Assembly (NCBI RefSeq): GCF_021233435.1 | Contig: NZ_CP089468.1 | Coordinates: 2,466,597-2,530,596 of the forward strand | Direction of reading: 5' to 3' | DNA from: Halobacterium noricense | GTDB taxonomy: Archaea; Halobacteriota; Halobacteria; Halobacteriales; Halobacteriaceae | DNA: 64,000 nucleotides | Shown: in pieces, positions 1 through 64,000 of the stretch | Layout of the letters: each line of letters opens with the position of its first letter | How positions within the stretch are numbered: the stretch's first letter is position 1 | Program-made: the position numbers and the translations under genes | Notes under the pieces: model-generated | What the model saw: only the letters and a program-made list of their open reading frames with translations | The model's database searches: none | What the model was told of the DNA's origin: nothing

Positions 1-103
1 CGTCCGCGAGCACGACGCGCTGCCGGCGTGTGCCCGGGAGTCCTGGCAGACCAGCAGGGACGCGCTCGCGGCCGCCGAGCAGTCCGGGCTCGAGGAGTTC
101 TAG
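1..103 (+). CDS. 3' end of an unidentified protein (cut by the window edge)
   Basis: An open frame enters from the left edge and ends at a TAG at 101-103. The 33 visible residues (ending SGLEEF) are alanine- and glutamate-rich and probably helical. They are too few to name a family. The TAG shares the tetranucleotide CTAG with the stop codon of the convergent NhaC gene, so the two genes overlap tail to tail by four bases. This arrangement recurs at several convergent pairs here and supports this being a true gene end. Confidence 0.55.
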   Translation, partial: VREHDALPACARESWQTSRDALAAAEQSGLEEF

Positions 104-1707
104 TCGTTCTCGGGCGTGGGGACGTCGCTCTGCTTGGGATCGATACCGCGGCGGTTTGCGTCGAGTTCCGAGAGCCCGTAGACGAGCGCGACCAACAGGC
201 CGACGCCAATCGGGAGCAGCAGCCACGGCGTGACGCGCGTGTACCCCCAGACGACGAGCAGGAGCGCGGAGACGGCCACGACAGTAACTGCGTAGTACAG
301 TTGCGTGCGTACGTGGTCGATGAGGTCCGCGCCCGTGAACGTCGCCGACAGCACCGTAGTGTCGGAGATGGGCGAGGCGTGGTCGCCGAAGATGGCACCC
401 GAGAAGACGACGCCGACGGCGGCCGCGACCATCGTGTGGCTGCCCGCGAGGTTCCACGCGACTGGCACCGCGATGGGCGTGACGATGCTCATCGTCCCCC
501 ACGAACTCCCCGTGGAGAACGCGACGAACGCCGCGGTGAACAGCACGATTACGGGGAGTAGCTCCGGCGACAGGAACTGCTCGACGGCGTTCGCGACGTA
601 GGTTCCGGTGCCCAGCGCGTCGACGACGTTCCCGATGGACCACGCGAGCACGAGAATCGTCACCGCCGTCAGCATGATTCCGAACCCGTCGATGGTGGTG
701 TCGACGCTCTCCCCCAGCGAGAGCACGCCGTACGCGAACCCGAGGACGTACGTGGAGACGACCATCGCGAACGACCCGAAGATGAGCGCGAGCGCGTAGT
801 CGGCGTCCACGACCATGTCGTAGAGGCTGGCGTCCGGCGCGTACCCCGTGTACAGCGCGGAGCCGACGGTGACGAGGATGAGCACCGCGATGGGCGCGAA
901 GAAGGAGAGCAGTTTCGGGTTCTCCGTCTTGGGTTCGCCGAGCGTGGCTTCGACGTCCTGCATCGGGCGGGCGTCCTCGCGGGTGACGTTGCCCGTGGTG
1001 GAGGCGCGGTGTTCGGCACCGAGCATCTCCCCGTAGTCCCGGCAGGAGAGCACGACGATGGCGACCATCGCGATGGCGAGAATCGCGTACATGTTGAACG
1101 GAATCGACTGCAGGAACACCGCGAAGGCGTCGGGGCGGTCGGCGGCTGCGACGCCCGCCGTCTGGTAGCCCGTCTCTATCATCGAGAGCTGGAACGCCAC
1201 CCACGAGGAGATGGTGAGGGTGGCGACCGGCGCGGCCGTCGAGTCCACGATGTAGGAGAGTTTCTCGCGGGAGACGCCGAGGAAGTCGGAGACGTCTTTC
1301 ATCGTGGAGCCGACGACGGCGGTGTTCGCGTAGTCGTCGAAAAAGAGGAGCAGCCCCAGCAGCCACGCAACGACGCCCGCGGTGCGCTTGCTGTCGATGT
1401 GGTCGAGCGCCCAGTCGCGGACGGCGTGGGAGCCGCCGAGCCGCCAAATCATCGCGACCGCCGAGCCCAACAGCAGCGTGAAGATGATGATTTGGGCGTG
1501 GAAAATGGAGCCTTCCCCATCTGCGGTCACCTGTGAGATGGAGCGCGCAATCCAGTCGAAGGTCTGTGCGAGGCCGACGCCGCCGGTGAAGATGACGGCG
1601 CCGGACCACACCCCGAGGAACAGCGACAGCACCGCCTTCCGCGTGATAATGGCGAGTGCGATGGCGAGCAACGGGGGGACGATAGAGAGGACGCCGAACT
1701 CGGACAT
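100..1707 (-). CDS. nhaC: NhaC-family Na+/H+ antiporter
   Basis: A 535-residue, very hydrophobic membrane protein with about a dozen predicted helices, the normal size for the NhaC family. These secondary transporters exchange cytoplasmic Na+ for external H+, important in a halophile for sodium extrusion and pH balance. Conserved family patches include LLFFDDYANTAVVG near residue 120 and GDHASPISDTTVLS near residue 440. The ATG at 1707 is preceded directly by a purine-rich GGTGGAGGT and, further up, by a TATA-like TTTAAG. It is divergent from nucS across a 112-bp region holding both promoters. The exchanged ion cannot be proven from sequence; some relatives exchange lactate/malate. Confidence 0.9.
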   Translation of the reverse strand: MSEFGVLSIVPPLLAIALAIITRKAVLSLFLGVWSGAVIFTGGVGLAQTFDWIARSISQVTADGEGSIFHAQIIIFTLLLGSAVAMIWRLGGSHAVRDWALDHIDSKRTAGVVAWLLGLLLFFDDYANTAVVGSTMKDVSDFLGVSREKLSYIVDSTAAPVATLTISSWVAFQLSMIETGYQTAGVAAADRPDAFAVFLQSIPFNMYAILAIAMVAIVVLSCRDYGEMLGAEHRASTTGNVTREDARPMQDVEATLGEPKTENPKLLSFFAPIAVLILVTVGSALYTGYAPDASLYDMVVDADYALALIFGSFAMVVSTYVLGFAYGVLSLGESVDTTIDGFGIMLTAVTILVLAWSIGNVVDALGTGTYVANAVEQFLSPELLPVIVLFTAAFVAFSTGSSWGTMSIVTPIAVPVAWNLAGSHTMVAAAVGVVFSGAIFGDHASPISDTTVLSATFTGADLIDHVRTQLYYAVTVVAVSALLLVVWGYTRVTPWLLLPIGVGLLVALVYGLSELDANRRGIDPKQSDVPTPEND

Positions 1708-1819
1708 ACCTCCACCTTTCGCTCTAATGGCTTAAATGCCACTCTGGAGCGCTGACGCCGCCGGCCTGCCGCGGGCAATCCACAGCTTTATCGGTCGGCA
1801 CGGCAACCGAGTGGAGACG

Positions 1820-2632
1820 ATGGTCGTACAGCGACTGGACGCGCCCACCCCCGAGGAGTTCGTCGCCGCGGCGAAGGCGGCGTTCCGGGACGGCGCGGTG
1901 TTGACCGTACAGGCCCGCTGCGAGGTCGAGTACGAGGGCCGCACCAGCGGCTACCTCGACGAGGGCGACCGGCTGCTCGTCGCGAAGCCCGACGGAACCT
2001 TCCTCGTCCACCAGCCGACCGGCCACAAGCCCGTCAACTGGATGCCGGGCGGCGGCACCGTCGAAGCCCGCGAGAGCGACGGCGACGCGGTCCTGCTGGC
2101 GCGCCGCAGTAACCCCAGCGAGCGCGTCGAAGCCCGTATTCTGGAGGCGTACGGCGTCACGCGCTTCGAGGCCGAGGACGGCGCGACCTACGAGGAGTCC
2201 GGCACCGAGGCGGAGATGCACGAATACATCCAGAACAACCCCGAGAGCCTCGAAGACGGCCTGCGCATCGTCGAGCACGAACGCGAGACGAAGTACGGGT
2301 TCGTGGACTTCTACGCCGTCGATAGTGAGGGGGCGCCCGTGGTCGTGGAGGTCAAGCGGATTCAGGCGACGCTGAACCACTTCGACCAGCTCAAGCGCTA
2401 CGTCGAACTGTACAGCGAATCGAACGGCGGCGAGGGGCGCGAGTCGACAGACGAGCGGTCCTCGATTGTGAGCGGCGACGCCGCGAACGACGTGCGCGGG
2501 ATGTTGGTCGCGCCGTCCGCCTCCGAGCGCGTGCGGCGCGCGCTCCGCGACAACGACATGGAGTTCGTGGAGCTCGCGGAGTTCGGGCTGGACGCGAAGG
2601 GCGCGACGGAAGCCAAACTCAGCGACTTCTAG
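1820..2632 (+). CDS. nucS: Endonuclease NucS
   Basis: 270 residues. NucS/EndoMS is a PCNA-stimulated nuclease that cuts branched or mismatched DNA and replaces MutS-MutL mismatch repair in many archaea and actinobacteria. The N-terminal half is the DNA-binding domain (GYLDEGDRLLVAKPDGTFLV, HKPVNWMPGG). The C-terminal half is a RecB-like nuclease with EAEMHEYIQNNPE, GFVDFYAVD and VVVEVKR, giving the E-D-ExK catalytic set. A longer reading frame reaches back to 1736, but ATG 1820 gives the family N terminus (MVVQRLDAPTPEEF) and lies about 30 bp after a TATA-like CTTTATC. The stop overlaps the stop of the convergent kinase gene at CTAG. Confidence 0.93.
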   Translation: MVVQRLDAPTPEEFVAAAKAAFRDGAVLTVQARCEVEYEGRTSGYLDEGDRLLVAKPDGTFLVHQPTGHKPVNWMPGGGTVEARESDGDAVLLARRSNPSERVEARILEAYGVTRFEAEDGATYEESGTEAEMHEYIQNNPESLEDGLRIVEHERETKYGFVDFYAVDSEGAPVVVEVKRIQATLNHFDQLKRYVELYSESNGGEGRESTDERSSIVSGDAANDVRGMLVAPSASERVRRALRDNDMEFVELAEFGLDAKGATEAKLSDF

Positions 2633-3681
2633 GCGGCGGGGAACGAGAGCACGACCTCGTTGCCGTCCTCGCGGTCGCCAAAGGAGAGGTCGCCGTCGTA
2701 GGCGTCGAGAATCCAGCGCACGAGCCAGAGGCCGACGCCGCTGCCGTGGCTGAGTTGCGTAATTTCGCGCTCGCCGGTCACCGTCTCCCGCTCGACGTCG
2801 GGAATCTCGGGGCCGTCGTCGCGAACGACGACTTCGACGCGGCCGTTCGTCTCGGTGACTTCGACGCCGACCCACGGCTCGTCGCTGTCGTTGTGCTGGA
2901 TGGCGTTCTCGACGAGTTCGCGAATCGCGTCCGCGAGGTAGTCGCCGGCCACGGCCGTCGCATCGGTGGCAGTCACCTCGATGGTCGTCCCGGGATGCTC
3001 CTCGCGGAGGTCGGTGACGACGTCGGCGACGGCGCTGCCCACGTCGTAGGGACGGGGTTCGGGCGGGTTCTCGATGAGGTCGCGGATGGTCGTGATGTGT
3101 TCGTGGAGTTCCGCGAGTCGCTCGCCGGAGCCGTGGACGTCGTCGGCGAGGTCGTCGCTCGTCTCGTCGTCGGCCATCCGGACGCGCGTCGCGTAGCTGT
3201 ACAGCCGTTGGGCTTCCGTGCGGAGGTTGTGGCGGACGAGTCGCGAGAGTACGTCGAGTTTCTCGTGTTCGCGGGCAAGTTCGCGGGCGCGGATGCGGCG
3301 CGCGTCGTTGACGCCGATGAGGACGTGCGCGACGGCGCTGACGGCGACGACGACTGTGCCGGAGAAGACGGGCGCGGCGGGCAGCGACGCGACCGCGGAC
3401 TGGTAGGCGTACAGCAGCGCGAGCGCGGCACCGATGACGACGACGCCGAGCGCGTTCCAGCCGGCGATGCCGAGCGTCTGCCGGAGCGTGAACTCCGCGC
3501 GGTAGACGACGTAGCCGGCGGCGACGAGCGCGAGGCCGACGAGCGCGCCGAATCCCGCGAGCAGCCACCCCGAAGTCGGTGGCTGTGTGCTGAGCACGTG
3601 TCGCCCCATCACGGCGACGACGATGCCACCCGTGAGGCTGATGGTGGCGCTGGCGGCGGCGCGCCACGTATCTGTGTGCAT
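2629..3681 (-). CDS. Membrane-bound sensor histidine kinase
   Basis: 350 residues. Four hydrophobic segments between residues 8 and 125 form a membrane sensor domain with short loops, typical of haloarchaeal kinases that sense something in the membrane. A dimerisation/phosphoacceptor region follows (RLVRHNLRTE, predicted phosphohistidine H151). The ATP-binding domain has an N box (ELVENAIQHND), a G1 box (DDGPEIPD) and a G2 box (SHGSGVGLWLVRW). No response regulator lies beside it, so its partner is unknown. It stands alone, convergent with nucS and downstream of secD on the same strand. Confidence 0.9.
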   Translation of the reverse strand: MHTDTWRAAASATISLTGGIVVAVMGRHVLSTQPPTSGWLLAGFGALVGLALVAAGYVVYRAEFTLRQTLGIAGWNALGVVVIGAALALLYAYQSAVASLPAAPVFSGTVVVAVSAVAHVLIGVNDARRIRARELAREHEKLDVLSRLVRHNLRTEAQRLYSYATRVRMADDETSDDLADDVHGSGERLAELHEHITTIRDLIENPPEPRPYDVGSAVADVVTDLREEHPGTTIEVTATDATAVAGDYLADAIRELVENAIQHNDSDEPWVGVEVTETNGRVEVVVRDDGPEIPDVERETVTGEREITQLSHGSGVGLWLVRWILDAYDGDLSFGDREDGNEVVLSFPAA

Positions 3682-3748
3682 AGTCGGTATGCGTCCGTAG
3701 GCAGGTTAAGCGTGGTGCTCGCGGCGGCCGACGAAAAAGACGGCGGCG

Positions 3749-5287
3749 TCAGTGCTCGCCGGTGAGGAGCCGGCGGAGGATGTCCCCGTACGCGGGGCGC
3801 GTGACGAGCACGCCGATGAGCACGCCGAGGATGGTGATGATGGCGAACCCGCGGAGGTCGCCGAGGCTGAGCACCGCGAGCGGACTCATCGCGATGATGG
3901 TGGTGACCGCGGCGGCCCCGATGACCCACAGCGCCTTGCGGAATCGGCTCTTGAACACGCGCTGGGAGCCGATTTCCTTGGTCATCACCTCGTCGGCGAT
4001 GATGACGAGGTCGTCGACCCCGGTCCCGATGACGGCGATGAACCCGGCGATGTGCGAGAGGTCCAAGGCCAGCCCGCTCACGGCGGCGAATCCGAGCAGG
4101 ATGACGACTTCGGCCAGCGCCGTGAACACCATCGGTATCGCGACCCGGGGGTCGCCGTACCGCGCGAACACGACCAGCGCCATCGCGATGGCGGCGGCGA
4201 TACCGGTCACCAGCGACAGCGGCTTGTACCGCTCGGCGAAGCTCGGGGAGACGTAGTAGGAGTCCTGGAATTCGAGTTGCGTCGGGAGCGCGCCCGCCTG
4301 GAGGTTCACGCGCAGTTCGCGGGCTTCCTCCATGGAGTTGGCCGTGATGACGAACCGCGGGTCCTGCACGAAGTCGCCGTTCTCGAAGCTCTGGGCGAGG
4401 TTCGCGCGGACGCCGGCGTCGTAGACGACTTCGCCGTCGAGGACGGTGAGCAGGCAGTAGCCGCCGTCCGGGAACTGACAGTTACTGGTGCCCTGGCTGG
4501 ACGTGAAGCCGTACTGGCGCATGTCCGCGGCGAACTCCTCGGCGGCGTCCTGCGTCAGCGAGACCGGCACCGACGGCCGTCCGTCGATGACTCGCGCGGT
4601 GCTGACGTCGCTGCGCTGGAGTTGGGAGTGCGAGAGCACCGTGGCGTTCGTCTGGTTGCCGTTCTGTGGGTAGTACGCCAACATCTCGACCTCGCCGCGC
4701 CCCTGGATGAGCGAGCGCACCTCGGAGGCGTTCTGTCCGGGGACTTCGACGACGATGTAGTTCCCGCCGGCCTGCGTCCGCGTGGAGTAGACGGAGGCCC
4801 CGGAGAAGCCCGTCGCGTCGATTTTCGTGGAGATGGTGTCGACGATTTCGCTCCGCGTCGCGGACGTGACGCCGCTGGAAACCGAGTCGTAGCTGTACCC
4901 CAGCGAGTCGAGGGCGGTCCTGACTTCGGCGGTCGTGTTGTTCGCGTACACTTCCACGACGTCGGGGCTGTCGGCTGCCGGGCGGTCGCGCGCGGTCACG
5001 CTCCCGGGTTCGAGCGAGAGCGCGTCGGCGACGTCGGCTTCGAGGGCTTCGCGTGCGCTCTCGTTGGTCGGAACGTCGACGCCCGACGCGGTGACGCCGA
5101 CCGCGGTCGCACGCAGCCGCACGCCGCCGGAGAGTTCGAGGCCGTACTGGAGGTTCGTCGGCCGTGACGCGGCCTCCTCGTCCCCGCTGGCGGACGCGCC
5201 GATGCCCGGCGCGAACAGCGCGACCGACGAGCCGAGCAACAGGACGACGAGGAACGCGACCCGCCAGTTCTCGCGGAGCCAGCTCAT
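3749..5287 (-). CDS. secD: Protein-export membrane protein SecD
   Basis: 512 residues. SecD works with SecF as an RND-type accessory of the Sec translocon, using the proton or sodium gradient to help pull proteins outward. One helix lies near residues 10-28, then a large extracytoplasmic domain to about residue 340, then five helices. The conserved helix-4 motif GTGVDDLVIIADEV is present and carries the ion-pathway acidic residues. The start overlaps the secF stop as ATGA (5284-5287), so translation is probably coupled. Length and architecture are normal for an archaeal SecD. Confidence 0.95.
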   Translation of the reverse strand: MSWLRENWRVAFLVVLLLGSSVALFAPGIGASASGDEEAASRPTNLQYGLELSGGVRLRATAVGVTASGVDVPTNESAREALEADVADALSLEPGSVTARDRPAADSPDVVEVYANNTTAEVRTALDSLGYSYDSVSSGVTSATRSEIVDTISTKIDATGFSGASVYSTRTQAGGNYIVVEVPGQNASEVRSLIQGRGEVEMLAYYPQNGNQTNATVLSHSQLQRSDVSTARVIDGRPSVPVSLTQDAAEEFAADMRQYGFTSSQGTSNCQFPDGGYCLLTVLDGEVVYDAGVRANLAQSFENGDFVQDPRFVITANSMEEARELRVNLQAGALPTQLEFQDSYYVSPSFAERYKPLSLVTGIAAAIAMALVVFARYGDPRVAIPMVFTALAEVVILLGFAAVSGLALDLSHIAGFIAVIGTGVDDLVIIADEVMTKEIGSQRVFKSRFRKALWVIGAAAVTTIIAMSPLAVLSLGDLRGFAIITILGVLIGVLVTRPAYGDILRRLLTGEH

Positions 5288-6144
5288 CGCGCCACCCCCT
5301 CGAACTTGTACCAGCGAAGCAGTGTGACGTTCATCATGTAGGTGTTCACGAGGTCAGTCGTCAGCCCGAAGACGAGCACCAGCCCGATGTCCGTGAGCAG
5401 TTGGATGCCGAAGACGTAGGAGACGATGGTCATCACGATCATCGTGACGATGGAGGTCACGGTCATCGTGACACCGGTACGCATCGCGCGGTGGACACTC
5501 TCCCAGAACCCCCCGGAACGCCGGAGGACGTGGTTGTTCAGGAGGATGTCGGAGTCGACGCTGTAACCGATGAGCATCAACAGCGCGGCGACGGTCCCCA
5601 GCGAGAGCTCGATGCCGAAGACGTTCATCAGCGCGATGGGGACGACGATGTCGCTGAACGCCGACAGCACGACCGCGATGGAGGGAACGAACGTGCGGAA
5701 GAGGAGGAAGACGACGGCGCTCATGCCGAGGAAGGCGATGGCGAGTCCGAGGAGCGCGAGCTGCTGGGTGGAGCTACCGAACGAGGGCGCGATGCCCTGC
5801 GACTGGACGACCTCGAAGCCCGCGTCCCTGGCCTGCTGGGAGATGGCCTGCGTTTCGTCGGACTGGAACGTGATGAGGTACTGGGAGCCGCTCGTGCCGA
5901 TAGACCGGATGGACTCGTGGTCCCGCTCGAACGCGGCCGTAATCTCCGATTGGGGCGCGTCCGATTCGACCACGAGCTCCGTTCCGCCGGTGAACTCGAT
6001 GCCGGGGTCGGCCGGCCATCCCGTGAGGGCGAACGACGCGCCCACGACTGTGAGCGCGATTACCAGCAGGGCCAGCGGCGGAGCGACGAGCTGCCGCATG
6101 GAGTACTGACTGAGGTCGACCTCAGGGACCTCGAAACTGGGCAT
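5284..6144 (-). CDS. secF: Protein-export membrane protein SecF
   Basis: 286 residues. SecF is the partner of SecD in the SecDF export motor. It has one N-terminal helix, an extracytoplasmic domain (GIEFTGGTELVV near residue 50) and five C-terminal helices, including the SecF signature GYSVDSDILLNNHVLR. It is the first gene of the secF-secD operon, the usual archaeal order. A TATA-like GGTATAAGAAG lies around 6174-6184, about 35 bp upstream of the ATG at 6144. Confidence 0.95.
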   Translation of the reverse strand: MPSFEVPEVDLSQYSMRQLVAPPLALLVIALTVVGASFALTGWPADPGIEFTGGTELVVESDAPQSEITAAFERDHESIRSIGTSGSQYLITFQSDETQAISQQARDAGFEVVQSQGIAPSFGSSTQQLALLGLAIAFLGMSAVVFLLFRTFVPSIAVVLSAFSDIVVPIALMNVFGIELSLGTVAALLMLIGYSVDSDILLNNHVLRRSGGFWESVHRAMRTGVTMTVTSIVTMIVMTIVSYVFGIQLLTDIGLVLVFGLTTDLVNTYMMNVTLLRWYKFEGVAR

Positions 6145-6198
6145 GAGTGCCGGTCGGGAGCGAGCGAGGTTAAGGCTTCTTATACCCAGCCAGCAGGA

Positions 6199-6801
6199 CT
6201 ACGGCGCGAACCGCTCGGGGACGTGGCGGCGGACACCGTCGGGCACCTGGGCGAACAGCCACGTCGCGATGGCGGGGAGGCGCTTTCGGACGACGACGTA
6301 GCCGGCCGAGAAGACGAGCGCGCCGGCGACGACCTGCTGGACGCTCGGGCCGAACGCCAGCGACGCGGGTACGCCGAAGACGGCGGCGACGGCGAGGTCC
6401 TCGGGGGCGCCGTCGTAGCGGACGAGCCGGCGCGGCGGGAGCCACCGACCGTGGAAGTGGCTGTAGACGGCGCGTTCACTGGTGGCCTCCCACGGTTCGA
6501 GTTCGAGACCGCCGCCGAGCGCGTCGCTGGCGGCGTGGAGCGCGGCGGCGACGAGGAAGACGGCCGCAGAGACGGTCCACGTCGTCGGCGAGACGAGCGC
6601 GACGACGGCGGCGACGGCCGCAGCGGCGCTGTAGTAGACCGGGAAGTGGAGGGTGCGGCGGTGGCCGGCGTAGAGGTCGAGGTCGGGGAGGACGCCGCCC
6701 GCGAGGCCGGCAGCGGCCACAGCGACCCCGAACTCGGGCACGACGAGTGAGACGAGCGCGGCGACCGCCAGCCCCACGAGCGCGTGTGTCGTCGCCATCA
6801 T
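6199..6801 (-). CDS. YdjM/LexA-binding-like membrane-bound metal-dependent hydrolase
   Basis: 200 residues. The N terminus MATTHALVGL and the motif GGVLPDLDLYAGHRRTLHFP match the family of membrane proteins annotated as putative metal-dependent hydrolases, with His/Asp residues (H5, GGVLPDLD, HRRTLHF, HAASDALGGG) at the mouth of a helical bundle. About five hydrophobic segments are visible. Two adjacent ATGs (6801 and 6798) are possible starts; the second gives the family-typical MATTHAL. The enzymatic role of the family is weakly established, so the name should be read as a fold assignment. Confidence 0.75.
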   Translation of the reverse strand: MMATTHALVGLAVAALVSLVVPEFGVAVAAAGLAGGVLPDLDLYAGHRRTLHFPVYYSAAAAVAAVVALVSPTTWTVSAAVFLVAAALHAASDALGGGLELEPWEATSERAVYSHFHGRWLPPRRLVRYDGAPEDLAVAAVFGVPASLAFGPSVQQVVAGALVFSAGYVVVRKRLPAIATWLFAQVPDGVRRHVPERFAP

Positions 6802-6900
6802 GGATGTGCTCTCTAGGCGGGCAGCCGGCTTGAAGATGTCGCCTGTCGAAGAACAGAATTCGGCGGTGGGTGTAAACCGGTCGTTCACGTACACGCACCC

Positions 6901-7203
6901 ATGACCACGGTCACCGTCTCGTATCCGGCGGACGTCAGCGACTGGGAGCGCGACCAGTTGACGACCGACCACGTGCGGGCGTACCTCAAGCGGTCGAACC
7001 AGCGCGCCAGCGAGGGGGACACGTGGACTATCTCCGTGAGCGCCGGCTGTGGCGTCACCAGCCCAGAGATTCCGCTCCGCGTCGAGCACGTCGCTGGCGA
7101 AACGGCGCTCGACGAGACGGCCGAACTGGCGTTCGTCGAACGGGAAGCCGCCGGCGTCGACGCCGGCTGGGACGGCCAGAGCGAAGCGAGCCCGGAGAAC
7201 TAG
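6901..7203 (+). CDS. Conserved haloarchaeal protein of unknown function
   Basis: 100 residues, strongly acidic, beginning MTTVTVSYPADVSDWERDQL. It has a mixed alpha/beta pattern (SYPADV, WTISVSAGCGV, IPLRVEHVAGE) with no recognisable motif or membrane segment. ATG 6901 is the first codon of the frame after a GC-neutral promoter region. It is divergent from the hydrolase gene and convergent with the next gene, sharing CTAG at 7200-7203. Judged real because of codon use and the shared stop, but no function is proposed. Confidence 0.65.
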   Translation: MTTVTVSYPADVSDWERDQLTTDHVRAYLKRSNQRASEGDTWTISVSAGCGVTSPEIPLRVEHVAGETALDETAELAFVEREAAGVDAGWDGQSEASPEN

Positions 7204-7667
7204 GGCAGGTAGCGGACGCTCACGAAGTCCTCGCCGGAGCGGACTTCGACGCGCTCGATGCCGATGCGGGCGGCGCGTGCGACCGTCTGCTCGTCGTCGA
7301 GCACGTCCTCGACAGTCTGCTCGACGCCGTCTTCGGGCACGCCGAGCACGTGAACTTCGCCGATACCCGCGCGCTCGACGGTCTCTATGTCGCCGGCGTC
7401 GAGACCCGCGGCAATCTCCTTGGATTTGGGCGTGGGCGTCTCGTCGCTGGCTTCGACGGGAATCTGCTTGCGCTCGACGACCTCGACGACGCTGTACGTG
7501 ACGTTCATCGGCGGGTCCGGCGCGACCGTCGCTTCCAGCACGTCGCCTTCCGCCAGCCCCGGGTTCTCCGAGAGCGTGTGGACCTGCGCGTCCGTCACGT
7601 CCGAGAGCACCGCGGAGCCGTCCGCCGCGCTGGTGACGAGGAACGTCGCGGTCTTCTCGTCTGTCAT
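7200..7667 (-). CDS. Haloarchaeal conserved protein, probably DUF5812
   Basis: 155 residues, no membrane segment. The N-terminal half looks like a small beta-barrel with OB-like strands (TATFLVTSAADGSAVLSDVTDAQVHTL, GDVLEATVAP). The C-terminal half is helical, with VERAGIGEVHVLGVPEDGVEQTVEDVL. From memory of haloarchaeal annotations this resembles DUF5812; this was not checked. A nucleic-acid or ligand-binding role is only a guess from the barrel pattern. It starts at ATG 7667 and ends in the CTAG shared with the preceding plus-strand gene. Confidence 0.65.
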   Translation of the reverse strand: MTDEKTATFLVTSAADGSAVLSDVTDAQVHTLSENPGLAEGDVLEATVAPDPPMNVTYSVVEVVERKQIPVEASDETPTPKSKEIAAGLDAGDIETVERAGIGEVHVLGVPEDGVEQTVEDVLDDEQTVARAARIGIERVEVRSGEDFVSVRYLP

Positions 7668-7675
7668 CGACGGGC

Positions 7676-8242
7676 CTAGGCCGTCTCGCCGTTTCCGTGT
7701 TTCGACGCGAAGCCCCGGTGGACACCGTAGACGACGAGCGCGCCTGCCAGCACGAGCAGCGGCGACGCCACGGACGGAATCGCGTAGAGGAGTTCCACGA
7801 CGGGCGCGAAGACCCCGGACGGTTCCGGGCGCGTAATCGCCTCGCTGCCCGACCCGAACTCCGCGGGCATCGACGCCACGAGCGCGAGGTAGACCGAGAC
7901 GACGAAGACGTAGCCGGCAGCGCCGAGTGCGGCGTCATAGCGGTCGGCGACCTGTCGCTCTCGGCGGTGCCGGTTCGCGACGAACAACACCGGCGCGACG
8001 ATGGGTACGAACACGAAGAGGCCGACGACAACGTAGAACGTCCGCGAGAGCGTCAGCGACCCGCCACCGGCGCCCGTCGTGTTCCCGATGAGTACGAGCA
8101 GCCCACCGACCGCGAGCGCGACCACCATCGCCGCGACAACGGTGCTGACGACCACGTAACTCCGAAATAAGAGCGAGTCGGACTGCCGGAACGCGTACGG
8201 GTACGCCGTCAGCAGTCCGGAGTAACTGTCGAACCGTCCCAT
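7676..8242 (-). CDS. Four-helix membrane protein of unknown function
   Basis: 188 residues from ATG 8242 (MGRFDSYSGLLTAYPYAFRQ); the frame continues upstream to 8302, but this start has a more natural N terminus. Four hydrophobic segments are seen around residues 28-50, 68-88, 105-125 and 155-175, with short polar loops (NRHRRERQVADRYD). There is no catalytic motif. It lies 8 bp upstream of the DUF5812-like gene on the same strand, so the two may be cotranscribed. Confidence 0.65.
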   Translation of the reverse strand: MGRFDSYSGLLTAYPYAFRQSDSLLFRSYVVVSTVVAAMVVALAVGGLLVLIGNTTGAGGGSLTLSRTFYVVVGLFVFVPIVAPVLFVANRHRRERQVADRYDAALGAAGYVFVVSVYLALVASMPAEFGSGSEAITRPEPSGVFAPVVELLYAIPSVASPLLVLAGALVVYGVHRGFASKHGNGETA

Positions 8243-8564
8243 TACACGAGATTCGGCGCTACCGGAGCAAAAGTACGGCGACTCGCCACAGTCGGTGGAC
8301 ACAGTTCCTGAATCTCGGACGTGGTTCGAGAACCAGAAAGCCCCCTCCCGCTCGCGGCACCTGCCTCGCTGTGCTCCTCGCTCACTGCGTTCGCTGCGGT
8401 GCTTGCGTCGGCACGCGCCGCGACCGGTCGGCCCCTTTCAGTCCCGGGAGACTCGCTCCGCTCGTCTCCCGACCCACCGCCTGCTACCGGGTGTCCGGAC
8501 AGCGAACTCGGCCGGCGGCAGCGAGAGGCCAGCTCTTAAGCACGCCGCCGTCCCGGTACCCCAC
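8243..8564. repeat. Gene-free stretch with dispersed repeat copy R1 and a terminal hairpin
   Basis: No gene is seen in these 322 bp. Positions 8335-8476 are one of three related copies of a dispersed repeat (others at 35719-35843 and 57611-57766). All share AAAGCCCC near the left end, TCGCTNCGCTC-like tracts in the middle and CCCCTTTCA near the right end. This copy carries a perfect 8-bp hairpin at 8445-8471 (CGGGAGAC / GTCTCCCG) with loop TCGCTCCGCTC, absent from the 35.8-kb copy. The last 90 bp should contain the pgi promoter. Confidence 0.7.
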
Positions 8565-9842
8565 ATGCACGTAGACGTGGGCAACGCCCTCGCGGTGGAG
8601 GCGACGCCGGGCGTCCCCGAGGACGCACTCGAACGACTGGACGACCGCGTCAGGGACGCACACGAGCGCATCGTCGCGGGGATGACCGGCGCCGAGTTCG
8701 GGTACGCGGCGCTGAATCTCCCGAAGACCGCGGACCCGGCCGCGATAGAACAGGCGGTCGAGCCGTTCGCGGACAGCGACGTCCTCCTGAACGTCGGCAT
8801 CGGCGGGAGCGCGCTCGGCGCGGCGACGCTCGTGGACGCCCTCGACGGCGACCTGGACGCGTACTTCCTCGACAACGTCGACCCCGAGCACGTCACCGGG
8901 CTCCTGGAAGACATCGACCTCTCGCGGGCCGTCGTCCACATCGTCTCGCGCTCGGGAACGACCGCGGAGACGCTCGCGAACTTCCTCGTCGTGCGCGACG
9001 CGATGGAGGATGCGGGCGTCGACTGGACGGAGCGGACGTTCGTCACGACCGGGCCGGAGGGGAACCTCCGCGACCTCGCCGACGAGCACGACCTGCCCGC
9101 GCTCGACGCGCCCGAGGGTGTCCCCGGGCGGTTTTCCGCGCTCTCGACGGTCGGGCTGCCGGCTGCCGCGCTCACCGGCCACGACGTCGAAGCGATTCTC
9201 GACGGTGCGCGCGAGGGCCGCGCGGCGCTCACGGGGTCGCTGTTCGACTGCCCGGCGTACGCGTACGGCGCGACGGCGTACGCCCTCGACGTCCGCGGCG
9301 CGGGCATCAACGCGATGATGCCGTACGCCGAATCGCTGGAGACGTTCGCGGAGTGGTTCGCGCAACTGTGGGCGGAGAGTCTGGGGAAGGACGGCCTCGG
9401 GCAGACGCCCGCGCGAGCGCTCGGCGCGACCGATCAGCACAGCCAACTCCAACTCTACCGCGCTGGCCCCCGGGACAAACTCGTGACGCTCGTCCGAACG
9501 CGCGAGCGCGACGACCGCGAGATTCCGGAAACCGAACTGGAGGGGCTGGACTACCTCGCGGGCGGTAGCCTCGGCGAACTGCTGGACGCGGAGTTCGAGG
9601 CCACGGAAGCGAGCCTCGCCGAATCGGGCGTCCCGAACGTCCGCATCGAAATTCCGCGAATCGACGAGCGCTCGCTGGGCCGCCTGCTCTACGACGTCGA
9701 AGCCGCCTGCATCCTCGCGGGCGAACTGTACGAGGTGGAGACGTTCACCCAGCCTGCCGTCGAGTGGGGGAAAGAAGCCGCACGCGGCCTGCTCAGCGGC
9801 GAGCGCGGGCTCCCGGAGAAGACCGAACTCGTCGTCGAGTAG
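8565..9842 (+). CDS. pgi: Glucose-6-phosphate isomerase
   Basis: 425 residues. Interconverts glucose-6-phosphate and fructose-6-phosphate in gluconeogenesis and sugar metabolism in the cytoplasm. The two sugar-isomerase subdomains are visible: NVGIGGSALGAATL near residue 75, VSRSGTTAETLANF near 130, the PGI signature EWFAQLWAESLGKDG near 265 and the C-terminal EWGKEAARGLL. ATG 8565 (MHVDVGNAL) is preferred to the longer frame from 8295, which would translate the repeat region. It has the normal size for the compact archaeal/bacterial PGI. Confidence 0.93.
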   Translation: MHVDVGNALAVEATPGVPEDALERLDDRVRDAHERIVAGMTGAEFGYAALNLPKTADPAAIEQAVEPFADSDVLLNVGIGGSALGAATLVDALDGDLDAYFLDNVDPEHVTGLLEDIDLSRAVVHIVSRSGTTAETLANFLVVRDAMEDAGVDWTERTFVTTGPEGNLRDLADEHDLPALDAPEGVPGRFSALSTVGLPAAALTGHDVEAILDGAREGRAALTGSLFDCPAYAYGATAYALDVRGAGINAMMPYAESLETFAEWFAQLWAESLGKDGLGQTPARALGATDQHSQLQLYRAGPRDKLVTLVRTRERDDREIPETELEGLDYLAGGSLGELLDAEFEATEASLAESGVPNVRIEIPRIDERSLGRLLYDVEAACILAGELYEVETFTQPAVEWGKEAARGLLSGERGLPEKTELVVE

Positions 9843-9884
9843 GACAACGGCACGCCTTTGTCCGAGCAGGCCGGATTCGGCAGC

Positions 9885-10919
9885 GTGAACGACCGGTACG
9901 CACAGACCGTCGGCTTCGTCGTCGCGGGCGTCGGGCTCGCCGCCACGTTCCTCGACTGGCCGGCCGACGCCACGCTCGCCGCACGCGCCGCCACCGGGTT
10001 TGCGCTGCTCGCCGCCGCCGCGTTCGGCGCGCGCCGGCACGGCGTCGACGTCCCGCGGCTCGACCTCGTCGCCGGCCTCGCGGGCGGTGGACTCGCAGTC
10101 GCCGCGACGGTCGGCATCAACGCCGCGACGACGGGACTGCCGCGTGGCCCGCCGCTCGCGCTGCTCGCTGGACTCGGGACGGTCGGCGCGGCAGTCGCGG
10201 CGAACGCGGGGCTGGACGCCGACGCGATCCGCGCCCGCGAAAAACACCTCGTCGTCGGCGTGGTCGTCTCGCTGGCCGCGCTCGTGTTCGGGTCGCTACT
10301 CGCGACCGTCGCTGTCGGCGTCGTCCCTGACGATCCGCTCGTCACAGTGCCCGTCAACACCGCCGTCGCGAGCGTCGGGTATGGACTAGCTGGCGTCGCG
10401 TTCGTGACGTGGTACGACGGCGGCATCGACGCCAGCCGGCCGTCGCGGGACGACGTGAAAGTCGCGGCTGTCGGGGTCGTCGCCATCTTCGCGGTCCACT
10501 ACGCGCTCGTCGGGCTCGTTGTCTTCTTCGACCTCCCGCAGACCAGCCACACGCTTGTCGAGACCGCGCGCGAGCACCCCGGAATTTTGCCGCCGCTGGT
10601 CGTCCTCTCGTATCTCGCGGTCGGCCCCGGCGAGGAACTGCTCGCGCGCAACGGCGTCCAGAAGTACCTCTACGGTGCGTTCTCGCGGCGCGGCGCGGTC
10701 GTCGTCGGCTGTCTCGTGTTCACCGGCGCGCACGTCCTCGCGTACGCCGGCACGGGCGCGACGCCGGGCGCGGTGCTCGTGACGCTCGGCCGGCTATTCG
10801 TCGTCTCGCTCGTGCTCGGCGTGACGTACGAGCGCACGGACGACCTGTTCGCGCCGGTCGTCGTCCACGGCACGTACGACGCCGTCCAGTTCGCGGCCGC
10901 GTACGTCGCGTTCACCTGA
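9885..10919 (+). CDS. CPBP family intramembrane metalloprotease (CAAX-protease-like)
   Basis: 344 residues from GTG 9885; an in-frame TTG at 9858 would add nine residues. The GTG is favoured because a TATA-like CCTTTGT lies about 30 bp before it, fitting a leaderless message. Eight or more hydrophobic segments are seen. The C-terminal third has the ABI/CPBP motifs: PGEELLARNGVQ (EExxxR), FTGAHVLAYAG and a final VVHGTYDAV histidine motif. In eukaryotes such proteases process prenylated CAAX proteins; the substrate in haloarchaea is unknown. Confidence 0.85.
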   Translation: MNDRYAQTVGFVVAGVGLAATFLDWPADATLAARAATGFALLAAAAFGARRHGVDVPRLDLVAGLAGGGLAVAATVGINAATTGLPRGPPLALLAGLGTVGAAVAANAGLDADAIRAREKHLVVGVVVSLAALVFGSLLATVAVGVVPDDPLVTVPVNTAVASVGYGLAGVAFVTWYDGGIDASRPSRDDVKVAAVGVVAIFAVHYALVGLVVFFDLPQTSHTLVETAREHPGILPPLVVLSYLAVGPGEELLARNGVQKYLYGAFSRRGAVVVGCLVFTGAHVLAYAGTGATPGAVLVTLGRLFVVSLVLGVTYERTDDLFAPVVVHGTYDAVQFAAAYVAFT

Positions 10920-10987
10920 CGCACAGCGGCGGCCGTCTGACGCGGGGCTGACTAAGTATTACGGTCCGTGCTGCCGAATCAAACGGT

Positions 10988-11122
10988 ATGCCTCGGAAGT
11001 ACTCCGTCGTCTGTGGGGACTCTCTCGCATCGGACGTCGAGGAGTTGGCGCGGGAGTACGGGCTCTCCGAGCAGGAAGTGCTGCGCCAACTCATCGAGAA
11101 CGGGCTCGAAGAGATTGACTAG
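10988..11122 (+). CDS. Ribbon-helix-helix (CopG-type) small protein
   Basis: 44 residues, reading MPRKYSVVCG followed by a helix-turn-helix-like stretch (VEELAREYGLSEQEVLRQL) and ending ENGLEEID. A short basic beta strand plus two helices is the layout of a ribbon-helix-helix DNA-binding protein, which binds operators as a dimer. A TATA-like AAGTATTA about 33 bp before the ATG suggests its own leaderless transcript. The stop shares CTAG with the convergent nob1 gene. No toxin partner is adjacent apart from the nob1 PIN domain, which is a housekeeping nuclease. Confidence 0.75.
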   Translation: MPRKYSVVCGDSLASDVEELAREYGLSEQEVLRQLIENGLEEID

Positions 11123-11577
11123 CGGGGGCGCTTGCGCGCGAGGTCGCTGCCACAGACCGGGCAGCGCTCCTTCGATTCGTCGAACTCGCGGCCACAGCCC
11201 TGACACTGGAAGTTCCAGTTCCGGCGCTCGCTGATTCCTTCCTGCTCGATGACGTCGACGCCGACGCCGAGTTCGTCGGCGGCGTTCTGCACCGCGTAGT
11301 CGTCCGTGACGACCGTGCCGTCGAGTTCGTACGCCGCCGCCAGCAGCCGGAGGTCCGTCTCGGAGAGCACGTCGAGGTCGCCGGTCGTGCGCGCGGCTTC
11401 GCGGGCCGCCGCGAGCGCGGCCTCGCCCGGTACCTGCACCTGCATGCCGCCGCCCGCCATCGCGTCGTAGCGGTACGCCGCAGCGTCCTCCAGTTCGTCC
11501 CGGACGGCGGGAATCGACGCCGTCTCGCCGTCGGGCTCGTAGTCGTGGATGAACGCGGAGGCGTCGAGGACGTACAC
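11119..11577 (-). CDS. nob1: rRNA maturation endonuclease Nob1
   Basis: 152 residues. Nob1 cuts the 3' end of 16S pre-rRNA in small-subunit maturation. The PIN domain (MYVLDASAFIHDY at the N terminus, SETDLRLLAAAYELDGTVVTDDYAVQNAA in the middle) supplies the acidic metal-binding residues. A C-terminal zinc ribbon (CQGCGREFDESKERCPVCG) has four cysteines. The start is a GTG at 11577, overlapping the TAG stop of the upstream PRC-barrel gene by one base, so translation is likely coupled. Confidence 0.92.
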   Translation of the reverse strand: MYVLDASAFIHDYEPDGETASIPAVRDELEDAAAYRYDAMAGGGMQVQVPGEAALAAAREAARTTGDLDVLSETDLRLLAAAYELDGTVVTDDYAVQNAADELGVGVDVIEQEGISERRNWNFQCQGCGREFDESKERCPVCGSDLARKRPR

Positions 11578-11819
11578 TATCGCTGAACGACGATGTAATC
11601 TTTGACCGCCTGCACGCGCCCGACGGGGACCCGGTAGTGGCCCTCGCCGTCGGTCGGGAAGTTGACGGTGACGTTCGAGTCCTCCAGCGGCTCCACGAGG
11701 AGGTCTTCGAGCTTCCCGCTCTTGAGGTCCATCGTGATGTTGTACAGCATGCCCAGTTCCGTGCCGTCCGACCCCATCACGGCTTTCCCGGAGAGGTTCT
11801 CGGCGAGGATGTCGGCCAT
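11577..11819 (-). CDS. PRC-barrel domain protein
   Basis: 80 residues, a single PRC-barrel (MADILAENLSGKAVMGSDGTELGMLYNI, VEPLEDSNVTVNF, YRVPVGRVQAVKDYIVVQR). Single-domain archaeal PRC-barrel proteins are small RNA- or protein-binding barrels; some act in ribosome maturation or cell division. It is the first gene of a two-gene operon with nob1, which suggests a link to rRNA processing (inference from position). ATG 11819 gives the family N terminus. Confidence 0.85.
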   Translation of the reverse strand: MADILAENLSGKAVMGSDGTELGMLYNITMDLKSGKLEDLLVEPLEDSNVTVNFPTDGEGHYRVPVGRVQAVKDYIVVQR

Positions 11820-11966
11820 ACCCGGGAATCTCGGCTGGGATTCACATAAACCCCGCGGGGTCGTCGGACGCGCGACGCACGGCCCGCGGTTTCGTGGCCG
11901 ATGCCGACGGCGAGTGGGGCGAGAGTTGGGAAAGTACTCAAGCAGGAAGCGCCGAAACGAGGGGGC

Positions 11967-12449
11967 ATGAGACGCCGAAAACTCCTCGCGGCGGGTGCGA
12001 GCGCGCTGGCCGCGGCGCTCGCCGGCTGCACCGGTGGCGACGATTCCGGGACGGCGACCGGGACGACCGACCAGACCGCCACGACCAGTGAGCCGACCAC
12101 GGCACCCGACCAGTCCGCCACGACCAGCGAGCCGAGCGCGACACCGACCGAGAACGGGAACGCGACTGTCGTCACCGTCGCGCCGGACGGCAACCTCGAA
12201 TTCGCGCCGGAGTCGGTCACGGTGGCTGCCGGAACGACCGTGCGCTGGGAGTGGGACGGCAGCGGACACAACGTCCGACCCGCCAGCCAGCCGGCCGACG
12301 CCGACTGGACGGGAACCGAAGGCGGGAACGGGAAGACGTACGGCAGCGGCCACAGGTACGCGCACGCGTTCGAAGTGCCCGGCCAGTACGACTACTACTG
12401 CGCGCCACACAAGTCACTGGGCATGCGGGGCAGCGTCGTCGTGGAGTGA
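11967..12449 (+). CDS. Halocyanin-like blue copper lipoprotein
   Basis: 160 residues. Small copper electron carrier anchored outside the membrane. The N terminus [10 protein letters not shown] carries twin arginines and a lipobox LAGC, with predicted lipid-modified C21, so export is probably by Tat. A Thr/Ser-rich linker covers residues 25-65. The plastocyanin-like domain follows, with all four copper ligands: H101 (GSGHNV), C145 and H148 (YYCAPHKS) and M153. ATG 11967 is preferred over the frame from 11901 because it gives the signal peptide. Confidence 0.92.
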
Positions 12450-12470
12450 CCAGCGACCCGTGACGATGGA

Positions 12471-12478
12471 ATTATACG
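12471..12478 (+). promoter_or_regulatory. TATA-like box of aIF5B gene
   Basis: ATTATACG lies 51-58 bp before the ATG at 12529. With a start site about 25 bp downstream this leaves a leader of about 30 nt, long enough to hold the ribosome-binding site GGAGG at 12516-12520. Most genes here look leaderless, so a Shine-Dalgarno leader on this translation-factor gene is noteworthy. Confidence 0.5.
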
Positions 12479-12528
12479 CCGCCGCCCGCTCTGTTCGGTC
12501 AACAACCGTTCTCTCGGAGGATTCTACT

Positions 12529-14331
12529 ATGTCCGACGCAGACACCACCGAAGACCCCGGGGAGCTGCGGACGCCCATCGTCGCGGTCCTCGGCCACGTC
12601 GACCACGGGAAGACCAGCTTGCTCGACAAGATTCGCGGCTCCGCCGTCATCGAGGGCGAAGCCGGCGCTATCACCCAGCACATCGGCGCGACCGCCGTGC
12701 CGCTGGACGTCGTCAGTGAGGTCGCGGGGAGCCTCGTCGACCCCACGGAGTTCGACCTCCCCGGGCTGCTGTTCATCGACACGCCCGGCCACCACTCGTT
12801 CTCGACGCTACGCTCGCGGGGCGGCGCGCTCGCCGACATCGCCATCCTCGTCGTGGACGTCAACGACGGCTTCCAGCCCCAGACGGAGGAAGCCATCCGC
12901 ATCCTCAAGGACACGGGGACGCCGTTCGTCGTCGCCGCGAACAAGATCGACACCATCCCGGGCTGGAACCCCACGGCGGACGCGCCCGTCCAGCAGACCT
13001 ACGAGAACCAGTCCGACCGCGTGCGCAGCCAACTCGACGAGGCGCTGTACGAGCTCATCGGCGAACTCTCCGGTGCGGGCTTCTCCTCGGACCTCTACTG
13101 GCGCGTGCAGGACTTCCAGTCGAACATCGGCGTCATCCCGGTGTCCGCGGAGACCGGCGAGGGCGTCCCCGACCTCCTCACCGTGCTGATGGGGCTCGCA
13201 CAGCGGTACATGAAGGCCGAGATGGAGGTGAACATCGACGGCCCGGGTGCCGGCACCGTGCTCGAAGTCAAAGACGAGCGCGGGTTCGGGACGACGCTGG
13301 ACGTGATTCTCTACGACGGCACCATCCGGCAGGGCGACCAAATCGTCGTCGGCGGAACTAACGACACCATCGTCACCGAGGTACGCGCGCTCCTGAAGCC
13401 GCGCGAACTCGCGGAGATTCGCACGGAGAAGCGCTTCGACGACGTGGAGTCGATGCAGGCGGCGGCCGGCCTGAAGATTGCCGCGCCGGACCTCGACGAA
13501 GCGATGGCGGGCGCGCCGGTCCGCGTGGTCGGCGACCGCGACGTCGAGGACGTCGTCGAGGAAGTCGAAGCGGAACTGGCGGAGGTCGCCGTCGAGACCG
13601 CCGAGGAGGGCGTCGTCGTGAAAGCCGACACGCTCGGCAGCCTCGAAGCGCTCGCGAACGCCATGGAGGAAGCCGAGATTCCCGTGATGTCCGCGGAAGT
13701 CGGCGACATCGCGCCCCGCGACATCGCGATGGCGACGACCGCCGACGACGACAAACACCGCACCATCCTCGGGTTCAACGTGGACGTGCTCGGCGACGCC
13801 GAACAAAAGGCCGAGAACGAGGACGTCCGCATCTTCGACAGCGACGTCATCTACCAGCTCGTCGAGGACTACGAGGAGTTCGTCGAGGAGCGCGAGCGCG
13901 CCCAGCAGGAAGCCATCTTCGAGAACATCGTCCGGCCGGCGCGCTTCCGCATCCTTCAGGACCACGTGTTCCGGCAGAACGACCCAGCGGTCGTCGGCGT
14001 CGAAGTGGTCTCGGGGACGCTCAAGCGGAACACGCCGGTCGGCCTCATGGAGGGCAACGAACTCCACCGCGTCGGCGTCGTGAAGGGCATCCAGGACCAG
14101 GGCGAGGACGTCGACGAGGCGCGCGCGGGCAACCGCGTCAGCGTCTCCATCGACGGCCCGACGGTCGGCCGCGACATCAAGGAGGGCGACGAGCTCTGGG
14201 TGGACCTCCCCGAGAAGCACGCGAAAGTCCTCGAACAGGAACTCAGCGAGGAGATTCCGGCCGACGAGCGCGAGGCACTGAAGGCGTACCTCGAAATCCA
14301 GCGGAAACGCGACCCCTTCTGGGGGAAGTAG
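12529..14331 (+). CDS. infB: Translation initiation factor aIF5B (IF-2 homologue)
   Basis: 600 residues. GTPase that promotes ribosomal subunit joining during initiation. G1 is GHVDHGKTS at residues 22-30, followed by GAITQHIGA (switch I), DTPGH (G3) and ANKID (G4); the beta-barrel and C-terminal domains II-IV complete the typical archaeal length. ATG 12529 is chosen because it lies 8 nt after GGAGG and gives the standard N terminus; a longer reading frame from 11995 would overlap the halocyanin gene. No intein or other insertion is present. Confidence 0.96.
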
Positions 14332-14739
14332 GTCTGGATTTATACACAATCTCTTTACAAGCCACCTGACAGTGTGCCTAAAGAACAAATCAACTTCGGT
14401 CGTTCTTTGTTAAGATTTGACCGAGGGGTTTGAAAAAGGATTTATTGCATCCTTATCGGATACAATTGAGAAGTTTATGGCTGTTAACAGAACGAATAGC
14501 ATCTGCTTGGAAAACGTACAAATAGGAGACTAGCGGGTGGCGAATAGACTGTTTTATACAGGGGGTTACGGCCAACCAGTGTGTATGCGTATGTGTCTAT
14601 GTAAAACCACTCGATAGTACTTGCTTTGCTGTTGAGTGTGCGCTAAGGGCCTATTCCTGATTTTTATACCCCGATTGGATTTTGAATATAATGTGCGTGC
14701 GTCGGTTTATACGTGCCACCGCATATACCCTTGTAGTGT
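14332..14739. other. AT-rich gene-free stretch at the left edge of the accessory island
   Basis: No convincing gene in 408 bp. The composition drops abruptly from the GC-rich end of aIF5B to AT-rich DNA with several TTTATAC boxes (near 14338, 14552, 14665 and 14705). GT-rich tracts such as GTGTATGCGTATGTGTC near 14581 are also present. The boxes suggest promoters, perhaps of short RNAs, but no transcript can be assigned from sequence. Confidence 0.6.
14705..14712 (+). promoter_or_regulatory. TATA-like box for the 14.7-kb small gene
   Basis: TTTATACG is centred about 31 bp before the ATG at 14740, the spacing expected for an archaeal promoter with a leaderless or near-leaderless transcript. 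Confidence 0.5.
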
Positions 14740-15021
14740 ATGAGATCCAATCATACAGAAGGAGAAATGAAGCAACTCATCCACGATGCAATTTGGAATG
14801 AGTTGCCAGATGAAAAGCGCCATGAGTTGCTAGAAGCAGACGAGATCAAGATTCTCGGAACTGAAATGGGCGCAACCAAAGCGTTAGTCCAGAATCGACT
14901 GCTAGACCACTTTGAGTACAAGCACTGGGTTGATACTGAGGTCGATGGAACAGAAGTGATGTTCAAAATCCTCGAAGACCGAGGAATAGCCCACGATAAG
15001 GTACTGTTCAGTATTAAGTAA
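14740..15021 (+). CDS. Small acidic helical protein of the accessory island, function unknown
   Basis: 93 residues from ATG 14740; an internal ATG at 14767 (MKQLIHDAIW) is a second candidate. The sequence looks like a compact helical fold (LPDEKRHELLEADEI, GATKALVQNRLLDHFEY) followed by strands (VDGTEVMFKIL, HDKVLFSIK), possibly winged-helix-like. Base composition is much lower in GC than the core genes, with codons such as ATA and AAA common, so it was probably acquired. No family recognised. Confidence 0.6.
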   Translation: MRSNHTEGEMKQLIHDAIWNELPDEKRHELLEADEIKILGTEMGATKALVQNRLLDHFEYKHWVDTEVDGTEVMFKILEDRGIAHDKVLFSIK

Positions 15022-15073
15022 ACTTCCTATCGCAGTCCTAACTGTTAGGTAGGTATAGCGTTGTTGTGAGAAT

Positions 15074-15622
15074 ATGAACAGGCGAACCTACCTTGCTTCT
15101 GTTAGTGTCGGTACTGCATCGTTGCTCGCTGGCTGCTCTAGTAGTGGAGACAGTAACGAGACCACTACGAGCCTAACTACTACAGAACAAACAACGACTA
15201 CGCAGACAACAACTACTGCGCCCGCAGAACACGAATATGCACCTGACCCGTGGAAGAACCTCGAAGCAGACCGAGGAGAGACTTCAACGACAATAACAGG
15301 GCAAGCAACCCTCGGAGCAGGACAGTACGCTATACGGCAAGCCCAGTTTAATCAACCGCTAAATGTGGAAGTTAGCGTTACCGTTCAAGACGGCAGTGCT
15401 ATCGATATTTTTGGAATGAGTCCAGACGAATTTGACCGCTTCAGGGACCGTGAAAGCCCAGTCTACTATGACGGTTTTTACGAGACGGAAGTATCAGATA
15501 CGACGATAACAGGGTCGATGCCAGCAGGAGACCATCGCCTCGTTTTCGATAACTCTCCTGTGTTTGGTTCTGAGCCGAGCGGGGAGGTTACGTTTGATTT
15601 CGAGACAGTGATTAGCGCCTGA
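15074..15622 (+). CDS. Tat-exported lipoprotein of unknown function
   Basis: 182 residues. MNRRTYLASV has twin arginines and the lipobox LAGC gives lipidated C21, so it should be anchored outside the membrane. A Thr-rich linker (residues 31-50) leads to a domain resembling the all-beta folds of secreted haloarchaeal proteins (TITGQATLGAGQYAIRQ, LNVEVSVTVQDGSAIDIF, SMPAGDHRLVFDNSP). GC is below neighbouring core genes, consistent with transfer. It is 52 bp after the preceding small gene and may share its transcript. Confidence 0.75.
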   Translation: MNRRTYLASVSVGTASLLAGCSSSGDSNETTTSLTTTEQTTTTQTTTTAPAEHEYAPDPWKNLEADRGETSTTITGQATLGAGQYAIRQAQFNQPLNVEVSVTVQDGSAIDIFGMSPDEFDRFRDRESPVYYDGFYETEVSDTTITGSMPAGDHRLVFDNSPVFGSEPSGEVTFDFETVISA

Positions 15623-15639
15623 GTATCTGCCTTAGGTCT

Positions 15640-15813
15640 CGTTCATGGTCCCGGTACGACGCCGTGCTTGCTGCGATACCGCTGGCGTTCGCTATCGCGT
15701 TCGTCTTCAAGGCGGCCGTCTAGGCGTCGCGCGTCGAGAGCGCGGCGTTCGGCTCGCTGGGTGCGGTACCGATGACGGCGTACGCGCTGTTTCTGGTCCC
15801 GCCGGAGAACTAG
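15640..15813 (+). pseudogene. Remnant of a small haloarchaeal membrane protein
   Basis: GC-rich sequence here reads RSWSRYDAVLAAIPLAFAIAF and then meets an in-frame TAG (15721). After that it continues in the same frame as SRVESAAFGSLGAVPMTAYALF, ending PPEN at a TAG (15811-15813). The two halves together resemble a two-helix membrane protein of about 60 residues, but the start codon is missing: sequence left of about 15635 is AT-rich island DNA. The gene therefore seems cut by island insertion and then degraded. Its stop still overlaps the neighbouring minus-strand stop at CTAG. Confidence 0.55.
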
Positions 15814-16181
15814 CGTGCGGTCTGCGGAACGTCGTCGCCGAGCGCGTGCTTCACCTGGAGGGCGGCGCTGGCGGCGAGGCCGCGCGCGACCTCCTCGCGG
15901 TCGTCGTCCGGAATCAGGTCGTCGTCGGCGACGCCGTCGAACTCGGGGGTGAACCCGGCGCTGACGGGGTTGCCGGCGGGCGGTCGAACGGCGACGGTGA
16001 CCTGGATGCCGTTCGAACCCGAGCTAATCTCGGAGCCGACGACGTACTCGTCGGGCAGGAAGTCCCGCGTGCGAGCGGTAATCTGGGAGATGCTGTCCTG
16101 GAGCGCGCGCCGTTGCGTCCCCGTGAGGTCGGGTTCGGGTTCCGACGGCTCGGCACCACTGTACGGCGTGTTCCCGTGCAT
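15810..16181 (-). CDS. Haloarchaeal conserved protein, probably DUF5811
   Basis: 123 residues. Conserved features: LTGTQRRALQDSISQITARTRDFLPDEYVVGSEI split over a helix and strand, then VTVAVRPPAGNPVSAGFTPE and a helical C terminus. It resembles the haloarchaeal family DUF5811 from memory; function unknown. GC-rich, core-like composition. The island ends just beyond the pseudogene next to its 3' end. Confidence 0.7.
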   Translation of the reverse strand: MHGNTPYSGAEPSEPEPDLTGTQRRALQDSISQITARTRDFLPDEYVVGSEISSGSNGIQVTVAVRPPAGNPVSAGFTPEFDGVADDDLIPDDDREEVARGLAASAALQVKHALGDDVPQTAR

Positions 16182-16249
16182 TCGCTGTTAGTAGGGTACC
16201 CCCACGTAAAGGCCTTTTAGTTTGGGTGGTATTCACACAGTCCGGCCGC

Positions 16250-16723
16250 TCAAATAATTGGTTCGCTGTCACCATACGCGGCGACCACGACCGCCGCCGC
16301 GTACTCGCCGGCGTCGGCTTCGGTGCTGGTCGTACGCACCGTCGCGTCGTCGAACGACCAGTCGCGGAGGTCCATGCCCGCGTCGATGCCGGTGCGCACG
16401 CGCGCCTCGACGTCCGCGGCGTCCGTGTCGCCGGCGACCTCGTAGAACAAGCCCGGGCCCTCGTCGCTTTTCGCCCACGCGAGCGCGGCGCTGACGTGGC
16501 GCGGCCCGGCGGCGTTGGCGTGCGCCTCCACGACCGTCAAGCGGTTCCCGGCGGGGCCGAGGTCCGGCGCGGTCCCCACAGCTTCGACGTCGGTGTCCGC
16601 GGGAATCACCGACGACACCGTGACGAGATTGTAGTTGTGGACGCCCGCGTCCGCGAGCGCGGCGTCGTAAGCCGCCATCTCCGTGGGCGCGGTGCCCGTC
16701 CCCCAGACGACGCTGATGGTCAT
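16250..16723 (-). CDS. pdaD: Pyruvoyl-dependent arginine decarboxylase
   Basis: 157 residues. Makes agmatine from arginine for polyamine synthesis or agmatidine modification of tRNA-Ile. The proenzyme self-cleaves; the cleavage motif VTVSSVIP is at residues 34-41, with the serine before VIP expected to become the pyruvoyl group. ACC-like patches NAAGPRHVSAALAWAKS and GLFYEVAG follow. Size and motif match the archaeal family. It sits between the island and the first insertion sequence, with its start at ATG 16723. Confidence 0.9.
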   Translation of the reverse strand: MTISVVWGTGTAPTEMAAYDAALADAGVHNYNLVTVSSVIPADTDVEAVGTAPDLGPAGNRLTVVEAHANAAGPRHVSAALAWAKSDEGPGLFYEVAGDTDAADVEARVRTGIDAGMDLRDWSFDDATVRTTSTEADAGEYAAAVVVAAYGDSEPII

Positions 16724-16890
16724 ACGAATGCGTCAGAGCGCGCGATACAAGAGGAGTGCGCTCCGGCGGAGAGCGCGCGGCCTTCAAATCCGATTACATA
16801 ATTTATTGGAAATTACAGCAGATTCAGTGAAGTTATACTGAACTCACCACGGCGAGCTATCATAACAAATCTTGAGAATGTACAATCAAC

Positions 16891-17637
16891 CGGCACTGTC
16901 TAGTTAAGCCAGTTTGAGAAGTGAGCAGGTCGTTGGGTGAGTTTGGGATGAAGCTCGCAAACCTGCTCAGTGAGTGCTTTGGGGCGGATTTAGAAGAAAC
17001 TTGGGAGCGTGAGCGGACAGCAACGCCCGTCAGGGCGTTTGCTGTCCGCCTTCACGCGACTGGTTGTTCGCTCAGAGAGACAACAACGATTCTCGCGGAA
17101 TTAGGTGTTGAACGCTCTCATCAAGCCGTTTGGCAGTGGGTACATCGGCTGGCTGACAGCGTTTCCGACCCGCCGACGGCTTCGCCGTCGCGGGTCGCGG
17201 TTGACGAAACTGCTGTCAAAATTAACGGTGAGTGGTCTTGGTTGTACGCTGCAATAGACCTTGACACGAAACTCATTCTTGACGTTGCGTTGTTCGGACG
17301 CCATGGCACGGATCCGGCGGCTGCGTTCCTGTCTGGACTGGCGGAGAAACACGATCTCTCAGACACCACGTTTCTCGTCGACCAGTTCGGCTACCGGACT
17401 GCCCTTGCTCGGCTAGAGCTGAACGGTCGGGTTGACTACACCGACCGAAACCTCATCGAAAAATGGTTTCACACCCTCAAAATGCGACTCGACCGTTTCC
17501 ATAACTCGTGGGTGGGCAGTCGGCGGAGCGTTCGCCAGTGGCTTGCGCCATTTGCACATTACTACAACCACCTCAGGCCGCACCAATCGCTCGATGATCG
17601 AACACCAGCCGGCGAGGTCCTAAACTAGACAGTGCCG
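16891..17637 (+). mobile_element. IS6-type insertion sequence, complete, no target duplication
   Basis: 747 bp bounded by inverted repeats CGGCACTGTCTAGTT (left, 16891) and the reverse complement ending at 17637. It encodes one DDE transposase. The flanking 8 bp on the left (AATCAAC region) and right (CTTGAGTA) do not match, so no target-site duplication remains. This fits an IS6-family element whose cointegrate was resolved by deletion, or one old enough to have lost the duplication. Confidence 0.88.
16921..17628 (+). CDS. IS6 family transposase
   Basis: 235 residues from GTG 16921; ATG 16948 (MKLANLLSE) is an equally good start. The N-terminal helix-turn-helix (SLRETTTILAELGVERSHQAVWQW) precedes the catalytic core: VDETAVKI (first D), FLVDQFGYRTAL (second D) and NLIEKWFHTLKMRLDRF (E plus K/R). 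The C terminus HHLRPHQSL-like region (NHLRPHQSLDDRTPAGEV) is typical. The reading frame is intact, so the element could be active. Confidence 0.92.
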   Translation: MSRSLGEFGMKLANLLSECFGADLEETWERERTATPVRAFAVRLHATGCSLRETTTILAELGVERSHQAVWQWVHRLADSVSDPPTASPSRVAVDETAVKINGEWSWLYAAIDLDTKLILDVALFGRHGTDPAAAFLSGLAEKHDLSDTTFLVDQFGYRTALARLELNGRVDYTDRNLIEKWFHTLKMRLDRFHNSWVGSRRSVRQWLAPFAHYYNHLRPHQSLDDRTPAGEVLN

Positions 17638-17790
17638 CTTGAGTAGTCGCTTCCTTGGTATAGGATTTCGTATGCCATTCCAAACTTCACAATTAACCCC
17701 TTATTATTAAATATTTTTAACAGAAATGTACAATATGTTCAATCATTTAGGAGGAGAGTTTTTTTTTTTAATTAGGAGAGGTTAGATATA
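17638..17790. other. AT-rich intergenic stretch with a 12-T run
   Basis: 153 bp of island-like AT-rich DNA after the insertion sequence, including TTATTATTAAATATTTTTAAC and a run of T at about 17760-17771. The T run could end plus-strand transcription leaving the insertion sequence. No gene is seen. Confidence 0.5.
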
Positions 17791-18309
17791 TTACCTATGA
17801 AGAGTGAAGGTAGAGTGAATATATGCAAGGAGAAACCCGGGAACCATTGCTATCGTATGCGCTATAAGTCGGAAAAGGAAATTCCCGCCAACGTAGATCG
17901 AAGATCCAACAGAAACCGCGAGAAATAGACCACCGGAAATCTTTCTTAACCGATCTGAACCACAGCCAAATGCCCCTCCCGTTGCAGCTGGGATGGTTCC
18001 TAAACCAATAACAAAAAATATCATCTCTTCATCCAGCAATTTTAGGGAGAATTCAGTAAATCCTAAAGCCGCACTAGTAAATATCAGAGTTACAGTTCCG
18101 ACTGCTCCGAGAACGGATGTTGAACGGAGCTTACCAGTGATAGCCACGAAAATTGCTTCTCCGAATAGTATAGATAGGAATATAATTAGTAGCCAGTGCC
18201 CCGTAGATGGAAGGCTATCCGGTGACCCATTCCCATTTACAGCCCCGAGGATGAATATCCCGTATATAACTACAACCGCGATTAGTACTGATATAATCCG
18301 ACGGAGCAT
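17791..18309 (-). CDS. Small polytopic membrane protein of the accessory island
   Basis: 172 residues. Five hydrophobic segments near residues 5-27, 39-60, 67-87, 93-112 and 122-160 leave almost no soluble domain. Codon use is AT-rich (many ATA, AAA and TTA codons), unlike PAN next door. No family recognised. It is enclosed between an IS6 element and the 3' end of PAN, so it likely arrived with the island. Confidence 0.65.
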   Translation of the reverse strand: MLRRIISVLIAVVVIYGIFILGAVNGNGSPDSLPSTGHWLLIIFLSILFGEAIFVAITGKLRSTSVLGAVGTVTLIFTSAALGFTEFSLKLLDEEMIFFVIGLGTIPAATGGAFGCGSDRLRKISGGLFLAVSVGSSIYVGGNFLFRLIAHTIAMVPGFLLAYIHSTFTLHR

Positions 18310-18448
18310 GTTACATGCGTTATCATCTTTAAGTATAAGTTTTCTGGGAGTGAATAATTCTATGCGGCCTCGTAATTGACTATCTCAGAGACAGAGCTGC
18401 TCGTTTTATAATGGAAACTACCGGAGAAATAAGGGCAGAGTCCTGTGG

Positions 18449-19681
<1,233 letters not shown>

Positions 19682-19737
19682 TCGTTGGTGGTTGTAGGGG
19701 CCGCGCGTAGAAGTTCCTTTGGGTAGGCGGAACGGCG

Positions 19738-20426
19738 GTGTTCAGATAAGGATTGAAAGATGAGGCGGAGCGTTTTCTGAGTGTCTATGCCCGAAAACGC
19801 TCGCCTCAACGGGAATATCGACCAGATCGACTTAGAGTTTGTTGAACGAGAAGCGACACCGCAGCTGCTGATGAAGCTCAGTATTCAGCTCCATCTTGCT
19901 GGACTCTCACTTTCGAATACTGTCTCAATTCTTGAGCTATTCGGTGTCAATCGAGCTCGATCCACCGTTCATAATTGGGTGCACAAGGCCGACCTACAGC
20001 CCGAGTCTGGACGGAATCCGGATCACGTCGCGGTTGACGAAACCGTGATCCGACTCAATAACGAGCAATACTGGCTGTACGCCGCTGTCGATCCCGACAC
20101 AAACAAATTACTCTATACAAAGCTTGAACCGACGCGTACGAACGTGATTGCTCGCTCGTTTTTCGCACAGCTCCGGGAGAAACACGACGTCGATGATGCC
20201 GTGTTTCTCGTTGATGGCGCACCCACGCTGAAAGACGCCTGCAACCGACACGGCCTCCGATTCCAGTATGAAAAACATGGGAATCGGAATGCTGTCGAAC
20301 GTGTCTTTCGAGAGATAAAACGACGAACCTTATCGTTCTCAAACTGTTTCAGCAACGCCGAAGCAGATACCGCCGACGATTGGCTCAGATCCTTCAGCTT
20401 CGCATGGAATCAGCTTATCTGAACAC
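19738..20426 (+). mobile_element. Second IS6-type insertion sequence
   Basis: 689 bp bounded by inverted repeats GTGTTCAGATAAG (left at 19738, right ending at 20426). The transposase stop codon TGA lies inside the right repeat. Flanks GAACGGCG and TACCAGAG do not match, so there is again no target duplication. The inverted repeats and protein differ from the 16.9-kb element: a different member of the same family. It lies just upstream of PAN and beside the 3' end of pepF, where composition changes. Confidence 0.88.
19781..20422 (+). CDS. IS6 family transposase
   Basis: 213 residues from the first start codon (TTG or ATG near 19781-19787). Helix-turn-helix LSLSNTVSILELFGVNRARSTVHNW is followed by the DDE core: VDETVIRL, FLVDGAPTLKDACNRHG and NAVERVFREIKRRT. 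The C-terminal ADDWLRSFSFAWNQLI is typical of haloarchaeal ISH-type IS6 transposases. Intact frame. Only distantly similar to the transposase at 16.9 kb. Confidence 0.92.
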   Translation: MSMPENARLNGNIDQIDLEFVEREATPQLLMKLSIQLHLAGLSLSNTVSILELFGVNRARSTVHNWVHKADLQPESGRNPDHVAVDETVIRLNNEQYWLYAAVDPDTNKLLYTKLEPTRTNVIARSFFAQLREKHDVDDAVFLVDGAPTLKDACNRHGLRFQYEKHGNRNAVERVFREIKRRTLSFSNCFSNAEADTADDWLRSFSFAWNQLI

Positions 20427-20466
20427 TACCAGAGATAGATGATAGGCGGTCAAACCACAGGTATCG

Positions 20467-22263
20467 CTATTCTAGCAGTTCGACCGCCTCATCAAGGTGT
20501 TCTTCGTAAACATCGAGAGCGGTCTCGATGAACTTGGAGTTAGTTACGTCGACCCCGGCGTGGTCGAGGATATCGATGGGGTACTCACTGCCGCCCAGTT
20601 GCAGAGCCTCACGGTACTGGGTCGCAGCTTCATTACCACCTTCATTTAGGATCCGGTCAGCAATTGCAACTGCAGAGCTTATTCCAGTCGCATATTGATA
20701 AACATAAAAATTATAGTAGAAGTGCGGGATGCGCATCCACTCGCTGCGGATGTGGTCGTCGACGACGGCGTTCGCGTAGTAGGCTTCCTTGCGCTCGCCG
20801 TACACCTCGTCGACGCGGTCCGGCGTGAGCGCCTCGCCGTCCTCCGCGAGCGAGTGGAGACGGTGCTCGACGTCCGCGAACAGCGTCTGCCGGTACAGCG
20901 TCGAGCGGAACCGCTCCAGGTACTCGTTGAGGATGTGCTTGCGGAAGTGGTCGTCCTCGACGGTGTCCAGCAGGTGGTTGACGAGCAGCGCCTCGTTGAC
21001 CGTGGAGGCGACTTCCGCCACGAAGATTTCGTAGTCCGAGTAGACGTAGGGCTGCTGTTCACTGGTGTACTGGCTGTGGAGGCTGTGCCCGAGTTCGTGG
21101 GCGAGCGTGAACATCGAGGAGATGTCGTCCTGGTAGTTCATCAGGATGAACGGCTGGGTGTCGTAGGTCCCCCCGGAGTACGCGCCCGAGCGCTTCCCGC
21201 GGTTCTCGTAGACGTCCACCCAGCGGGACTCTAACCCGTCGGCGACGCGGTTCTGGTAGTCCTCGCCGAGTGGCGCGACCGCCTCGACGACGCGCTGCTT
21301 GGCCTCCTCGTAGGGGACTTCGGGGCTCTCCGAATCCACGATTGGCATGTAGAGGTCCCACATCTGGACCTCGTCGACGTCGAGCGCCTCGCGCTTGAGG
21401 TCGACGTGGCGGTGGAGCTTGTCGAGGTTGTCGTCGACGGTCTCCACGAGGTTGTCGTACACCTCCGTGGGGATGTTCGCGCCGTCGAGGGCGGCCGCGC
21501 GGGCGGTGTCGTAGTTGCGCGCCTCCGCGAGCTTGACGTCCTTCTTGACCTGGTTCTTCATCGTCGCGCCGATGGTGTTGCGGACGTCGCCGATGGTCTC
21601 GAAAAAGGATTCGTGGACGGTCTGGCGGAACTCGCGGTCGGGGTTCTTCAGGAGCTTCGTGAAGTTCGCCTGCGAGATTTCGACGGCCTCGCCCTCGGGG
21701 TCCTCGACGGTCGGGAATTCGAGGTCCGCGTCCGTCAGCATGTTGTACGCGTCACTCGGCGCGCCGAGCACCTCGCCGAGGTCGCTGAGCAGTTCCTCAA
21801 CCTCCGCCGAGCGCGTGTGCGGCTTCATGCGGAGGACGTCGTCGAAGTAGTGCTCGTAGGTCGCCAGTTCGGGCTCTTCTTCGACGAATTCCTGAAGTTC
21901 CTCGCGCGTGCAATCCTGCAGTTCCGGGCCGAAGAACGAGCTCGCGCTGGAGACGTCCGCCATCAGGCTGGACGCCCGCGCCCGCAGCGCCTGGTAGTGC
22001 TGGTCCCGCGTGTCCTCGTCCGAGCGCATGCGGGCGTACGCCGACACCTGCTCGGCTTCGCGGTGGATTTCGTCCCGGAGCTGGAGGGCTTCGAGGAGGG
22101 TCTCGCCGGACTCGGTGAGTCGCCCCTCGTAGGCTTCGAGGTCGTCGAGCCGCGACGCGACGTCCTCGTAGGCGGCTTCCCAGTCGTCGTCGGTCGCGTA
22201 GATGCTCTCCAAGTCCCACGTGTGTTTCTCGGACAGCTCGCTGCGTTCGGGAACGCTGCTCAT
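20467..22263 (-). CDS. pepF: Oligoendopeptidase F (M3 family)
   Basis: 598 residues. Cytoplasmic zinc metallopeptidase that trims oligopeptides. The zinc motif HELGHSLHSQY is near residue 389 and the downstream glutamate region (VAEVASTVNEALL) near 425. The first 515 codons are GC-rich and core-like. From about 20718 down to the stop the DNA becomes distinctly lower in GC, with codons ATT, TAT, AAT and GCA, while the protein stays alignable in character (NFYVYQYATGISSAVAIADRIL). This suggests the 3' end was replaced by a homologous segment from a lower-GC donor, next to the IS element. Confidence 0.93.
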   Translation of the reverse strand: MSSVPERSELSEKHTWDLESIYATDDDWEAAYEDVASRLDDLEAYEGRLTESGETLLEALQLRDEIHREAEQVSAYARMRSDEDTRDQHYQALRARASSLMADVSSASSFFGPELQDCTREELQEFVEEEPELATYEHYFDDVLRMKPHTRSAEVEELLSDLGEVLGAPSDAYNMLTDADLEFPTVEDPEGEAVEISQANFTKLLKNPDREFRQTVHESFFETIGDVRNTIGATMKNQVKKDVKLAEARNYDTARAAALDGANIPTEVYDNLVETVDDNLDKLHRHVDLKREALDVDEVQMWDLYMPIVDSESPEVPYEEAKQRVVEAVAPLGEDYQNRVADGLESRWVDVYENRGKRSGAYSGGTYDTQPFILMNYQDDISSMFTLAHELGHSLHSQYTSEQQPYVYSDYEIFVAEVASTVNEALLVNHLLDTVEDDHFRKHILNEYLERFRSTLYRQTLFADVEHRLHSLAEDGEALTPDRVDEVYGERKEAYYANAVVDDHIRSEWMRIPHFYYNFYVYQYATGISSAVAIADRILNEGGNEAATQYREALQLGGSEYPIDILDHAGVDVTNSKFIETALDVYEEHLDEAVELLE

Positions 22264-22341
22264 GGCGTGTTCGTTCGGTGCAGGCCGGTTAAACGTTGAT
22301 GAACGACGGGGCGATTGCCGGCGCTCGGCCGCGAACGTAAC

Positions 22342-23136
22342 TCACAGGGAGTCGGCGACGTGACCGGCGACGCGCGCTCTCGCACGGCGTTCCTCGCGCA
22401 GGTCCGCGAACATCTCCCGAGTCGCGGCTGCAGCGGGCGGCTCGGCGTCGAAGTCGAGGTCGTAGTCGACATCGTGGAGCACCAACGGCCCCGCCGGCGC
22501 GGGCGGTACGCCCTCGGGTCCCTCGATTGGTTCGGCGGCGAGCAGCCGGTCGATGCGGTCGAAGTCGCCGCCGCCTGCGACCGCCTGCACGAGCGCGACG
22601 ACGCGGCGCACGAGTTCGCGGCAGAATCCGCTCGCGCGCAGCCTCACCACCAAAAAGTCGCCTTCACGCTCGATGCCACCCGACACTTCGCGGACGGTGT
22701 TCGTGTCGTCGGGGGTGAGGTTGTGGAAGTCGTGCTCGCCGAGCAGCCGGTCGAGCGCGCGGCGCGCTCGCTTGTCGTCCTCGTCTCCAGCGAGCCAGAA
22801 GTACCGATACTCCCGCCAATTCGCGTCGTGAGTCGCATGAAAGTCCGCGGGCGCGTCGGCAGTCGCCCACGTGCGGAGCGGCCCGGAGAGTTCACTGTTC
22901 AGCCCGGACGGCGTCAGCCACGTGGGTGCGTCGAATGCGATGGTCTGCGCGCGCGCCGACACGCCGGCATCCGTGCGGCCGGCGGCGGCGTAGCCCGGTG
23001 GTTTCTCGCCCTCGAAGACGCCTAGGCGTCGGAGCGCGCCGAACAGTTCGCCCTCGACGGTCGTGACGTCGGGCTGGCGCTGGAACCCGTAGTAGGGGCG
23101 GCCGTCGTAGGCGACGCGGAACGCGCGACGGGGCAT
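22342..23136 (-). CDS. truA: tRNA pseudouridine synthase A
   Basis: 264 residues. Forms pseudouridine at positions 38-40 of tRNA anticodon arms. The catalytic aspartate lies in AAGRTDAGVSA (near residue 55). Also present: FRVAYDGRPYYGFQRQP at the N terminus, REYRYFWLAGDED and the GFCRELVRRVVALVQAVAGG patch. It begins 3 bp after the hisS stop, so the two are an operon linking tRNA charging and modification. Confidence 0.93.
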   Translation of the reverse strand: MPRRAFRVAYDGRPYYGFQRQPDVTTVEGELFGALRRLGVFEGEKPPGYAAAGRTDAGVSARAQTIAFDAPTWLTPSGLNSELSGPLRTWATADAPADFHATHDANWREYRYFWLAGDEDDKRARRALDRLLGEHDFHNLTPDDTNTVREVSGGIEREGDFLVVRLRASGFCRELVRRVVALVQAVAGGGDFDRIDRLLAAEPIEGPEGVPPAPAGPLVLHDVDYDLDFDAEPPAAAATREMFADLREERRARARVAGHVADSL

Positions 23137-23139
23137 TCG

Positions 23140-24438
23140 TCAGGCGAAGTCCTGGTACCGAGGTTCGTCCCGGTCGCCGGGGAAGTCCTCGAAGGGCGCG
23201 GTGGTCTGGTCGCCGCTCGCCATGTCCTTGACGGTAACTTCGCCGTTCGCGAGGTCCTGCTCGCCGACGATGACGACGGTCGCCGCGCCGATGCTGTCGG
23301 CGTAGTTCATCTGCGCGCCGAAGCTCCGGTTGGCCACGTCGCTCTCGACGACGTGGCCGCGGGCGCGGAGGTCGCTGGCGACGCGCGCCGCCTCTGCCTC
23401 CGTGTCGCCGACCTGGAGCACGTAGTAGTCCGTCGCGAGGTCGCCCTCGGGGCGGACGCCAGCGCGCTCCAGCAGGAGGTTCAAGGGCGCGTGACCGGGC
23501 GCGACGCCGACCGCGGGCGTGGGCTGGCCGCCGAACGACTCGATGAGGTCGTCGTAGCGGCCGCCGCCGAACACGGAGCGCCCGATGTCGCCGGTGGCGT
23601 CGAAGCACTCGAAGACGACGCCGGTGTAGTAGTCGAGGCCCCGAGCTGTGGTCAGCGAGATGTCGCAGTACTCGCGGACGCCGAGGTTCTCGGCGGCGTC
23701 GAGGACCGCCTGGAGGTTCTGGACGGCGTCCGCGACGCGCTCGGTGCCGGCGAACTCGACGAGTGCGTCGAGGTCGTCGCCCGCAAGCAGGTCGTCGAAC
23801 TGTTCGGCCTGGTCGTAGGAGAGGCCGGCGTCCGCGAGGCCGTCGAGGTACTCCGCCCGCTCGATTTTCTCGCGCTTGTCCACGACGCGGATGGCGTCCT
23901 CGGTGTCGACGTCGGCTTCGAAGGCGTTCAGCAGACCGCCGAGGATGTCGCGGTGGGAGACGCGGAACTCGAAGTCCTCGCCCGTGAGGCCGAGACTCGT
24001 CAGGCCGTCGGCGGCGACCGCCAGCACTTCGGCGTCCGCGCGCGGGTCGCTGGAGCCGAAGATGTCGACGTTCGTCTGGTAGAACTCCCGGAAGCGGCCC
24101 TGCTGGGGCTCCTCGTAGCGCCAGAACGCGCGCGTCGAGTACCACTTGATGGGCTTCGAGAGCTCCTGCTGTTTCGCGACGACCATGCGCGCGACCGTCG
24201 GCGTCAGTTCGGGCGTGAGCGCGACGTCGCGGCCGCCCTGGTCGGTGAACGAGTAGAGTTCGTCGACGATGCCCTCGCCGGACTTGTCGACGTACAGCTG
24301 CGTCGACTCCAGCGCGGGCGTCCCGATTTCCCGGAAGCCGTACCGGCGCGCCGCGTCCTCGACGGCGTCCATCGCCTCGCGGCGCGGCCCCATCTCCTCG
24401 GGGTAGAAGTCGCGGAATCCCTTGAGTCGGTCGTACAT
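23140..24438 (-). CDS. hisS: Histidyl-tRNA synthetase
   Basis: 432 residues. Class II synthetase that charges tRNA-His. N-terminal GFRDFYPEEMGPR, motif 2 FWRYEEPQQGRFREFYQTNVDIFG (split here as RYEEPQQGRFREF), the HisRS signature GLDYYTGVVFE near residue 265 and motif 3 in the AVGVAPGHAPLNLLLERAG stretch. A C-terminal anticodon-binding domain follows (DYYVLQVGDTEAEAARVA). First gene of the hisS-truA operon; start ATG 24438. Confidence 0.95.
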   Translation of the reverse strand: MYDRLKGFRDFYPEEMGPRREAMDAVEDAARRYGFREIGTPALESTQLYVDKSGEGIVDELYSFTDQGGRDVALTPELTPTVARMVVAKQQELSKPIKWYSTRAFWRYEEPQQGRFREFYQTNVDIFGSSDPRADAEVLAVAADGLTSLGLTGEDFEFRVSHRDILGGLLNAFEADVDTEDAIRVVDKREKIERAEYLDGLADAGLSYDQAEQFDDLLAGDDLDALVEFAGTERVADAVQNLQAVLDAAENLGVREYCDISLTTARGLDYYTGVVFECFDATGDIGRSVFGGGRYDDLIESFGGQPTPAVGVAPGHAPLNLLLERAGVRPEGDLATDYYVLQVGDTEAEAARVASDLRARGHVVESDVANRSFGAQMNYADSIGAATVVIVGEQDLANGEVTVKDMASGDQTTAPFEDFPGDRDEPRYQDFA

Positions 24439-24488
24439 ACCCCGTGGTTCGCCCGTGCCGCGCTTGAAAGCTTCCGTTCGCGGGGAGG

Positions 24489-25364
24489 CTACACGGCAAT
24501 CAGACCGACGCCGACCACGGCGAGCACGGCAGCGCCGAGCCGCCGGCGCAAGCCGGGTTCGCCCAACAGTATGCAGCCGAGCAGGACGGCGACGATGGCC
24601 TGCCCGTTGACGAGCGTCGAGGCGATGCTGGCGGGTGCGCTAGCGAACGCGAGCGCGGTCACGTGCTCGGCGACTGCGACCCCAGCGCCGGTCACTGCGA
24701 ACTTCCCGAGAAACGGCCGGATTCCGGTGACGGGCCAGCGACGGAGCGCGAGCGGCACGACCACGACGGCGACGCTCCCGAGATACACTGGCACCCAGAG
24801 CCGCGTCGGGAACGTGAACCCGTCGAGGACGACCCGGCGGCCGACGTCGCTGACGGCGAACAGCGCCGCCGAAACGAGCGCGAGTTGGGCGGCCCGGGAG
24901 TGGACGGCGCGCCGGAACGGTTCGAGGACGTCCCCGCCCTCGTAGTTGGCGAGGTAGACCGCGGTCGTGGCGACGACGATGCCGGCGACCGCCGTCGGTT
25001 CGAGGTACGCGCCGAGCACGAGCACCTCGATGGGCACGACGAACACCGGGACGATTTTCGCAATCGGCGCGACGTAGGAGACGTCGCCGACGGCCAGCGC
25101 CTGCACCGAGACGACGAACGCGAGCGCGCCGAACACGACGGTGCCGGCGAACACCGTAATCGACCACGCGTCCATCGGCGGGAACGCCGGCAGCCCGTTG
25201 CCGCCGGTCGCGACGGCGAACGGGAGGTACCATACGATGGCAGCGGCGTTGACGAACACCGTGAGGACGGCACCGTGTACGCCCACGAAGTATCGTTTCA
25301 GCGCGAAGAGATACACGCCCCACAGGCCCGCGGCGGCAAGCGCGTAGACTAACCCGGACTCCAT
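24489..25364 (-). CDS. EamA/DMT-family transporter
   Basis: 291 residues with ten hydrophobic segments made of two related halves (EamA repeats), the drug/metabolite transporter layout. Visible patches: YALAAAGLWGVYLFALKRYFVG, ALAVGDVSYVAPIAKIVPVFVVP and TSTLVNGQAIVAVLLGCILLGEPG-like near the end. Substrate cannot be predicted; relatives export amino acids, nucleobases or drugs. It is separately transcribed from hisS, 50 bp upstream of it on the same strand. Confidence 0.82.
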   Translation of the reverse strand: MESGLVYALAAAGLWGVYLFALKRYFVGVHGAVLTVFVNAAAIVWYLPFAVATGGNGLPAFPPMDAWSITVFAGTVVFGALAFVVSVQALAVGDVSYVAPIAKIVPVFVVPIEVLVLGAYLEPTAVAGIVVATTAVYLANYEGGDVLEPFRRAVHSRAAQLALVSAALFAVSDVGRRVVLDGFTFPTRLWVPVYLGSVAVVVVPLALRRWPVTGIRPFLGKFAVTGAGVAVAEHVTALAFASAPASIASTLVNGQAIVAVLLGCILLGEPGLRRRLGAAVLAVVGVGLIAV

Positions 25365-25421
25365 TCACGCGAACGGAATCCGCGCCGAGAGAAGAGTGGT
25401 TCGATTGCGGACCGCCGACAG

Positions 25422-26015
25422 CTACTCGCGGAGGCCGTGGACGTACGTCTGGTCGTGGTCGGGGAACACCTCGCGGATAGCGTCCTCGCCGTGTTCCTCG
25501 CGGAGAATTGCGCGCAACTCGGCCTCGTAATCGGCGCGCGGAATCTCCTCGCTGGGGCCGACCTCGACGTCGAGTTCGGCGTCCACGAGGCGGTCGACGG
25601 CGCCGCGGCCGAAGCCGGCCAGCGGCGAGAGGTAGTCGACGCCGTGGCGGTCTTCGAGGCTCTGGGCTTGCGCCCGCGAGACCGTGGGCACGCGGTCGTC
25701 GCGGCGCGTGCCGTCGGCGACGGCGTCGAAGTCGAGGGCGGCGACGGCTTCCAGCGCTTCCTCGTGGACGTGCTGGATGCCGTTGCGCGGGTAGCCGTCC
25801 TCGCGCATGCGCTCGACGGCGTCTTTGGCGACTTCGCGGTCGAGTTCCAGCGCGCGGAACGCGAAGCCGGCGGCGTCGGCCGCCCGCTCGGCGTGCTCGT
25901 GCTCGTCAGTCACGCCGAAGTGCGCGGTGACGAGCGTGACGTCGTAGAACCGCTCGACGAGCAGCGCCGCCAGCGTGGAGTCCTTCCCGCCGCTGTAGAG
26001 CAAGCCCAGCCGCAT
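25422..26015 (-). CDS. PP-loop ATP-pyrophosphatase family protein
   Basis: 197 residues. The N terminus MRLGLLYSGGKDSTLAALL is a PP-loop (SGGKDS) as in ATP-dependent tRNA-modifying and amidating enzymes that adenylate a carbonyl. Further conserved features: DGTRRDDRVPTVSR and YLSPLAGFGRGAVDRLVD. Substrate unknown; linkage to S19e and PDCD5 suggests an RNA or translation role (inference). It starts 3 bp after the PDCD5-like gene and shares its operon. Confidence 0.82.
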   Translation of the reverse strand: MRLGLLYSGGKDSTLAALLVERFYDVTLVTAHFGVTDEHEHAERAADAAGFAFRALELDREVAKDAVERMREDGYPRNGIQHVHEEALEAVAALDFDAVADGTRRDDRVPTVSRAQAQSLEDRHGVDYLSPLAGFGRGAVDRLVDAELDVEVGPSEEIPRADYEAELRAILREEHGEDAIREVFPDHDQTYVHGLRE

Positions 26016-26018
26016 CGC

Positions 26019-26378
26019 CTACCGGCGGTTGATGTTGAAGCTCTGGGAGTCGGGCTTGAGTTCGCGGAGCAGGTCTTTCATCTGCTCCTCGTCGATCTGG
26101 TCCTGGAGGCGACCGGACTGGGCGAGCGCGAGAATCTGCTGTTCGGCCTTCTCGGCGAACTCTGGCTTGCTCATCTTGATGGTGTTGAGGCGCTTGCGCG
26201 CGCCGTCGGTGAGGTGCTGTTTGAGCAGCGCCTGCTTCGGCTGTTCGGCCTGCTCACGCTGGGCCTGCTGGGCCGCGCCGGCGTCACCGCCGCCCTGCTG
26301 CTGTTTCTGCTGCTTGAGCTGTTCTTTCTTCTGCTGGCGCAGTTCTTCGAGCCGGTCGTCGTCCGGGCTTCCACTCAT
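26019..26378 (-). CDS. PDCD5-like DNA-binding protein
   Basis: 119 residues. Begins with a charged, glutamine-rich disordered helix ([20 protein letters not shown]), then a compact helical core ([58 protein letters not shown]). This is the archaeal homologue of human PDCD5/TFAR19, a small helical protein that binds nucleic acid in vitro. It lies between S19e and the PP-loop gene on the same strand, a common archaeal order. Confidence 0.92.
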
Positions 26379-26474
26379 ACGCGACAGTAGTCGGTGAATC
26401 CGGATAATTCTGACGCAACAGGGTGGTAGCGCCGTGGCTACGCGGGCAAGAACGGCGGAAAAGCGGCGGTAGCG

Positions 26475-26930
26475 TTACGCGTAGCGTTCGAGCTCGGGAC
26501 GGTCGAGCGCTTCGATGACGTCGCCGGCCGTCTCGTCGAGGAGGCTGCGACCCTCGGCGGTGACGACGCGACCACGGTTGTGCTGCTGCTCGACGAGGTC
26601 CTCGTCTTCGAGCTGCTGGAGCGCGGTGCGGACGATGTTCCGGGAGCTGGACGTGCTGTCCGGCGGGGAGACGCCGTATCGGTTGGAGCCGTCGGTAGTG
26701 TCGCCGTAGGCCGTCGCGAGGCGCTTGACGCCGATGGGGCCTTCCATCGCGACCTTGCGGAGGATGCTGGCGGTGCGGCGCGCCCAGAAGTCTTCCTGCT
26801 CGGGGGGGAGTTCGCGGCCAACGCCGGTCTTTGCGAACTGCGCCCAGTCCGGTTCGTCGAGTCGGTCTTCGAGCTCGCTCGCGAGCTCGTCGACGAGCTC
26901 GTCAGCGGGAGCGTCGTAGAGGGTTGCCAT
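26475..26930 (-). CDS. rps19e: 30S ribosomal protein S19e
   Basis: 151 residues from ATG 26930 (MATLYDAPADELVDELASEL); an upstream in-frame start would run into the thiL promoter. Winged-helix small-subunit protein found only in archaea and eukaryotes. Diagnostic parts: PDWAQFAKTGVGRELPPEQEDFWARRTASILRK (in two blocks), GPIGVKRLATAYGD and the NIVRTALQQLEDEDLVEQ helix. First gene of the operon with PDCD5 and the PP-loop gene; divergent from thiL. Confidence 0.95.
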   Translation of the reverse strand: MATLYDAPADELVDELASELEDRLDEPDWAQFAKTGVGRELPPEQEDFWARRTASILRKVAMEGPIGVKRLATAYGDTTDGSNRYGVSPPDSTSSSRNIVRTALQQLEDEDLVEQQHNRGRVVTAEGRSLLDETAGDVIEALDRPELERYA

Positions 26931-27070
26931 TACGCGGAATTCACGTCGGATTCGTTTAAAGCCATCGTTAGGGACTCGTGCGGCGTCGTCGGGGCCTTCC
27001 AGTCGCCGACGGCGAGAGCGGGCGCGCACGCATCCGGGGCGTTTTAGGCCGCGACTGCGAACCCGGGGAC

Positions 27071-27931
27071 ATGAACGAACGGGCGGCCCTCGACGTGGTC
27101 GGTGGGCTCGTCGCGGGCGCCGGCGACGACGCCGCGGTCGTCGACGACACGGTGTTCACCATCGACATGCTCCACGAGACGACCGACTTTCCGGATGGCA
27201 CGACCCGGTACACGGCGGGCTGGCGGTCGGTGGGCGCGTCGCTGTCGGACGTCGCCGCGATGGGCGCGGACGCGACGGCGGCGGTCGGCGTCTACGGCGC
27301 ACCCGACTTCGACAGGAGCGAACTGCGCGCGTACGTCGAGGGCGCGCTGGACGTCTGCGAGGCGGTCGACGCGGAGTACGTCGGCGGCGACCTCGACGGC
27401 CACGACGAGTTCACGGTGGCGACGGCCGCCATCGGCCGCACCGACGACCCCGTCCTCCGGGACGGCGCGAGTCCGGGGGACATCCTCGTCGTGACGGGTG
27501 CACTGGGCCGGACCGCCGCAGCCATGCAGCAGTTCGACTCCCGAAATATCGAGCGGGCGAACGAGCTGTTCCGGTTCGAGCCGCGCGTCCGAGCGGGCCG
27601 TGTGCTCGCCGGGCACGCGACCGCGATGATGGACTCCAGCGACGGGCTCGCGCGCTCACTCCACCAGCTCGCGGAAGCCAGCGACTGCGGGTTCGCGGTG
27701 GACGGCGACGGCGTCCCGGTCGCCGACGAACTCCGCGGTGCCGTCGAGGACCCACTCGACACGGCCGTGACGTACGGCGAGGACTTCGAACTCGTGGCGA
27801 CCGTACCCGAGAATGCGGTCGGAGCGGTGCGTGAGGCGGCGGACGTTCCAGTTTCGGTCGTCGGCGAGGTCACGGCGTCGGACGTGACGCTGGACGGCGA
27901 GCCGCTGGCGGACCGCGGCTGGACGCACTAG
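27071..27931 (+). CDS. thiL: Thiamine-monophosphate kinase
   Basis: 286 residues. Phosphorylates thiamine monophosphate to the active cofactor thiamine diphosphate. AIR-synthase fold: GAGDDAAVVDDTVFTIDMLHE (N-terminal metal site), VGASLSDVAAMGADATA, YVGGDLDGHDEF, GALGRTAAAMQ and MMDSSDGLARSLHQL. ATG 27071 is chosen over the longer frame from 26978. The stop shares CTAG with the convergent site-2 protease gene. Confidence 0.92.
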   Translation: MNERAALDVVGGLVAGAGDDAAVVDDTVFTIDMLHETTDFPDGTTRYTAGWRSVGASLSDVAAMGADATAAVGVYGAPDFDRSELRAYVEGALDVCEAVDAEYVGGDLDGHDEFTVATAAIGRTDDPVLRDGASPGDILVVTGALGRTAAAMQQFDSRNIERANELFRFEPRVRAGRVLAGHATAMMDSSDGLARSLHQLAEASDCGFAVDGDGVPVADELRGAVEDPLDTAVTYGEDFELVATVPENAVGAVREAADVPVSVVGEVTASDVTLDGEPLADRGWTH

Positions 27932-29046
27932 CCGACGATTTGGATGGGGACGGGCATGAAGCAGAGCGCGCCGAGGACGAACGTGAGCACACCGACGGCG
28001 ACCCGGCGCCGGTCCAGCGACGCGTCGTCGACGGGGTCGACGCCGCCCGCGAACGTGATGACTGTCGCGATGATGCCCCAGACGATCCAGATGCCGGCGG
28101 TGTTGCCGGCGTCCGCGACGAGCCACTGGTAGCCCGCGAGCGCGAACAGCGCCGTCGGTACGAGGGGGGCGACGCGGTCGGCGTGCTCGCCGACCAGCGA
28201 CCGGAGGACGTGGCCGCCGTCGAGTTGGCCGACCGGGATGAGGTTCAGGAACGTGACGAACATCCCGATCCAGCCGCCCATCACGACCGGGTTGATGGAC
28301 TTCGCGGGGTCGCTGTAAGCGAGCGGCTCGCCGAGGACCGCGGCGATGGCCTGCAGTAGTGGTGGGTACGCGAACTGGACTTCGACGGCGTTCGCGGAGT
28401 TGACGAGTTCGGGTGGCACCGTGACGGGCGGCAGCGAGAGCCCGATGGCGGAGACGACGATGGCGGCGACGAGCCCGGCGAGCGGGCCGGCAGCGCCGAT
28501 GTCGAAGAGGGCCTTCCGGGAGGGAATCCGGCCGCGCATGCGGATGACCGCGCCCATCGTCCCGAACAGCGACGGGAACGGGATGAAGTACGGGAGGGAG
28601 GCGTCGACGTCGTGGTAGCGGCTCATCGCGTAGTGGCCGAACTCGTGGACGGCGAGCACGCCGACAACCGCGAACGTGAACGGGAGCGCCTGCACGACCG
28701 CGGGCGAGAACGGGTCGACGTAGTACCAGCTCGCGCCGACGAACAGCGTCGACGCCAGCGTCGCGACGAACAGCGCGACGTTCGTCCACGGGATGCCGCC
28801 GTTGTCGGTGGCGGCGTCGTGGGGTTCCGCGACGAGAACGAGTTCGCCCGTGCGGCGCGCGAGCCGGACCTCGTAGCCGTGCTGGCGGAACGCCGGCCAG
28901 ACGGTCTCCATGAGGGTCTCGCGGTCGGTCGCGGGGTCGCCGAAGTAGAGCACGCGGCCGTCGTCGCGGCGCACCTCGTAGACGTCGAAGACCGACGCGA
29001 ACGAATCCGGGCTCGGAGCACCGTCGGGCGGCTGTGCCGACATCAC
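27928..29046 (-). CDS. Site-2 protease (M50 family metalloprotease)
   Basis: 372 residues, about six membrane segments. Intramembrane zinc protease that cleaves membrane-anchored regulators. An N-terminal soluble domain of about 90 residues precedes the membrane core. The zinc motif HEFGHYAMSRY is near residue 136, and the second site NLIPVGQLDGGHVLRSL follows in a later helix. It belongs to the same superfamily as the 33.3-kb gene but lacks PDZ domains. Substrate unknown. Confidence 0.9.
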   Translation of the reverse strand: MMSAQPPDGAPSPDSFASVFDVYEVRRDDGRVLYFGDPATDRETLMETVWPAFRQHGYEVRLARRTGELVLVAEPHDAATDNGGIPWTNVALFVATLASTLFVGASWYYVDPFSPAVVQALPFTFAVVGVLAVHEFGHYAMSRYHDVDASLPYFIPFPSLFGTMGAVIRMRGRIPSRKALFDIGAAGPLAGLVAAIVVSAIGLSLPPVTVPPELVNSANAVEVQFAYPPLLQAIAAVLGEPLAYSDPAKSINPVVMGGWIGMFVTFLNLIPVGQLDGGHVLRSLVGEHADRVAPLVPTALFALAGYQWLVADAGNTAGIWIVWGIIATVITFAGGVDPVDDASLDRRRVAVGVLTFVLGALCFMPVPIQIVG

Positions 29047-29167
29047 CGGTGCTTACCGTTCCAGCGGTTTAAGGGCTGTCGGGAGACGCGCAGCTCCTGA
29101 GTTCGAAAAGCGGGACGCGAAGGGGGCTGCTGTTGTTCAGGGCGGGCGATGCGAGCGCGAGCGGCGA

Positions 29168-29422
29168 TTACGCCGACTGCACGCGCCAGGTGGTGGCGCT
29201 CGTGTACGACCACTTCTCGACTTCGAGGTCGGTCGCGGACTTCGAGAGCTTCACCATGAGCGCGCCGATTTCCTTCGGGGAGAGGTCGACGTCGTCGGCG
29301 ATGAACTTGCTCTTGAAGTACACCTCGCCGTCGGCGGCCTTCTCGCGGAGGTACGCCTTGAGCCGCGTCTCCTTGTCCTGCGGTTCGTCGGCGTCGGCGG
29401 AGGGGGATTGGGTTGCGCTCAT
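29168..29422 (-). CDS. Small winged-helix-like haloarchaeal protein, DUF7123 type
   Basis: 84 residues: a disordered N terminus, then KETRLKAYLREKAADGEVYFKSKFIADDVDLSPKEIGALMVKL (quoted in outline) and a closing hairpin LEVEKWSYTSATTWRV. This is a winged-helix outline; it resembles DUF7123, which is widespread in haloarchaea and has no assigned role. A TATA-like TTATAACC about 36 bp upstream of ATG 29422 supports its own promoter. Confidence 0.75.
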   Translation of the reverse strand: MSATQSPSADADEPQDKETRLKAYLREKAADGEVYFKSKFIADDVDLSPKEIGALMVKLSKSATDLEVEKWSYTSATTWRVQSA

Positions 29423-29694
29423 CTTCGACTCAGCCTACTGGCTACGGGAGGTTATAAAGGGGTGAACGTTCGGGCAGATTCGGGCGATTTCAGCCGTAAA
29501 TCGGATTTGGTGAACAATTTACGACCGTTCGAGAGTCGTTTAGATATTTTATAGCGGTTCTAGAGTGATTGTTTCCGGCCCTTATCTGTGTTATTAACGT
29601 CGGACGCACGGCGGTCAAAATCCGCCGTAGAACCGCGGTTGGGCGGCAGTATCGGCAGTGAAATCGTCGGCGCGCGGGAGAATGGTGGCCGCGA

Positions 29695-30456
29695 CTACTG
29701 CTCGTGCTTCCAGAACTCGTCCTCGACGGTGACTTCCTTCTTGAAAATGGGGACCTCCTCCTTGAGCCGGTCGATGCCGTCCTCGACTGCCTCGAAGGCC
29801 TCGCCGCGGTGGCCGGCCAGCACCGCGACGAAGACGATGTCCTCGCCGGCTTCGATGCGGCCGACGCGGTGGTGGAGGCGGACGTCGAGGACGCCGTCGC
29901 GGACTTCCAGTTCTTCGCGGATGGTCGCGGTGCGCTCGGCGGCGACGGCGGCGTACTTCTCGAAGGTCAGCGACTCCGTCCACTCGTTGTCCTCGTCTTC
30001 GAGCGCGCGGACGCGACCCGTGAACGTCGCGATGGCACCCGAGTAGTCGGCGCGCGGCGACCGCTTCAGTTCTGCCACCAGCGAGGCCAGCGTCTCGAAC
30101 GGATCGGCGGCCTCGACGGCTCCGACGGCGGCATCAATGTCCGGATTCTCGGCGTCCACCCGAAGCGCAGGGTCCTCGACGGCGGCGTCGTCGACGGTAA
30201 TCTGGGGGACGCGCGCGTCCGGGAAGCCGACGAGCAGCGCGTAGTCGTGGTCCTGCGCGAGGTCGTCGAGCACGTCGTCGGCGGAGCGGTCGCCGCCAGC
30301 GCCCGTCCATCCGTCGCCGACGGTGTACGTGGTTCGATTTGGAGTGTCGGGGTCGCCGGCGCGAACGATACCGACGCGGCCGCGTTCGGCGAGCCGGTCG
30401 GCGAGGCGGTCCGCGACGCCGTCGGCGCCGTCGCCGACGATGCCGTGTAGTTGCAT
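29695..30456 (-). CDS. moaE: Molybdopterin synthase catalytic subunit MoaE with a degenerate MobB-like N-terminal domain
   Basis: 253 residues from ATG 30456. The C-terminal 135 residues are MoaE, which inserts sulfur into precursor Z to make molybdopterin: GAIATFTGRVRALEDEDNE, HHRVGRIEAGEDIVFVAVLAGHRGEAF and the active-site IFKKEVTVEDEFW. The first 115 residues look like MobB, but the P-loop is eroded (GIVGDGADGVADRL, no GK[ST]), so nucleotide binding is doubtful. MoaD was not seen nearby. A hairpin-forming CGGCGG / CCGCCG pair lies downstream near 29609-29628. Confidence 0.9.
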   Translation of the reverse strand: MQLHGIVGDGADGVADRLADRLAERGRVGIVRAGDPDTPNRTTYTVGDGWTGAGGDRSADDVLDDLAQDHDYALLVGFPDARVPQITVDDAAVEDPALRVDAENPDIDAAVGAVEAADPFETLASLVAELKRSPRADYSGAIATFTGRVRALEDEDNEWTESLTFEKYAAVAAERTATIREELEVRDGVLDVRLHHRVGRIEAGEDIVFVAVLAGHRGEAFEAVEDGIDRLKEEVPIFKKEVTVEDEFWKHEQ

Positions 30457-30497
30457 ACTCGCACGTGGGGGTGCTCGCGGCTTGTAGGTGTCGCCAG

Positions 30498-30764
30498 CTA
30501 CCGCGCCCGCCACCACCGCCAGCCGAGCCACAGGCCCACGAAGAGGAAGACGATTGCGACCACGTTGAGCACGTCGTCGTAGGGCGACGAGAGCAGGTCG
30601 CCAATCTGGAGCAGTGAGTACGCCAGCCAGAGGAGCGCGGCGGACGTCAGCACGAGCGCGCGGGTCGGCGGCAGCGAGCCGAACTGGTACCGCCACGCCA
30701 CCCCGAACAGCACGAGCAACCACGCGAGAGTCAGGAGGACGGCCGGGTCGGTGACCGCGACCAT
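30498..30764 (-). CDS. Small three-helix membrane protein
   Basis: 88 residues from ATG 30764; a longer frame to 31127 only shadows pyrH. Three hydrophobic segments (residues 7-24, 37-55, 65-85), ending in WLGWRWWRAR. No motif or family recognised. It lies upstream of moaE on the same strand with a 41-bp gap and divergent from pyrH. Confidence 0.6.
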   Translation of the reverse strand: MVAVTDPAVLLTLAWLLVLFGVAWRYQFGSLPPTRALVLTSAALLWLAYSLLQIGDLLSSPYDDVLNVVAIVFLFVGLWLGWRWWRAR

Positions 30765-30867
30765 ACCGGGATGACGAGCGGCGACCGGATAACTGTTCGT
30801 CGCGTTCGCAGCCGCTGCTCGGGAGTTGACAACCCTTAAGGACGCAACAGGGCTATCACGGTGTAGT

Positions 30868-31593
30868 ATGCGTGTCGTTGTTTCTATCGGCGGAAGCGTC
30901 CTCGCGCCCGACCTCGCCCACGACCGGGTCGAGGAGCACGCCGCCGCCATCGAAGAACTCGCCGACGCCGGCTGCGAACTCGGAGCCGTCGTCGGCGGCG
31001 GGGGTGTCGCGCGGGAGTACATTACGACGGCGCGGGAGCTCGGCGCGAACGAGATCGAGCTCGACGACATCGGCGTCGACGTCACGCGCCTGAACGCCCG
31101 CCTACTCATCGCGGCCCTCGACGGCATGGCGGCACCGAGCCCCGCCGAGGACTACGAAAAGGCCGGAGAAGCGATTCGCCGCGGTGACGTCGCCGTGATG
31201 GGTGGTGTGGTCGCCGGCCAGACCACAGACGCCGTCAGCGCGGCGCTCGCGGAGTACACGGACGCCGACCTGCTGCTGTACGCGACCAGCGTCCCCGGCG
31301 TGTTCAGCGCGGACCCCAACGAGGAGGCCGACGCCGAGCGCTTCGAGGAGATGACCGCGGGCGAACTCGTGGACATCATCGCGGACATCGAGATGAGCGC
31401 GGGGTCGTCGGCGCCCGTCGACCTGCTCGCCGCGAAACTCATCGAACGCTCGGGCGTGCGCACCATCGTCCTCGACGGCACCGACCCCTCCCGCATCGTG
31501 GACGCCGTGCTGTACGGCGAGCACGACGGGACGGACATCATCCCCGAGGGCACCGCCGACCAGATGACGTACTGGGCGGACAACGAGCGGTAA
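30868..31593 (+). CDS. pyrH: Uridylate kinase (archaeal UMP kinase)
   Basis: 241 residues. Phosphorylates UMP to UDP in pyrimidine nucleotide synthesis. Amino-acid-kinase fold with MRVVVSIGGSVLAPD at the N terminus, AVVGGGGVAREYI, GGVVAGQTTDAVSAALAEY and the final LDGTDPSRIVDAVL. ATG 30868 lies about 30 bp after a TATA-like CCCTTAAGG, so the message is probably leaderless. The stop is 1 bp before the lysS start: an operon. Confidence 0.94.
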   Translation: MRVVVSIGGSVLAPDLAHDRVEEHAAAIEELADAGCELGAVVGGGGVAREYITTARELGANEIELDDIGVDVTRLNARLLIAALDGMAAPSPAEDYEKAGEAIRRGDVAVMGGVVAGQTTDAVSAALAEYTDADLLLYATSVPGVFSADPNEEADAERFEEMTAGELVDIIADIEMSAGSSAPVDLLAAKLIERSGVRTIVLDGTDPSRIVDAVLYGEHDGTDIIPEGTADQMTYWADNER

Positions 31594-31594
31594 C

Positions 31595-33241
31595 ATGCAT
31601 TCCGAAGACGACCCCTACATTCTCGGCGACGAACGCGGCTTCTGGGCCGACACCGCCGCCGACCGCGTCCTCGACCGCGACTCCGAGCAGCCAATTGTCA
31701 TCAAGGGCGGCATCTCGCCGTCGGGCGTCCCCCACCTCGGGAACATGAACGAAATCGTCCGCGGCTACTTCGTCGCGGAAGTGCTGCGCGAGCGGGGCTA
31801 CGACGTCCGCCAGATTTTCACGAGCGACGACCGCGACCCGCTCCGGAAGCTCCCGCGGAAGCTCGCGAACCTCGACGGCGACCTCGTCGACCTCGGGGAC
31901 GTGAACGCGGGCGCGCTCGGGCAGAACCTCGGTGCCCCCTACACCGCGATTCCGGACCCGTTCGGCTGCTGTGCGTCGTACGGCGCGCACTTCTCGAATC
32001 TCATCGAGGAGTCCGCGGAGCTGCTGGGCATCGACGTGGAGATGGTGTCGAACACCGAACTGTACGAGGACGGCGACCTCGAAGCCGTCACGGAGTTCCT
32101 CCTCGAGAACCGGGAGACGGCCCGGGAGGTGCTCGGCGAGTACCAGGCGAAAGTCGACGCCGACTACGTGCCGTTCCGGCCCATCTGCGAGAACTGCGGG
32201 CACGTCACCGAGACCGACGCCATCACCGGCATCGACCTCGACGAGGGCGTCGTCGAGTACGAATGCAGTGATATCGAAGCCGGCGACCGCACCATCGAGG
32301 GCTGCGGGCACGAGGGCACCGCGAGTCTGCGCGACGGGAAGCTCCCGTGGCGCTTCGAGTGGCCCGCGCAGTGGCAGGTCTTGGGCGTCGACTTCGAGCC
32401 GTTCGGCAAGGACCACGCGGAGGGCTCGTGGCCCTCCGGGACCGACGTCGCGCGCAACGTCCTCGGCGACGAGCCACCGGTCCCGATGGTGTACGAGTGG
32501 TTCACGCTCGACGGCGAGCCGTTTTCCTCCTCGGAGGGCCACGTCGTCCTCGTGCAGGACGTGCTTCGCCTGCTGGAATCCGAGGTAGTCCGGTTCTTCT
32601 TCAGCAAGAACCCCCAGCGCGCCCGCGACTTCTCCGTCGAACGGCTCGACCAGCTCGTCGACGAGTTCGACCGCATGGAAGCCGTCTACTTCGGCGAAAT
32701 CGACGCCGACGAGGACGAGCGCGAGCACGCCGAGCGCGTCTACCCGCTCATCGTGGACGACCCCCGCGAGGAGCGCATCCGCATCCCGTACACGTTCGCG
32801 GCCGTGCTCGGGATGACCGACGACCCCGCGCTCCGCGAGGAAATCGCGCGCCGCGAGGGCCACATCCCCGAGGACGCCCCCGACTGGGCAATCGAAGCCG
32901 CGCTCGATCGCGTCGAACGCGCCCGCGAGTGGGCTCGCCGCACGGACAACGAGTTCAACTACGACCTCAAGCGCACCGAGCTACCCGACCACGACTTCGA
33001 CGACGCCACCGAAGCCGCCCTCGACGAGCTCGCGGCGTTCCTCGAAGCCGAGGACCCCGACGGGGACGAGCTCCAGGGCGAAATCTACGAGGCCGCCAAG
33101 CGCCACGACGTCGACATCGGCGCGTTCTTCTCGGCGGGCTACCGGCTGTTCTTCGACGAGGACCAGGGCCCGAAACTGGGGCCGTTCCTGGCGAAGCTCG
33201 ACCGCCAGTTCGTGCTCGGGCGGCTCCGCCGGCGGCGCTGA
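31595..33241 (+). CDS. lysS: Lysyl-tRNA synthetase, class I
   Basis: 548 residues. The archaeal class I LysRS is unrelated to the class II enzyme of most bacteria. Its HIGH-equivalent is SPSGVPHLGNMNE near residue 38, and the KMSKS-equivalent region is DGEPFSSSEGHVV near residue 308. A zinc-binding stretch CENCGHVTETDA is near residue 193. A helical anticodon-binding domain fills the C terminus. It follows pyrH by 1 bp. Confidence 0.95.
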   Translation: MHSEDDPYILGDERGFWADTAADRVLDRDSEQPIVIKGGISPSGVPHLGNMNEIVRGYFVAEVLRERGYDVRQIFTSDDRDPLRKLPRKLANLDGDLVDLGDVNAGALGQNLGAPYTAIPDPFGCCASYGAHFSNLIEESAELLGIDVEMVSNTELYEDGDLEAVTEFLLENRETAREVLGEYQAKVDADYVPFRPICENCGHVTETDAITGIDLDEGVVEYECSDIEAGDRTIEGCGHEGTASLRDGKLPWRFEWPAQWQVLGVDFEPFGKDHAEGSWPSGTDVARNVLGDEPPVPMVYEWFTLDGEPFSSSEGHVVLVQDVLRLLESEVVRFFFSKNPQRARDFSVERLDQLVDEFDRMEAVYFGEIDADEDEREHAERVYPLIVDDPREERIRIPYTFAAVLGMTDDPALREEIARREGHIPEDAPDWAIEAALDRVERAREWARRTDNEFNYDLKRTELPDHDFDDATEAALDELAAFLEAEDPDGDELQGEIYEAAKRHDVDIGAFFSAGYRLFFDEDQGPKLGPFLAKLDRQFVLGRLRRRR

Positions 33242-33292
33242 CCCCTTCGGATACCCAACGGCTTTTGCCGCGTGACCCCTGATTTCCCCGTA

Positions 33293-35083
33293 ATGGATAT
33301 CTGGACGGTCCTCGGCGTCGCCCTACTCGCGTACTGGGCCGGCGTGTCGTGGGCGAAGGCCCGCAACCTACTGCCGTCGTTCGCCTCCGCGACCGGACCG
33401 ATTCTCACCCTCCACACGAAGCGCGGGAAGCGGCTGCTGGAGTGGGCCGCCACGCCCGAGCGGTTCTGGCGCGCGTGGGGGAACTTCGGGCTCGGCGTCG
33501 CGCTCGTCGTCGCCGCGGGCACGCTGTTCATGCTGATCACGTCGGCCGCGTCGACGCTCGCGAACCCGCCCGCGCCCTCCGCGGTGAACCAGCCGCGGAA
33601 CGCGCTCGTCATCCCCGGCGTCAGCGACTTCATGCCGCCGTCCGTCGCCGCCGAGATCGTCGTCGGACTGTTCGTCGGGATGGTCGTCCACGAGTTCGGC
33701 CACGGGCTGCTCTGCCGCGTCGAAGGCATCGAAGTGGATTCGATGGGCGCGGTGCTGCTCGCGGTGCTCCCCATCGGCGCGTTCGTCCAGCCGGACGAGG
33801 AGAGCCAGCGCAACGCGGACCGCGGGTCGCAGGCGCGCATGTTCGCCGCGGGCGTGACGAACAACTTCCTCGTGGTCGTGGTCGCGTTCGCGCTGCTGTT
33901 CGGCCCGGTCGCGGGCGCGGTCGGCGTCGCAAGCGGCGGGCTCGTCGGCGACGTCTACGACGGCTCCGCGGCCGCGGCGGCCGGCGTCGGCGCGGGCGAC
34001 CGCGTCACCGAAGTGGCCGGCACGCCGGTCGCGAACAACTCGGAGTTCCAGCAGGCGCTCCACGACGCCGAGAGCCGCGAAGTCACAGTGACGCTCGCGG
34101 GCGGCGAGCAGGTGCGCGTCGACCGCCACCTCCTCGTGACCGGGGTCGCCGCGGACTCGCCACTCGCCGACCTCGATACGGGGAGCGTCCTCACCGAAGT
34201 GAACGACACTGAGGTGTACACGCAAGCCGGCCTCGAAGCCGCCGTCCAGAACCGGACGGTCGCGACCTTCGAAACCGCCAACGGGACGAGCGTCACGGCA
34301 CCAGCCGGCGCGTTCGTCACCATCGTCCCGAACGCGCCCGCAGACGAACACGGCCTGCCCGCCGAGGACGACGTCATCGTGACCCGGATGGGCGGCGAGC
34401 GCATCGCCACGGGGGGGAACATGCGGGACGCGCTTGCGGCGCGCGAACCCGGCGAGACGGTCACCGTCGAAGCGTACGTGAACGGAACTGTCGAATCCTA
34501 CGAGGTCACGCTGGGCGAGCAGGACGACGGCTCCAGTTACTTCGGCGGCGTCATCGCCCCCGGCGTCAGCGGCCTCACCGCGTCCGGGTTCGGCGCACAG
34601 CTCTACCCCGCGGAGGCGTTCCTCACGCTGGTCTCCGGGAACGTCGACGGCACGGGACTGGGACTGCTGCTCGGCGGCGCTGCCAGCGGCCTCGTCGGCT
34701 TCCTCCAGGGCATCGCGGCGGCGCTGTTCCTCCCGCTGCTGAGCCTCATCGACCCCACGCTCGCGTTCAACTTCCCCGGGTTCGCGGGCGTGAACGAGAA
34801 CTTCTACGTCGTCGACGGCGTCGTCCCGGATGCCGCCGTGTTCGTGTTCGCGAACGTCCTGCTGTGGACCGGGTGGATCAACCTCAACCTCGCGTTCTTC
34901 AACTGCATCCCCGCGTTCCCGCTGGACGGCGGCCACCTGCTCCGGACGGTCGCCGAAGCGGTCACCGCACGGCTCCCGATCAGCGACCGGCAGGCGGTCA
35001 CCCGCGCAATCACCACGAGCATCGGGCTGACGATGCTCGCCAGCCTCGTAATCATGTTCTTCGGGCCGCAGTTGCTGAGCTAA
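33293..35083 (+). CDS. Site-2 protease with two PDZ-like domains
   Basis: 596 residues from ATG 33293. M50 intramembrane protease: HEFGHGLLCRV at about residues 133-143 gives the zinc histidines and catalytic glutamate, and NCIPAFPLDGGHLLR near 537 gives the third ligand. Between them lie two PDZ-like segments, GSAAAAAGVGAGDRVTEVAG and VPNAPADEHGLPAEDDVIV, which usually gate substrate entry. At least six membrane helices. A TATA-like GCTTTTGCC lies about 33 bp before the ATG. Substrates unknown. Confidence 0.92.
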   Translation: MDIWTVLGVALLAYWAGVSWAKARNLLPSFASATGPILTLHTKRGKRLLEWAATPERFWRAWGNFGLGVALVVAAGTLFMLITSAASTLANPPAPSAVNQPRNALVIPGVSDFMPPSVAAEIVVGLFVGMVVHEFGHGLLCRVEGIEVDSMGAVLLAVLPIGAFVQPDEESQRNADRGSQARMFAAGVTNNFLVVVVAFALLFGPVAGAVGVASGGLVGDVYDGSAAAAAGVGAGDRVTEVAGTPVANNSEFQQALHDAESREVTVTLAGGEQVRVDRHLLVTGVAADSPLADLDTGSVLTEVNDTEVYTQAGLEAAVQNRTVATFETANGTSVTAPAGAFVTIVPNAPADEHGLPAEDDVIVTRMGGERIATGGNMRDALAAREPGETVTVEAYVNGTVESYEVTLGEQDDGSSYFGGVIAPGVSGLTASGFGAQLYPAEAFLTLVSGNVDGTGLGLLLGGAASGLVGFLQGIAAALFLPLLSLIDPTLAFNFPGFAGVNENFYVVDGVVPDAAVFVFANVLLWTGWINLNLAFFNCIPAFPLDGGHLLRTVAEAVTARLPISDRQAVTRAITTSIGLTMLASLVIMFFGPQLLS

Positions 35084-35098
35084 AACAGGACCGGCCGG

Positions 35099-35620
35099 CT
35101 ACTCCTCGAAGCCCATCCGCTCGGCGAACTCCTCGGGCGTGTCCTCGACGCGCTCGAACTCGTCGAAGTAGTACTCGTGGTGGCGGATGAGCTGCTCGGC
35201 GATCCACGCCGAGAACGCCTCGTCGAAGCGCCACCCGTCGCCCTCTTCGGGGTTGTCCACGGCGAAGCGCTCGTCGGTCGCCAACACCGCGAACACGTGG
35301 TAGAACCCCAGAATCACGTCCGTCACGTCGTCGGCCGTCTGGCCGACCTCCTCGCGCTTCTCCGCGAGCTTCTCGCGGCCCGCCTCCGTGATTTCGAAGT
35401 ACTTCCGGTCGGGCTCGTCCTCGACCTCGATGCGCTCGGCGTACCCTTCCTCCTCGAACTTGTACAGAATCGGGTAGACCGACCCGTAGGAGGGCTCCCA
35501 GTGGCCGCCGCTGAGGTCCGTGATTTCCTTGAGAATCTCGTACCCGTAGCGGGGTTGTTCCTCCAGCAGTTCCAACACGAGATACGAGACGAGCCCTTTC
35601 GGCGGACCGCTCTTGCGCAT
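35099..35620 (-). CDS. PadR family transcriptional regulator
   Basis: 173 residues. N-terminal winged helix (GLVSYLVLELLEEQPRYGYEILKEI, GSVYPILYKFEEEGYAE) as in PadR repressors, followed by a helical C-terminal dimerisation domain (TEAGREKLAEKREEVGQ, IAEQLIRHHEYYFDEF). Its effector and targets are unknown; pitA, 320 bp upstream and divergent, is a possible target by position. Convergent with the site-2 protease, 15 bp apart. Confidence 0.9.
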   Translation of the reverse strand: MRKSGPPKGLVSYLVLELLEEQPRYGYEILKEITDLSGGHWEPSYGSVYPILYKFEEEGYAERIEVEDEPDRKYFEITEAGREKLAEKREEVGQTADDVTDVILGFYHVFAVLATDERFAVDNPEEGDGWRFDEAFSAWIAEQLIRHHEYYFDEFERVEDTPEEFAERMGFEE

Positions 35621-35942
35621 TCACGCGGACGTTCCGCAGTTCGGCGGGAAAACGTTTCGGTCGCGGCTATCTGTCCCGTTTTCGGAGACTGACGCGGCGA
35701 CCGGCTTCCTCAGCGTGTCCTCGAAAGCCCCGGCACGCTCGCTGCCTGCGACTCGCTGCGCGCTTCCCTCTCTCGCTGCGCTCGTTCGGTGCAGTGCTTG
35801 CATCGCCTCGGCTAGCGACCGCGCCGCCCCTTTCATTCCACCCGTCTGCTGGCTGGTCGGTTCTACACGAGACAGCAGGAGTGCCGACTGCTAACAGGAC
35901 TGGTTAGGAAAACCCTTCTACGGCGAATCCGAACACCCGGGC
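35621..35942. repeat. Gene-free stretch between padR and pitA with dispersed repeat copy R2
   Basis: 322 bp without a gene. Positions 35719-35843 match the repeat at 8335 and most closely the copy at 57611 (shared CCTCGAAAGCCCC start and CCGCGCCGCCCCTTTCA near the end). This copy lacks the right-end hairpin present in the other two: CATTCC runs straight into ACCC. The last 50 bp contain CCCTTCTACGG upstream of pitA, a weak promoter candidate. Confidence 0.65.
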
Positions 35943-37559
35943 ATGGTAGACGCGCCGCAGACGGAGGAGGGCTGGTTCGCACTCCACGACTTCCGCACCG
36001 TGGACTGGGACGCGTGGCGGGACGCGCCCGAGCGCGACCGCGAGAGCGCACTGGCCGAAGCCGAGTCGTTCCTCGAACACCGCGAGGCGCTGGCCGGCGC
36101 GGACCAACGGCCCGCGGAAACGACGAGCGGCGAAGCCGCGAGCGACGCCGAAGCGGGCGACTCCGCGGTGTTCTCGATCACCGGCCACAAGGCCGACCTC
36201 CTGTTCGTCCACTTCCGGGAGACCCTGGACGAACTCGACCGCATCGAGCGCCAGTTCGAGAGGACGGCGTTCGCGGAGTACACCGAGCAGGCGCACTCCT
36301 ACGTCTCGGTCACCGAGATTTCGGGGTACACGAGCCCCGAGTACTTCGAGGACCCCGAGAGCGTCGACGCGGGCCTCCGGAACTACATGGAGGGGAAGCT
36401 CACGCCCGAGATTCCCGAGGACACGTACGTCTCCTTCTACCCGATGAGCAAGCGCCGCCAGCCCGAGCAGAACTGGTACGACCTCCCGATGGAGGAGCGC
36501 GCGGAGCTCATGGCGGGCCACGGCGAAGTCGGCAAACAGTACGCGGGCAAAATCAGCCAAGTCATCGCGTCCTCCGTGGGCCTCGACGACTGGGAGTGGG
36601 GCGTGACGCTGTTCGCGGACGACCTCACGGACGTCAAGGACATCGTCTACGAGATGCGCTTCGACCCCGCGTCCTCGAGGTACGGCGAGTTCGGCGACTT
36701 CTACGTCGGCCGCCGCTTCCCGCCCGAAGACCTCGCGGCGTACATGGCCGGCGAGGAAGTCCCGACGCCCGAGGACGAAGGCCACGCGCACGCCCACGGC
36801 GAGAGCGAGCACGCGCACGGCGAAGGCGGCCACGGGCATGGCCACGGTGACAGTCACGACCACGGCGACGGCCCTGACCACGGTGACGCCGACGGCCACC
36901 ACGACCACGGCGACGAAGAAGAGGAGAGCGAGGGCATCCGCGGCGAGCTCGAAGACCTCGACATCTACGCCGGCCAGCCCCACGGCGAGGACGTCTACGC
37001 GACGGTCCTCTACTCGGAGGCCGACACCGACGAACTGTTCGAGGAAGTCGAGGGCCTCCGGAGCAACTTCGACCACTACGACACGCACGTCAAGACCGCC
37101 GTCTACGAGGGCCGTAAGACGGATCGCGCCGCCGTCGTCTCCATCTGGGACACCGCCAGCGCCGCCGACACCGCCGCCGGCTTCCTCTCCGAGCTCCCCG
37201 ACATCGTCTCCCGCGAGGGTCTACGACCCTCGGAACGAGCGAGCGGCGACGCCGCGAGCCGCGCCGGCGGGGAGTCCGGCTTCGGCACGATGGGGATGTT
37301 CTACGAGACCAAGCCCGAGCACACCGACGACTTCGTCGAGAAGTTCGACACCGTCGCCGACGTGCTCGCAGAGATGGAGGGCCACTTCGAGACCGACCTG
37401 ATGGTGAACGTCGAAGACGAAGACGACATGTTCATCGCCAGCCAGTGGGCCTCCAAGGAGGACGCCATGGCGTTCTTCCGCAGCGACGACTTCGCCGACA
37501 CCGTCGACTGGGGCCGCGACGTGCTCGCGGACCGCCCGCGACACGTCTTCCTCGCGTAA
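35943..37559 (+). CDS. pitA: PitA: chlorite-dismutase-like heme protein fused to monooxygenase-like domains
   Basis: 538 residues. The first 265 form a chlorite dismutase/HemQ-type heme domain (EEGWFALHDFRTVDWDAW, SVTEISGYTSPEY, YFYPM-like FYPMSKRRQPEQNWYDL, ASSVGLDDWEWGVTLFADD). A histidine-rich linker covers about 278-325 and is made mostly of HG/HD repeats. Two ferredoxin-like ABM segments follow (about 335-430 and 443-538). This fusion is known from haloarchaea as PitA; a role in heme synthesis or peroxide handling is inferred from the family. A small insert near residues 425-444 carries a perfect palindrome at DNA level (37215-37231). Confidence 0.88.
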   Translation: MVDAPQTEEGWFALHDFRTVDWDAWRDAPERDRESALAEAESFLEHREALAGADQRPAETTSGEAASDAEAGDSAVFSITGHKADLLFVHFRETLDELDRIERQFERTAFAEYTEQAHSYVSVTEISGYTSPEYFEDPESVDAGLRNYMEGKLTPEIPEDTYVSFYPMSKRRQPEQNWYDLPMEERAELMAGHGEVGKQYAGKISQVIASSVGLDDWEWGVTLFADDLTDVKDIVYEMRFDPASSRYGEFGDFYVGRRFPPEDLAAYMAGEEVPTPEDEGHAHAHGESEHAHGEGGHGHGHGDSHDHGDGPDHGDADGHHDHGDEEEESEGIRGELEDLDIYAGQPHGEDVYATVLYSEADTDELFEEVEGLRSNFDHYDTHVKTAVYEGRKTDRAAVVSIWDTASAADTAAGFLSELPDIVSREGLRPSERASGDAASRAGGESGFGTMGMFYETKPEHTDDFVEKFDTVADVLAEMEGHFETDLMVNVEDEDDMFIASQWASKEDAMAFFRSDDFADTVDWGRDVLADRPRHVFLA

Positions 37560-37571
37560 ATTTTTGCGTCG

Positions 37572-37673
37572 GGGGTTCGCTCGCTCTGCTCGCGAACCCC
37601 GCTCGCAAAAAGTCACATAAAAAGGCCGCGCTCACTTCGTTCGCGCGGTGAAACGCCTCGCTTCGCTCGGCGT
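37572..37673. terminator. Three consecutive 11-nt-loop hairpins between convergent genes
   Basis: Three perfect hairpins lie in tandem between pitA and the aldo/keto reductase. They are 37572-37600 (stem GGGGTTCGC), 37626-37648 (stem CCGCGC) and 37653-37673 (stem ACGCC). Each loop is 11 nt of the form TC[G/A]CT..G[C/T]TC. A T run (AATTTTTGCG) precedes the first on the plus strand, and the sequence after it reads CGCAAAAAG, so the first could act as a bidirectional terminator. Confidence 0.55.
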
Positions 37674-37697
37674 ATGCTTCTCCGCGGTGGTTCGCTC

Positions 37698-38756
37698 TTA
37701 GTCAGCGGAGCCGATGAGCCCGGCTTCCTGCAGGTCTTCGCCGTCGACGCTCGTGCGGTAGTCCTCGTGGCTCATGCCGTCGAAGCGGTCGACGCCGAAG
37801 TTGTCCTCGTAGAGGTCCGCGACGCGCTCGCGCTCCTCGTCGCTGATGGCGGGCGTGTCGGGCGCGGCGACCCACTCGTCGATGTCGGCCTTCGAGCGGA
37901 ACGTCGGCGTGACGGTCGCAACCTCGTCGAAGCTCAGGAGCCACTGGATGGCGGCCTGGCCCATCGTGCGCTCGCCGTTCCGCTCGAGGAAGCGGAGGGC
38001 GTCGACCTTCTCCCAGCCCGTCTCGTACCACTCCTCCGGGCGGAAGCCGCGGTGGTCGCCCTCGCCGAGTTCCGTGTCGGGGGTGACCTGCTCGTTCAGG
38101 AGGCCCGAGGAGTGCGGGACGCGCGGAATCAGGGACGTGGCGGCGTCCTGCTCGCGGACGTACTCCACGAAGTGGTTGTGGACGTCCTGTTCGAGCACGT
38201 TCCCGACGTACTGTACGGAGTCGAACGCCTCCTCGATTGCCTTCTCGCCCTCCGCGAGCCAGCCGATGGAGGGGCCGAGCGCGACGCCGATGGCGTCCGC
38301 GCGGCCGTCCTCGCGGAGCTCGTCCAGCAGCTCGAGGACGTCGGGCGTGAGTTCGGCGACGTCCGGGTTGTGGAGCTGGAGCACGTCGACGTGGTCCACG
38401 CCGAGGCGGTCCATGGACTTCTCGACGGCGTCGCGGAGGTAGTCGACGCTCATCTCCTTCGGGAGTTCACCGTGGCCCGCCTGCGGGTTGTTGTAGAAGT
38501 CGTAGCCGACCTTCGTCGCGACGGTCATCTCGTCGCCGTGCTCGGCCAGCACTTCCCCGAGCAGTTCCTCGCTGCGGCCGTGGCCGTAGACGTCGCCCGT
38601 GTCGAAGTACGTGATGCCCTGGTCGAGCGCGTACTCGACCATCTCGAGGGCGTCGTCCTCGTCGCGGTCGCCCCACCAGTCGGTGCCGATGACCCACGCG
38701 CCGAACCCGACTTCGCTGACCTCGACACCGGAGTTCCCGAGTTCGCGATGTTGCAT
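37698..38756 (-). CDS. Aldo/keto reductase (AKR family, YajO/Tas-like)
   Basis: 352 residues. NADPH-dependent TIM-barrel oxidoreductase of unknown substrate. Catalytic Asp/Tyr in YFDTGDVYGHGRSEELLG, Lys in TVATKVGYDFY and His in VDVLQLHNPD. The C terminus carries the cofactor-binding TFRSKADIDEW. ATG 38756 is chosen over the longer frame. Convergent with pitA. Confidence 0.9.
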   Translation of the reverse strand: MQHRELGNSGVEVSEVGFGAWVIGTDWWGDRDEDDALEMVEYALDQGITYFDTGDVYGHGRSEELLGEVLAEHGDEMTVATKVGYDFYNNPQAGHGELPKEMSVDYLRDAVEKSMDRLGVDHVDVLQLHNPDVAELTPDVLELLDELREDGRADAIGVALGPSIGWLAEGEKAIEEAFDSVQYVGNVLEQDVHNHFVEYVREQDAATSLIPRVPHSSGLLNEQVTPDTELGEGDHRGFRPEEWYETGWEKVDALRFLERNGERTMGQAAIQWLLSFDEVATVTPTFRSKADIDEWVAAPDTPAISDEERERVADLYEDNFGVDRFDGMSHEDYRTSVDGEDLQEAGLIGSAD

Positions 38757-38919
38757 ACGCGCCAGTTGGGGAGACGCCCACTTAGCGGGTGCGGTTCCAG
38801 CGGGGTTCCCAGCGGGCGGAGTCGGCGTCGATACCGGCCCGCGAGCGGGTTCCGTGCCGATTCCGGGGCTTGCCGTCGGGACGGAAACCAATATCAGTGC
38901 CCGCGGCCGAGGTAGGGGT

Positions 38920-39831
38920 ATGACCAAGCGCCACGTCTCCCTCCCGGACGACGCGGAGGCGACCCTCCGCGGGTTCGTCTCGGAGGTGGACGACCGACTC
39001 GCGACCGCGAGCGGGCCCGACGACCTCGCGGACGCCGTCACGGAGACGCTCGTGGACCTCCACGGCGCCCGCGACGCCTACGAGAGCTGGCAGAACGACG
39101 AGCACGTCTCGCCGACCGAGGCCGCGCGGCTGGCGAACTTCGACCCGCGCAACGCCACGCTCGAATCCGAGTACTACGCCGAGAAGGACGAGGACGCGTT
39201 CGCGCGCTCGAAGCCCCTGCAGTGGCTGTGGCGGCAGTTCGACAACACGCCGCTGGCGGACAACGTGGCGTTCGCGCTGCGCTTCCGCAGGATGCTCGCC
39301 GACCACCTCTTCGAGAGTATCGGCGACGGCGTCCGGCTGTTCAAGGGCATCTCGATGACGTACGGCCACAACATCGAGATGGGCGACAACGTCGTCGTCC
39401 ACGACGACGTCCACCTCGACGACCGCGGCGAACTCACTGTCGGCGACCGCGCGAGTATCAGCGACGGCGTCCACATCTACACGCACGACCACGACGTCGT
39501 CGACCAGACCGTCGTCGAGAACTACCACACCATCGTCGGCGACGACGCCCGCGTCACGCAGGGCGCGCTCGTCCGCGCTGGCGTCCGCGTCGGCAAGAAC
39601 GCCGTTGTCGGGTCGCGGGCGGTCGTCCAGAACGACATCCCCGACCACCACATCGCGGTCGGGATGCCCGCCAAGAGCATCAAAATCAAGCCCGGCTGGG
39701 AGTCCGAAGCCGAGCCGGTCGACGAGGCAGGCGAGAACCGCCAAGCGGAACGCCGCCTCGACTACGACCGCCCCGACGACCTCGATTCTTTCGACGAATT
39801 TCAGCGCGACCTGAACCCGCCGGACGCGTGA
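38920..39831 (+). CDS. Hexapeptide-repeat acyltransferase (maltose O-acetyltransferase-like)
   Basis: 303 residues from ATG 38920. An N-terminal helical region (about 130 residues, FDPRNATLESEYYAEKDED) precedes a left-handed beta-helix of hexapeptide repeats. These include NIEMGDNVVVHDDVHLDD, ASISDGVHIYTHDHDVVD, RVGKNAVVGSRAVVQNDI and the closing VGMPAKSIKIKPGW. Such trimeric enzymes move acetyl groups from acetyl-CoA to sugars. The acceptor is unknown. Confidence 0.88.
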   Translation: MTKRHVSLPDDAEATLRGFVSEVDDRLATASGPDDLADAVTETLVDLHGARDAYESWQNDEHVSPTEAARLANFDPRNATLESEYYAEKDEDAFARSKPLQWLWRQFDNTPLADNVAFALRFRRMLADHLFESIGDGVRLFKGISMTYGHNIEMGDNVVVHDDVHLDDRGELTVGDRASISDGVHIYTHDHDVVDQTVVENYHTIVGDDARVTQGALVRAGVRVGKNAVVGSRAVVQNDIPDHHIAVGMPAKSIKIKPGWESEAEPVDEAGENRQAERRLDYDRPDDLDSFDEFQRDLNPPDA

Positions 39832-39911
39832 GAAAAGGGTCGGCTGAGTGAGTGCCACGGCCCGCACTGATGGGCGAAGGGCTGAATAGGCTCGCCGTGT
39901 TACGCCTACAC

Positions 39912-40157
39912 ATGGAATGGGGGTTGTTCGTGCTCGCGGTGCTGCTCGTGGCGGCGCTGCAGTTCGCCGTGTGGCGACGCCTCCAGAGTGAAGACGCCGG
40001 AACGCCGGGGGAGTCGGGCGTCGGCGACGGCGCTCGCTCGGGGAGCGGGCAGCCCTCGTCGGACGACGCCTCCAGCCTGCTGTGTCCGTCGTGTGGTGCC
40101 GAGAACGACGCGAGCTACCGCTTCTGCCGCGAGTGCGTCGCGCAACTGCATCCGTGA
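39912..40157 (+). CDS. Membrane-anchored zinc-ribbon protein
   Basis: 81 residues. One N-terminal helix (WGLFVLAVLLVAALQFAVW), a Gly/Ser-rich linker, and a four-cysteine ribbon CPSCGAENDASYRFCREC at the C terminus, placing the zinc domain in the cytoplasm. Resembles the haloarchaeal DUF7577 type (from memory). The stop overlaps the GTG start of the next gene (GTGA, 40154-40157), so the two are coupled. Confidence 0.8.
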   Translation: MEWGLFVLAVLLVAALQFAVWRRLQSEDAGTPGESGVGDGARSGSGQPSSDDASSLLCPSCGAENDASYRFCRECVAQLHP

Positions 40158-40864
40158 CGCGGGCGGTCGCAATCAACGTCGCGGCGAACACGAACCAGCC
40201 GGGGTTCCGCGGGCCGCTGCGCGCGGACGGGTCGTTCGTCTACGTCCCGATTCCGGAGAGTGAGCCGACCAACGAGCCGACGCCGACGTATGCGGACCTC
40301 GACTTTCCCATCGAGATTCCCGACGACCTCCGCCAGACGCCGGTCCACCTCGACCCATCGTTCGCGGGGTACCCGTGCTGCGAGCGCTACACGTACGGCG
40401 ACCCGCACGGCCTGAAAGCCCGCCCGCTGCTGGATCTCGACGCCGACGACCGCGTCTACTTCTACGCGACGCTCGACGCGCCAGCGGACCCAGCGGCGTG
40501 GATGGCCGACGACTGGGGGACCTACGTCATCGGCGAGTTCGTGCTCGCCCGCGACCCCGTGACGGGCGAGGCGTTCGAGGACCTGCCCGAGCGCGAACGT
40601 GCGGCGTTTGCGGGGAACGCCCACCTGAAACGCGACCCCTTCGACGCCGCCGTGCTGCTCGCTGGGTCCGACGACTCTCGACTCTACGACACCGCCGTCC
40701 CGCTGAGCGGCGCGCGCGGCGTCGACGCCAACCGCGCGGTCACCGAGTGGTCCAGCGACTCCGGGAACGGCCCGTGGTGGCGGCGGGCGCTCCGCTACGA
40801 CGACGCCGCTCACGAGCGCCTCCGCGAGTGGGTGCAGCGGGAGTCGTACCCGCCGGTTCGCTGA
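40154..40864 (+). CDS. Nmad3-family putative nucleotide modification protein
   Basis: 236 residues from GTG 40154. MTRAVAINVAANTNQPGFRGPL, then GSFVYVPIPESEPTNEPTPTYADL and the LDPSFAGYPCCERYTYGD patch match what is called Nucleotide modification associated domain 3 in Pfam-type collections (recognition from memory). The family was proposed from gene-neighbourhood studies of modified-base systems; no biochemical role is proven. Here the neighbours are a zinc-ribbon gene and a glutaredoxin-like gene, with no modification cassette. Confidence 0.72.
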   Translation: MTRAVAINVAANTNQPGFRGPLRADGSFVYVPIPESEPTNEPTPTYADLDFPIEIPDDLRQTPVHLDPSFAGYPCCERYTYGDPHGLKARPLLDLDADDRVYFYATLDAPADPAAWMADDWGTYVIGEFVLARDPVTGEAFEDLPERERAAFAGNAHLKRDPFDAAVLLAGSDDSRLYDTAVPLSGARGVDANRAVTEWSSDSGNGPWWRRALRYDDAAHERLREWVQRESYPPVR

Positions 40865-40896
40865 CGTTTACGTGGCTGGCCCGCCAACCCCCACAC

Positions 40897-41157
40897 ATGC
40901 TGGAACTGTACCAGTCCGAAGGCTGCCCGCACTGCGCGAAAGTCCGCGAGAAGCTCTCGGAGCTCGGCGTCTCCTACGTCACCCACAACCCACGGCTTCC
41001 GGGTGGCGCGGGTGGCGACGTCACGAACGAACAGACCTACGAGGAACTCCAGAACGGCGGCGAGGACCAGATTCCGTACCTCGTCGACACCGCCCGCGAG
41101 GAAGCGCTCTACGAGAGCGACGACATCGTCGACTACCTCGACGAACACTACACCTGA
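40897..41157 (+). CDS. Glutaredoxin-like thioredoxin-fold protein
   Basis: 86 residues. The dithiol motif CPHC lies at residues 10-13 in MLELYQSEGCPHCAKVREKL, followed by a cis-proline region QIPYLVDT and the GST-N-like end ESDDIVDYLDEHYT. Haloarchaea use such small redox proteins for disulfide exchange, often with gamma-glutamylcysteine. It starts 32 bp after the Nmad3 gene on the same strand and may be cotranscribed. Confidence 0.88.
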   Translation: MLELYQSEGCPHCAKVREKLSELGVSYVTHNPRLPGGAGGDVTNEQTYEELQNGGEDQIPYLVDTAREEALYESDDIVDYLDEHYT

Positions 41158-41186
41158 CGGCGGCGCAGCAGCTACTCAGTTCGATA

Positions 41187-41453
41187 TTCTTCGACCTCAC
41201 GAACGGACAGCGACAGAGCAGTCGCTGTCCGGGTCGAGTGTCAGAGAAGTGCGCCGACCGGGAGTGAGCAGTCCGCAGGACTGCGAACATCGGAAGACGC
41301 CAGCGTCTTCCGGGAATTGAACCAGAGTCAGACGTGCTCGCTCACGTCGTTCGCTGCGCGCGACTGACAGGGCTCAATTTCCCTCGCGCATCTACCGAGA
41401 TATCGAACGGCCAGCGACACAGCCGTCGCTGGCCGGTTCGAGTGTGAGAGGAG
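41187..41453 (-). pseudogene. tRNA-Gly 3'-end remnant split by a palindromic insert
   Basis: The sequence GTGCGCC.ACCGGGA (41249-41263) resembles the acceptor and T-arm end of the intact tRNA-Gly at 41454. It is interrupted by 46 bp and then continues as ATTGAACC (41316-41323). CCGGGA flanks the interruption on both sides (41258-41263 and 41310-41315). The DNA left of both copies is also duplicated (GATATTCTTCGAC../GATATCGAACGG.., then TCGAGTGT.AGAG.AGTGCGCC). So this is a degenerate tandem copy of the tRNA 3' region, not a functional tRNA. No integrase gene is nearby. Confidence 0.6.
41264..41315. mobile_element. Twin-hairpin palindromic insertion in the tRNA-Gly remnant
   Basis: 46 bp plus a 6-bp duplication CCGGGA (41258-41263 and 41310-41315). 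Two adjacent hairpins: GCAGTCC-GCA-GGACTGC (41268-41284) and GGAAGAC-GCCAGC-GTCTTCC (41292-41311). Size and layout match the insertion in the crotonase gene (53 bp plus 5 bp). The second stem is the same sequence as the stem of the hairpin in repeat copy R3 at 57.7 kb. Confidence 0.6.
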
Positions 41454-41524
41454 TGCGCCGTCCGGGAATTGAACCCGGGTCGCGGGCTTGGGAAGCCCGA
41501 GTCATACCACTTGACCAACGGCGC
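41454..41524 (-). tRNA. tRNA-Gly (anticodon CCC)
   Basis: 71 nt folding into a full cloverleaf. Acceptor GCGCCGT pairs with ACGGCGC, then discriminator A. The anticodon stem CGGGC / GCCCG closes loop TTCCCAA with anticodon CCC, reading GGG glycine codons. The T loop is GTTCAATTC. No intron, no encoded CCA. Confidence 0.95.
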
Positions 41525-41645
41525 GCGGGGCGTCTGCGAGTAACTGACCGCCCCACTTGAACGTAGCGTTTCGGGGAGTGGGCGCGCGTTCACAAATCCC
41601 GGGGGTGGAGTGGGTTTTAGTCGGCCGCCGCCGAACGACGAGACG

Positions 41646-42452
41646 ATGACTGCGCCAGACACGATTGCGCCGCTGGACTTGCGCTTCTCCGAATCGGAGT
41701 TGGCCGCGCGCCGCGACCGCATCCAGTCGTTCGTTCGGGAGACGCTGGAAGCCGCGGGCGCTGACCGCTGCGTGCTCGGGCTGTCGGGCGGCATCGACTC
41801 GACGACGGTCGCACACCTCGCCGTGGACGAACTCGGGACTGACGCCGTTCACGGGCTCGTGATGCCGGGCAAGGTGTCCAGCGAGCAGAACATGAGCGAC
41901 GCCGAGCGCGTCGCCGACGACCTCGACATCGAGTACGACGTCGTGGAAATCGACCCCGTCGTCGACCTCCTGACGGACCTCTATCCGCCCGCGGAGGGCG
42001 ACCAGCTCGCCGTCGGGAACGCGCGGGCGCGAACGCGCGCCGTGCTCAACTACCTCGTCGCCAACTACGAGAACGCCGTCGTGCTCGGCACCGGCAACCG
42101 CACGGAAGCGCTGGCGGGCTACTTCACGAAGTACGGCGACGGCGCGGTCGACTGTCACCCCATCGGGAACCTCTACAAGATGCAGGTGCGCCAGCTCGCG
42201 CGCGACCTCGGCGTCGAGGAGGACCTCGTGACGAAGACGCCGACCGCGGAATTGTGGGCCGACCAGACGGACGAGGCGGAACTCGGCGTCGACTACGACA
42301 CCATCGACGCGGTGCTGGCGCTCCACGTCGACGGGAACGTCCCGGCGGGCGCGACGGCCGACCACCTCGGGATTCCGGACGGCGCCGTGGAGACGGTGCG
42401 CGGGCTCTACGAGCGTAGCAAGCACAAGCGCGCGGTGCCGCCGACGCCCTAA
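41646..42452 (+). CDS. nadE: NH3-dependent NAD+ synthetase
   Basis: 268 residues. Last step of NAD synthesis: amidation of deamido-NAD using ATP and ammonia. The PP-loop is LGLSGGIDSTTVA (47-52 core). Other family blocks: GKVSSEQNMSDAERVA, GTGNRTEALAGYFTKYGDGAVD and HPIGNLYKMQVRQLARDLG. No glutaminase domain is fused. The TAA stop overlaps the stop of the broken crotonase gene (CTAA, 42449-42452). Confidence 0.94.
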   Translation: MTAPDTIAPLDLRFSESELAARRDRIQSFVRETLEAAGADRCVLGLSGGIDSTTVAHLAVDELGTDAVHGLVMPGKVSSEQNMSDAERVADDLDIEYDVVEIDPVVDLLTDLYPPAEGDQLAVGNARARTRAVLNYLVANYENAVVLGTGNRTEALAGYFTKYGDGAVDCHPIGNLYKMQVRQLARDLGVEEDLVTKTPTAELWADQTDEAELGVDYDTIDAVLALHVDGNVPAGATADHLGIPDGAVETVRGLYERSKHKRAVPPTP

Positions 42453-43187
42453 GTCTCGAACGGCCCGTCGGCCAGGAGGCGGGCGAACGCGTCGGCTTCC
42501 GCCCGGTCAGAAGATTCGCGGTCGGCTTCCGAGGTGAGCAAGCCGGCGAGTTCGCCGAGGGCAGCCGGGTCGTTGGCCGCGATTTCGTCCACGATCGTTC
42601 GCGGGTTCTCGACGATTCTGGAGACCAGACCGATGTCGCGGGCGGTCTCGGCGTCGATGGTGCGCCCGGACAGCGAGAGGTCCGCAGCGTGTGTGGACCC
42701 GACCGCGGCGGGGAGCCGACGGGTGCCACCCCACGCGCCGAACACGCCGAGCGAGACGCCGGGTTCGGCGAACGTCGCCGCCGGCGTGCAGACGCGGATG
42801 TCGCAGGCGAGCGCGAGTTCGACGCCGTCGTCAGAACGCGATGCGTTCTGACTGGCTCGCGAGAGCTTTGCTCTCGCGAACGCCACCACGTGCCGCGCCG
42901 TCCACCCCCGCAACGACGACGCTGTCCGCGTCCTCGATGGCGTTCATCGTACGCTAGCCGCGGCGCGCGAACGCCTCGCCGCAAGGCCCATCGAGACCGT
43001 GGACGGTATCGAGGTCGGCACCCGCACAGAACGCGTCCCCAGCGCCGTGGACGTACACGACCGGCTGGTCGGCGTCCGTCACGCCCTCGCGGAGGCCGTC
43101 GAGTGCCTGCGGCGTGAGCGCGTTCCGGGCGGCCGGCCGGTCGAGGGTCACCACGCGGACGGCCTCGTCGGCTTCCACGCGAAGCAT
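42449..43187 (-). pseudogene. Enoyl-CoA hydratase/isomerase family gene, broken
   Basis: Two parts of a crotonase are visible. The 5' part reads MLRVEADEAVRVVTLDRPAARNAL and GAGDAFCAGADLDTVHG, and the 3' part VELALACDIRVCTPAATF to the stop. Two lesions separate them: an in-frame TAG at 42954-42956 (a CAG Gln in relatives is likely), and a 58-bp insertion at 42827-42884 that shifts the frame. Deleting the 58 bp rejoins GAARGG to VELALACD in one frame. Normal length would be about 230 residues for this beta-oxidation-type enzyme. Confidence 0.85.
42827..42884. mobile_element. Twin-hairpin palindromic insertion in the crotonase gene
   Basis: A 53-bp insert plus a 5-bp duplication ACGCC (42822-42826 and 42880-42884). 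It consists of two adjacent perfect 10-bp hairpins. The first is GTCAGAACGC-GAT-GCGTTCTGAC (42830-42852), the second TCGCGAGAGC-TTT-GCTCTCGCGA (42857-42879). Because removing it restores the local reading frame and it is bounded by a short direct repeat, it behaves like a tiny transposed element. It encodes no protein. Confidence 0.7.
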
Positions 43188-43246
43188 ACCGGACCGTGGC
43201 GGTGGTTTCCAAAGGTCTTTGCCGTTCCCGCCGCTACCTTCGGTCG

Positions 43247-43909
43247 ATGGAGGAGGCCGAGCAGGCGCGGGCTGCCACCCGGGACGCCGTCGCGGACATC
43301 GAACCCGACGGCCTCCGGGTGGTCATCGACGACCACGTCGCGTCGTCCTCGATGCTCCCCGGCGTACTCACGATGCTGAGCGCCCGCGTCGTCGACGGCT
43401 CAGTCGACGACGACGCGGTGACGCGACGAGCGGCGGGCGTCCAGCTCATCTACGAGGGACTGCGCACGACGCGGGACCTCGTCACCGAGGAGCCGTGGGC
43501 GGACACCGACGAACAGGACCCTAGCGACGACCTCGACGTGCTCGCTGCGGACGTGCTCGTCGCGCGTGGCTTCCGGCTGCTCGCGCGCACCGAGGCCGCC
43601 GGGCACGCGGTCCAGACAGTCCGCGAGTTCGGCCGCCAACAGACCGACGAACAGGAGGGGCGGACGTCGGCGTCGCGCTCGCTTGAATCGAACGTCTTCG
43701 AACTCGCGGCCATCGCGGGCGGCACCGCGGCGGGCGGCGAGACGCCGGTCGCGCTCCGCCAGTACGTCGTCGGCCTCGCGGACAACGCGGCCGTCCCGCT
43801 GCCGGGCGCGGGCGACGCGCTCCCCGAGGAAGTCGAGGACGTGATGGCGAGAGTCGGCAGCCGGCAGGGGGACGAACGGGTCAGCCCGACGTCGACTGCG
43901 GACCGCTGA
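43247..43909 (+). CDS. Haloarchaeal protein related to polyprenyl synthetases (DUF7114-like)
   Basis: 220 residues, all-helical and acidic. LPGVLTMLSARVVDG, RRAAGVQLIYEGLRTTRDLV and LAADVLVARGFRLLARTEAAGHAVQTV follow the helical pattern of trans-prenyltransferases, but no DDxxD catalytic motif survives, so synthase activity is unlikely. The resemblance is to a haloarchaeal family catalogued as DUF7114 (from memory). It ends 44 bp before the tRNA-Thr gene. Confidence 0.65.
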   Translation: MEEAEQARAATRDAVADIEPDGLRVVIDDHVASSSMLPGVLTMLSARVVDGSVDDDAVTRRAAGVQLIYEGLRTTRDLVTEEPWADTDEQDPSDDLDVLAADVLVARGFRLLARTEAAGHAVQTVREFGRQQTDEQEGRTSASRSLESNVFELAAIAGGTAAGGETPVALRQYVVGLADNAAVPLPGAGDALPEEVEDVMARVGSRQGDERVSPTSTADR

Positions 43910-43953
43910 ATCGAAACTCATAAAGAAGTCCTCGTGCCTTCATACGAATGCGT

Positions 43954-44025
43954 GCCTGGGTAGCTTAGCGGTAAAGCGCGTCCTTGGTAAGGACGAGACC
44001 GCGGGTTCAATTCCCGCCCTAGGCT
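43954..44025 (+). tRNA. tRNA-Thr (anticodon GGT)
   Basis: 72 nt cloverleaf. Acceptor GCCTGGG pairs with CCTAGGC (one G-T), discriminator T. The D arm is TAGCTTAGCGGTAAAGC. Anticodon stem CGTCC / GGACG closes loop TTGGTAA with anticodon GGT, reading ACC/ACU threonine. T arm GCGGG TTCAATT CCCGC. No intron. Confidence 0.96.
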
Positions 44026-44059
44026 CTTCTTCCGAGCGATTCACCGAGTAGCGCTGTGG

Positions 44060-44899
44060 CTACTCGGAGATGCCGTACGTGTCGCCGGTCCAGTCGCGTG
44101 CGGGGAAGTCGTAGACGGGCTGGTGGTGGTCGATGTCGTCGATGCGGGCGTGGTCTTCGTCGTCGAGTTCCCAGTCGAAGACGTCGAGGTTCGCGCGGAC
44201 GTGCTCGGGCGTCGAGGACTTGGGGAGCGGGACGACGTCGTTCTCGACGGCCCACCGGAGCACGACCTCCGCGGGCGAGCGCTCGTACTTCTCCGCGACT
44301 GCCTGAATCGTGTCGTCGGCGAAGACTTCGGTGCGCGCCAGGGGTGCGGCGGCTTCGACGACGGTGTCGGTTTCCCGGCAGTAGTCGACGACGTCGTCCT
44401 GGGTGTTCCAGGGGTGGTACTCGATTTGGTTGACGGCGATGGGGGCGTCGCTGACGTGGTGGGCGCAACTGAGCTGGTAGGCGCTGAAGTTCGAGACGCC
44501 GACGTTCCGAACCTTGCCCTGCTCGTGCAGCGTCGCCATCGCATTCATCGTCTCCCGCAGCGAGATGGCGGGGTTGGGCCAGTGCACGAGGTAGAGGTCG
44601 AGGTAGTCGGTGCCGAGGCGGTCCAGCGTCGCCTCGCAGGATTCGATGACGGACTCGTAGTCGAGGTGTTTCGCGAGGACTTTCGAGGTGAGGAAAACGT
44701 CGTCGCGGTCGTACTCCGCGAGTGCGTCCCCGATTTCGGCTTCGTTGCCGTAGCCTTCGGCGGTGTCGACGTGCGTGTAGCCGGCGTCGAGGCCGGCACG
44801 CACGGCGTCGCGGACGGTGTCGCCGCCGATGTCCCACGTGCCGACGCCGATTGCGGGGAGTTCGTCGCCACTCGGGAGCGTCTTCGTCGGTGGTGTCAT
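44060..44899 (-). CDS. Aldo/keto reductase (AKR3/5-like)
   Basis: 279 residues from ATG 44899. TIM-barrel NADPH oxidoreductase with the classical tetrad: Asp/Tyr in YTHVDTAEGYGNEAEIG, Lys in VFLTSKVLAKHL and His in LDLYLVHWPNP. Signature 2 is VRNVGVSNFSAYQLS. The C terminus has the IPKS-like motif VPLPKSSTPEHVRAN. Substrate unknown; relatives reduce 2,5-diketogluconate and small aldehydes. Not closely similar to the 37.7-kb reductase. Confidence 0.92.
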   Translation of the reverse strand: MTPPTKTLPSGDELPAIGVGTWDIGGDTVRDAVRAGLDAGYTHVDTAEGYGNEAEIGDALAEYDRDDVFLTSKVLAKHLDYESVIESCEATLDRLGTDYLDLYLVHWPNPAISLRETMNAMATLHEQGKVRNVGVSNFSAYQLSCAHHVSDAPIAVNQIEYHPWNTQDDVVDYCRETDTVVEAAAPLARTEVFADDTIQAVAEKYERSPAEVVLRWAVENDVVPLPKSSTPEHVRANLDVFDWELDDEDHARIDDIDHHQPVYDFPARDWTGDTYGISE

Positions 44900-45018
44900 C
44901 GTCGCACCGTTGCGCGGAACCCCCAAAGGCGTTTGGCTCGTCGACAGTTTCGCGGAGCGACGGACCACCTAATTGGCATATAACCACGTTATACCAAAAT
45001 AACCTGTATACGGAACAG

Positions 45019-45027
45019 CGTTATATT
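45019..45027 (+). promoter_or_regulatory. TATA-like box for the zinc-finger gene
   Basis: CGTTATATT lies 23-31 bp before the ATG at 45050, the position of an archaeal TATA box for a leaderless transcript. The surrounding 80 bp (GGCATATAACCACGTTATACC) are locally AT-rich. Confidence 0.55.
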
Positions 45028-45049
45028 CTCTCGCTGCCGAGACTCGGAC

Positions 45050-45256
45050 ATGGCAACGAAGAACCCGAGCACCGACGCACACGAATCAGACGCGTACGAA
45101 TCGGACCCCCACGAGTGCCCGTTCTGCGGGGAATACGTCGCCTCGCCGGGGAAGGGGTTCATGCTGCACGTCGAGGAGAATCCCGAGTGTGACGCGGACT
45201 TCGACGCGTGGCGCGATCGCGTCGCCAACGACGTCCCCGGCGGGTGGGCGGGGTAG
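45050..45256 (+). CDS. Small C2H2-type zinc-finger protein
   Basis: 68 residues. A disordered acidic N terminus precedes HECPFCGEYVASPGKGFMLHV and ENPECDADFDAWRDRV, giving CxxC...H...C metal ligands. Small haloarchaeal zinc-finger proteins like this are common regulators with mostly unknown targets. A clear TATA box supports expression. Its last 170 bp lie antisense to the 3' end of the next gene. Confidence 0.8.
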   Translation: MATKNPSTDAHESDAYESDPHECPFCGEYVASPGKGFMLHVEENPECDADFDAWRDRVANDVPGGWAG

Positions 45257-45679
45257 AACGCAGGCGGAGGGGCCGCCGACCACGTCGGAGTGACGCGGGT
45301 CGGCGTCCTCGACCTCCGCGGCGACGCGTTCCTGTACGGCGTCCTCGACCTCCGCGGCGACCTGCTCTTCGAGACTCTGCTCGTAGATGCGCATATTTTC
45401 CTGGACGCGCAGGAAGTAGCCGAGCACGAGCCCGCCCTGGAGCGCGGCGACGCGGGCGTCCATCCCGAAGACCAGCAGGTAGCCGAAGCCGAGACTGAAC
45501 GCCGCCCCGTAGACCACGTCGACGTAGAACTGCGTCTGCCGTCCACTGAACGCGGACATCGCTCGGTAGTACGCACTCACCCGTTCCCTATGCTGCGGGA
45601 CGCGGAAGTCGGACGCGACGGCGTTGAGACGCCGCGGAAACGCGTCTGCGGCAGAGCGACTGTAGTCGGGTTCGGCCAT
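45086..45679 (-). CDS. Haloarchaeal membrane protein with a coiled-coil tail; 3' end overlaps the zinc-finger gene
   Basis: 197 residues as an open frame. The convincing part is residues 1-125: MAEPDYSRSAADAFPRRLN, two hydrophobic helices (VYGAAFSLGFGYLLVFG, AALQGGLVLGYFL), then an acidic coiled coil with a duplicated VAAEVEDA unit. At DNA level this is a 24-bp direct repeat, 45302-45325 and 45338-45361, with a 36-bp period. After residue 125 the composition stops looking natural (VLPRPPAGDVVGD). The last part is the mirror of the zinc-finger gene, so a natural stop was probably lost or the true end lies near 45290. Confidence 0.6.
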   Translation of the reverse strand: MAEPDYSRSAADAFPRRLNAVASDFRVPQHRERVSAYYRAMSAFSGRQTQFYVDVVYGAAFSLGFGYLLVFGMDARVAALQGGLVLGYFLRVQENMRIYEQSLEEQVAAEVEDAVQERVAAEVEDADPRHSDVVGGPSACVLPRPPAGDVVGDAIAPRVEVRVTLGILLDVQHEPLPRRGDVFPAERALVGVRFVRV

Positions 45680-45864
45680 CGTTCTCGAACGGCCAGTGGA
45701 CGCGAGGCTCGTGCGAGAACGCGAAAGCGGGAGTGGGGAGTGCGGACGCGCGGGGGAGAGTCGAACGCGCGTCCAATCGATGGGTGCCTCCTCGTGCGTA
45801 ATAAAGATTCGTCAGACACGCCGCGGCACGAAAGGCTACAGGGCAGGGAGCCGTCGGGCCGCGT

Positions 45865-46632
45865 ATGAATGGACTCGGTGTGCCACTGATGACGCCCTTC
45901 GACGGGACCGGGAGTGTCGACCACGACGCGCTGGCGGCCCTCGCGGCGTGGGTGACCGACGAGGGGGCCGACTTCCTCGTGCCCTGCGGGTCGAACAGCG
46001 AGGTCGAACTGCTCACCGCCGGCGAGCGCGCGGCCGACGCGGGGGCGGACGGCTCGCTCGTCGTGACGCCGTTCTACTACGACCACGACCAGGCCGACCT
46101 CGCCGCCTACTACCGGGAGGTCGCCGAGCAGTCGGCGCTCCCGGTGTACCTCTACAGCGTCCCCGCGTACACGAGCGTGGAGCTCGCGCCGCGGACTGTC
46201 GAATCACTGGCGACGCACCCGAATATTGCGGGTATGAAAGACTCCGCGGGCGATCTCGCGGCGTTCCAGCGCACCCGGGAGTACACCGCCGGCGCCGACT
46301 TCGAGCTGTTCGTCGGGAGCGGCGGCGTGTTCGCGGCCGCACTCGACGCGGGCGGGGACGGCGGCATCCTCGCGGTGGCGAACGTCGTCCCCGAGCGCGC
46401 CGACGAAATCGCCGAACTCCACACCGCCGGCAAGGACGAGGCGGCGCGCGACGTGAACCGCCGCATCCTCGACCTCAACCACGCGGTCACCGCGGAGTAC
46501 GGCGTTCCCGGGTTGAAAGCCGCGATGCGCTCGCGCGACCGGCCCGCCGGAACCGTCCGGTCGCCCCACCGGCCCGTCGACGACGACGCCGCGGCGGAAC
46601 TCGCGGCGCTCGTCGGCGAAGCGCTGCCGTAG
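45865..46632 (+). CDS. DapA/KDG-aldolase family protein with an internal deletion
   Basis: 255 residues, against about 290 for the family. Dihydrodipicolinate synthase-like TIM barrel: GVPLMTPFDGTGSVDHDAL, CGSNSEVELLT, catalytic Tyr in LPVYLYSVPAYT (Y97) and Schiff-base Lys in IAGMKDSAGD (K125). The normal spacing between the GS-[TN]-x-E motif and that tyrosine is about 89 residues; here it is 54. About 35 residues carrying one beta-alpha unit are missing between LLTAGERA and ADAGADG. The frame is intact, but the barrel should not close, so activity is doubtful. Confidence 0.8.
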   Translation: MNGLGVPLMTPFDGTGSVDHDALAALAAWVTDEGADFLVPCGSNSEVELLTAGERAADAGADGSLVVTPFYYDHDQADLAAYYREVAEQSALPVYLYSVPAYTSVELAPRTVESLATHPNIAGMKDSAGDLAAFQRTREYTAGADFELFVGSGGVFAAALDAGGDGGILAVANVVPERADEIAELHTAGKDEAARDVNRRILDLNHAVTAEYGVPGLKAAMRSRDRPAGTVRSPHRPVDDDAAAELAALVGEALP

Positions 46633-46689
46633 CTTGCGGCGTTGCGAGCGTCGGAAGACCCTTTAGCGCGGAGCGACCGATGTTGTGGC

Positions 46690-47457
46690 ATGAATCGACG
46701 CAGATTCCTCGGCGCCGCCGGCGTGGTTGGGCTCGGCGCGCTCGCGGGCTGTTCGAGCGCGGTCGGCTCCGTCGCGCCGCCGTCCGTCCCAGAGGACCAG
46801 CTCTCCGAAGGCGGGTGGACGCAGACGAACGAGAGCGAGGAGACTGTCTTCGAGCAGAGCTACGGCCCCGTGACGGTCACCGCGAAGTCCACGTCCGTGA
46901 CCTACGAGGACGAGGCGCTCGCCGCCGCCATCCGCGAGAAGGCCCTCGGGCAAGTCGACGGCACGCTCGCCATCTACTCGGCGTCACACATCAACTTCTC
47001 CCCGGACCTCAACAACCTCCCGGGCGGCGCCGGCCGCTCGGAGCTGCTCTCGGAGGTCGAGTCCGCCGCCGAGTCCCAGTTCGAGCAGCGGATGCGGGAC
47101 AACGGCCTGGAGAACGTCACGAAGACCGGCGAGACGGAGTTCCAGACGGATTCGGGAGCCAGCCCCGGCATCAGCACGTTCCGCGGCGAGTTCCCGGTCG
47201 GCACGATGGAGTACGAAGCCAGCGAGGAGACGTTCACCATCGACGCGGGTGCCATCGAGGTCGCGGGCGACCTCGCGGTGTGGAACGAGGACGACTACGT
47301 GGTCGTCGCGGGCGGCGCGTACCCCGGTGAGAACTTCACGACGACCACCGAGAAAGAGCTCTCCGAAGCCATCTCGGTGACCGTCGACGTCGACCTCGGG
47401 CTCACCCCCAGCGAGTACCAGAGCGAGGTCCGCGGGCTGATGGCGGCGACAGAATGA
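46690..47457 (+). CDS. Tat lipoprotein, DUF6517 type
   Basis: 255 residues. MNRRRFLGAAGVVGLGALAG with twin arginines and lipidated C21. The mature part is a beta-rich domain of unknown function (WTQTNESEETVFEQSYGPVT, TFRGEFPVGTMEYEA, DLAVWNEDDYVVVAGGAYPG) seen in many haloarchaea, resembling DUF6517. A TATA-like CCTTTAGC lies about 30 bp before ATG 46690. The stop overlaps the start of the next small gene as ATGA. Confidence 0.8.
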   Translation: MNRRRFLGAAGVVGLGALAGCSSAVGSVAPPSVPEDQLSEGGWTQTNESEETVFEQSYGPVTVTAKSTSVTYEDEALAAAIREKALGQVDGTLAIYSASHINFSPDLNNLPGGAGRSELLSEVESAAESQFEQRMRDNGLENVTKTGETEFQTDSGASPGISTFRGEFPVGTMEYEASEETFTIDAGAIEVAGDLAVWNEDDYVVVAGGAYPGENFTTTTEKELSEAISVTVDVDLGLTPSEYQSEVRGLMAATE

Positions 47458-47555
47458 CCACGTGGCGGGACCTCTTCGACCGCGCTGCCGACCACGATAC
47501 CGACGTGGCCGGCGTGCGCGCGGCGTTGGCCGAACGCCGGGCAGACGATGAGTGA
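47454..47555 (+). CDS. 33-residue small protein, coupled to both neighbours
   Basis: Reads MTTWRDLFDRAADHDTDVAG then VRAALAERRADDE. A short acidic amphipathic helix-turn-helix-like peptide with no recognised family. It is flanked by overlapping signals: ATGA with the upstream lipoprotein (47454-47457), and an ATG of the next gene 6 bp before its own TGA. This suggests translation by reinitiation and that it is a real gene. Confidence 0.55.
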   Translation: MTTWRDLFDRAADHDTDVAGVRAALAERRADDE

Positions 47556-48018
47556 CGTGAGCCCCGCTCGGGTCGCCGCGGACGCCGACGTGCTCGCTGC
47601 CGACCTCTTCGTAGACGGCGACGCGCGCGCCGCCCTCGACCACGTGCGCTCGCATTCGTGGGCCGACCTCGTCGCCAGCGAGCCGCTGCTCGACGACGCC
47701 GAAACCGTGATTGCGGCGCTCGGCGACCCCGCCCTCGCCACGGACTGGCGCGAACGCATCGAGGCCGAGGCGACACTCGTGAGCCACCCCGAGGGCGACC
47801 AGCCCGCGCTCGGTGCCGCGCACGCCGGCGACGCCGCGCACGTCCTCACGTACGACGAGACGCTGCGCTCGGCGCGCACCGGCATGGAACTGAAAGGGCG
47901 CGTGGACGTCAGCGTGAAGGCGCCGGACGCGTTCGCGCGGCTGTTCGACCCGGAGAAGCTGTACCCAACAGTCGTCGGCGGCGACTACCCCGGCCCGGAC
48001 CGCGACCCGCGCGAGTAG
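47548..48018 (+). CDS. Haloarchaeal conserved protein, DUF7384-like (possible PIN-like fold)
   Basis: 156 residues. The alternating pattern RVAADADVLAADLFVDGDARAALDHV, WADLVASEPLLDDAETVIAAL and HVLTYDETLRSARTGMEL resembles a PIN-like Rossmann fold with scattered acidic residues, ending AFARLFDPEKLYP. The resemblance to DUF7384 is from memory. The start ATG 47548 overlaps the previous small gene. Convergent with rdgB, 6 bp apart. Confidence 0.65.
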   Translation: MSDVSPARVAADADVLAADLFVDGDARAALDHVRSHSWADLVASEPLLDDAETVIAALGDPALATDWRERIEAEATLVSHPEGDQPALGAAHAGDAAHVLTYDETLRSARTGMELKGRVDVSVKAPDAFARLFDPEKLYPTVVGGDYPGPDRDPRE

Positions 48019-48024
48019 GAGTTG

Positions 48025-48579
48025 TCAGTCCTGGCGTTCCGCGAGCCAGTCGGCGAGTTTCGCGAGCGCGCGACCGCGGTGGCTGAGCGCGTTCTTCCGC
48101 TCGGTGTCCATCTCCGCGAACGTCTCGCCGTCGTGCTCGAAGATCGGGTCGTAGCCGAACCCGCCCTCGCCGCGCGGCGCGACGATGGTGCCCTGCACGG
48201 CCCCGGAGAACGTCTCGGTCACGTCGCCGTCCGTGTACGCGACCGTACAGCGGAACGCGCCGCGACGGTCCTCTAGGTCTTCGGCGAGGTCCCAGACGCG
48301 CTCGATACCGAGCGTGTCCTCGACGTAGGAGGAGTACGGGCCCGGGAATCCGTCGAGCGCGCGAACGAAGAGGCCGGCGTCGTCGACGATGATGGGGACG
48401 TCGGCGTCCTGGGCCTCGTAGGCGTCCTCCGCGCCGCGCGCGGCGATGTCGGCGAGCGCGTCGCTCTGAATCTCGGTGTAGTCGTAGTCGTGCTGGGTGA
48501 CGTCGTAGATGTCCGCGAGATACTGTTCGGCCTCCCCGACCTTCCCGGGGTTCGTCGTCACGAACCGGAGCGTGCGCAT
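48025..48579 (-). CDS. rdgB: XTP/dITP diphosphatase (non-canonical purine NTPase)
   Basis: 184 residues. Hydrolyses dITP, XTP and ITP to monophosphates, keeping deaminated purines out of DNA and RNA. Ham1/RdgB blocks: FVTTNPGKVGEA at the N terminus, VDDAGLFVRALDGFPGPYSSY, GEGGFGYDPIF and MDTERKNALSHRGRALAKLA. It closes the long minus-strand block that starts with aIF2-gamma. Confidence 0.94.
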   Translation of the reverse strand: MRTLRFVTTNPGKVGEAEQYLADIYDVTQHDYDYTEIQSDALADIAARGAEDAYEAQDADVPIIVDDAGLFVRALDGFPGPYSSYVEDTLGIERVWDLAEDLEDRRGAFRCTVAYTDGDVTETFSGAVQGTIVAPRGEGGFGYDPIFEHDGETFAEMDTERKNALSHRGRALAKLADWLAERQD

Positions 48580-48616
48580 ACCGACGCGTCGGCGCGCACC
48601 GAGTTGGATGCGTCGA

Positions 48617-48892
48617 TTAGTCGTCGACGACGACTTCCACGGCTTCCTCGACGGCGCCCTCCTCGTCGTCGCCCTCGCTCTGCTGTTGCTGCCAGAGCAG
48701 CACGCCAGCGACCGCCAGCACGACCCACGACCGCCAATTCGCGAGGTTCAGCGTGTAGCCGATGCCGAACGGCTTCTCCACGAGCATCCCCTCGCCGGGC
48801 TGCCAGTACGACTGCAGCATCCGGCTGAGCTTCGGGCGCTCGAAGTTGTACGGCACGCCGAACAGTTCGCCGCTGGACGGTTTCTCGGGCAT
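48617..48892 (-). CDS. Small membrane protein, DUF5808-like
   Basis: 91 residues from ATG 48892. MPEKPSSGELFGVPYNFERP is followed by a conserved helical region (LSRMLQSYWQPGEGMLVEKPFG), one membrane helix (WVVLAVAGVLLW) and an acidic tail (DDEEGAVEEAVEVV). Similar to the haloarchaeal DUF5808 group (from memory); function unknown. It lies between kae1-bud32 and rdgB on the same strand. Confidence 0.75.
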   Translation of the reverse strand: MPEKPSSGELFGVPYNFERPKLSRMLQSYWQPGEGMLVEKPFGIGYTLNLANWRSWVVLAVAGVLLWQQQQSEGDDEEGAVEEAVEVVVDD

Positions 48893-48932
48893 ACTCGTGG
48901 GTTCGGCGCCAGCCCCCAAATCAGTTTGGGGG

Positions 48933-50612
48933 CTACTGGTAACGCCCGCGCCCCTCGATGGCGCGCAGTTGGTCGAGCACCGATTCGTCGCCCGCCTCGC
49001 GGTAGGCGGCCTCGAACGCTACCGTCAGCGGCTCGGGGTCGTCGGCGGTGCCCGCGAGGCTCTGCTCGAAGACGTGGCAGTCCATCGCGTGGTCCTCGAC
49101 GTCGTCCGTGTTGTAGCCGAGCCCGAAGTCGATGAGGAACGTGCGGTCGTCGCCGTCGCGCTCGCGGGTCGCTTCGCTCCCCGCTCGTTCGTTCCGTGAC
49201 CGCTTCGCGGTCACGCGAACATTTCGCGTCGTCGGGTCCCCGTGGACGAACCCGGCGTCGTGAATCGTCGCGAGGTGGCGACCCACGTCCCGGACGCGGG
49301 ACTCGGTGAGTGCGTCCCGGAGGTCGGTGTCGCCGACGTGCTGGAGCGTGAGCGTCGACTCGGGCACGTCGATGTCCCAGACGAGGGGCGTCGGGACGCC
49401 GTGTCGGCGCGCCTCGCTCGTGAGGCGGGCTTCGAGGACGGTGCGGTCGCGGCGCAGGCGGGCGTCCAGGGAAGGATGGCGGTACGCTTTCGGGAGGCGC
49501 GCCTTCGTCACGTGGTCGTTCTCGAACGTGACCGTGGCCTCGGCACCCTGCAGGACGTCGCTGTCGGGGCGCGCGGGCGGCTCGGGCTCGCGCCACGTCA
49601 CCGGCACCTCGTCGGGCCGGAAGTTCGAGTCGATAGCCGAATTCTCGATGTCGAGCGTGTCGCCGGCGCGCGCCATCTTCTCGCCGAGCACCGCAATCAT
49701 CCCCGCGTTGTCGCGCAGGAAGCGCGGTTCGGGCGCGAAGAAGTCCGCGCCGCGCTGCTCGCACATCGCTTCGAGCATCCCCCGCAGCCGGTCGTTCTGC
49801 GCGACGCCACCCCCCAAGACGAGTTCGTCCCGGCCGGTCAGCGAGAGCGCGCGCTCGGCGACCTCCGCGAGCATCGCGAACATCGTCTCTTCGAGCCCGC
49901 GGCAGACGTCCTCGACGGCCGTGCTGCCGTTGCGCTCGCCCTGCTCGCGCGACGAGCCCGTGCTCGCGTCGCTCGCGCGGACGCTGTCGTACTCCTGCTT
50001 GGCGGCGCTCATGATGCCCGAGAAGGAGAAGTCCATCCCCTTCACGACGTACGGCAGGTCGATGTACTCGCCGTCTTTGGCGTGGGCTTCGACTTTCGGG
50101 CCGCCGGGATGAGACCAGCCGACGTGGCGCGTGAACTTGTCGAGGGCGTTCCCGACGCCCGTGTCCATCGTCTCCCCGAGCACGCGGTAGCGGCCGTTCC
50201 GGTACGCGAGCACGTGGGCGTTCGCGCCGCTGGCGTTCAAGCAGACGGGCGCGTCGAACCCGGAGCGGTGGCGCCCGATTTCGAGGTGCGCCACCATGTG
50301 GTTGACGCCCACGAGGGGGACGTCCAGCGTCTGCGCGAGCGCACGCGCCGCGGAGCCGACGATGCGCAGGCACGGACCGAGACCGGGGCCACGGGAGAAT
50401 GCAACCGCATCTATCTGGCCGTCGCTCTCGTCGAGGATGGTCTCCACGACCGCAGGAATCGCCGACCGCATGTGTTCGGCGGCCTCCCGCGGGTGGATGC
50501 CGCCGCTCTCTGGCACGTACGCGTCGGACTTGATGCCGACAGAATCAGTCTCGGAATCGTACAGCGCCGCGCTCGCACACCACGCAGTGCCCTCGATTCC
50601 GAGAACCCGCAT
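48933..50612 (-). CDS. kae1-bud32: Kae1-Bud32 fusion, KEOPS complex (t6A tRNA modification)
   Basis: 559 residues. Kae1 (1-325) transfers threonylcarbamoyl to A37 of ANN-reading tRNAs. Its metal histidines are H105 and H109 (NHMVAHLE), with GIEGTAWCASAAL and GMDFSFSGIMSAAK also present. Bud32 (about 345-559) is the atypical kinase/ATPase: HDAGFVHGDPTTRN and FLIDFGLGYN. Two low-complexity inserts stand out: after YDSVRASDAS in Kae1, and NVRVTAKRSRNERAGSEATR between the catalytic loop and the DFG motif of Bud32. The latter coincides with palindromes at 49164-49184 and 49196-49214. Confidence 0.95.
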   Translation of the reverse strand: MRVLGIEGTAWCASAALYDSETDSVGIKSDAYVPESGGIHPREAAEHMRSAIPAVVETILDESDGQIDAVAFSRGPGLGPCLRIVGSAARALAQTLDVPLVGVNHMVAHLEIGRHRSGFDAPVCLNASGANAHVLAYRNGRYRVLGETMDTGVGNALDKFTRHVGWSHPGGPKVEAHAKDGEYIDLPYVVKGMDFSFSGIMSAAKQEYDSVRASDASTGSSREQGERNGSTAVEDVCRGLEETMFAMLAEVAERALSLTGRDELVLGGGVAQNDRLRGMLEAMCEQRGADFFAPEPRFLRDNAGMIAVLGEKMARAGDTLDIENSAIDSNFRPDEVPVTWREPEPPARPDSDVLQGAEATVTFENDHVTKARLPKAYRHPSLDARLRRDRTVLEARLTSEARRHGVPTPLVWDIDVPESTLTLQHVGDTDLRDALTESRVRDVGRHLATIHDAGFVHGDPTTRNVRVTAKRSRNERAGSEATRERDGDDRTFLIDFGLGYNTDDVEDHAMDCHVFEQSLAGTADDPEPLTVAFEAAYREAGDESVLDQLRAIEGRGRYQ

Positions 50613-50620
50613 CTACCGGG

Positions 50621-50755
50621 TCAGTCCCACTCGGTGTAGCCGCACTTCCCGCAGTACTGCCGGTCGCCGTGGTCTGCGAGGAAGGTGTCACCGCAGCGCG
50701 GGCACATCTCCTTGTCCGCCGTCCCGTCGTCGTTGTAGTAGTCGCTCCGCGGCAT
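50621..50755 (-). CDS. rps27ae: 30S ribosomal protein S27ae
   Basis: 44 residues: [20 protein letters not shown], then [20 protein letters not shown] and a final TEWD. Four cysteines in two CxxC pairs form the zinc ribbon of this archaeal/eukaryotic small-subunit protein. The ATG overlaps the rps24e stop by one base (TAATG), so the two ribosomal proteins are translationally coupled, a conserved archaeal order. Confidence 0.95.
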
Positions 50756-51066
50756 TATTCAGCCTCCTCCGCCTCGGCTTCCTCCTCCGCGCCGATCTTG
50801 TTGCGGTCGAGCATGTGCTCGTGTTCGACTTCCGCGGCGTCCTCCGGGGAGTCGTAGGTCTTCGCGCGGCCGACGGTCTTGCGCATCCCGAACTTCGTGT
50901 CGAGCTCGTGGACGACGACCTCCTCGGAGTCCTTGTCGAGTTTCGCTGCGAGGCTGTCCCGCACGGAGAGCCGCGACGGCGTGGCGTCCTCGTGTTCTAT
51001 CTCGAATTTGACCTCAGTCCGGTGAAGCAGGGGGTTGTCTTCCTGCTCCAGAATCTCGATTTCCAT
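50755..51066 (-). CDS. rps24e: 30S ribosomal protein S24e
   Basis: 103 residues. [41 protein letters not shown] and [24 protein letters not shown] (in part) are the S24e pattern; a Glu-rich tail follows, normal for halophiles. Small-subunit protein found only in archaea and eukaryotes. Upstream of rps27ae with a one-base overlap. Confidence 0.95.
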
Positions 51067-51144
51067 GGTCAGTTGTTCGTATATGAACGCGAAATCAGTA
51101 AAAGCATTTCGAAGGGCTGATTGCGGCCGCGAGCGCGTTCGGAC

Positions 51145-51780
51145 TCACTCCAGCAGCGCCCAGAACGCCTCGGTCGTCTCCAACAGTTCGCAGAGTTCGT
51201 GGGCCTGCTCTTCGAGCGCGCTCGTCACGTTCGCCAACACCATCCCCTCGCCGGGCTGCCCGTAGACGACGCTCGCGCCGATTGGGGCTGCGACGACCGC
51301 GGGCAGCGTCGCGAGGTCCTCCTCGCCAGTCACGGACAACAGCGTCGACCCCTCGGCGTCGATGGCCTCGACGAGCGCTTCGAGGAGTTCCTCCGAGATG
51401 GTGCCCGGGTCGCTCTCGACCTCGACGGTGCGGTCGGCGTCGGGCCGGCCGCCAGCGACCTCCGCGGTGACCGCCTCGCGTTCGGTCTTCCCGTCCACGA
51501 CCGCGACCTTCGGCGGCGCGCCCGCCGCGACGAGGTGGTACGTCACGACGTCCCCGACCGCGATGATGGGGCCGCCGGCGTCCTCGGGAGCGTCAGCGTC
51601 CTCGCGAGGCGGAGCCGAGCGCGGGCTCGATGAGCTCTGCTCATCGGCGACCGAGGGCTCGCTGGAACTCGTTCCAGCGGCGTCCGCCAGCAGTCGCTGG
51701 GCGTCCTCGTAGACGGGACCCAGCGGCTCCTTGAACGCCCCGCGGGCGTCCGGTGGGAGCGTCGCGGCCGCGCGAGCCAC
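51145..51780 (-). CDS. GTP-dependent dephospho-CoA kinase
   Basis: 211 residues. Archaeal enzyme (DUF359 family) that makes the last phosphorylation of coenzyme A with GTP. Family blocks: GPVYEDAQRLLADA, IIAVGDVVTYHLVAAG, VAVVDGKTERE, EEDLATLPAV and PIGASVVYGQPGEGMVLANV. An insert at about residues 37-62 (SSSEPSVADEQSSSSPRSAP) is low-complexity and not part of the fold. At DNA level it contains two adjacent hairpins (51628-51646 and 51661-51678). It follows spt4 by one base. Confidence 0.9.
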   Translation of the reverse strand: MARAAATLPPDARGAFKEPLGPVYEDAQRLLADAAGTSSSEPSVADEQSSSSPRSAPPREDADAPEDAGGPIIAVGDVVTYHLVAAGAPPKVAVVDGKTEREAVTAEVAGGRPDADRTVEVESDPGTISEELLEALVEAIDAEGSTLLSVTGEEDLATLPAVVAAPIGASVVYGQPGEGMVLANVTSALEEQAHELCELLETTEAFWALLE

Positions 51781-51781
51781 G

Positions 51782-51979
51782 CTACCGGACCTTCAGCGCG
51801 TACTCGCCCGGCTCCGAGACCTCCATCTTCTCCGCGATTTCGGACTCCTCGGGGTGCGTGATGACCACGTACCCCGCCCAGTCCTCCGTGAGGCTCGTCG
51901 ACGAGCAGTACGGACACATCTCCTCGTCCGGCTCGACGATGCGGTGGCAGTCGTGGCAGGCCAGGCGGTTCGACGCCAT
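51782..51979 (-). CDS. spt4: Transcription elongation factor Spt4 (RpoE2)
   Basis: 65 residues. Forms the Spt4-Spt5 clamp that increases RNA polymerase processivity. A four-cysteine zinc site is made by CHDC and CPYC (MASNRLACHDCHRIVEPDEE, MCPYCSSTSLTEDWAGY), followed by VVITHPEESEIAEKM. Directly downstream of rpoE1, the usual archaeal arrangement. Confidence 0.95.
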   Translation of the reverse strand: MASNRLACHDCHRIVEPDEEMCPYCSSTSLTEDWAGYVVITHPEESEIAEKMEVSEPGEYALKVR

Positions 51980-52543
51980 CTACTCGGCCTCCTCGCTCTG
52001 CTCGCGCTCCTCGCGGAGCCAGCCGTGCTTCCCGAGGCCGGGCTGTTTCGCCGTGAGCCCGATTTTGGACTCGCGGGGGTTGCGCTCGTCGATGCTCTTC
52101 GTGACGATGCGGGCCCGCACCGAATCGCCAGTGCCGATGACGCTGTTGGACTCCCGGGAGGCGAGTTGCTGGTTCTCCTCGTCGAACGCGAGGTACTCGT
52201 CGGAAATCTGGGAGACGTGCAGGAGCCCGTCGACGGGGCCGATGCCGACGAACGCGCCGAAGCTCACGACTTCGACGATTTCGCCGTCGACGACTTCCTG
52301 CATCTCGGGGTCGAACGTGACGGCGTCGAACTCCGCTTTGAAGTAGACGCCAGGACGATTCGGCAACACCGCACCCTCGCCGAGGTCGTGGACCTCAGTG
52401 ACGGTGACGACGCTCCCGATGTCCTCGTCCATTCGCCCTTCCAGTTTGTCCTGCAGCAGCCGCTTCACGAGGTCCGGACTCACGTCCCCGAGGTGCTCGG
52501 GCGGAACCTCTATCGTGTCTTTCAGCCGTGCTCGCTTGTACAT
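51980..52543 (-). CDS. rpoE1: DNA-directed RNA polymerase subunit Rpo7 (E')
   Basis: 187 residues. Rpo7 pairs with Rpo4 in the polymerase stalk and helps open complex formation and RNA binding. The N-terminal tip domain (MYKRARLKDTIEVPPEHLGD) is followed by an S1/OB domain (FGAFVGIGPVDGLLHVSQIS). It is immediately followed by spt4 and preceded without gap by the PIN-domain gene. Confidence 0.95.
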   Translation of the reverse strand: MYKRARLKDTIEVPPEHLGDVSPDLVKRLLQDKLEGRMDEDIGSVVTVTEVHDLGEGAVLPNRPGVYFKAEFDAVTFDPEMQEVVDGEIVEVVSFGAFVGIGPVDGLLHVSQISDEYLAFDEENQQLASRESNSVIGTGDSVRARIVTKSIDERNPRESKIGLTAKQPGLGKHGWLREEREQSEEAE

Positions 52544-52969
52544 TTATGGTCGAGTGATAGTCATTTGATTCCGGCCCCTTAAATGAATTACCGGCACGCC
52601 CGCGTCGAGCAGGCGCTCACGGAGGGGGCCGTCGTTCGTGACGACCGCGTCGGCGTCGCCGTCGACGGCGAGCGCGTACAGCGCGTCGTCTGCGTACGAT
52701 TCCTCGGTATCCACGGTCTCACAGCGGTCTGCCAGGTCCGCCGCCACGCTCGCAGCCGTCGCTTCCTCCCCGCCGCCCGCGCCGAGCTTCTCCAGCTCCG
52801 CGCGGACCGTCTCGGGGACGACGGCGTCGTATCCTCGCGGCTCGTCGCCGCTCGGGTTTCCCGGCGAACTACGTTCGCCGCTGGCAAGGATGCGGTCGAG
52901 CTCGTCGAAGACCCGCACTCCGGCCTCGACCGGCATCATCAGCGCGTTGGCGTCCATGGCGACCCGCAT
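52544..52969 (-). CDS. PIN-domain protein (archaeal Fcf1/Utp24-like nuclease)
   Basis: 141 residues from ATG 52969, which overlaps the aIF2-gamma stop by one base (TGATG). PIN fold: MDANALMMPVEAGVRVFDEL, then [27 protein letters not shown] with the metal-binding Asp residues. Genes of this type between aIF2-gamma and rpoE are usual in archaea and are thought to act in rRNA processing (family inference). An insert around residues 33-46 (ERSSPGNPSGDEPRG) corresponds to a DNA palindrome at 52862-52880. Confidence 0.85.
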   Translation of the reverse strand: MRVAMDANALMMPVEAGVRVFDELDRILASGERSSPGNPSGDEPRGYDAVVPETVRAELEKLGAGGGEEATAASVAADLADRCETVDTEESYADDALYALAVDGDADAVVTNDGPLRERLLDAGVPVIHLRGRNQMTITRP

Positions 52970-54207
52970 CACTCCGTGAGCGTCCCGACGCCGATGAGCC
53001 GCCAGCGCGCGCCGACGCGGCGGTTGATGGCGATTTTCGACCCTTCGGGCGCGCACACCGGCCGCTTGAGCTGGACGTCGCACTCGCCGTCGCGAGCGCT
53101 CGTCACGGAGCCGACGGTGGTCGCGGTGCCGACGGTCAACATCAGCGGTTCGCCGGTGTTGATCTCGTCGATGGTCTCGCCCTCCTCGGCGCCGACGAGG
53201 CGTTCGAGCAGGTCGACGTCCATCGTGAAGGAGTCCCACGTCGGCGGGAGCGTCTCCGGCGGGCCGGCGACCTGCCCGGCGAGCGCGTCACCCTTCGTGA
53301 GGCTCGGGTCCAGGCCGGTCCCGACGCCGAGCAGGCCACCGGGCGAGGCCGCGTCGACGTCCTCGCCGCCGGCCTGGAGGCTGCGGACGGTGGTCGAGAC
53401 CGACCGCCACTCCGTCTTGCCGCCCTCCTCGACCTCGCGGCCGGGGCGGAGTTCGATGTCCTCGTCGACATCGAGTTCGCCCTGCACGAGACTGCCGCCG
53501 AGCACGCCGCCCAGCAGGCCGTCCCACGTGGTGCCGGGGCGGTTGATGTCGAACGAACGCGCGACGTACATCCGGGGGTCGGCGTCCGGGTCGCGGTCCG
53601 GCGTCGGAATCTCGCCTTCGAGCGCGTCGATGACGAGGTCGATGTTGATCTCCTGTTCGGCGGAGATGGGGACGATGGGCGCGCCCTCGGCGACCGTGCC
53701 CTCGACGAACTCCTGAATCTCCTCGTAGTTCTGTCGGGCCTGCTCGCCGTCCACGAGGTCGACCTTGTTCTGCGCGATGACGATGTTCTCGATGCCGATG
53801 ATGTCCAGCGCCATCAGGTGTTCCTCCGTCTGGGGCTGGGGGACGGGCTCGTTGGCGCTGACGACCAGCACCGCGCCGTCCATGATTGCCGCGCCCGAGA
53901 GCATCGTCGCCATCAGGGTCTCGTGGCCGGGAGCGTCCACGAACGAGACCGTGCGCAGCACCTCCGTCTCGGTGCCGTGCTCGGGACACTCCTCGGCGAC
54001 GGTGTAACACTCGGGTTCGTCGCAGTCCGGACACCGCCGCAGCGTCGCGTCGGCGTACCCGAGGCGAATGGAGATGCCGCGTTTCATCTCCTCGGAGTGC
54101 TGGTCCGTCCACTCGCCGCTGAGCGCCCGGACGAGCGTGGTCTTTCCGTGGTCGACGTGACCGACCAGTCCGATGTTCACCTCCGGTTGTCGGTGATTGT
54201 CTGCCAT
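52969..54207 (-). CDS. eif2g: Translation initiation factor aIF2, gamma subunit
   Basis: 412 residues from ATG 54207 ([20 protein letters not shown]). GTPase core of aIF2, which delivers Met-tRNAi to the ribosome. G1 [11 protein letters not shown], the knuckle with [20 protein letters not shown] (zinc-binding cysteines), G3 [10 protein letters not shown] and G4 AQNKVDLV are all present, followed by two beta-barrel domains. Only the gamma subunit is in this window. It is the first gene of the long minus-strand block; a TATA-like GTTTATCAG is at about 54246-54254. Confidence 0.95.
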
Positions 54208-54344
54208 GTTCACAGAGTAATCTTGCGTGAATTTCGCCCCGAACGACTGATAAACCTACTGTTACAGAGGCGCCGGGTCAGCGAGCGTCAAAACGCCGCT
54301 TGCTGGCGCGATACAGCGCCGCCCACGCCGCGAGCGAACCAGGC

Positions 54345-54351
54345 GTTTAAC
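54345..54351 (+). promoter_or_regulatory. TATA-like box for the DUF5787-like gene
   Basis: GTTTAAC lies 25-31 bp before the GTG at 54376, the spacing of an archaeal promoter to a leaderless start. It supports choosing that GTG over the much longer open frame that shadows aIF2-gamma. Confidence 0.55.
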
Positions 54352-54375
54352 CCCGTCAACGACGAACGGAGAGGC

Positions 54376-55362
54376 GTGCGAGAGTTCGGATTCGAACTCC
54401 GGCTGTGCGCCCACCTCGAAGCTAGCGGCGTTCCGAGCGTCGGCGACGCGGGCGTCGTCGCCCGGCAACTCGGCACGAGCGTTCACGCCGCGGGTGGCCG
54501 CATCGTGGACACCGTCTGCGTGCTCCCCGGGCCGGAGTTCGACGCCCGCACAGAACTCACCAGCGAGACGATACCGCCCGCGGTGCTCGACGCCGACGTT
54601 CCTGTCGGCGAGTACGAGCGCGTCACACGGGCCTTCGACGGCCCGCCGGAGCGCGCCCGCAGCCTCGCGGAGCGCGGCGCTGACACCGGCTTCCTGGACC
54701 TCGACCGCCGCGGCGGCCAGACGGTCGTCCGCCAGCACGCCCGCTACCCGGACTGGGTTGGCGGCCTCGTCGGCGTCGAGAACAAGCCCGACCTCGGGCG
54801 GCCGGGCGACCTCGAAACCCAAATGCGCCACGACGCCAGCCTCGGCGTCCTCGACTACGCGGTCGTCGCGACTGCCTCCCACGTCACGCGCGCCCACCTG
54901 AACCGGCTCCCCGACGCAGTCGGCGTCTGGCACGTGGACTTCGATGCGAGTGAACCAATCGACGTGATACGGGAACCCGAGCCCTTGGACTCCGCAGGCT
55001 CCGGGATGGAGGTGCTCGATTCGGAGCCGGGAAAGACGAACGTGCGACCGGTGACGGCCGCCGAGAAGGCGCGCCAGCGCCGTCGTGTCGCCGAGCGCGC
55101 GTACGGCAAGGGCTGGCGGACGTACGACCTCCCGGACTGCGCACGGGCTGCTCGCGGCGAGGCAGGCGATGCTGCTACGCTCCCGTTCTGTGCGTACAAG
55201 GACCGGCTCGTCGACCCCGCCAGCGAGTGCGGCGCTGACTGCCCAGGCTACGAGCCGGCGGACGCACCCGAAACGGACCTCGACGCCGAACGCGAGCGGA
55301 ACACGCCGTGGAACGCGGATGCGGGCGGCCGGCGGCGGCAGTCCGGGCTCGACCAGTTCTAA
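54376..55362 (+). CDS. Haloarchaeal conserved protein, DUF5787-like (possible nuclease fold)
   Basis: 328 residues from GTG 54376 (first residues VREFGFELRLCAHLEAS). Blocks EFGFELRLCAHLE, WVGGLVGVENKPDLGRPGDLE, QMRHDASLGVLDYAVVATASH and a cysteine-bearing C terminus (LPFCAYKDRLVDPASECGAD). The pattern E...E-x-K with nearby acidic residues suggests a PD-(D/E)XK-type nuclease core; this is inference. Divergent from aIF2-gamma. The family is widespread in haloarchaea and uncharacterised. Confidence 0.75.
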   Translation: MREFGFELRLCAHLEASGVPSVGDAGVVARQLGTSVHAAGGRIVDTVCVLPGPEFDARTELTSETIPPAVLDADVPVGEYERVTRAFDGPPERARSLAERGADTGFLDLDRRGGQTVVRQHARYPDWVGGLVGVENKPDLGRPGDLETQMRHDASLGVLDYAVVATASHVTRAHLNRLPDAVGVWHVDFDASEPIDVIREPEPLDSAGSGMEVLDSEPGKTNVRPVTAAEKARQRRRVAERAYGKGWRTYDLPDCARAARGEAGDAATLPFCAYKDRLVDPASECGADCPGYEPADAPETDLDAERERNTPWNADAGGRRRQSGLDQF

Positions 55363-55381
55363 GAGCCGTGCGGATAGCCAG

Positions 55382-56200
55382 TCAGAGCGTGAACGTCTCG
55401 CCGTCGACGGCGAGCGCGTCGTCGAAGGCCTCGTCTGCAGGGTAGAAGTGTGAGACGTGGACGACGCGCGTCTCGTCGGCGTCGAGTTCGTCGCCGAGCG
55501 CGAGCGCACCCTCCTTCGTCATGTGTTTCGTGCCGAACGTCCGCGCCACGCCGTCGCCGTCCTCGTGACGGCCGCCGACGGGGTGGTGGTCGGCGAGGTG
55601 CGCGGGGACGATGCCGTCCGCGAGCAGGAGGTCCGGATCCCGCATCGCGGCCAGCGACTCGTCGGGAATGTCGTACGTCGTGTCGCCCGAGAGTACGAGC
55701 TTCGCACCGCCGCGCTCGACGACAACGCCGTAGCACAACAGCGGCGGGTGGTCGACGGGCACGAGCGTCACGTCGAAGCCCGCGGCCTCGAAGGTCTCGT
55801 GTGGCGTGACCGCTCGTGGGTCGACGTTGTCGAGGTAGTCGTACTTCCGGGCGACGGTCTCGGCGACGCTCTCGCCAGTCTTCGGGTCAGTCTCGTCGGC
55901 GGCGTACACCGGGAGCTCGTCGAACAGCCGGTAGGAGTTCCCGAGACCGTCCAAGTGGTCGAAGTGGATGTGGGAGACGACGCCCGCGTCCGGCAGGGGG
56001 ACGTCCTCCCGGAGGAACTGCGTGCGAAAGTCCGGGCTGAAGTCGAGGAGGAGCGCGTCCCCGCTGGCTTCGTCCTCGACGTGGACGGCGAACCGCGTGC
56101 GTTCGACGCCGCGGTCGCGGGCTGCCTGGCACGTCGCGCAGTCACACCCGGGCGTCGGCGTGCCCGTAGTGTCACCCGTGCCGAGCAGCGTGACCCTCAT
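55382..56200 (-). CDS. Metallo-beta-lactamase-fold hydrolase (PhnP/RNase Z-like)
   Basis: 272 residues. N terminus MRVTLLGTGDTTGTPTPGCD with CATCQAARDRG is the PhnP-type metal-binding extension. The metal motif is SHIHFDHLDG, and later ligands lie in KLVLSGDTTYD and VVHVSHF. Such enzymes hydrolyse cyclic phosphodiesters; PhnP opens cyclic ribose phosphates. Substrate here is unknown. The start overlaps the stop of the AAA ATPase gene as ATGA (56197-56200), so the two are translationally coupled. Confidence 0.88.
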   Translation of the reverse strand: MRVTLLGTGDTTGTPTPGCDCATCQAARDRGVERTRFAVHVEDEASGDALLLDFSPDFRTQFLREDVPLPDAGVVSHIHFDHLDGLGNSYRLFDELPVYAADETDPKTGESVAETVARKYDYLDNVDPRAVTPHETFEAAGFDVTLVPVDHPPLLCYGVVVERGGAKLVLSGDTTYDIPDESLAAMRDPDLLLADGIVPAHLADHHPVGGRHEDGDGVARTFGTKHMTKEGALALGDELDADETRVVHVSHFYPADEAFDDALAVDGETFTL

Positions 56201-57519
56201 GCGTGGTCGTGGCCAGCGTGTGCAGCGTCGTCGTCGGGTTCGTCCGGGTCGTCGATGGCCTCTTCGAGCGTGTCGAGGTTGCGGAGGTGGTCGCGGTCCT
56301 CGAAGTCCGAGACGGCGGCCACCAGGTCGTCCTGCGTGAGCGTCCGGCGGTCCTCCATGAGCGCGTCGAGGACGGCCTCGCGGAGCACGAGCCGGAGGTC
56401 GCTTCCCGTCAGGCCCTCGGTCTCAGCGGCGAGCGCCTCGGCGTCGAGGTCGTCGACTGCGAGCTCACGGGTGACGATTTCCAGAATTTCGGCGCGCATC
56501 CCCTCGTCGGGGCGCGGGAACGACAGAATCTCGTCGAAGCGCCGCCACGCCGCCGCGTCGAGCTCGTCGGGGTGGTTGGTCGCGCCGATGAGCAACACGT
56601 CGTCGTTGACGAGGCTCACCTCGTCGATGCTCTTCAGGAGCGTGTTCACCGCGCGCTTGATGGCGTTGTGCTCGTCGCCCGTCCGCGTGGTGGCGACGAA
56701 GTCGAACTCGTCCATGAAGAGGATGCACGGCGAGAGCCGCTTGGCTACCTCGAAGACCTTCTCGACGTTCTTCGCCGTCTCGCCGAGGTACTGGCTCGTA
56801 ATCATCGAGAGCTTCACCTCCACGAACGGCAGGTCGAGTTGGTGGGCGAGCCCCCGGGCCGTCGACGTCTTCCCGGTTCCGGGCGGGCCGACGAACAGCA
56901 GCTTCCCGATTTCGCTGAGCCCGATGGTCGCGAGGTAGTCGCGGTGCTCGATGGCCTTCGCAACCTTCGTAATCTCGGCCTCCTGCTCGTCGGTGAGCAC
57001 GATGTCGTCGAGGGTCACGTCGATTTCCGCGGGCGAGCGCACCTCCACGAGGTCCAGCATCTCCTCGTCGTCCTCGTCGAAGTACTCCGAGAGCAGGCCG
57101 TCGATCCACTGCGGGTCGGCCTGCACGGGTCGGTTGTCCTCGCGGACCTCCTCGTAGTCCACGCCGAACTCGTCGCCGACGGCGTACGCCAGCACGGGGT
57201 TCTCGCGGACTCGCTCGGCGTCGGCGTTGTCGACGAACCAGTCGACGGCCATCTCGTCGTCCACGAGGCTCATGCTCCCCGCGAACGTGTCGCGGTCGGT
57301 GAACATCAGCCCGGAGATTGCCTCCCAGGGCTCGTCCACGCTGGATCCCTCGTTGACGGCTGTCTCCGTGGTCTTCGGCGGTCGCGGGACGCCGTCGTCC
57401 CCCCAGAGCACGGTGCGGTACGCGGGCGGCAGGTCGTTCTCGTCGAGCTCCCGGTGCTTGTCGTAGATGCGAGCCGACAACAGGAATTCGACGACGTCGA
57501 GCGCCTCAGTCACTACCAC
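56197..57519 (-). CDS. AAA ATPase (PAN/Cdc48-related, non-PAN)
   Basis: 440 residues from GTG 57519 (an internal GTG at 57513 is an alternative). An unusual N-terminal domain of about 160 residues (EFLLSARIYDKHRELDENDL, VDWFVDNADAERVRENPVLAY) is followed by one AAA module. The module has Walker [13 protein letters not shown], Walker B ILFMDEFDF, sensor ATNHPDELDAAAWRRFDE and an acidic tail ending in HAGHDHA. No HbYX end, so proteasome docking is not expected. Coupled to the metallo-hydrolase; a joint role is inferred only from the overlap. Confidence 0.9.
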   Translation of the reverse strand: MVVTEALDVVEFLLSARIYDKHRELDENDLPPAYRTVLWGDDGVPRPPKTTETAVNEGSSVDEPWEAISGLMFTDRDTFAGSMSLVDDEMAVDWFVDNADAERVRENPVLAYAVGDEFGVDYEEVREDNRPVQADPQWIDGLLSEYFDEDDEEMLDLVEVRSPAEIDVTLDDIVLTDEQEAEITKVAKAIEHRDYLATIGLSEIGKLLFVGPPGTGKTSTARGLAHQLDLPFVEVKLSMITSQYLGETAKNVEKVFEVAKRLSPCILFMDEFDFVATTRTGDEHNAIKRAVNTLLKSIDEVSLVNDDVLLIGATNHPDELDAAAWRRFDEILSFPRPDEGMRAEILEIVTRELAVDDLDAEALAAETEGLTGSDLRLVLREAVLDALMEDRRTLTQDDLVAAVSDFEDRDHLRNLDTLEEAIDDPDEPDDDAAHAGHDHA

Positions 57520-57522
57520 TGA

Positions 57523-57769
57523 CCTACCACCTCGGGGCGCATAAGCGCGTCGCAGTCGTCCTGAAAGGAAAACAGTACAGGAGTGGTTTGCGTTGACATC
57601 ATCTCAAACACCTCGAAAGCCCCGGCGCGCTCGGCGTCTGCGACTCGCTTCGCGCTTCCTTCACTCGCTACGCTCGTTCAGTCCAGTGCTTGCGTCGTCT
57701 CGACTGCCGACCGCGCCGCCCCTTTCAGTCCCGGAAGACTCACTGCGTTCGTCTTCCGTTCCACCGCTA
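57523..57769. repeat. Intergenic stretch with dispersed repeat copy R3
   Basis: No gene. Positions 57611-57766 are the third copy of the repeat also at 8335 and 35719, closest to the latter. At the right end is a perfect 8-bp hairpin, CGGAAGAC / GTCTTCCG (57732-57758), with loop TCACTGCGTTC. Relative to the 8.4-kb copy two stem positions differ, with compensating changes on the other arm. Confidence 0.7.
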
Positions 57770-59452
57770 TCAGACCGTCGCGTTCGCGCGAATGTAGAAC
57801 ACGACCGCGCGGCTGTGCTGGTAGCCCTGATGGACGGTGCGGGTGTAGCCGCGTTCGGTGAGGGTGTCTTCGAGGGGGCCGTCCTCGTCGTCGAGCGCGA
57901 TGACGACGGGCGGCTCGTGTTCGAACACCGTCTCGTTGTCGAGCGTGCTGGAGGCGTTCGTGCCGTACTGGTCGAAGTACCACGGCAGCGGCAGGCGCTC
58001 GAACCAGCCCGTGTAGCCGCCCCGCGTGATGTTCAACCGGGGCTTCTCGGCGAGGTCGTCGGGATGGTTGAACTCGTCGCCGTAGAACATCACGTCGACG
58101 CCGTCGTTGGTCGCGGAAATCTCACGAATCTCCTGCAGCGTGGGCTGCATCTCGCCGGCCGGCTGGGCGTACTGGACGAGCGTGTTGTCCGGCCCCTGTG
58201 GGTTCGCGTACGTCGTCTGCGCGGCGACCGCGCCCGTGCCGGCGGCGGCGACGAGGAGCGCGAGCGTGACGGCGCGAGCACCGGCAGAGTTCCCAGACGC
58301 GGCGGCCGCACGGCCGCGCTCGTAGACGAGCGCGACGCCGACGCCAGCGGGCACCGCCAGCGGCACGATGGCGTTTATCATCGTCCACGCCGCGGAGATG
58401 TCCGCGACCGCGGGGTAGCCGAACACCGAGAACAGCCCCCAGTAGAAACAGACCTCGACGACCGGCCGCGGCTCCTCGGTGGCGTACCGCTCGTAGAGGA
58501 AGCCGAGCACGGCGAACACGACGAGCGCGGTGGCGCCGACGCCGAGCACGGTGAGGTCGTGTTTCAGGAACGCGACGTAGGAGTGCTCCTGCATCCCCGT
58601 CGACCCCCAGAGGTCCACGAACTCGTTCCACGACCCGAGCGTCGCGTCGCGGAGCACGCCCGGCAGCAGCGCGGGGTCGCTGAGGGCTTCGTAGAGGTCG
58701 GGCTTGGGCGCGTAGAACGCGACGACGACCACGGCGGCCTCAGCGAGCGCAGCGACGAGGTGGAGTTTGTACTGCCACGCGGCGCGCGCAGCACGCCGGA
58801 CGTGCGACCGCGCGATCGCCCAGCGCGACGCCTCCTCGTCGGCTTTCGCGAGCACGAGCCGGCCGTCGAGGACGAGCGCGAGCGCGCCCAGCCAGCAGAC
58901 TGGGTAGAGGAGCGCGTTCTCCTTGGTCGTGAACGCGAGCGCGAACGGGAGCGCCGCGGCGTAGAGGTAGCGCGCCTTCCCGGTGTCGAGTGCCCGGACG
59001 AACAGCCCGAACGCAGTGAACATGAACGCCGCCAGCAGCAGGTCGTTGCGCATGAACCGCGAGTAGTACAGCAACACGGGGTTGGCGGCGAAGAACAGGC
59101 TCGTCGCTACGAGCGCGGGCTGCGAGAGGCGCTCGCGCAGCAGCCACGGCGTCACCACGAGGAGCGCGCCGACGACCGCGACGACCAGCCGCATCGTGAA
59201 GTCCGACGGTCCGAGCAGGTCGAAGACGACGCCGTTGACGTGCGGGAGGAACGGCCCGTGGATGATGGGGCGGTACGTCCACGCGCCGACCTCCATGTAG
59301 TGGAGAATCCAGTCGGCGACGCGGGCTTCGTCCTGGTGGGCGACCCGCCAGCCGAGGTTCCAGAGTCGTGCGAGGAGGGCGAGGGAGGCGACGGCGACGA
59401 GCGCGGCGGCGACGCGGCGTCGCGGCGTCCGGCCGCCACTGGACCGAGGCAT
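57770..59452 (-). CDS. Agl23-like integral membrane protein (TIGR03663-type, ArnT/PMT fold)
   Basis: 560 residues, about 12 hydrophobic segments. N-terminal ARLWNLGWRVAHQDEARVADWIL and then YRPIIHGPFLPHVNGVVFDL resemble the acidic first loop of GT-C glycosyltransferases (ArnT/PMT). Next come FTTKENALLYPVCWLG and a C-terminal soluble domain (DGVDVMFYGDEFNHPDDL, LPWYFDQYGTNASS). This matches the family called flippase-activity-associated Agl23 in archaeal annotations; a role in lipid-linked glycan handling is inferred from that name. A TATA-like GTTTATC lies near 59473-59483. Confidence 0.85.
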   Translation of the reverse strand: MPRSSGGRTPRRRVAAALVAVASLALLARLWNLGWRVAHQDEARVADWILHYMEVGAWTYRPIIHGPFLPHVNGVVFDLLGPSDFTMRLVVAVVGALLVVTPWLLRERLSQPALVATSLFFAANPVLLYYSRFMRNDLLLAAFMFTAFGLFVRALDTGKARYLYAAALPFALAFTTKENALLYPVCWLGALALVLDGRLVLAKADEEASRWAIARSHVRRAARAAWQYKLHLVAALAEAAVVVVAFYAPKPDLYEALSDPALLPGVLRDATLGSWNEFVDLWGSTGMQEHSYVAFLKHDLTVLGVGATALVVFAVLGFLYERYATEEPRPVVEVCFYWGLFSVFGYPAVADISAAWTMINAIVPLAVPAGVGVALVYERGRAAAASGNSAGARAVTLALLVAAAGTGAVAAQTTYANPQGPDNTLVQYAQPAGEMQPTLQEIREISATNDGVDVMFYGDEFNHPDDLAEKPRLNITRGGYTGWFERLPLPWYFDQYGTNASSTLDNETVFEHEPPVVIALDDEDGPLEDTLTERGYTRTVHQGYQHSRAVVFYIRANATV

Positions 59453-59489
59453 ACCACGCGATTGCGACGGGGTCGATAAACGCTTTCCG

Positions 59490-59748
59490 GATAGCGAGGG
59501 GCGGCGCGAAGCGCCGGCCCTCGAAAACGCGAACGCGGAGCGAAGCGATGCGTGAGCAGCGAGAGCCCGAACGGAGTGAGGGCTCTCGGGAAGTGAGCGG
59601 TGAGCGCAGCGAAGCGCGCCGCGAAGCGCCGGCCCTCGGGAACGCGAACGGCGACCGTCGGAGCCGTGAGCCGGGAGAGCCCGAGCAACGCGAGGGGTCT
59701 CCAGACGCGAGCGGGGAACGAAGTGACCCGCGAGCAGCGACGCCCGAA
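59490..59748. repeat. Array of palindromes and direct repeats between two genes
   Basis: About 260 bp without a gene. A 31-bp unit occurs twice with two mismatches (59505-59535 and 59620-59650). Four hairpins share an 11-nt loop: 59533-59553 (loop GAGCGAAGCGA), 59561-59587 (stem GAGAGCCC, loop GAACGGAGTGA), 59675-59701 (one mismatch, loop GAGCAACGCGA) and 59711-59731 (stem GCGGG, loop GAACGAAGTGA). These loops are the reverse complement of the TC[G/A]CTNCG[C/T]TC loop seen elsewhere. It lies just past the 3' end of the oxidoreductase gene. Confidence 0.7.
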
Positions 59749-62700
59749 TTACGACCCGTCCAGCCGTTCGGCGACGGCTTCGATGGGATGAGGGGGAATC
59801 TCGTCGGCGTCGTCGCGGTCGCCGAGTTGGGAGCGACAGGAGCCACCGGGGGCGACGACGCGGTCGGCGGGGCTGTCCTCGACTTGCTCGAACAGCCGAC
59901 TACCGATGGCCTGCGAGAGGTCGTAATGTTCGTCGTGGTAGCCGAAGCTCCCGGCCATCCCGCAGCACGTGGTGTCGAGGGGGTCGACGTCGTAGCCGAC
60001 GCGCCGGAGGACGCCGACCGCGTGGTGGTCCTTGTTGGTGGCGTTCTGGTTGCAGTGGCCGTGGTAGCTGAGCGCGCCGGCCGCGCCGGGGGAGCGGTCG
60101 GCGACGGGGAGCGTTTCGTCGATTCGGAAGGTGTCGAGGTACTCGCAGACGCCGTAGGCGTTGTCGGCGACGCGTTCGACCGGCGCGCGGGAGCCGCCGT
60201 CCGCAGCGCGAGAGGCGTCGCCGAGTAGGTCCAGATATTCGTCCTGGAACATCACGGCGTCCGAGGGCTCGACGAAGACGACGTCCCAGTCGTCGGCGAC
60301 GCGCGGCTCGAGCTGGTCGACGTTGGCGCGCGCTCGTTCGCCGGCGCGGTCGAGCATCCCGGCGGAGAACGCCGCCCGGCCCGAGGGCGCGGCGTCGCCA
60401 GGAATCGTGACGTGGACGCCCGCTGCTTCGAGTGTGCGGACGGCGGCCTTCCCCGCAGCCGGGTAGGAGTAGTTCGTGTAGGTGTCTGGGAACAGGAGCA
60501 CGCGGCGGTCGGCGTTTTCGGGCGAGACGGCGGCCCCACCGCGGGTCTCGAACCAGTCTTGGAGGGATTCGCGGCGGAACGGCGGCAGTTCGCGCTCGGG
60601 GGCGATACCGAAGACGGACTGGAGGAGTTTTCTCGCGCCCGGGAGTTCGGTCGCCCAGTTCGAGACGGGAGCGAGCGCGGAGCCGAGCTTCGAGGCCGCG
60701 TCGATGTCCGCGAACAGGCGCTCGCGCAGCGTCGCACCCGCTTCGTCGTGGTGGCGGTGCTTGGTCTCTGCCTTGAGCTTCGCCATGTCGACGCCCGTGG
60801 GGCAGTCGCTCTTGCAGCCCTTGCACCCGACACAGAGGTCCAGCACCTCCGACTGGAAGCGCTCGGAGTGGATTTCGTCCTCGGGGAGGTCGCCGCTGAT
60901 TGCCGCGCGGAGCATGTTCGCGCGGCCGCGGGTCGTCTGGACTTCCTCCTTCGACGCGCGGTACGTCGGGCACATCACGTCCGAGTCGGTCTGCCGGCAC
61001 GTCCCGCAGCCGTTGCAGCGCTCCACGAGTTCGGCGAAGCCACCGTCCTCGGAGAAGTCGAGCTCTGTCTGCGGTTCGACGGACTGGTAGTCGGGGCCGT
61101 ACCGGAGGTGGTCGCGGTTGTCCGCGCCGACGCCGCGGTCCGCGTCCGGGCCGACGTCGGCGGCGCTCTCGCGGTAGACGACGTTCCCGGGATGCAGCCA
61201 CCACTCGGGGTCGAAGGCGGTCTTCACCTCCTTGAACGCTGTCCAGAGGTCGGCGCCGTACATCTTGGGCGTGAATTCGGTGCGCGCCATGCCGTCGCCG
61301 TGCTCACCCGAAAAGGAGCCCTGATGGTCGAGCACGAGGTCGGTGACGGCCTCCGTGATGGAGTGCATCGCCTCGACGCCCGCTTCGTCCTTGAGGTTCA
61401 GAATCGGCCGGATGTGCAGGGTCCCCGACCCGGCGTGTGCGAAGTACGCCGCCGAGGTGTCGTGGTCGGCGAGAATTGCCTCGAACTGGTCGACGTATTC
61501 GGCGAGGTCTTCCGGGGGAACCGTCGCATCCTCGATGAACGGGTACGGCTTCGGGTCGCCCGGCAGCGACATCAGCAGCGGAATCGCGGCCTTCCGGAGT
61601 TTCCAGAGGTCGTCTTGCGCGGATTCCGTGTACGCCTCCAGAACATCGAAGGCAGGCCCCTCGTCGAGGAACCGCTCGTTCGTGGCGGCGACGGCGGCCG
61701 CGAAGTCGTCGTGGAGTTCGGAGTCGAACTCCAGCATGAGGGCGGCCTCGGCACCGTCGGGAATCGGCTCGACGTACGCCGCGTAGCCGTCCGATTCGGC
61801 GGCCAGCCGGAACACCTCGTCGTCCATCAGTTCGACCGCGCTGACGTCGTACTCCAGCGCCACGGGAACCATCCGCATCGCGTCGGTGAGGTCCGCGAAG
61901 CAGTACAGCGCCAGCGCCGTCTCCTCGGGCACGGTCACGAGCGACAGTTCGGCTTCGACGACGACGCCGAGCGTGCCCTCCGCGCCGACGAACAGTTTTG
62001 CGAGGTTCAGCACGCGCTCGCCGTCGTCGTTCTCGGAGACGACGCGGTCGAGGTTGTAGCCGGAGACGCGCCGTTTGAGGTCCGGGTAGCGCGCCTCGAT
62101 TTCGTCGGCGTGCTCCTCGACGAGCGCGCGGACCGTTCGGTAGAGTTCGGCCTCGCGGCCGTCGCCGGCGACGAGTTCGTCCCACTCCGGAGAATCGAGG
62201 ACGACCTCCCGGGCCTCGATGACCGAGCCGTCCGAGAGGACTGCGGTGACGGCCTCCGTGTAGGCGTCGGTGATGCCGTAGCGCACGGAGTGCGCGCCCG
62301 TGGAGTTGTTCCCGATGCCGCCGCCGACGGTCGCGCGGTTCGAGGACGCGGGGTCGGGCGCGAATTTGAGGCCGTGCTCGGCGAGGCGGTCGTCGAGGTC
62401 GTCCTGCACGACGCCGGGCTGGACGCGCGCCCGCTTCGCGTCCGGGTCCACGTCCAGCACGTCGTCCATGTGCCGGGAGACGTCGAGGACGACGCAGCCC
62501 GGGCCGACGGTCTGCCCTGCGAGCGACGACCCCGTGCCGCGCGGGAGAATCGGCACGCCGTGGTCGGTCGCCACTTCTATCGCAGCCCGCACGTCGGCTA
62601 CGTCCATCGGGAACACGACGCCCGCGGGCTGAGCGCCGTAGATGCTGCCGTCCGTCGCGTACAGGACGCGGGCGTACTCGTCGAACGCGACCCGGCCGTC

Positions 62701-62808
62701 TACGCGCGAACGGAGGTCGTCCGCTAATTCGCGGTACTCGGCGGCGTCCGGCCGCTCGACGTCGAGTTCCTGCGCGGACCACGTGGCGTGAGTTCCCTCG
62801 GAAGTCAC
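59749..62808 (-). CDS. FAD-linked oxidase fused to an Fe-S oxidoreductase (D-lactate/glycolate dehydrogenase-like)
   Basis: 1019 residues from GTG 62808. The FAD_binding_4 domain has LPRGTGSSLAGQTVGPGCVV and SSNRATVGGGIGNNSTGAHS. An FAD-oxidase C domain follows (FSGEHGDGMARTEF). Then come two ferredoxin-type clusters, CNGCGTCRQTDSDVMCPTYR and CVGCKGCKSDCPTG, and a CCG domain (TTCCGMAGSFGYHDEHYDL). The GTG is supported by a TATA-like box (62831-62840) 23-32 bp upstream. It likely oxidises a 2-hydroxy acid and passes electrons to the respiratory chain; the substrate cannot be chosen from sequence. Confidence 0.9.
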   Translation of the reverse strand: MTSEGTHATWSAQELDVERPDAAEYRELADDLRSRVDGRVAFDEYARVLYATDGSIYGAQPAGVVFPMDVADVRAAIEVATDHGVPILPRGTGSSLAGQTVGPGCVVLDVSRHMDDVLDVDPDAKRARVQPGVVQDDLDDRLAEHGLKFAPDPASSNRATVGGGIGNNSTGAHSVRYGITDAYTEAVTAVLSDGSVIEAREVVLDSPEWDELVAGDGREAELYRTVRALVEEHADEIEARYPDLKRRVSGYNLDRVVSENDDGERVLNLAKLFVGAEGTLGVVVEAELSLVTVPEETALALYCFADLTDAMRMVPVALEYDVSAVELMDDEVFRLAAESDGYAAYVEPIPDGAEAALMLEFDSELHDDFAAAVAATNERFLDEGPAFDVLEAYTESAQDDLWKLRKAAIPLLMSLPGDPKPYPFIEDATVPPEDLAEYVDQFEAILADHDTSAAYFAHAGSGTLHIRPILNLKDEAGVEAMHSITEAVTDLVLDHQGSFSGEHGDGMARTEFTPKMYGADLWTAFKEVKTAFDPEWWLHPGNVVYRESAADVGPDADRGVGADNRDHLRYGPDYQSVEPQTELDFSEDGGFAELVERCNGCGTCRQTDSDVMCPTYRASKEEVQTTRGRANMLRAAISGDLPEDEIHSERFQSEVLDLCVGCKGCKSDCPTGVDMAKLKAETKHRHHDEAGATLRERLFADIDAASKLGSALAPVSNWATELPGARKLLQSVFGIAPERELPPFRRESLQDWFETRGGAAVSPENADRRVLLFPDTYTNYSYPAAGKAAVRTLEAAGVHVTIPGDAAPSGRAAFSAGMLDRAGERARANVDQLEPRVADDWDVVFVEPSDAVMFQDEYLDLLGDASRAADGGSRAPVERVADNAYGVCEYLDTFRIDETLPVADRSPGAAGALSYHGHCNQNATNKDHHAVGVLRRVGYDVDPLDTTCCGMAGSFGYHDEHYDLSQAIGSRLFEQVEDSPADRVVAPGGSCRSQLGDRDDADEIPPHPIEAVAERLDGS

Positions 62809-62830
62809 GTTCCGGAATCCACACGGTCGA

Positions 62831-62840
62831 TAATTAAAGT
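62831..62840 (-). promoter_or_regulatory. TATA-like box for the FAD/Fe-S oxidoreductase
   Basis: ACTTTAATTA on the minus strand ends 23 bp before the GTG at 62808. This is the best promoter match in the window and fixes the start at the GTG rather than at the upstream ATG of the same frame (62880), which lies beyond the promoter. Confidence 0.6.
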
Positions 62841-62900
62841 TAGTCGTCGCGTCAAAACCAGCGCGGTAAACCGCGAGCACCGTGCGACGCGTTGTCGGAG

Positions 62901-62908
62901 GTTTATGG
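62901..62908 (+). promoter_or_regulatory. TATA-like box for the thiolase gene
   Basis: GTTTATGG lies 23-30 bp before the ATG at 62931, fitting a leaderless transcript. The two divergent promoters are about 60 bp apart, so shared regulation of the thiolase and oxidoreductase is possible. Confidence 0.5.
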
Positions 62909-62930
62909 TCTGTCGCGCGTCAGTAGTGGT

Positions 62931-64000
62931 ATGGCTAGCGACACCACCCCGGTCATCGCGGCAGCCTACCGAACCCCGCAGGGCAAGGAGGGCGGCGCGT
63001 TCGCGGACACGCGCAGCGAGGACCTCTCGATTCCGCTCATCGACCACATCCTCGACGAACACGGCCTGACGAGCGACGACATCGACGACCTCCAGTGGGG
63101 CGTCGCCCAGCAGCGCAACGAGCAGGACAACAACGTCGCGCGCGTCATCGCGCTCCTCTCGGAGCTCGGTGAGGACGTGCCCGCGGCGACCGTGAACCGC
63201 TGGTGTGCGTCCTCGATGGAGGCCATCATGCGCGCGGCGGACTCCATCAGCGCGGGCCAGCGCCAGGCCATCATCGCGGGCGGCGTCGAGAACATGTCCC
63301 GCGTGCCGATGGACGGCGACTCCTACCAGCACCTCCACCCCGAACTCGCCGAGCACTACAACGTCCCCGAACTCCAGATGGGGATGACCGCCGAAGAGGT
63401 CGCCGAGCGCCACGACATCAGCCGCGAGCAGCAGGACGAGTACGCGCTCCAGAGCCAGCAGCGCGCCGCCGAGGCCACCGACTCCGGACGCTTCGACGAC
63501 GAAATCGTCCCCATCGAGACGGAGGAGGGCCTCGTCGAGGAGGACGAGGGCATCCGCCGCGACACGTCCCTGGAAGCGCTCGGCCAGCTCCCGACCGTGT
63601 TCAAGGGCGACGGCACGGTGACGCCCGGGAACGCCAGCCAGATTTCGGACGGCGCGGCCGCGACGCTCGTCACGAGCGAGCAGTTCGCCGAGGACCACGA
63701 CCTCGACGTGCTCGCGTACGTCGGCGACCACAACGTCACGGGCGTCGACCCGCGCGTCATGGGCATCGGCCCCGTCCCGGCCACCCGGGAACTCTTCGAG
63801 CGCACCGGCGAGGACGTCGACGACTTCGACCTCGTGGAGCTCAACGAGGCGTTCGCGTCCCAGACCGTCTACGCGCGCGACGAACTCGGCATCGACAACG
63901 AGAAGTTCAACGTCAACGGCGGCGCTATCGCCATCGGCCACCCGCTGGGTGCCAGCGGCGCGCGCCTCCCGGTGACGCTGATTCACGAGATGAACGAGCG
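62931..64000 (+). CDS. Acetyl-CoA C-acyltransferase (thiolase), 3' end outside the window
   Basis: The first 356 residues of a thiolase, cut by the window edge; family length is about 380-390. The nucleophilic cysteine is C92 in [20 protein letters not shown]. Also present: [12 protein letters not shown], the [12 protein letters not shown] block, [11 protein letters not shown] and the [16 protein letters not shown] motif with its catalytic histidine. The second catalytic cysteine lies beyond the edge. It joins or splits acetyl-CoA units in fatty acid or mevalonate-related pathways; direction cannot be told from sequence. Confidence 0.93.

Follow-up and report, generated by a model that had tools for sequence, protein, structure and literature searches.

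What is the short segment that interrupts a crotonase gene of Halobacterium noricense with two adjacent hairpins, and how did it get there? The locus lies in a 64,000-nucleotide stretch of DNA (the window; 67% G+C) from a 3.3 Mb genome in three contigs. The analysis points to a non-autonomous mobile palindromic element that inserts at GRC^GNC without duplicating its target, with an HUH/Y1-type enzyme acting in trans as the candidate for its mobilization. We assign this reading a probability of roughly 0.78.

The insert in the crotonase gene

The twin hairpins are real and far beyond chance. In 200 windows simulated with a first-order model, no twin perfect hairpins appeared, and a single strand of the element folds as DNA with z = -6.7. 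The two perfect 10-bp hairpins with 3-nt loops, the ACGCC on both sides and the crotonase host gene, all described in an earlier note on this DNA, are present at the positions given in Table 1. Read on the minus strand, the element has the order GTT-hairpin 2-linker-hairpin 1-GAC.

Table 1. Features of the crotonase locus, in window coordinates
Feature	Position	Strand	Basis
Whole inserted element, 55 bp	42827..42881	-	Empty site in relatives; covariance model match 42827-42881, E 1e-22
Hairpin 1, GTCAGAACGC-GAT-GCGTTCTGAC	42830..42852		Sequence, DNA folding
Linker TGGC (family consensus ~TGGGCT)	42853..42856		Sequence, family alignment
Hairpin 2, TCGCGAGAGC-TTT-GCTCTCGCGA	42857..42879		Sequence, DNA folding
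First ACGCC; the GCC part belongs to the target at the C^G cut	42822..42826		Empty site
Second ACGCC; AC belongs to the element end, GCC completes ancestral GCCGCC	42880..42884		Empty site
Crotonase (enoyl-CoA hydratase/isomerase) host gene, interrupted by the 55-bp insert and a TAG	42449..43187	-	PF00378

The crotonase gene was matched in 39 of the 59 genomes searched, and the relatives aligned at the DNA level, including ten of the same genus, lack the insert. They read GGC^GGC-GTC without interruption, with two successive glycine codons before GTC. The H. noricense gene reads GGTGGC, then GTTCGCGAGAGC...TTCTGACGAC, then GGCGTC. The small insertion proposed earlier is thus genuine, with a net length of 55 bp in place of the proposed 58 bp, and the empty site differs by three bases from the single GGC-GTC that had been predicted, a mismatch of the kind that the earlier note had listed as grounds for refuting its reading.

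The same alignment bears on the kind of element involved. The ACGCC on both sides suggests a conventional MITE whose insertion duplicated 5 bp of target; the earlier note read the segment as an insertion with such a duplication. This duplication is only apparent: GCCGCC was already there in the ancestor, the second ACGCC consists of the terminal AAC of the element and target GCC, and other insertion sites show no duplication. The terminal inverted repeats of a MITE are likewise absent; as the earlier note had rightly seen, the palindromes are nested inside the segment. The empty site refutes the duplication, and the chance that the element is a conventional MITE is practically negligible.

The nearest crotonase orthologue, in genome G004 (protein 89% identical), is empty at this site; the insertion therefore either postdates the split from G004 or never existed in the G004 lineage. 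The H. noricense gene also contains a TAG codon, located upstream of the insert at 42954-42956 (minus strand). The G001 orthologue (L135), which has no element, is frameshifted by one base close to this position. Together, these defects indicate that the gene is decaying in more than one lineage. In our best explanation, the host gene was dispensable or already decaying.

Elsewhere in the window, two similar hairpin-bearing stretches lie at 41200-41260 (GAACGGACAGCGAC..GTCGCTGTCCG) and 41400-41480 (GAACGGCCAGCGAC..GTCGCTGGCCG), the latter adjoining an apparent tRNA gene on the minus strand. They are perhaps a partial duplication.

A twin-hairpin family in haloarchaea

The element is one copy of a haloarchaea-wide twin-hairpin family. 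The two-hairpin layout, which the earlier note had suggested looking for elsewhere in the genome, occurs there in tens of copies; the breadth of the family, its defined target site and its habit of in-frame insertion were missed in that reading. Searches of the H. noricense genome returned many TCAGAA-n-TTCTGA sites with a short linker and another hairpin, different in sequence, behind them. In gene-sense orientation, a copy reads GTT-hairpin 2-CAGCCCA-hairpin 1-GGAC and measures 48-60 bp. The stems are 8-11 bp long, the loops are mostly of 3 nt, and the first stem pairs are T-A and C-G. All hairpins are internal, and the element ends, GTT and GGAC, form no terminal inverted repeats. An unpaired CGTC at one end is made up of a flanking C, present in most cases, and the GTC of the element before hairpin 1. 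The family consensus contains no GTAG tag.

The structure was assessed in an alignment of 56 distinct copies over 63 columns, in which the proposed two hairpins are paired in 99.0% of cells. The stems vary between copies while pairing is kept: there are 169 double-change cells compared to 48 +/- 5 in shuffles, and the covariation score is 0.459 compared to 0.125 in shuffles and at most 0.077 in slid versions. The search pattern itself required the six TCAGAA pairs, which accounts for their invariance, and the second hairpin is not independent evidence in this set, as only copies having one were retained. A clean test of the second hairpin came from a scan of named records with a pattern that required only hairpin 1 and the linker. 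All 47 haloarchaeal loci fitted the full two-hairpin model (E <=1.2e-14), and none of the 33 other loci did. The named records fitting the model all belong to haloarchaea or unclassified euryarchaeal bins.

G-U pairs are common in structured RNAs. In this family, G-U and U-G pairs make up less than 1% of paired cells, and at a shared site the loop is sometimes exactly inverted from one copy to another (ACA/TGT, GAA/TTC). Both features fit hairpins or cruciforms formed by DNA, and the retention of pairing almost without G-U suggests DNA hairpins.

The pattern TCAGAAN{5,14}TTCTGAYNGGCT matched in 22 of 59 genomes, and its reversed control gave no matches. Among 148 genomes of the phylum, strong covariance-model matches (E below 1e-9) were confined to the order of H. 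noricense, where 21 of the 24 sampled members had them; outside it, only single weak matches were obtained. The H. noricense genome contains 38 model matches at E 0.001 or better, a count that includes related hairpin families. Distant subfamilies with the linkers TGTGC and TCATC are under-counted, since a single pattern supplied the copies from which the model was made. All 17 matched plasmid records are haloarchaeal, and a partial match is located on a Haloferax mediterranei plasmid. None of the 38 pattern matches in viral contigs fitted the model, and an Rfam search of the kilobase around the crotonase element gave no match.

Several other hairpin units were observed alongside the family. 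At five H. noricense loci (L051, L054, L057, L059 and L044), a second twin-hairpin unit of ~61 bp (TGGTTCGAGAGGAC..GTCCTCTCGTCATCCCGAGAGACG..CGTCTCTCGGTCGA) lies within the linker of a family-1 element; L049 has the same element without this inner unit. Related twin-hairpin units with a TCATCA linker occur at L004 and L041 of this genome. A further, nearly identical two-hairpin unit, CCGGAAATC..GATTTCCGAGGCCTCGGGAGAGC..GCTCTCCCGG, is repeated at several of its intergenic places near CTTATCTGAACACC (L032, L034-L038, L044). In genome G029, five copies (L120, L153-L156) are situated within a larger intergenic palindrome (GCCGGGAGGCGGGCG ... CGCCCGCCTCCCGGC), which indicates that the elements nest in other hairpins.

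Target site, host genes and movement

Insertion takes place between C and G of GRC^GNC and adds exactly the length of the element, without target duplication. The logo of ~89 sites has C in 96% before the cut and G in 94% after it. Empty sites for 13 further genes give a net insert of approximately GTT to GAC with no consistent duplication. The hosts among these genes include the helix-hairpin-helix domain of an NAD-dependent ligase, a MinD/ParA-like ATPase, an NAD kinase-like protein, DUF84, a lipoyl ligase and a SAM hydroxide adenosyltransferase. The best demonstration of duplication-free insertion is provided by filled and empty IS605 copies within one genome: in G010, one tnpB copy is empty (TTCGGC^GTCCAAATG), while two copies carry a 60-bp element and nothing is duplicated.

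The copies inside protein genes were called from the codon usage of their flanks, with the reading frame ignored; a mixed call at L128 was settled by orthologues. Fourteen copies lie within sequence coding on one strand, and the crotonase copy makes 15. All 15 have one and the same orientation (p=6e-5). The length is a multiple of three in 12 of these 15 copies and in 26 of the 88 others (Fisher p=3e-4). The excess rests on 15 copies; the figure for the others comes from automatic boundary calls and may include in-gene copies missed by the codon test, so the contrast would be conservative. An earlier count of 13/13 in-frame copies was set aside because an open frame had been a condition for selecting the loci. 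The three exceptions in genes are L114, L371 and the crotonase copy, which is out of frame and breaks its host. In our best explanation, in-gene copies are retained mainly if their length is divisible by three.

In-frame copies encode ~16-20 extra residues, similar to VRKTTxSSSAAHQNAxRSED, and are probably translated as a hydrophilic peptide. An annotated P-type ATPase of Halomicrobium urmianum (RefSeq WP_225336054.1) carries LRKTESSGARQNAARSED. One H. noricense gene (L167, C1:2685210-2685458) holds two in-frame copies of nearly the same sequence, spaced 190 bp apart; each stands in the context ADELG^VD. A PDB search with an inserted peptide gave no match. Inserts of ~20 residues of this kind in haloarchaeal proteins should be regarded in annotation as DNA insertions and not as functional motifs.

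Hairpin-forming inserts in coding genes bear a resemblance to mitochondrial bypass elements. An insert of this kind might be spliced out of the RNA as a BHB intron of the archaeal type, or skipped by translational bypass, leaving host genes unharmed. The excess of multiples of three would not be needed if the insert were removed, the two hairpins are separate and form no bulge-helix-bulge, and G-U pairs are nearly absent. Removal or skipping at the RNA level is very improbable.

By analogy with IS200/IS605 transposition (PMC3119063), we propose that the two hairpins would be recognized on single-stranded DNA by a putative HUH/Y1-type (IS200/IS605-like) enzyme supplied in trans. This enzyme would cut the left side after GRC and the right side after the GGAC that belongs to the element; the cut strand would then be moved to another GRC. 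The resemblance of the element end to the target would explain head-to-tail arrays. Insertion after the element's own GGAC end predicts the arrangement found in G036 (L287-L290), where two or three twin-hairpin units with different stems abut exactly at AAC|GTCC. Y1 transposases (PF01797) showed no positive association with the element: they were found in 8 of the 22 genomes with the element and in 22 of the remaining 37, a rough comparison since the pattern misses variant copies. They are absent from several nearly complete element-bearing genomes.

IS605 elements often carry twin hairpins inside their ends or their tnpB gene and may serve as vehicles for them. At L117 and L149 (G004) and L124 (G047), twin hairpins occupy the same place in a repeat, GGAGTAACGGCGG..GGCCCCGTCC, which by inspection resembles a tnpB-type element at its 3' end. 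The frequent association with IS605 in these genomes would also fit a terminal-only PATE, that is, fused IS200/IS605-type end palindromes left after core deletion and moved by the TnpA of that transposon. The report on Haloquadratum walsbyi PATEs (PMC3119063) describes haloarchaeal elements with near-terminal palindromes, no terminal inverted repeats and no target duplication, including terminal-only forms of 52 bp, close to the length of the twin-hairpin element. However, the examined IS605 copies have other ends (LE ...TTTTAGCTGAA, RE ...TTCAC) with the twin hairpins inside, hairpin-bearing IS605 has an empty counterpart in the same genome, and no cargo-bearing element ending in both hairpins was found among the hairpin-1 sites of the H. 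noricense genome. Full-length IS605 copies were rejected as parents on account of their ends and the internal position of the hairpins. We consider the PATE origin unlikely.

Comparison with known systems

Most of what is known of palindromic elements that persist inside proteins comes from Rickettsia and some other bacteria. Like the Rickettsia palindromic elements (RPEs), the haloarchaeal elements are short, mobile and without a known transposase, and they add a peptide by inserting in frame into unrelated protein genes; here this was found both in the 13 genes with empty orthologues and in the frame-blind count. In contrast to RPEs of ~100-150 bp, the family is archaeal, measures 48-60 bp and has two unlike hairpins in fixed order, a GRC^GNC site and no duplication. 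No description of archaeal in-frame palindromic elements was found in the open-access literature, which is weak evidence of absence. Tentatively, and at somewhat less than even odds, we envisage an archaeal protein-inserting palindromic family that evolved apart from the RPEs and moves as single-stranded DNA through an unrecognized HUH enzyme or host replication and repair. The codon phase of GRC^GNC would favour in-frame insertion, and hydrophilic loops of 16-20 residues would continually be added to haloarchaeal proteins.

The anatomy recalls the CGTC-tagged REP dimers surveyed by Di Nocera et al. in 2013 (PMC3733652). The flanking C and the GTC of the element form an outer CGTC, and both groups comprise hairpin dimers with stems in the 8-11 bp range and intragenic in-frame copies and have no dedicated transposase. 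These features speak for an archaeal member by descent of this superfamily, which includes Rickettsia RPE-4 and RPE-6. However, the surveyed REPs have 8-9 bp stems, loops of 4-5 nt, AT as the first two stem positions and a CCA-like tail, whereas the haloarchaeal elements have mostly 3-nt loops, other stem starts and GTT at the second end; the survey reports bacteria only (PMC3733652). Such descent is somewhat unlikely. The family bears on a standing question, the mode of movement of CGTC-type elements. Its boundaries are exact, its target preference is captured in a logo, and empty sites and tandem arrays are at hand, as are both filled and empty copies of an IS within a single genome; haloarchaea are a group with tractable genetics, to which the bearer of the partial plasmid match also belongs.

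REPINs mobilized by RAYT transposases likewise consist of two REP-like hairpins moving as one non-autonomous unit; the haloarchaeal family differs in lacking a GTAG tag and a consistent Y1/RAYT gene. Insertion at a fixed short site without duplication is a trait that the family shares with the PATE and IS200/IS605 type. Compared by description, PATE palindromes are IS605-type ends, whereas the twin hairpins insert into IS605 and have no cargo-bearing parent among the hairpin-1 sites of H. noricense; in-frame insertion into genes is not described for PATEs in the available part of the report (PMC3119063). The family thus behaves like RPEs, is close in anatomy to CGTC-tagged REP dimers and recalls PATEs in its duplication-free insertion, and none of these systems fits every tested feature.
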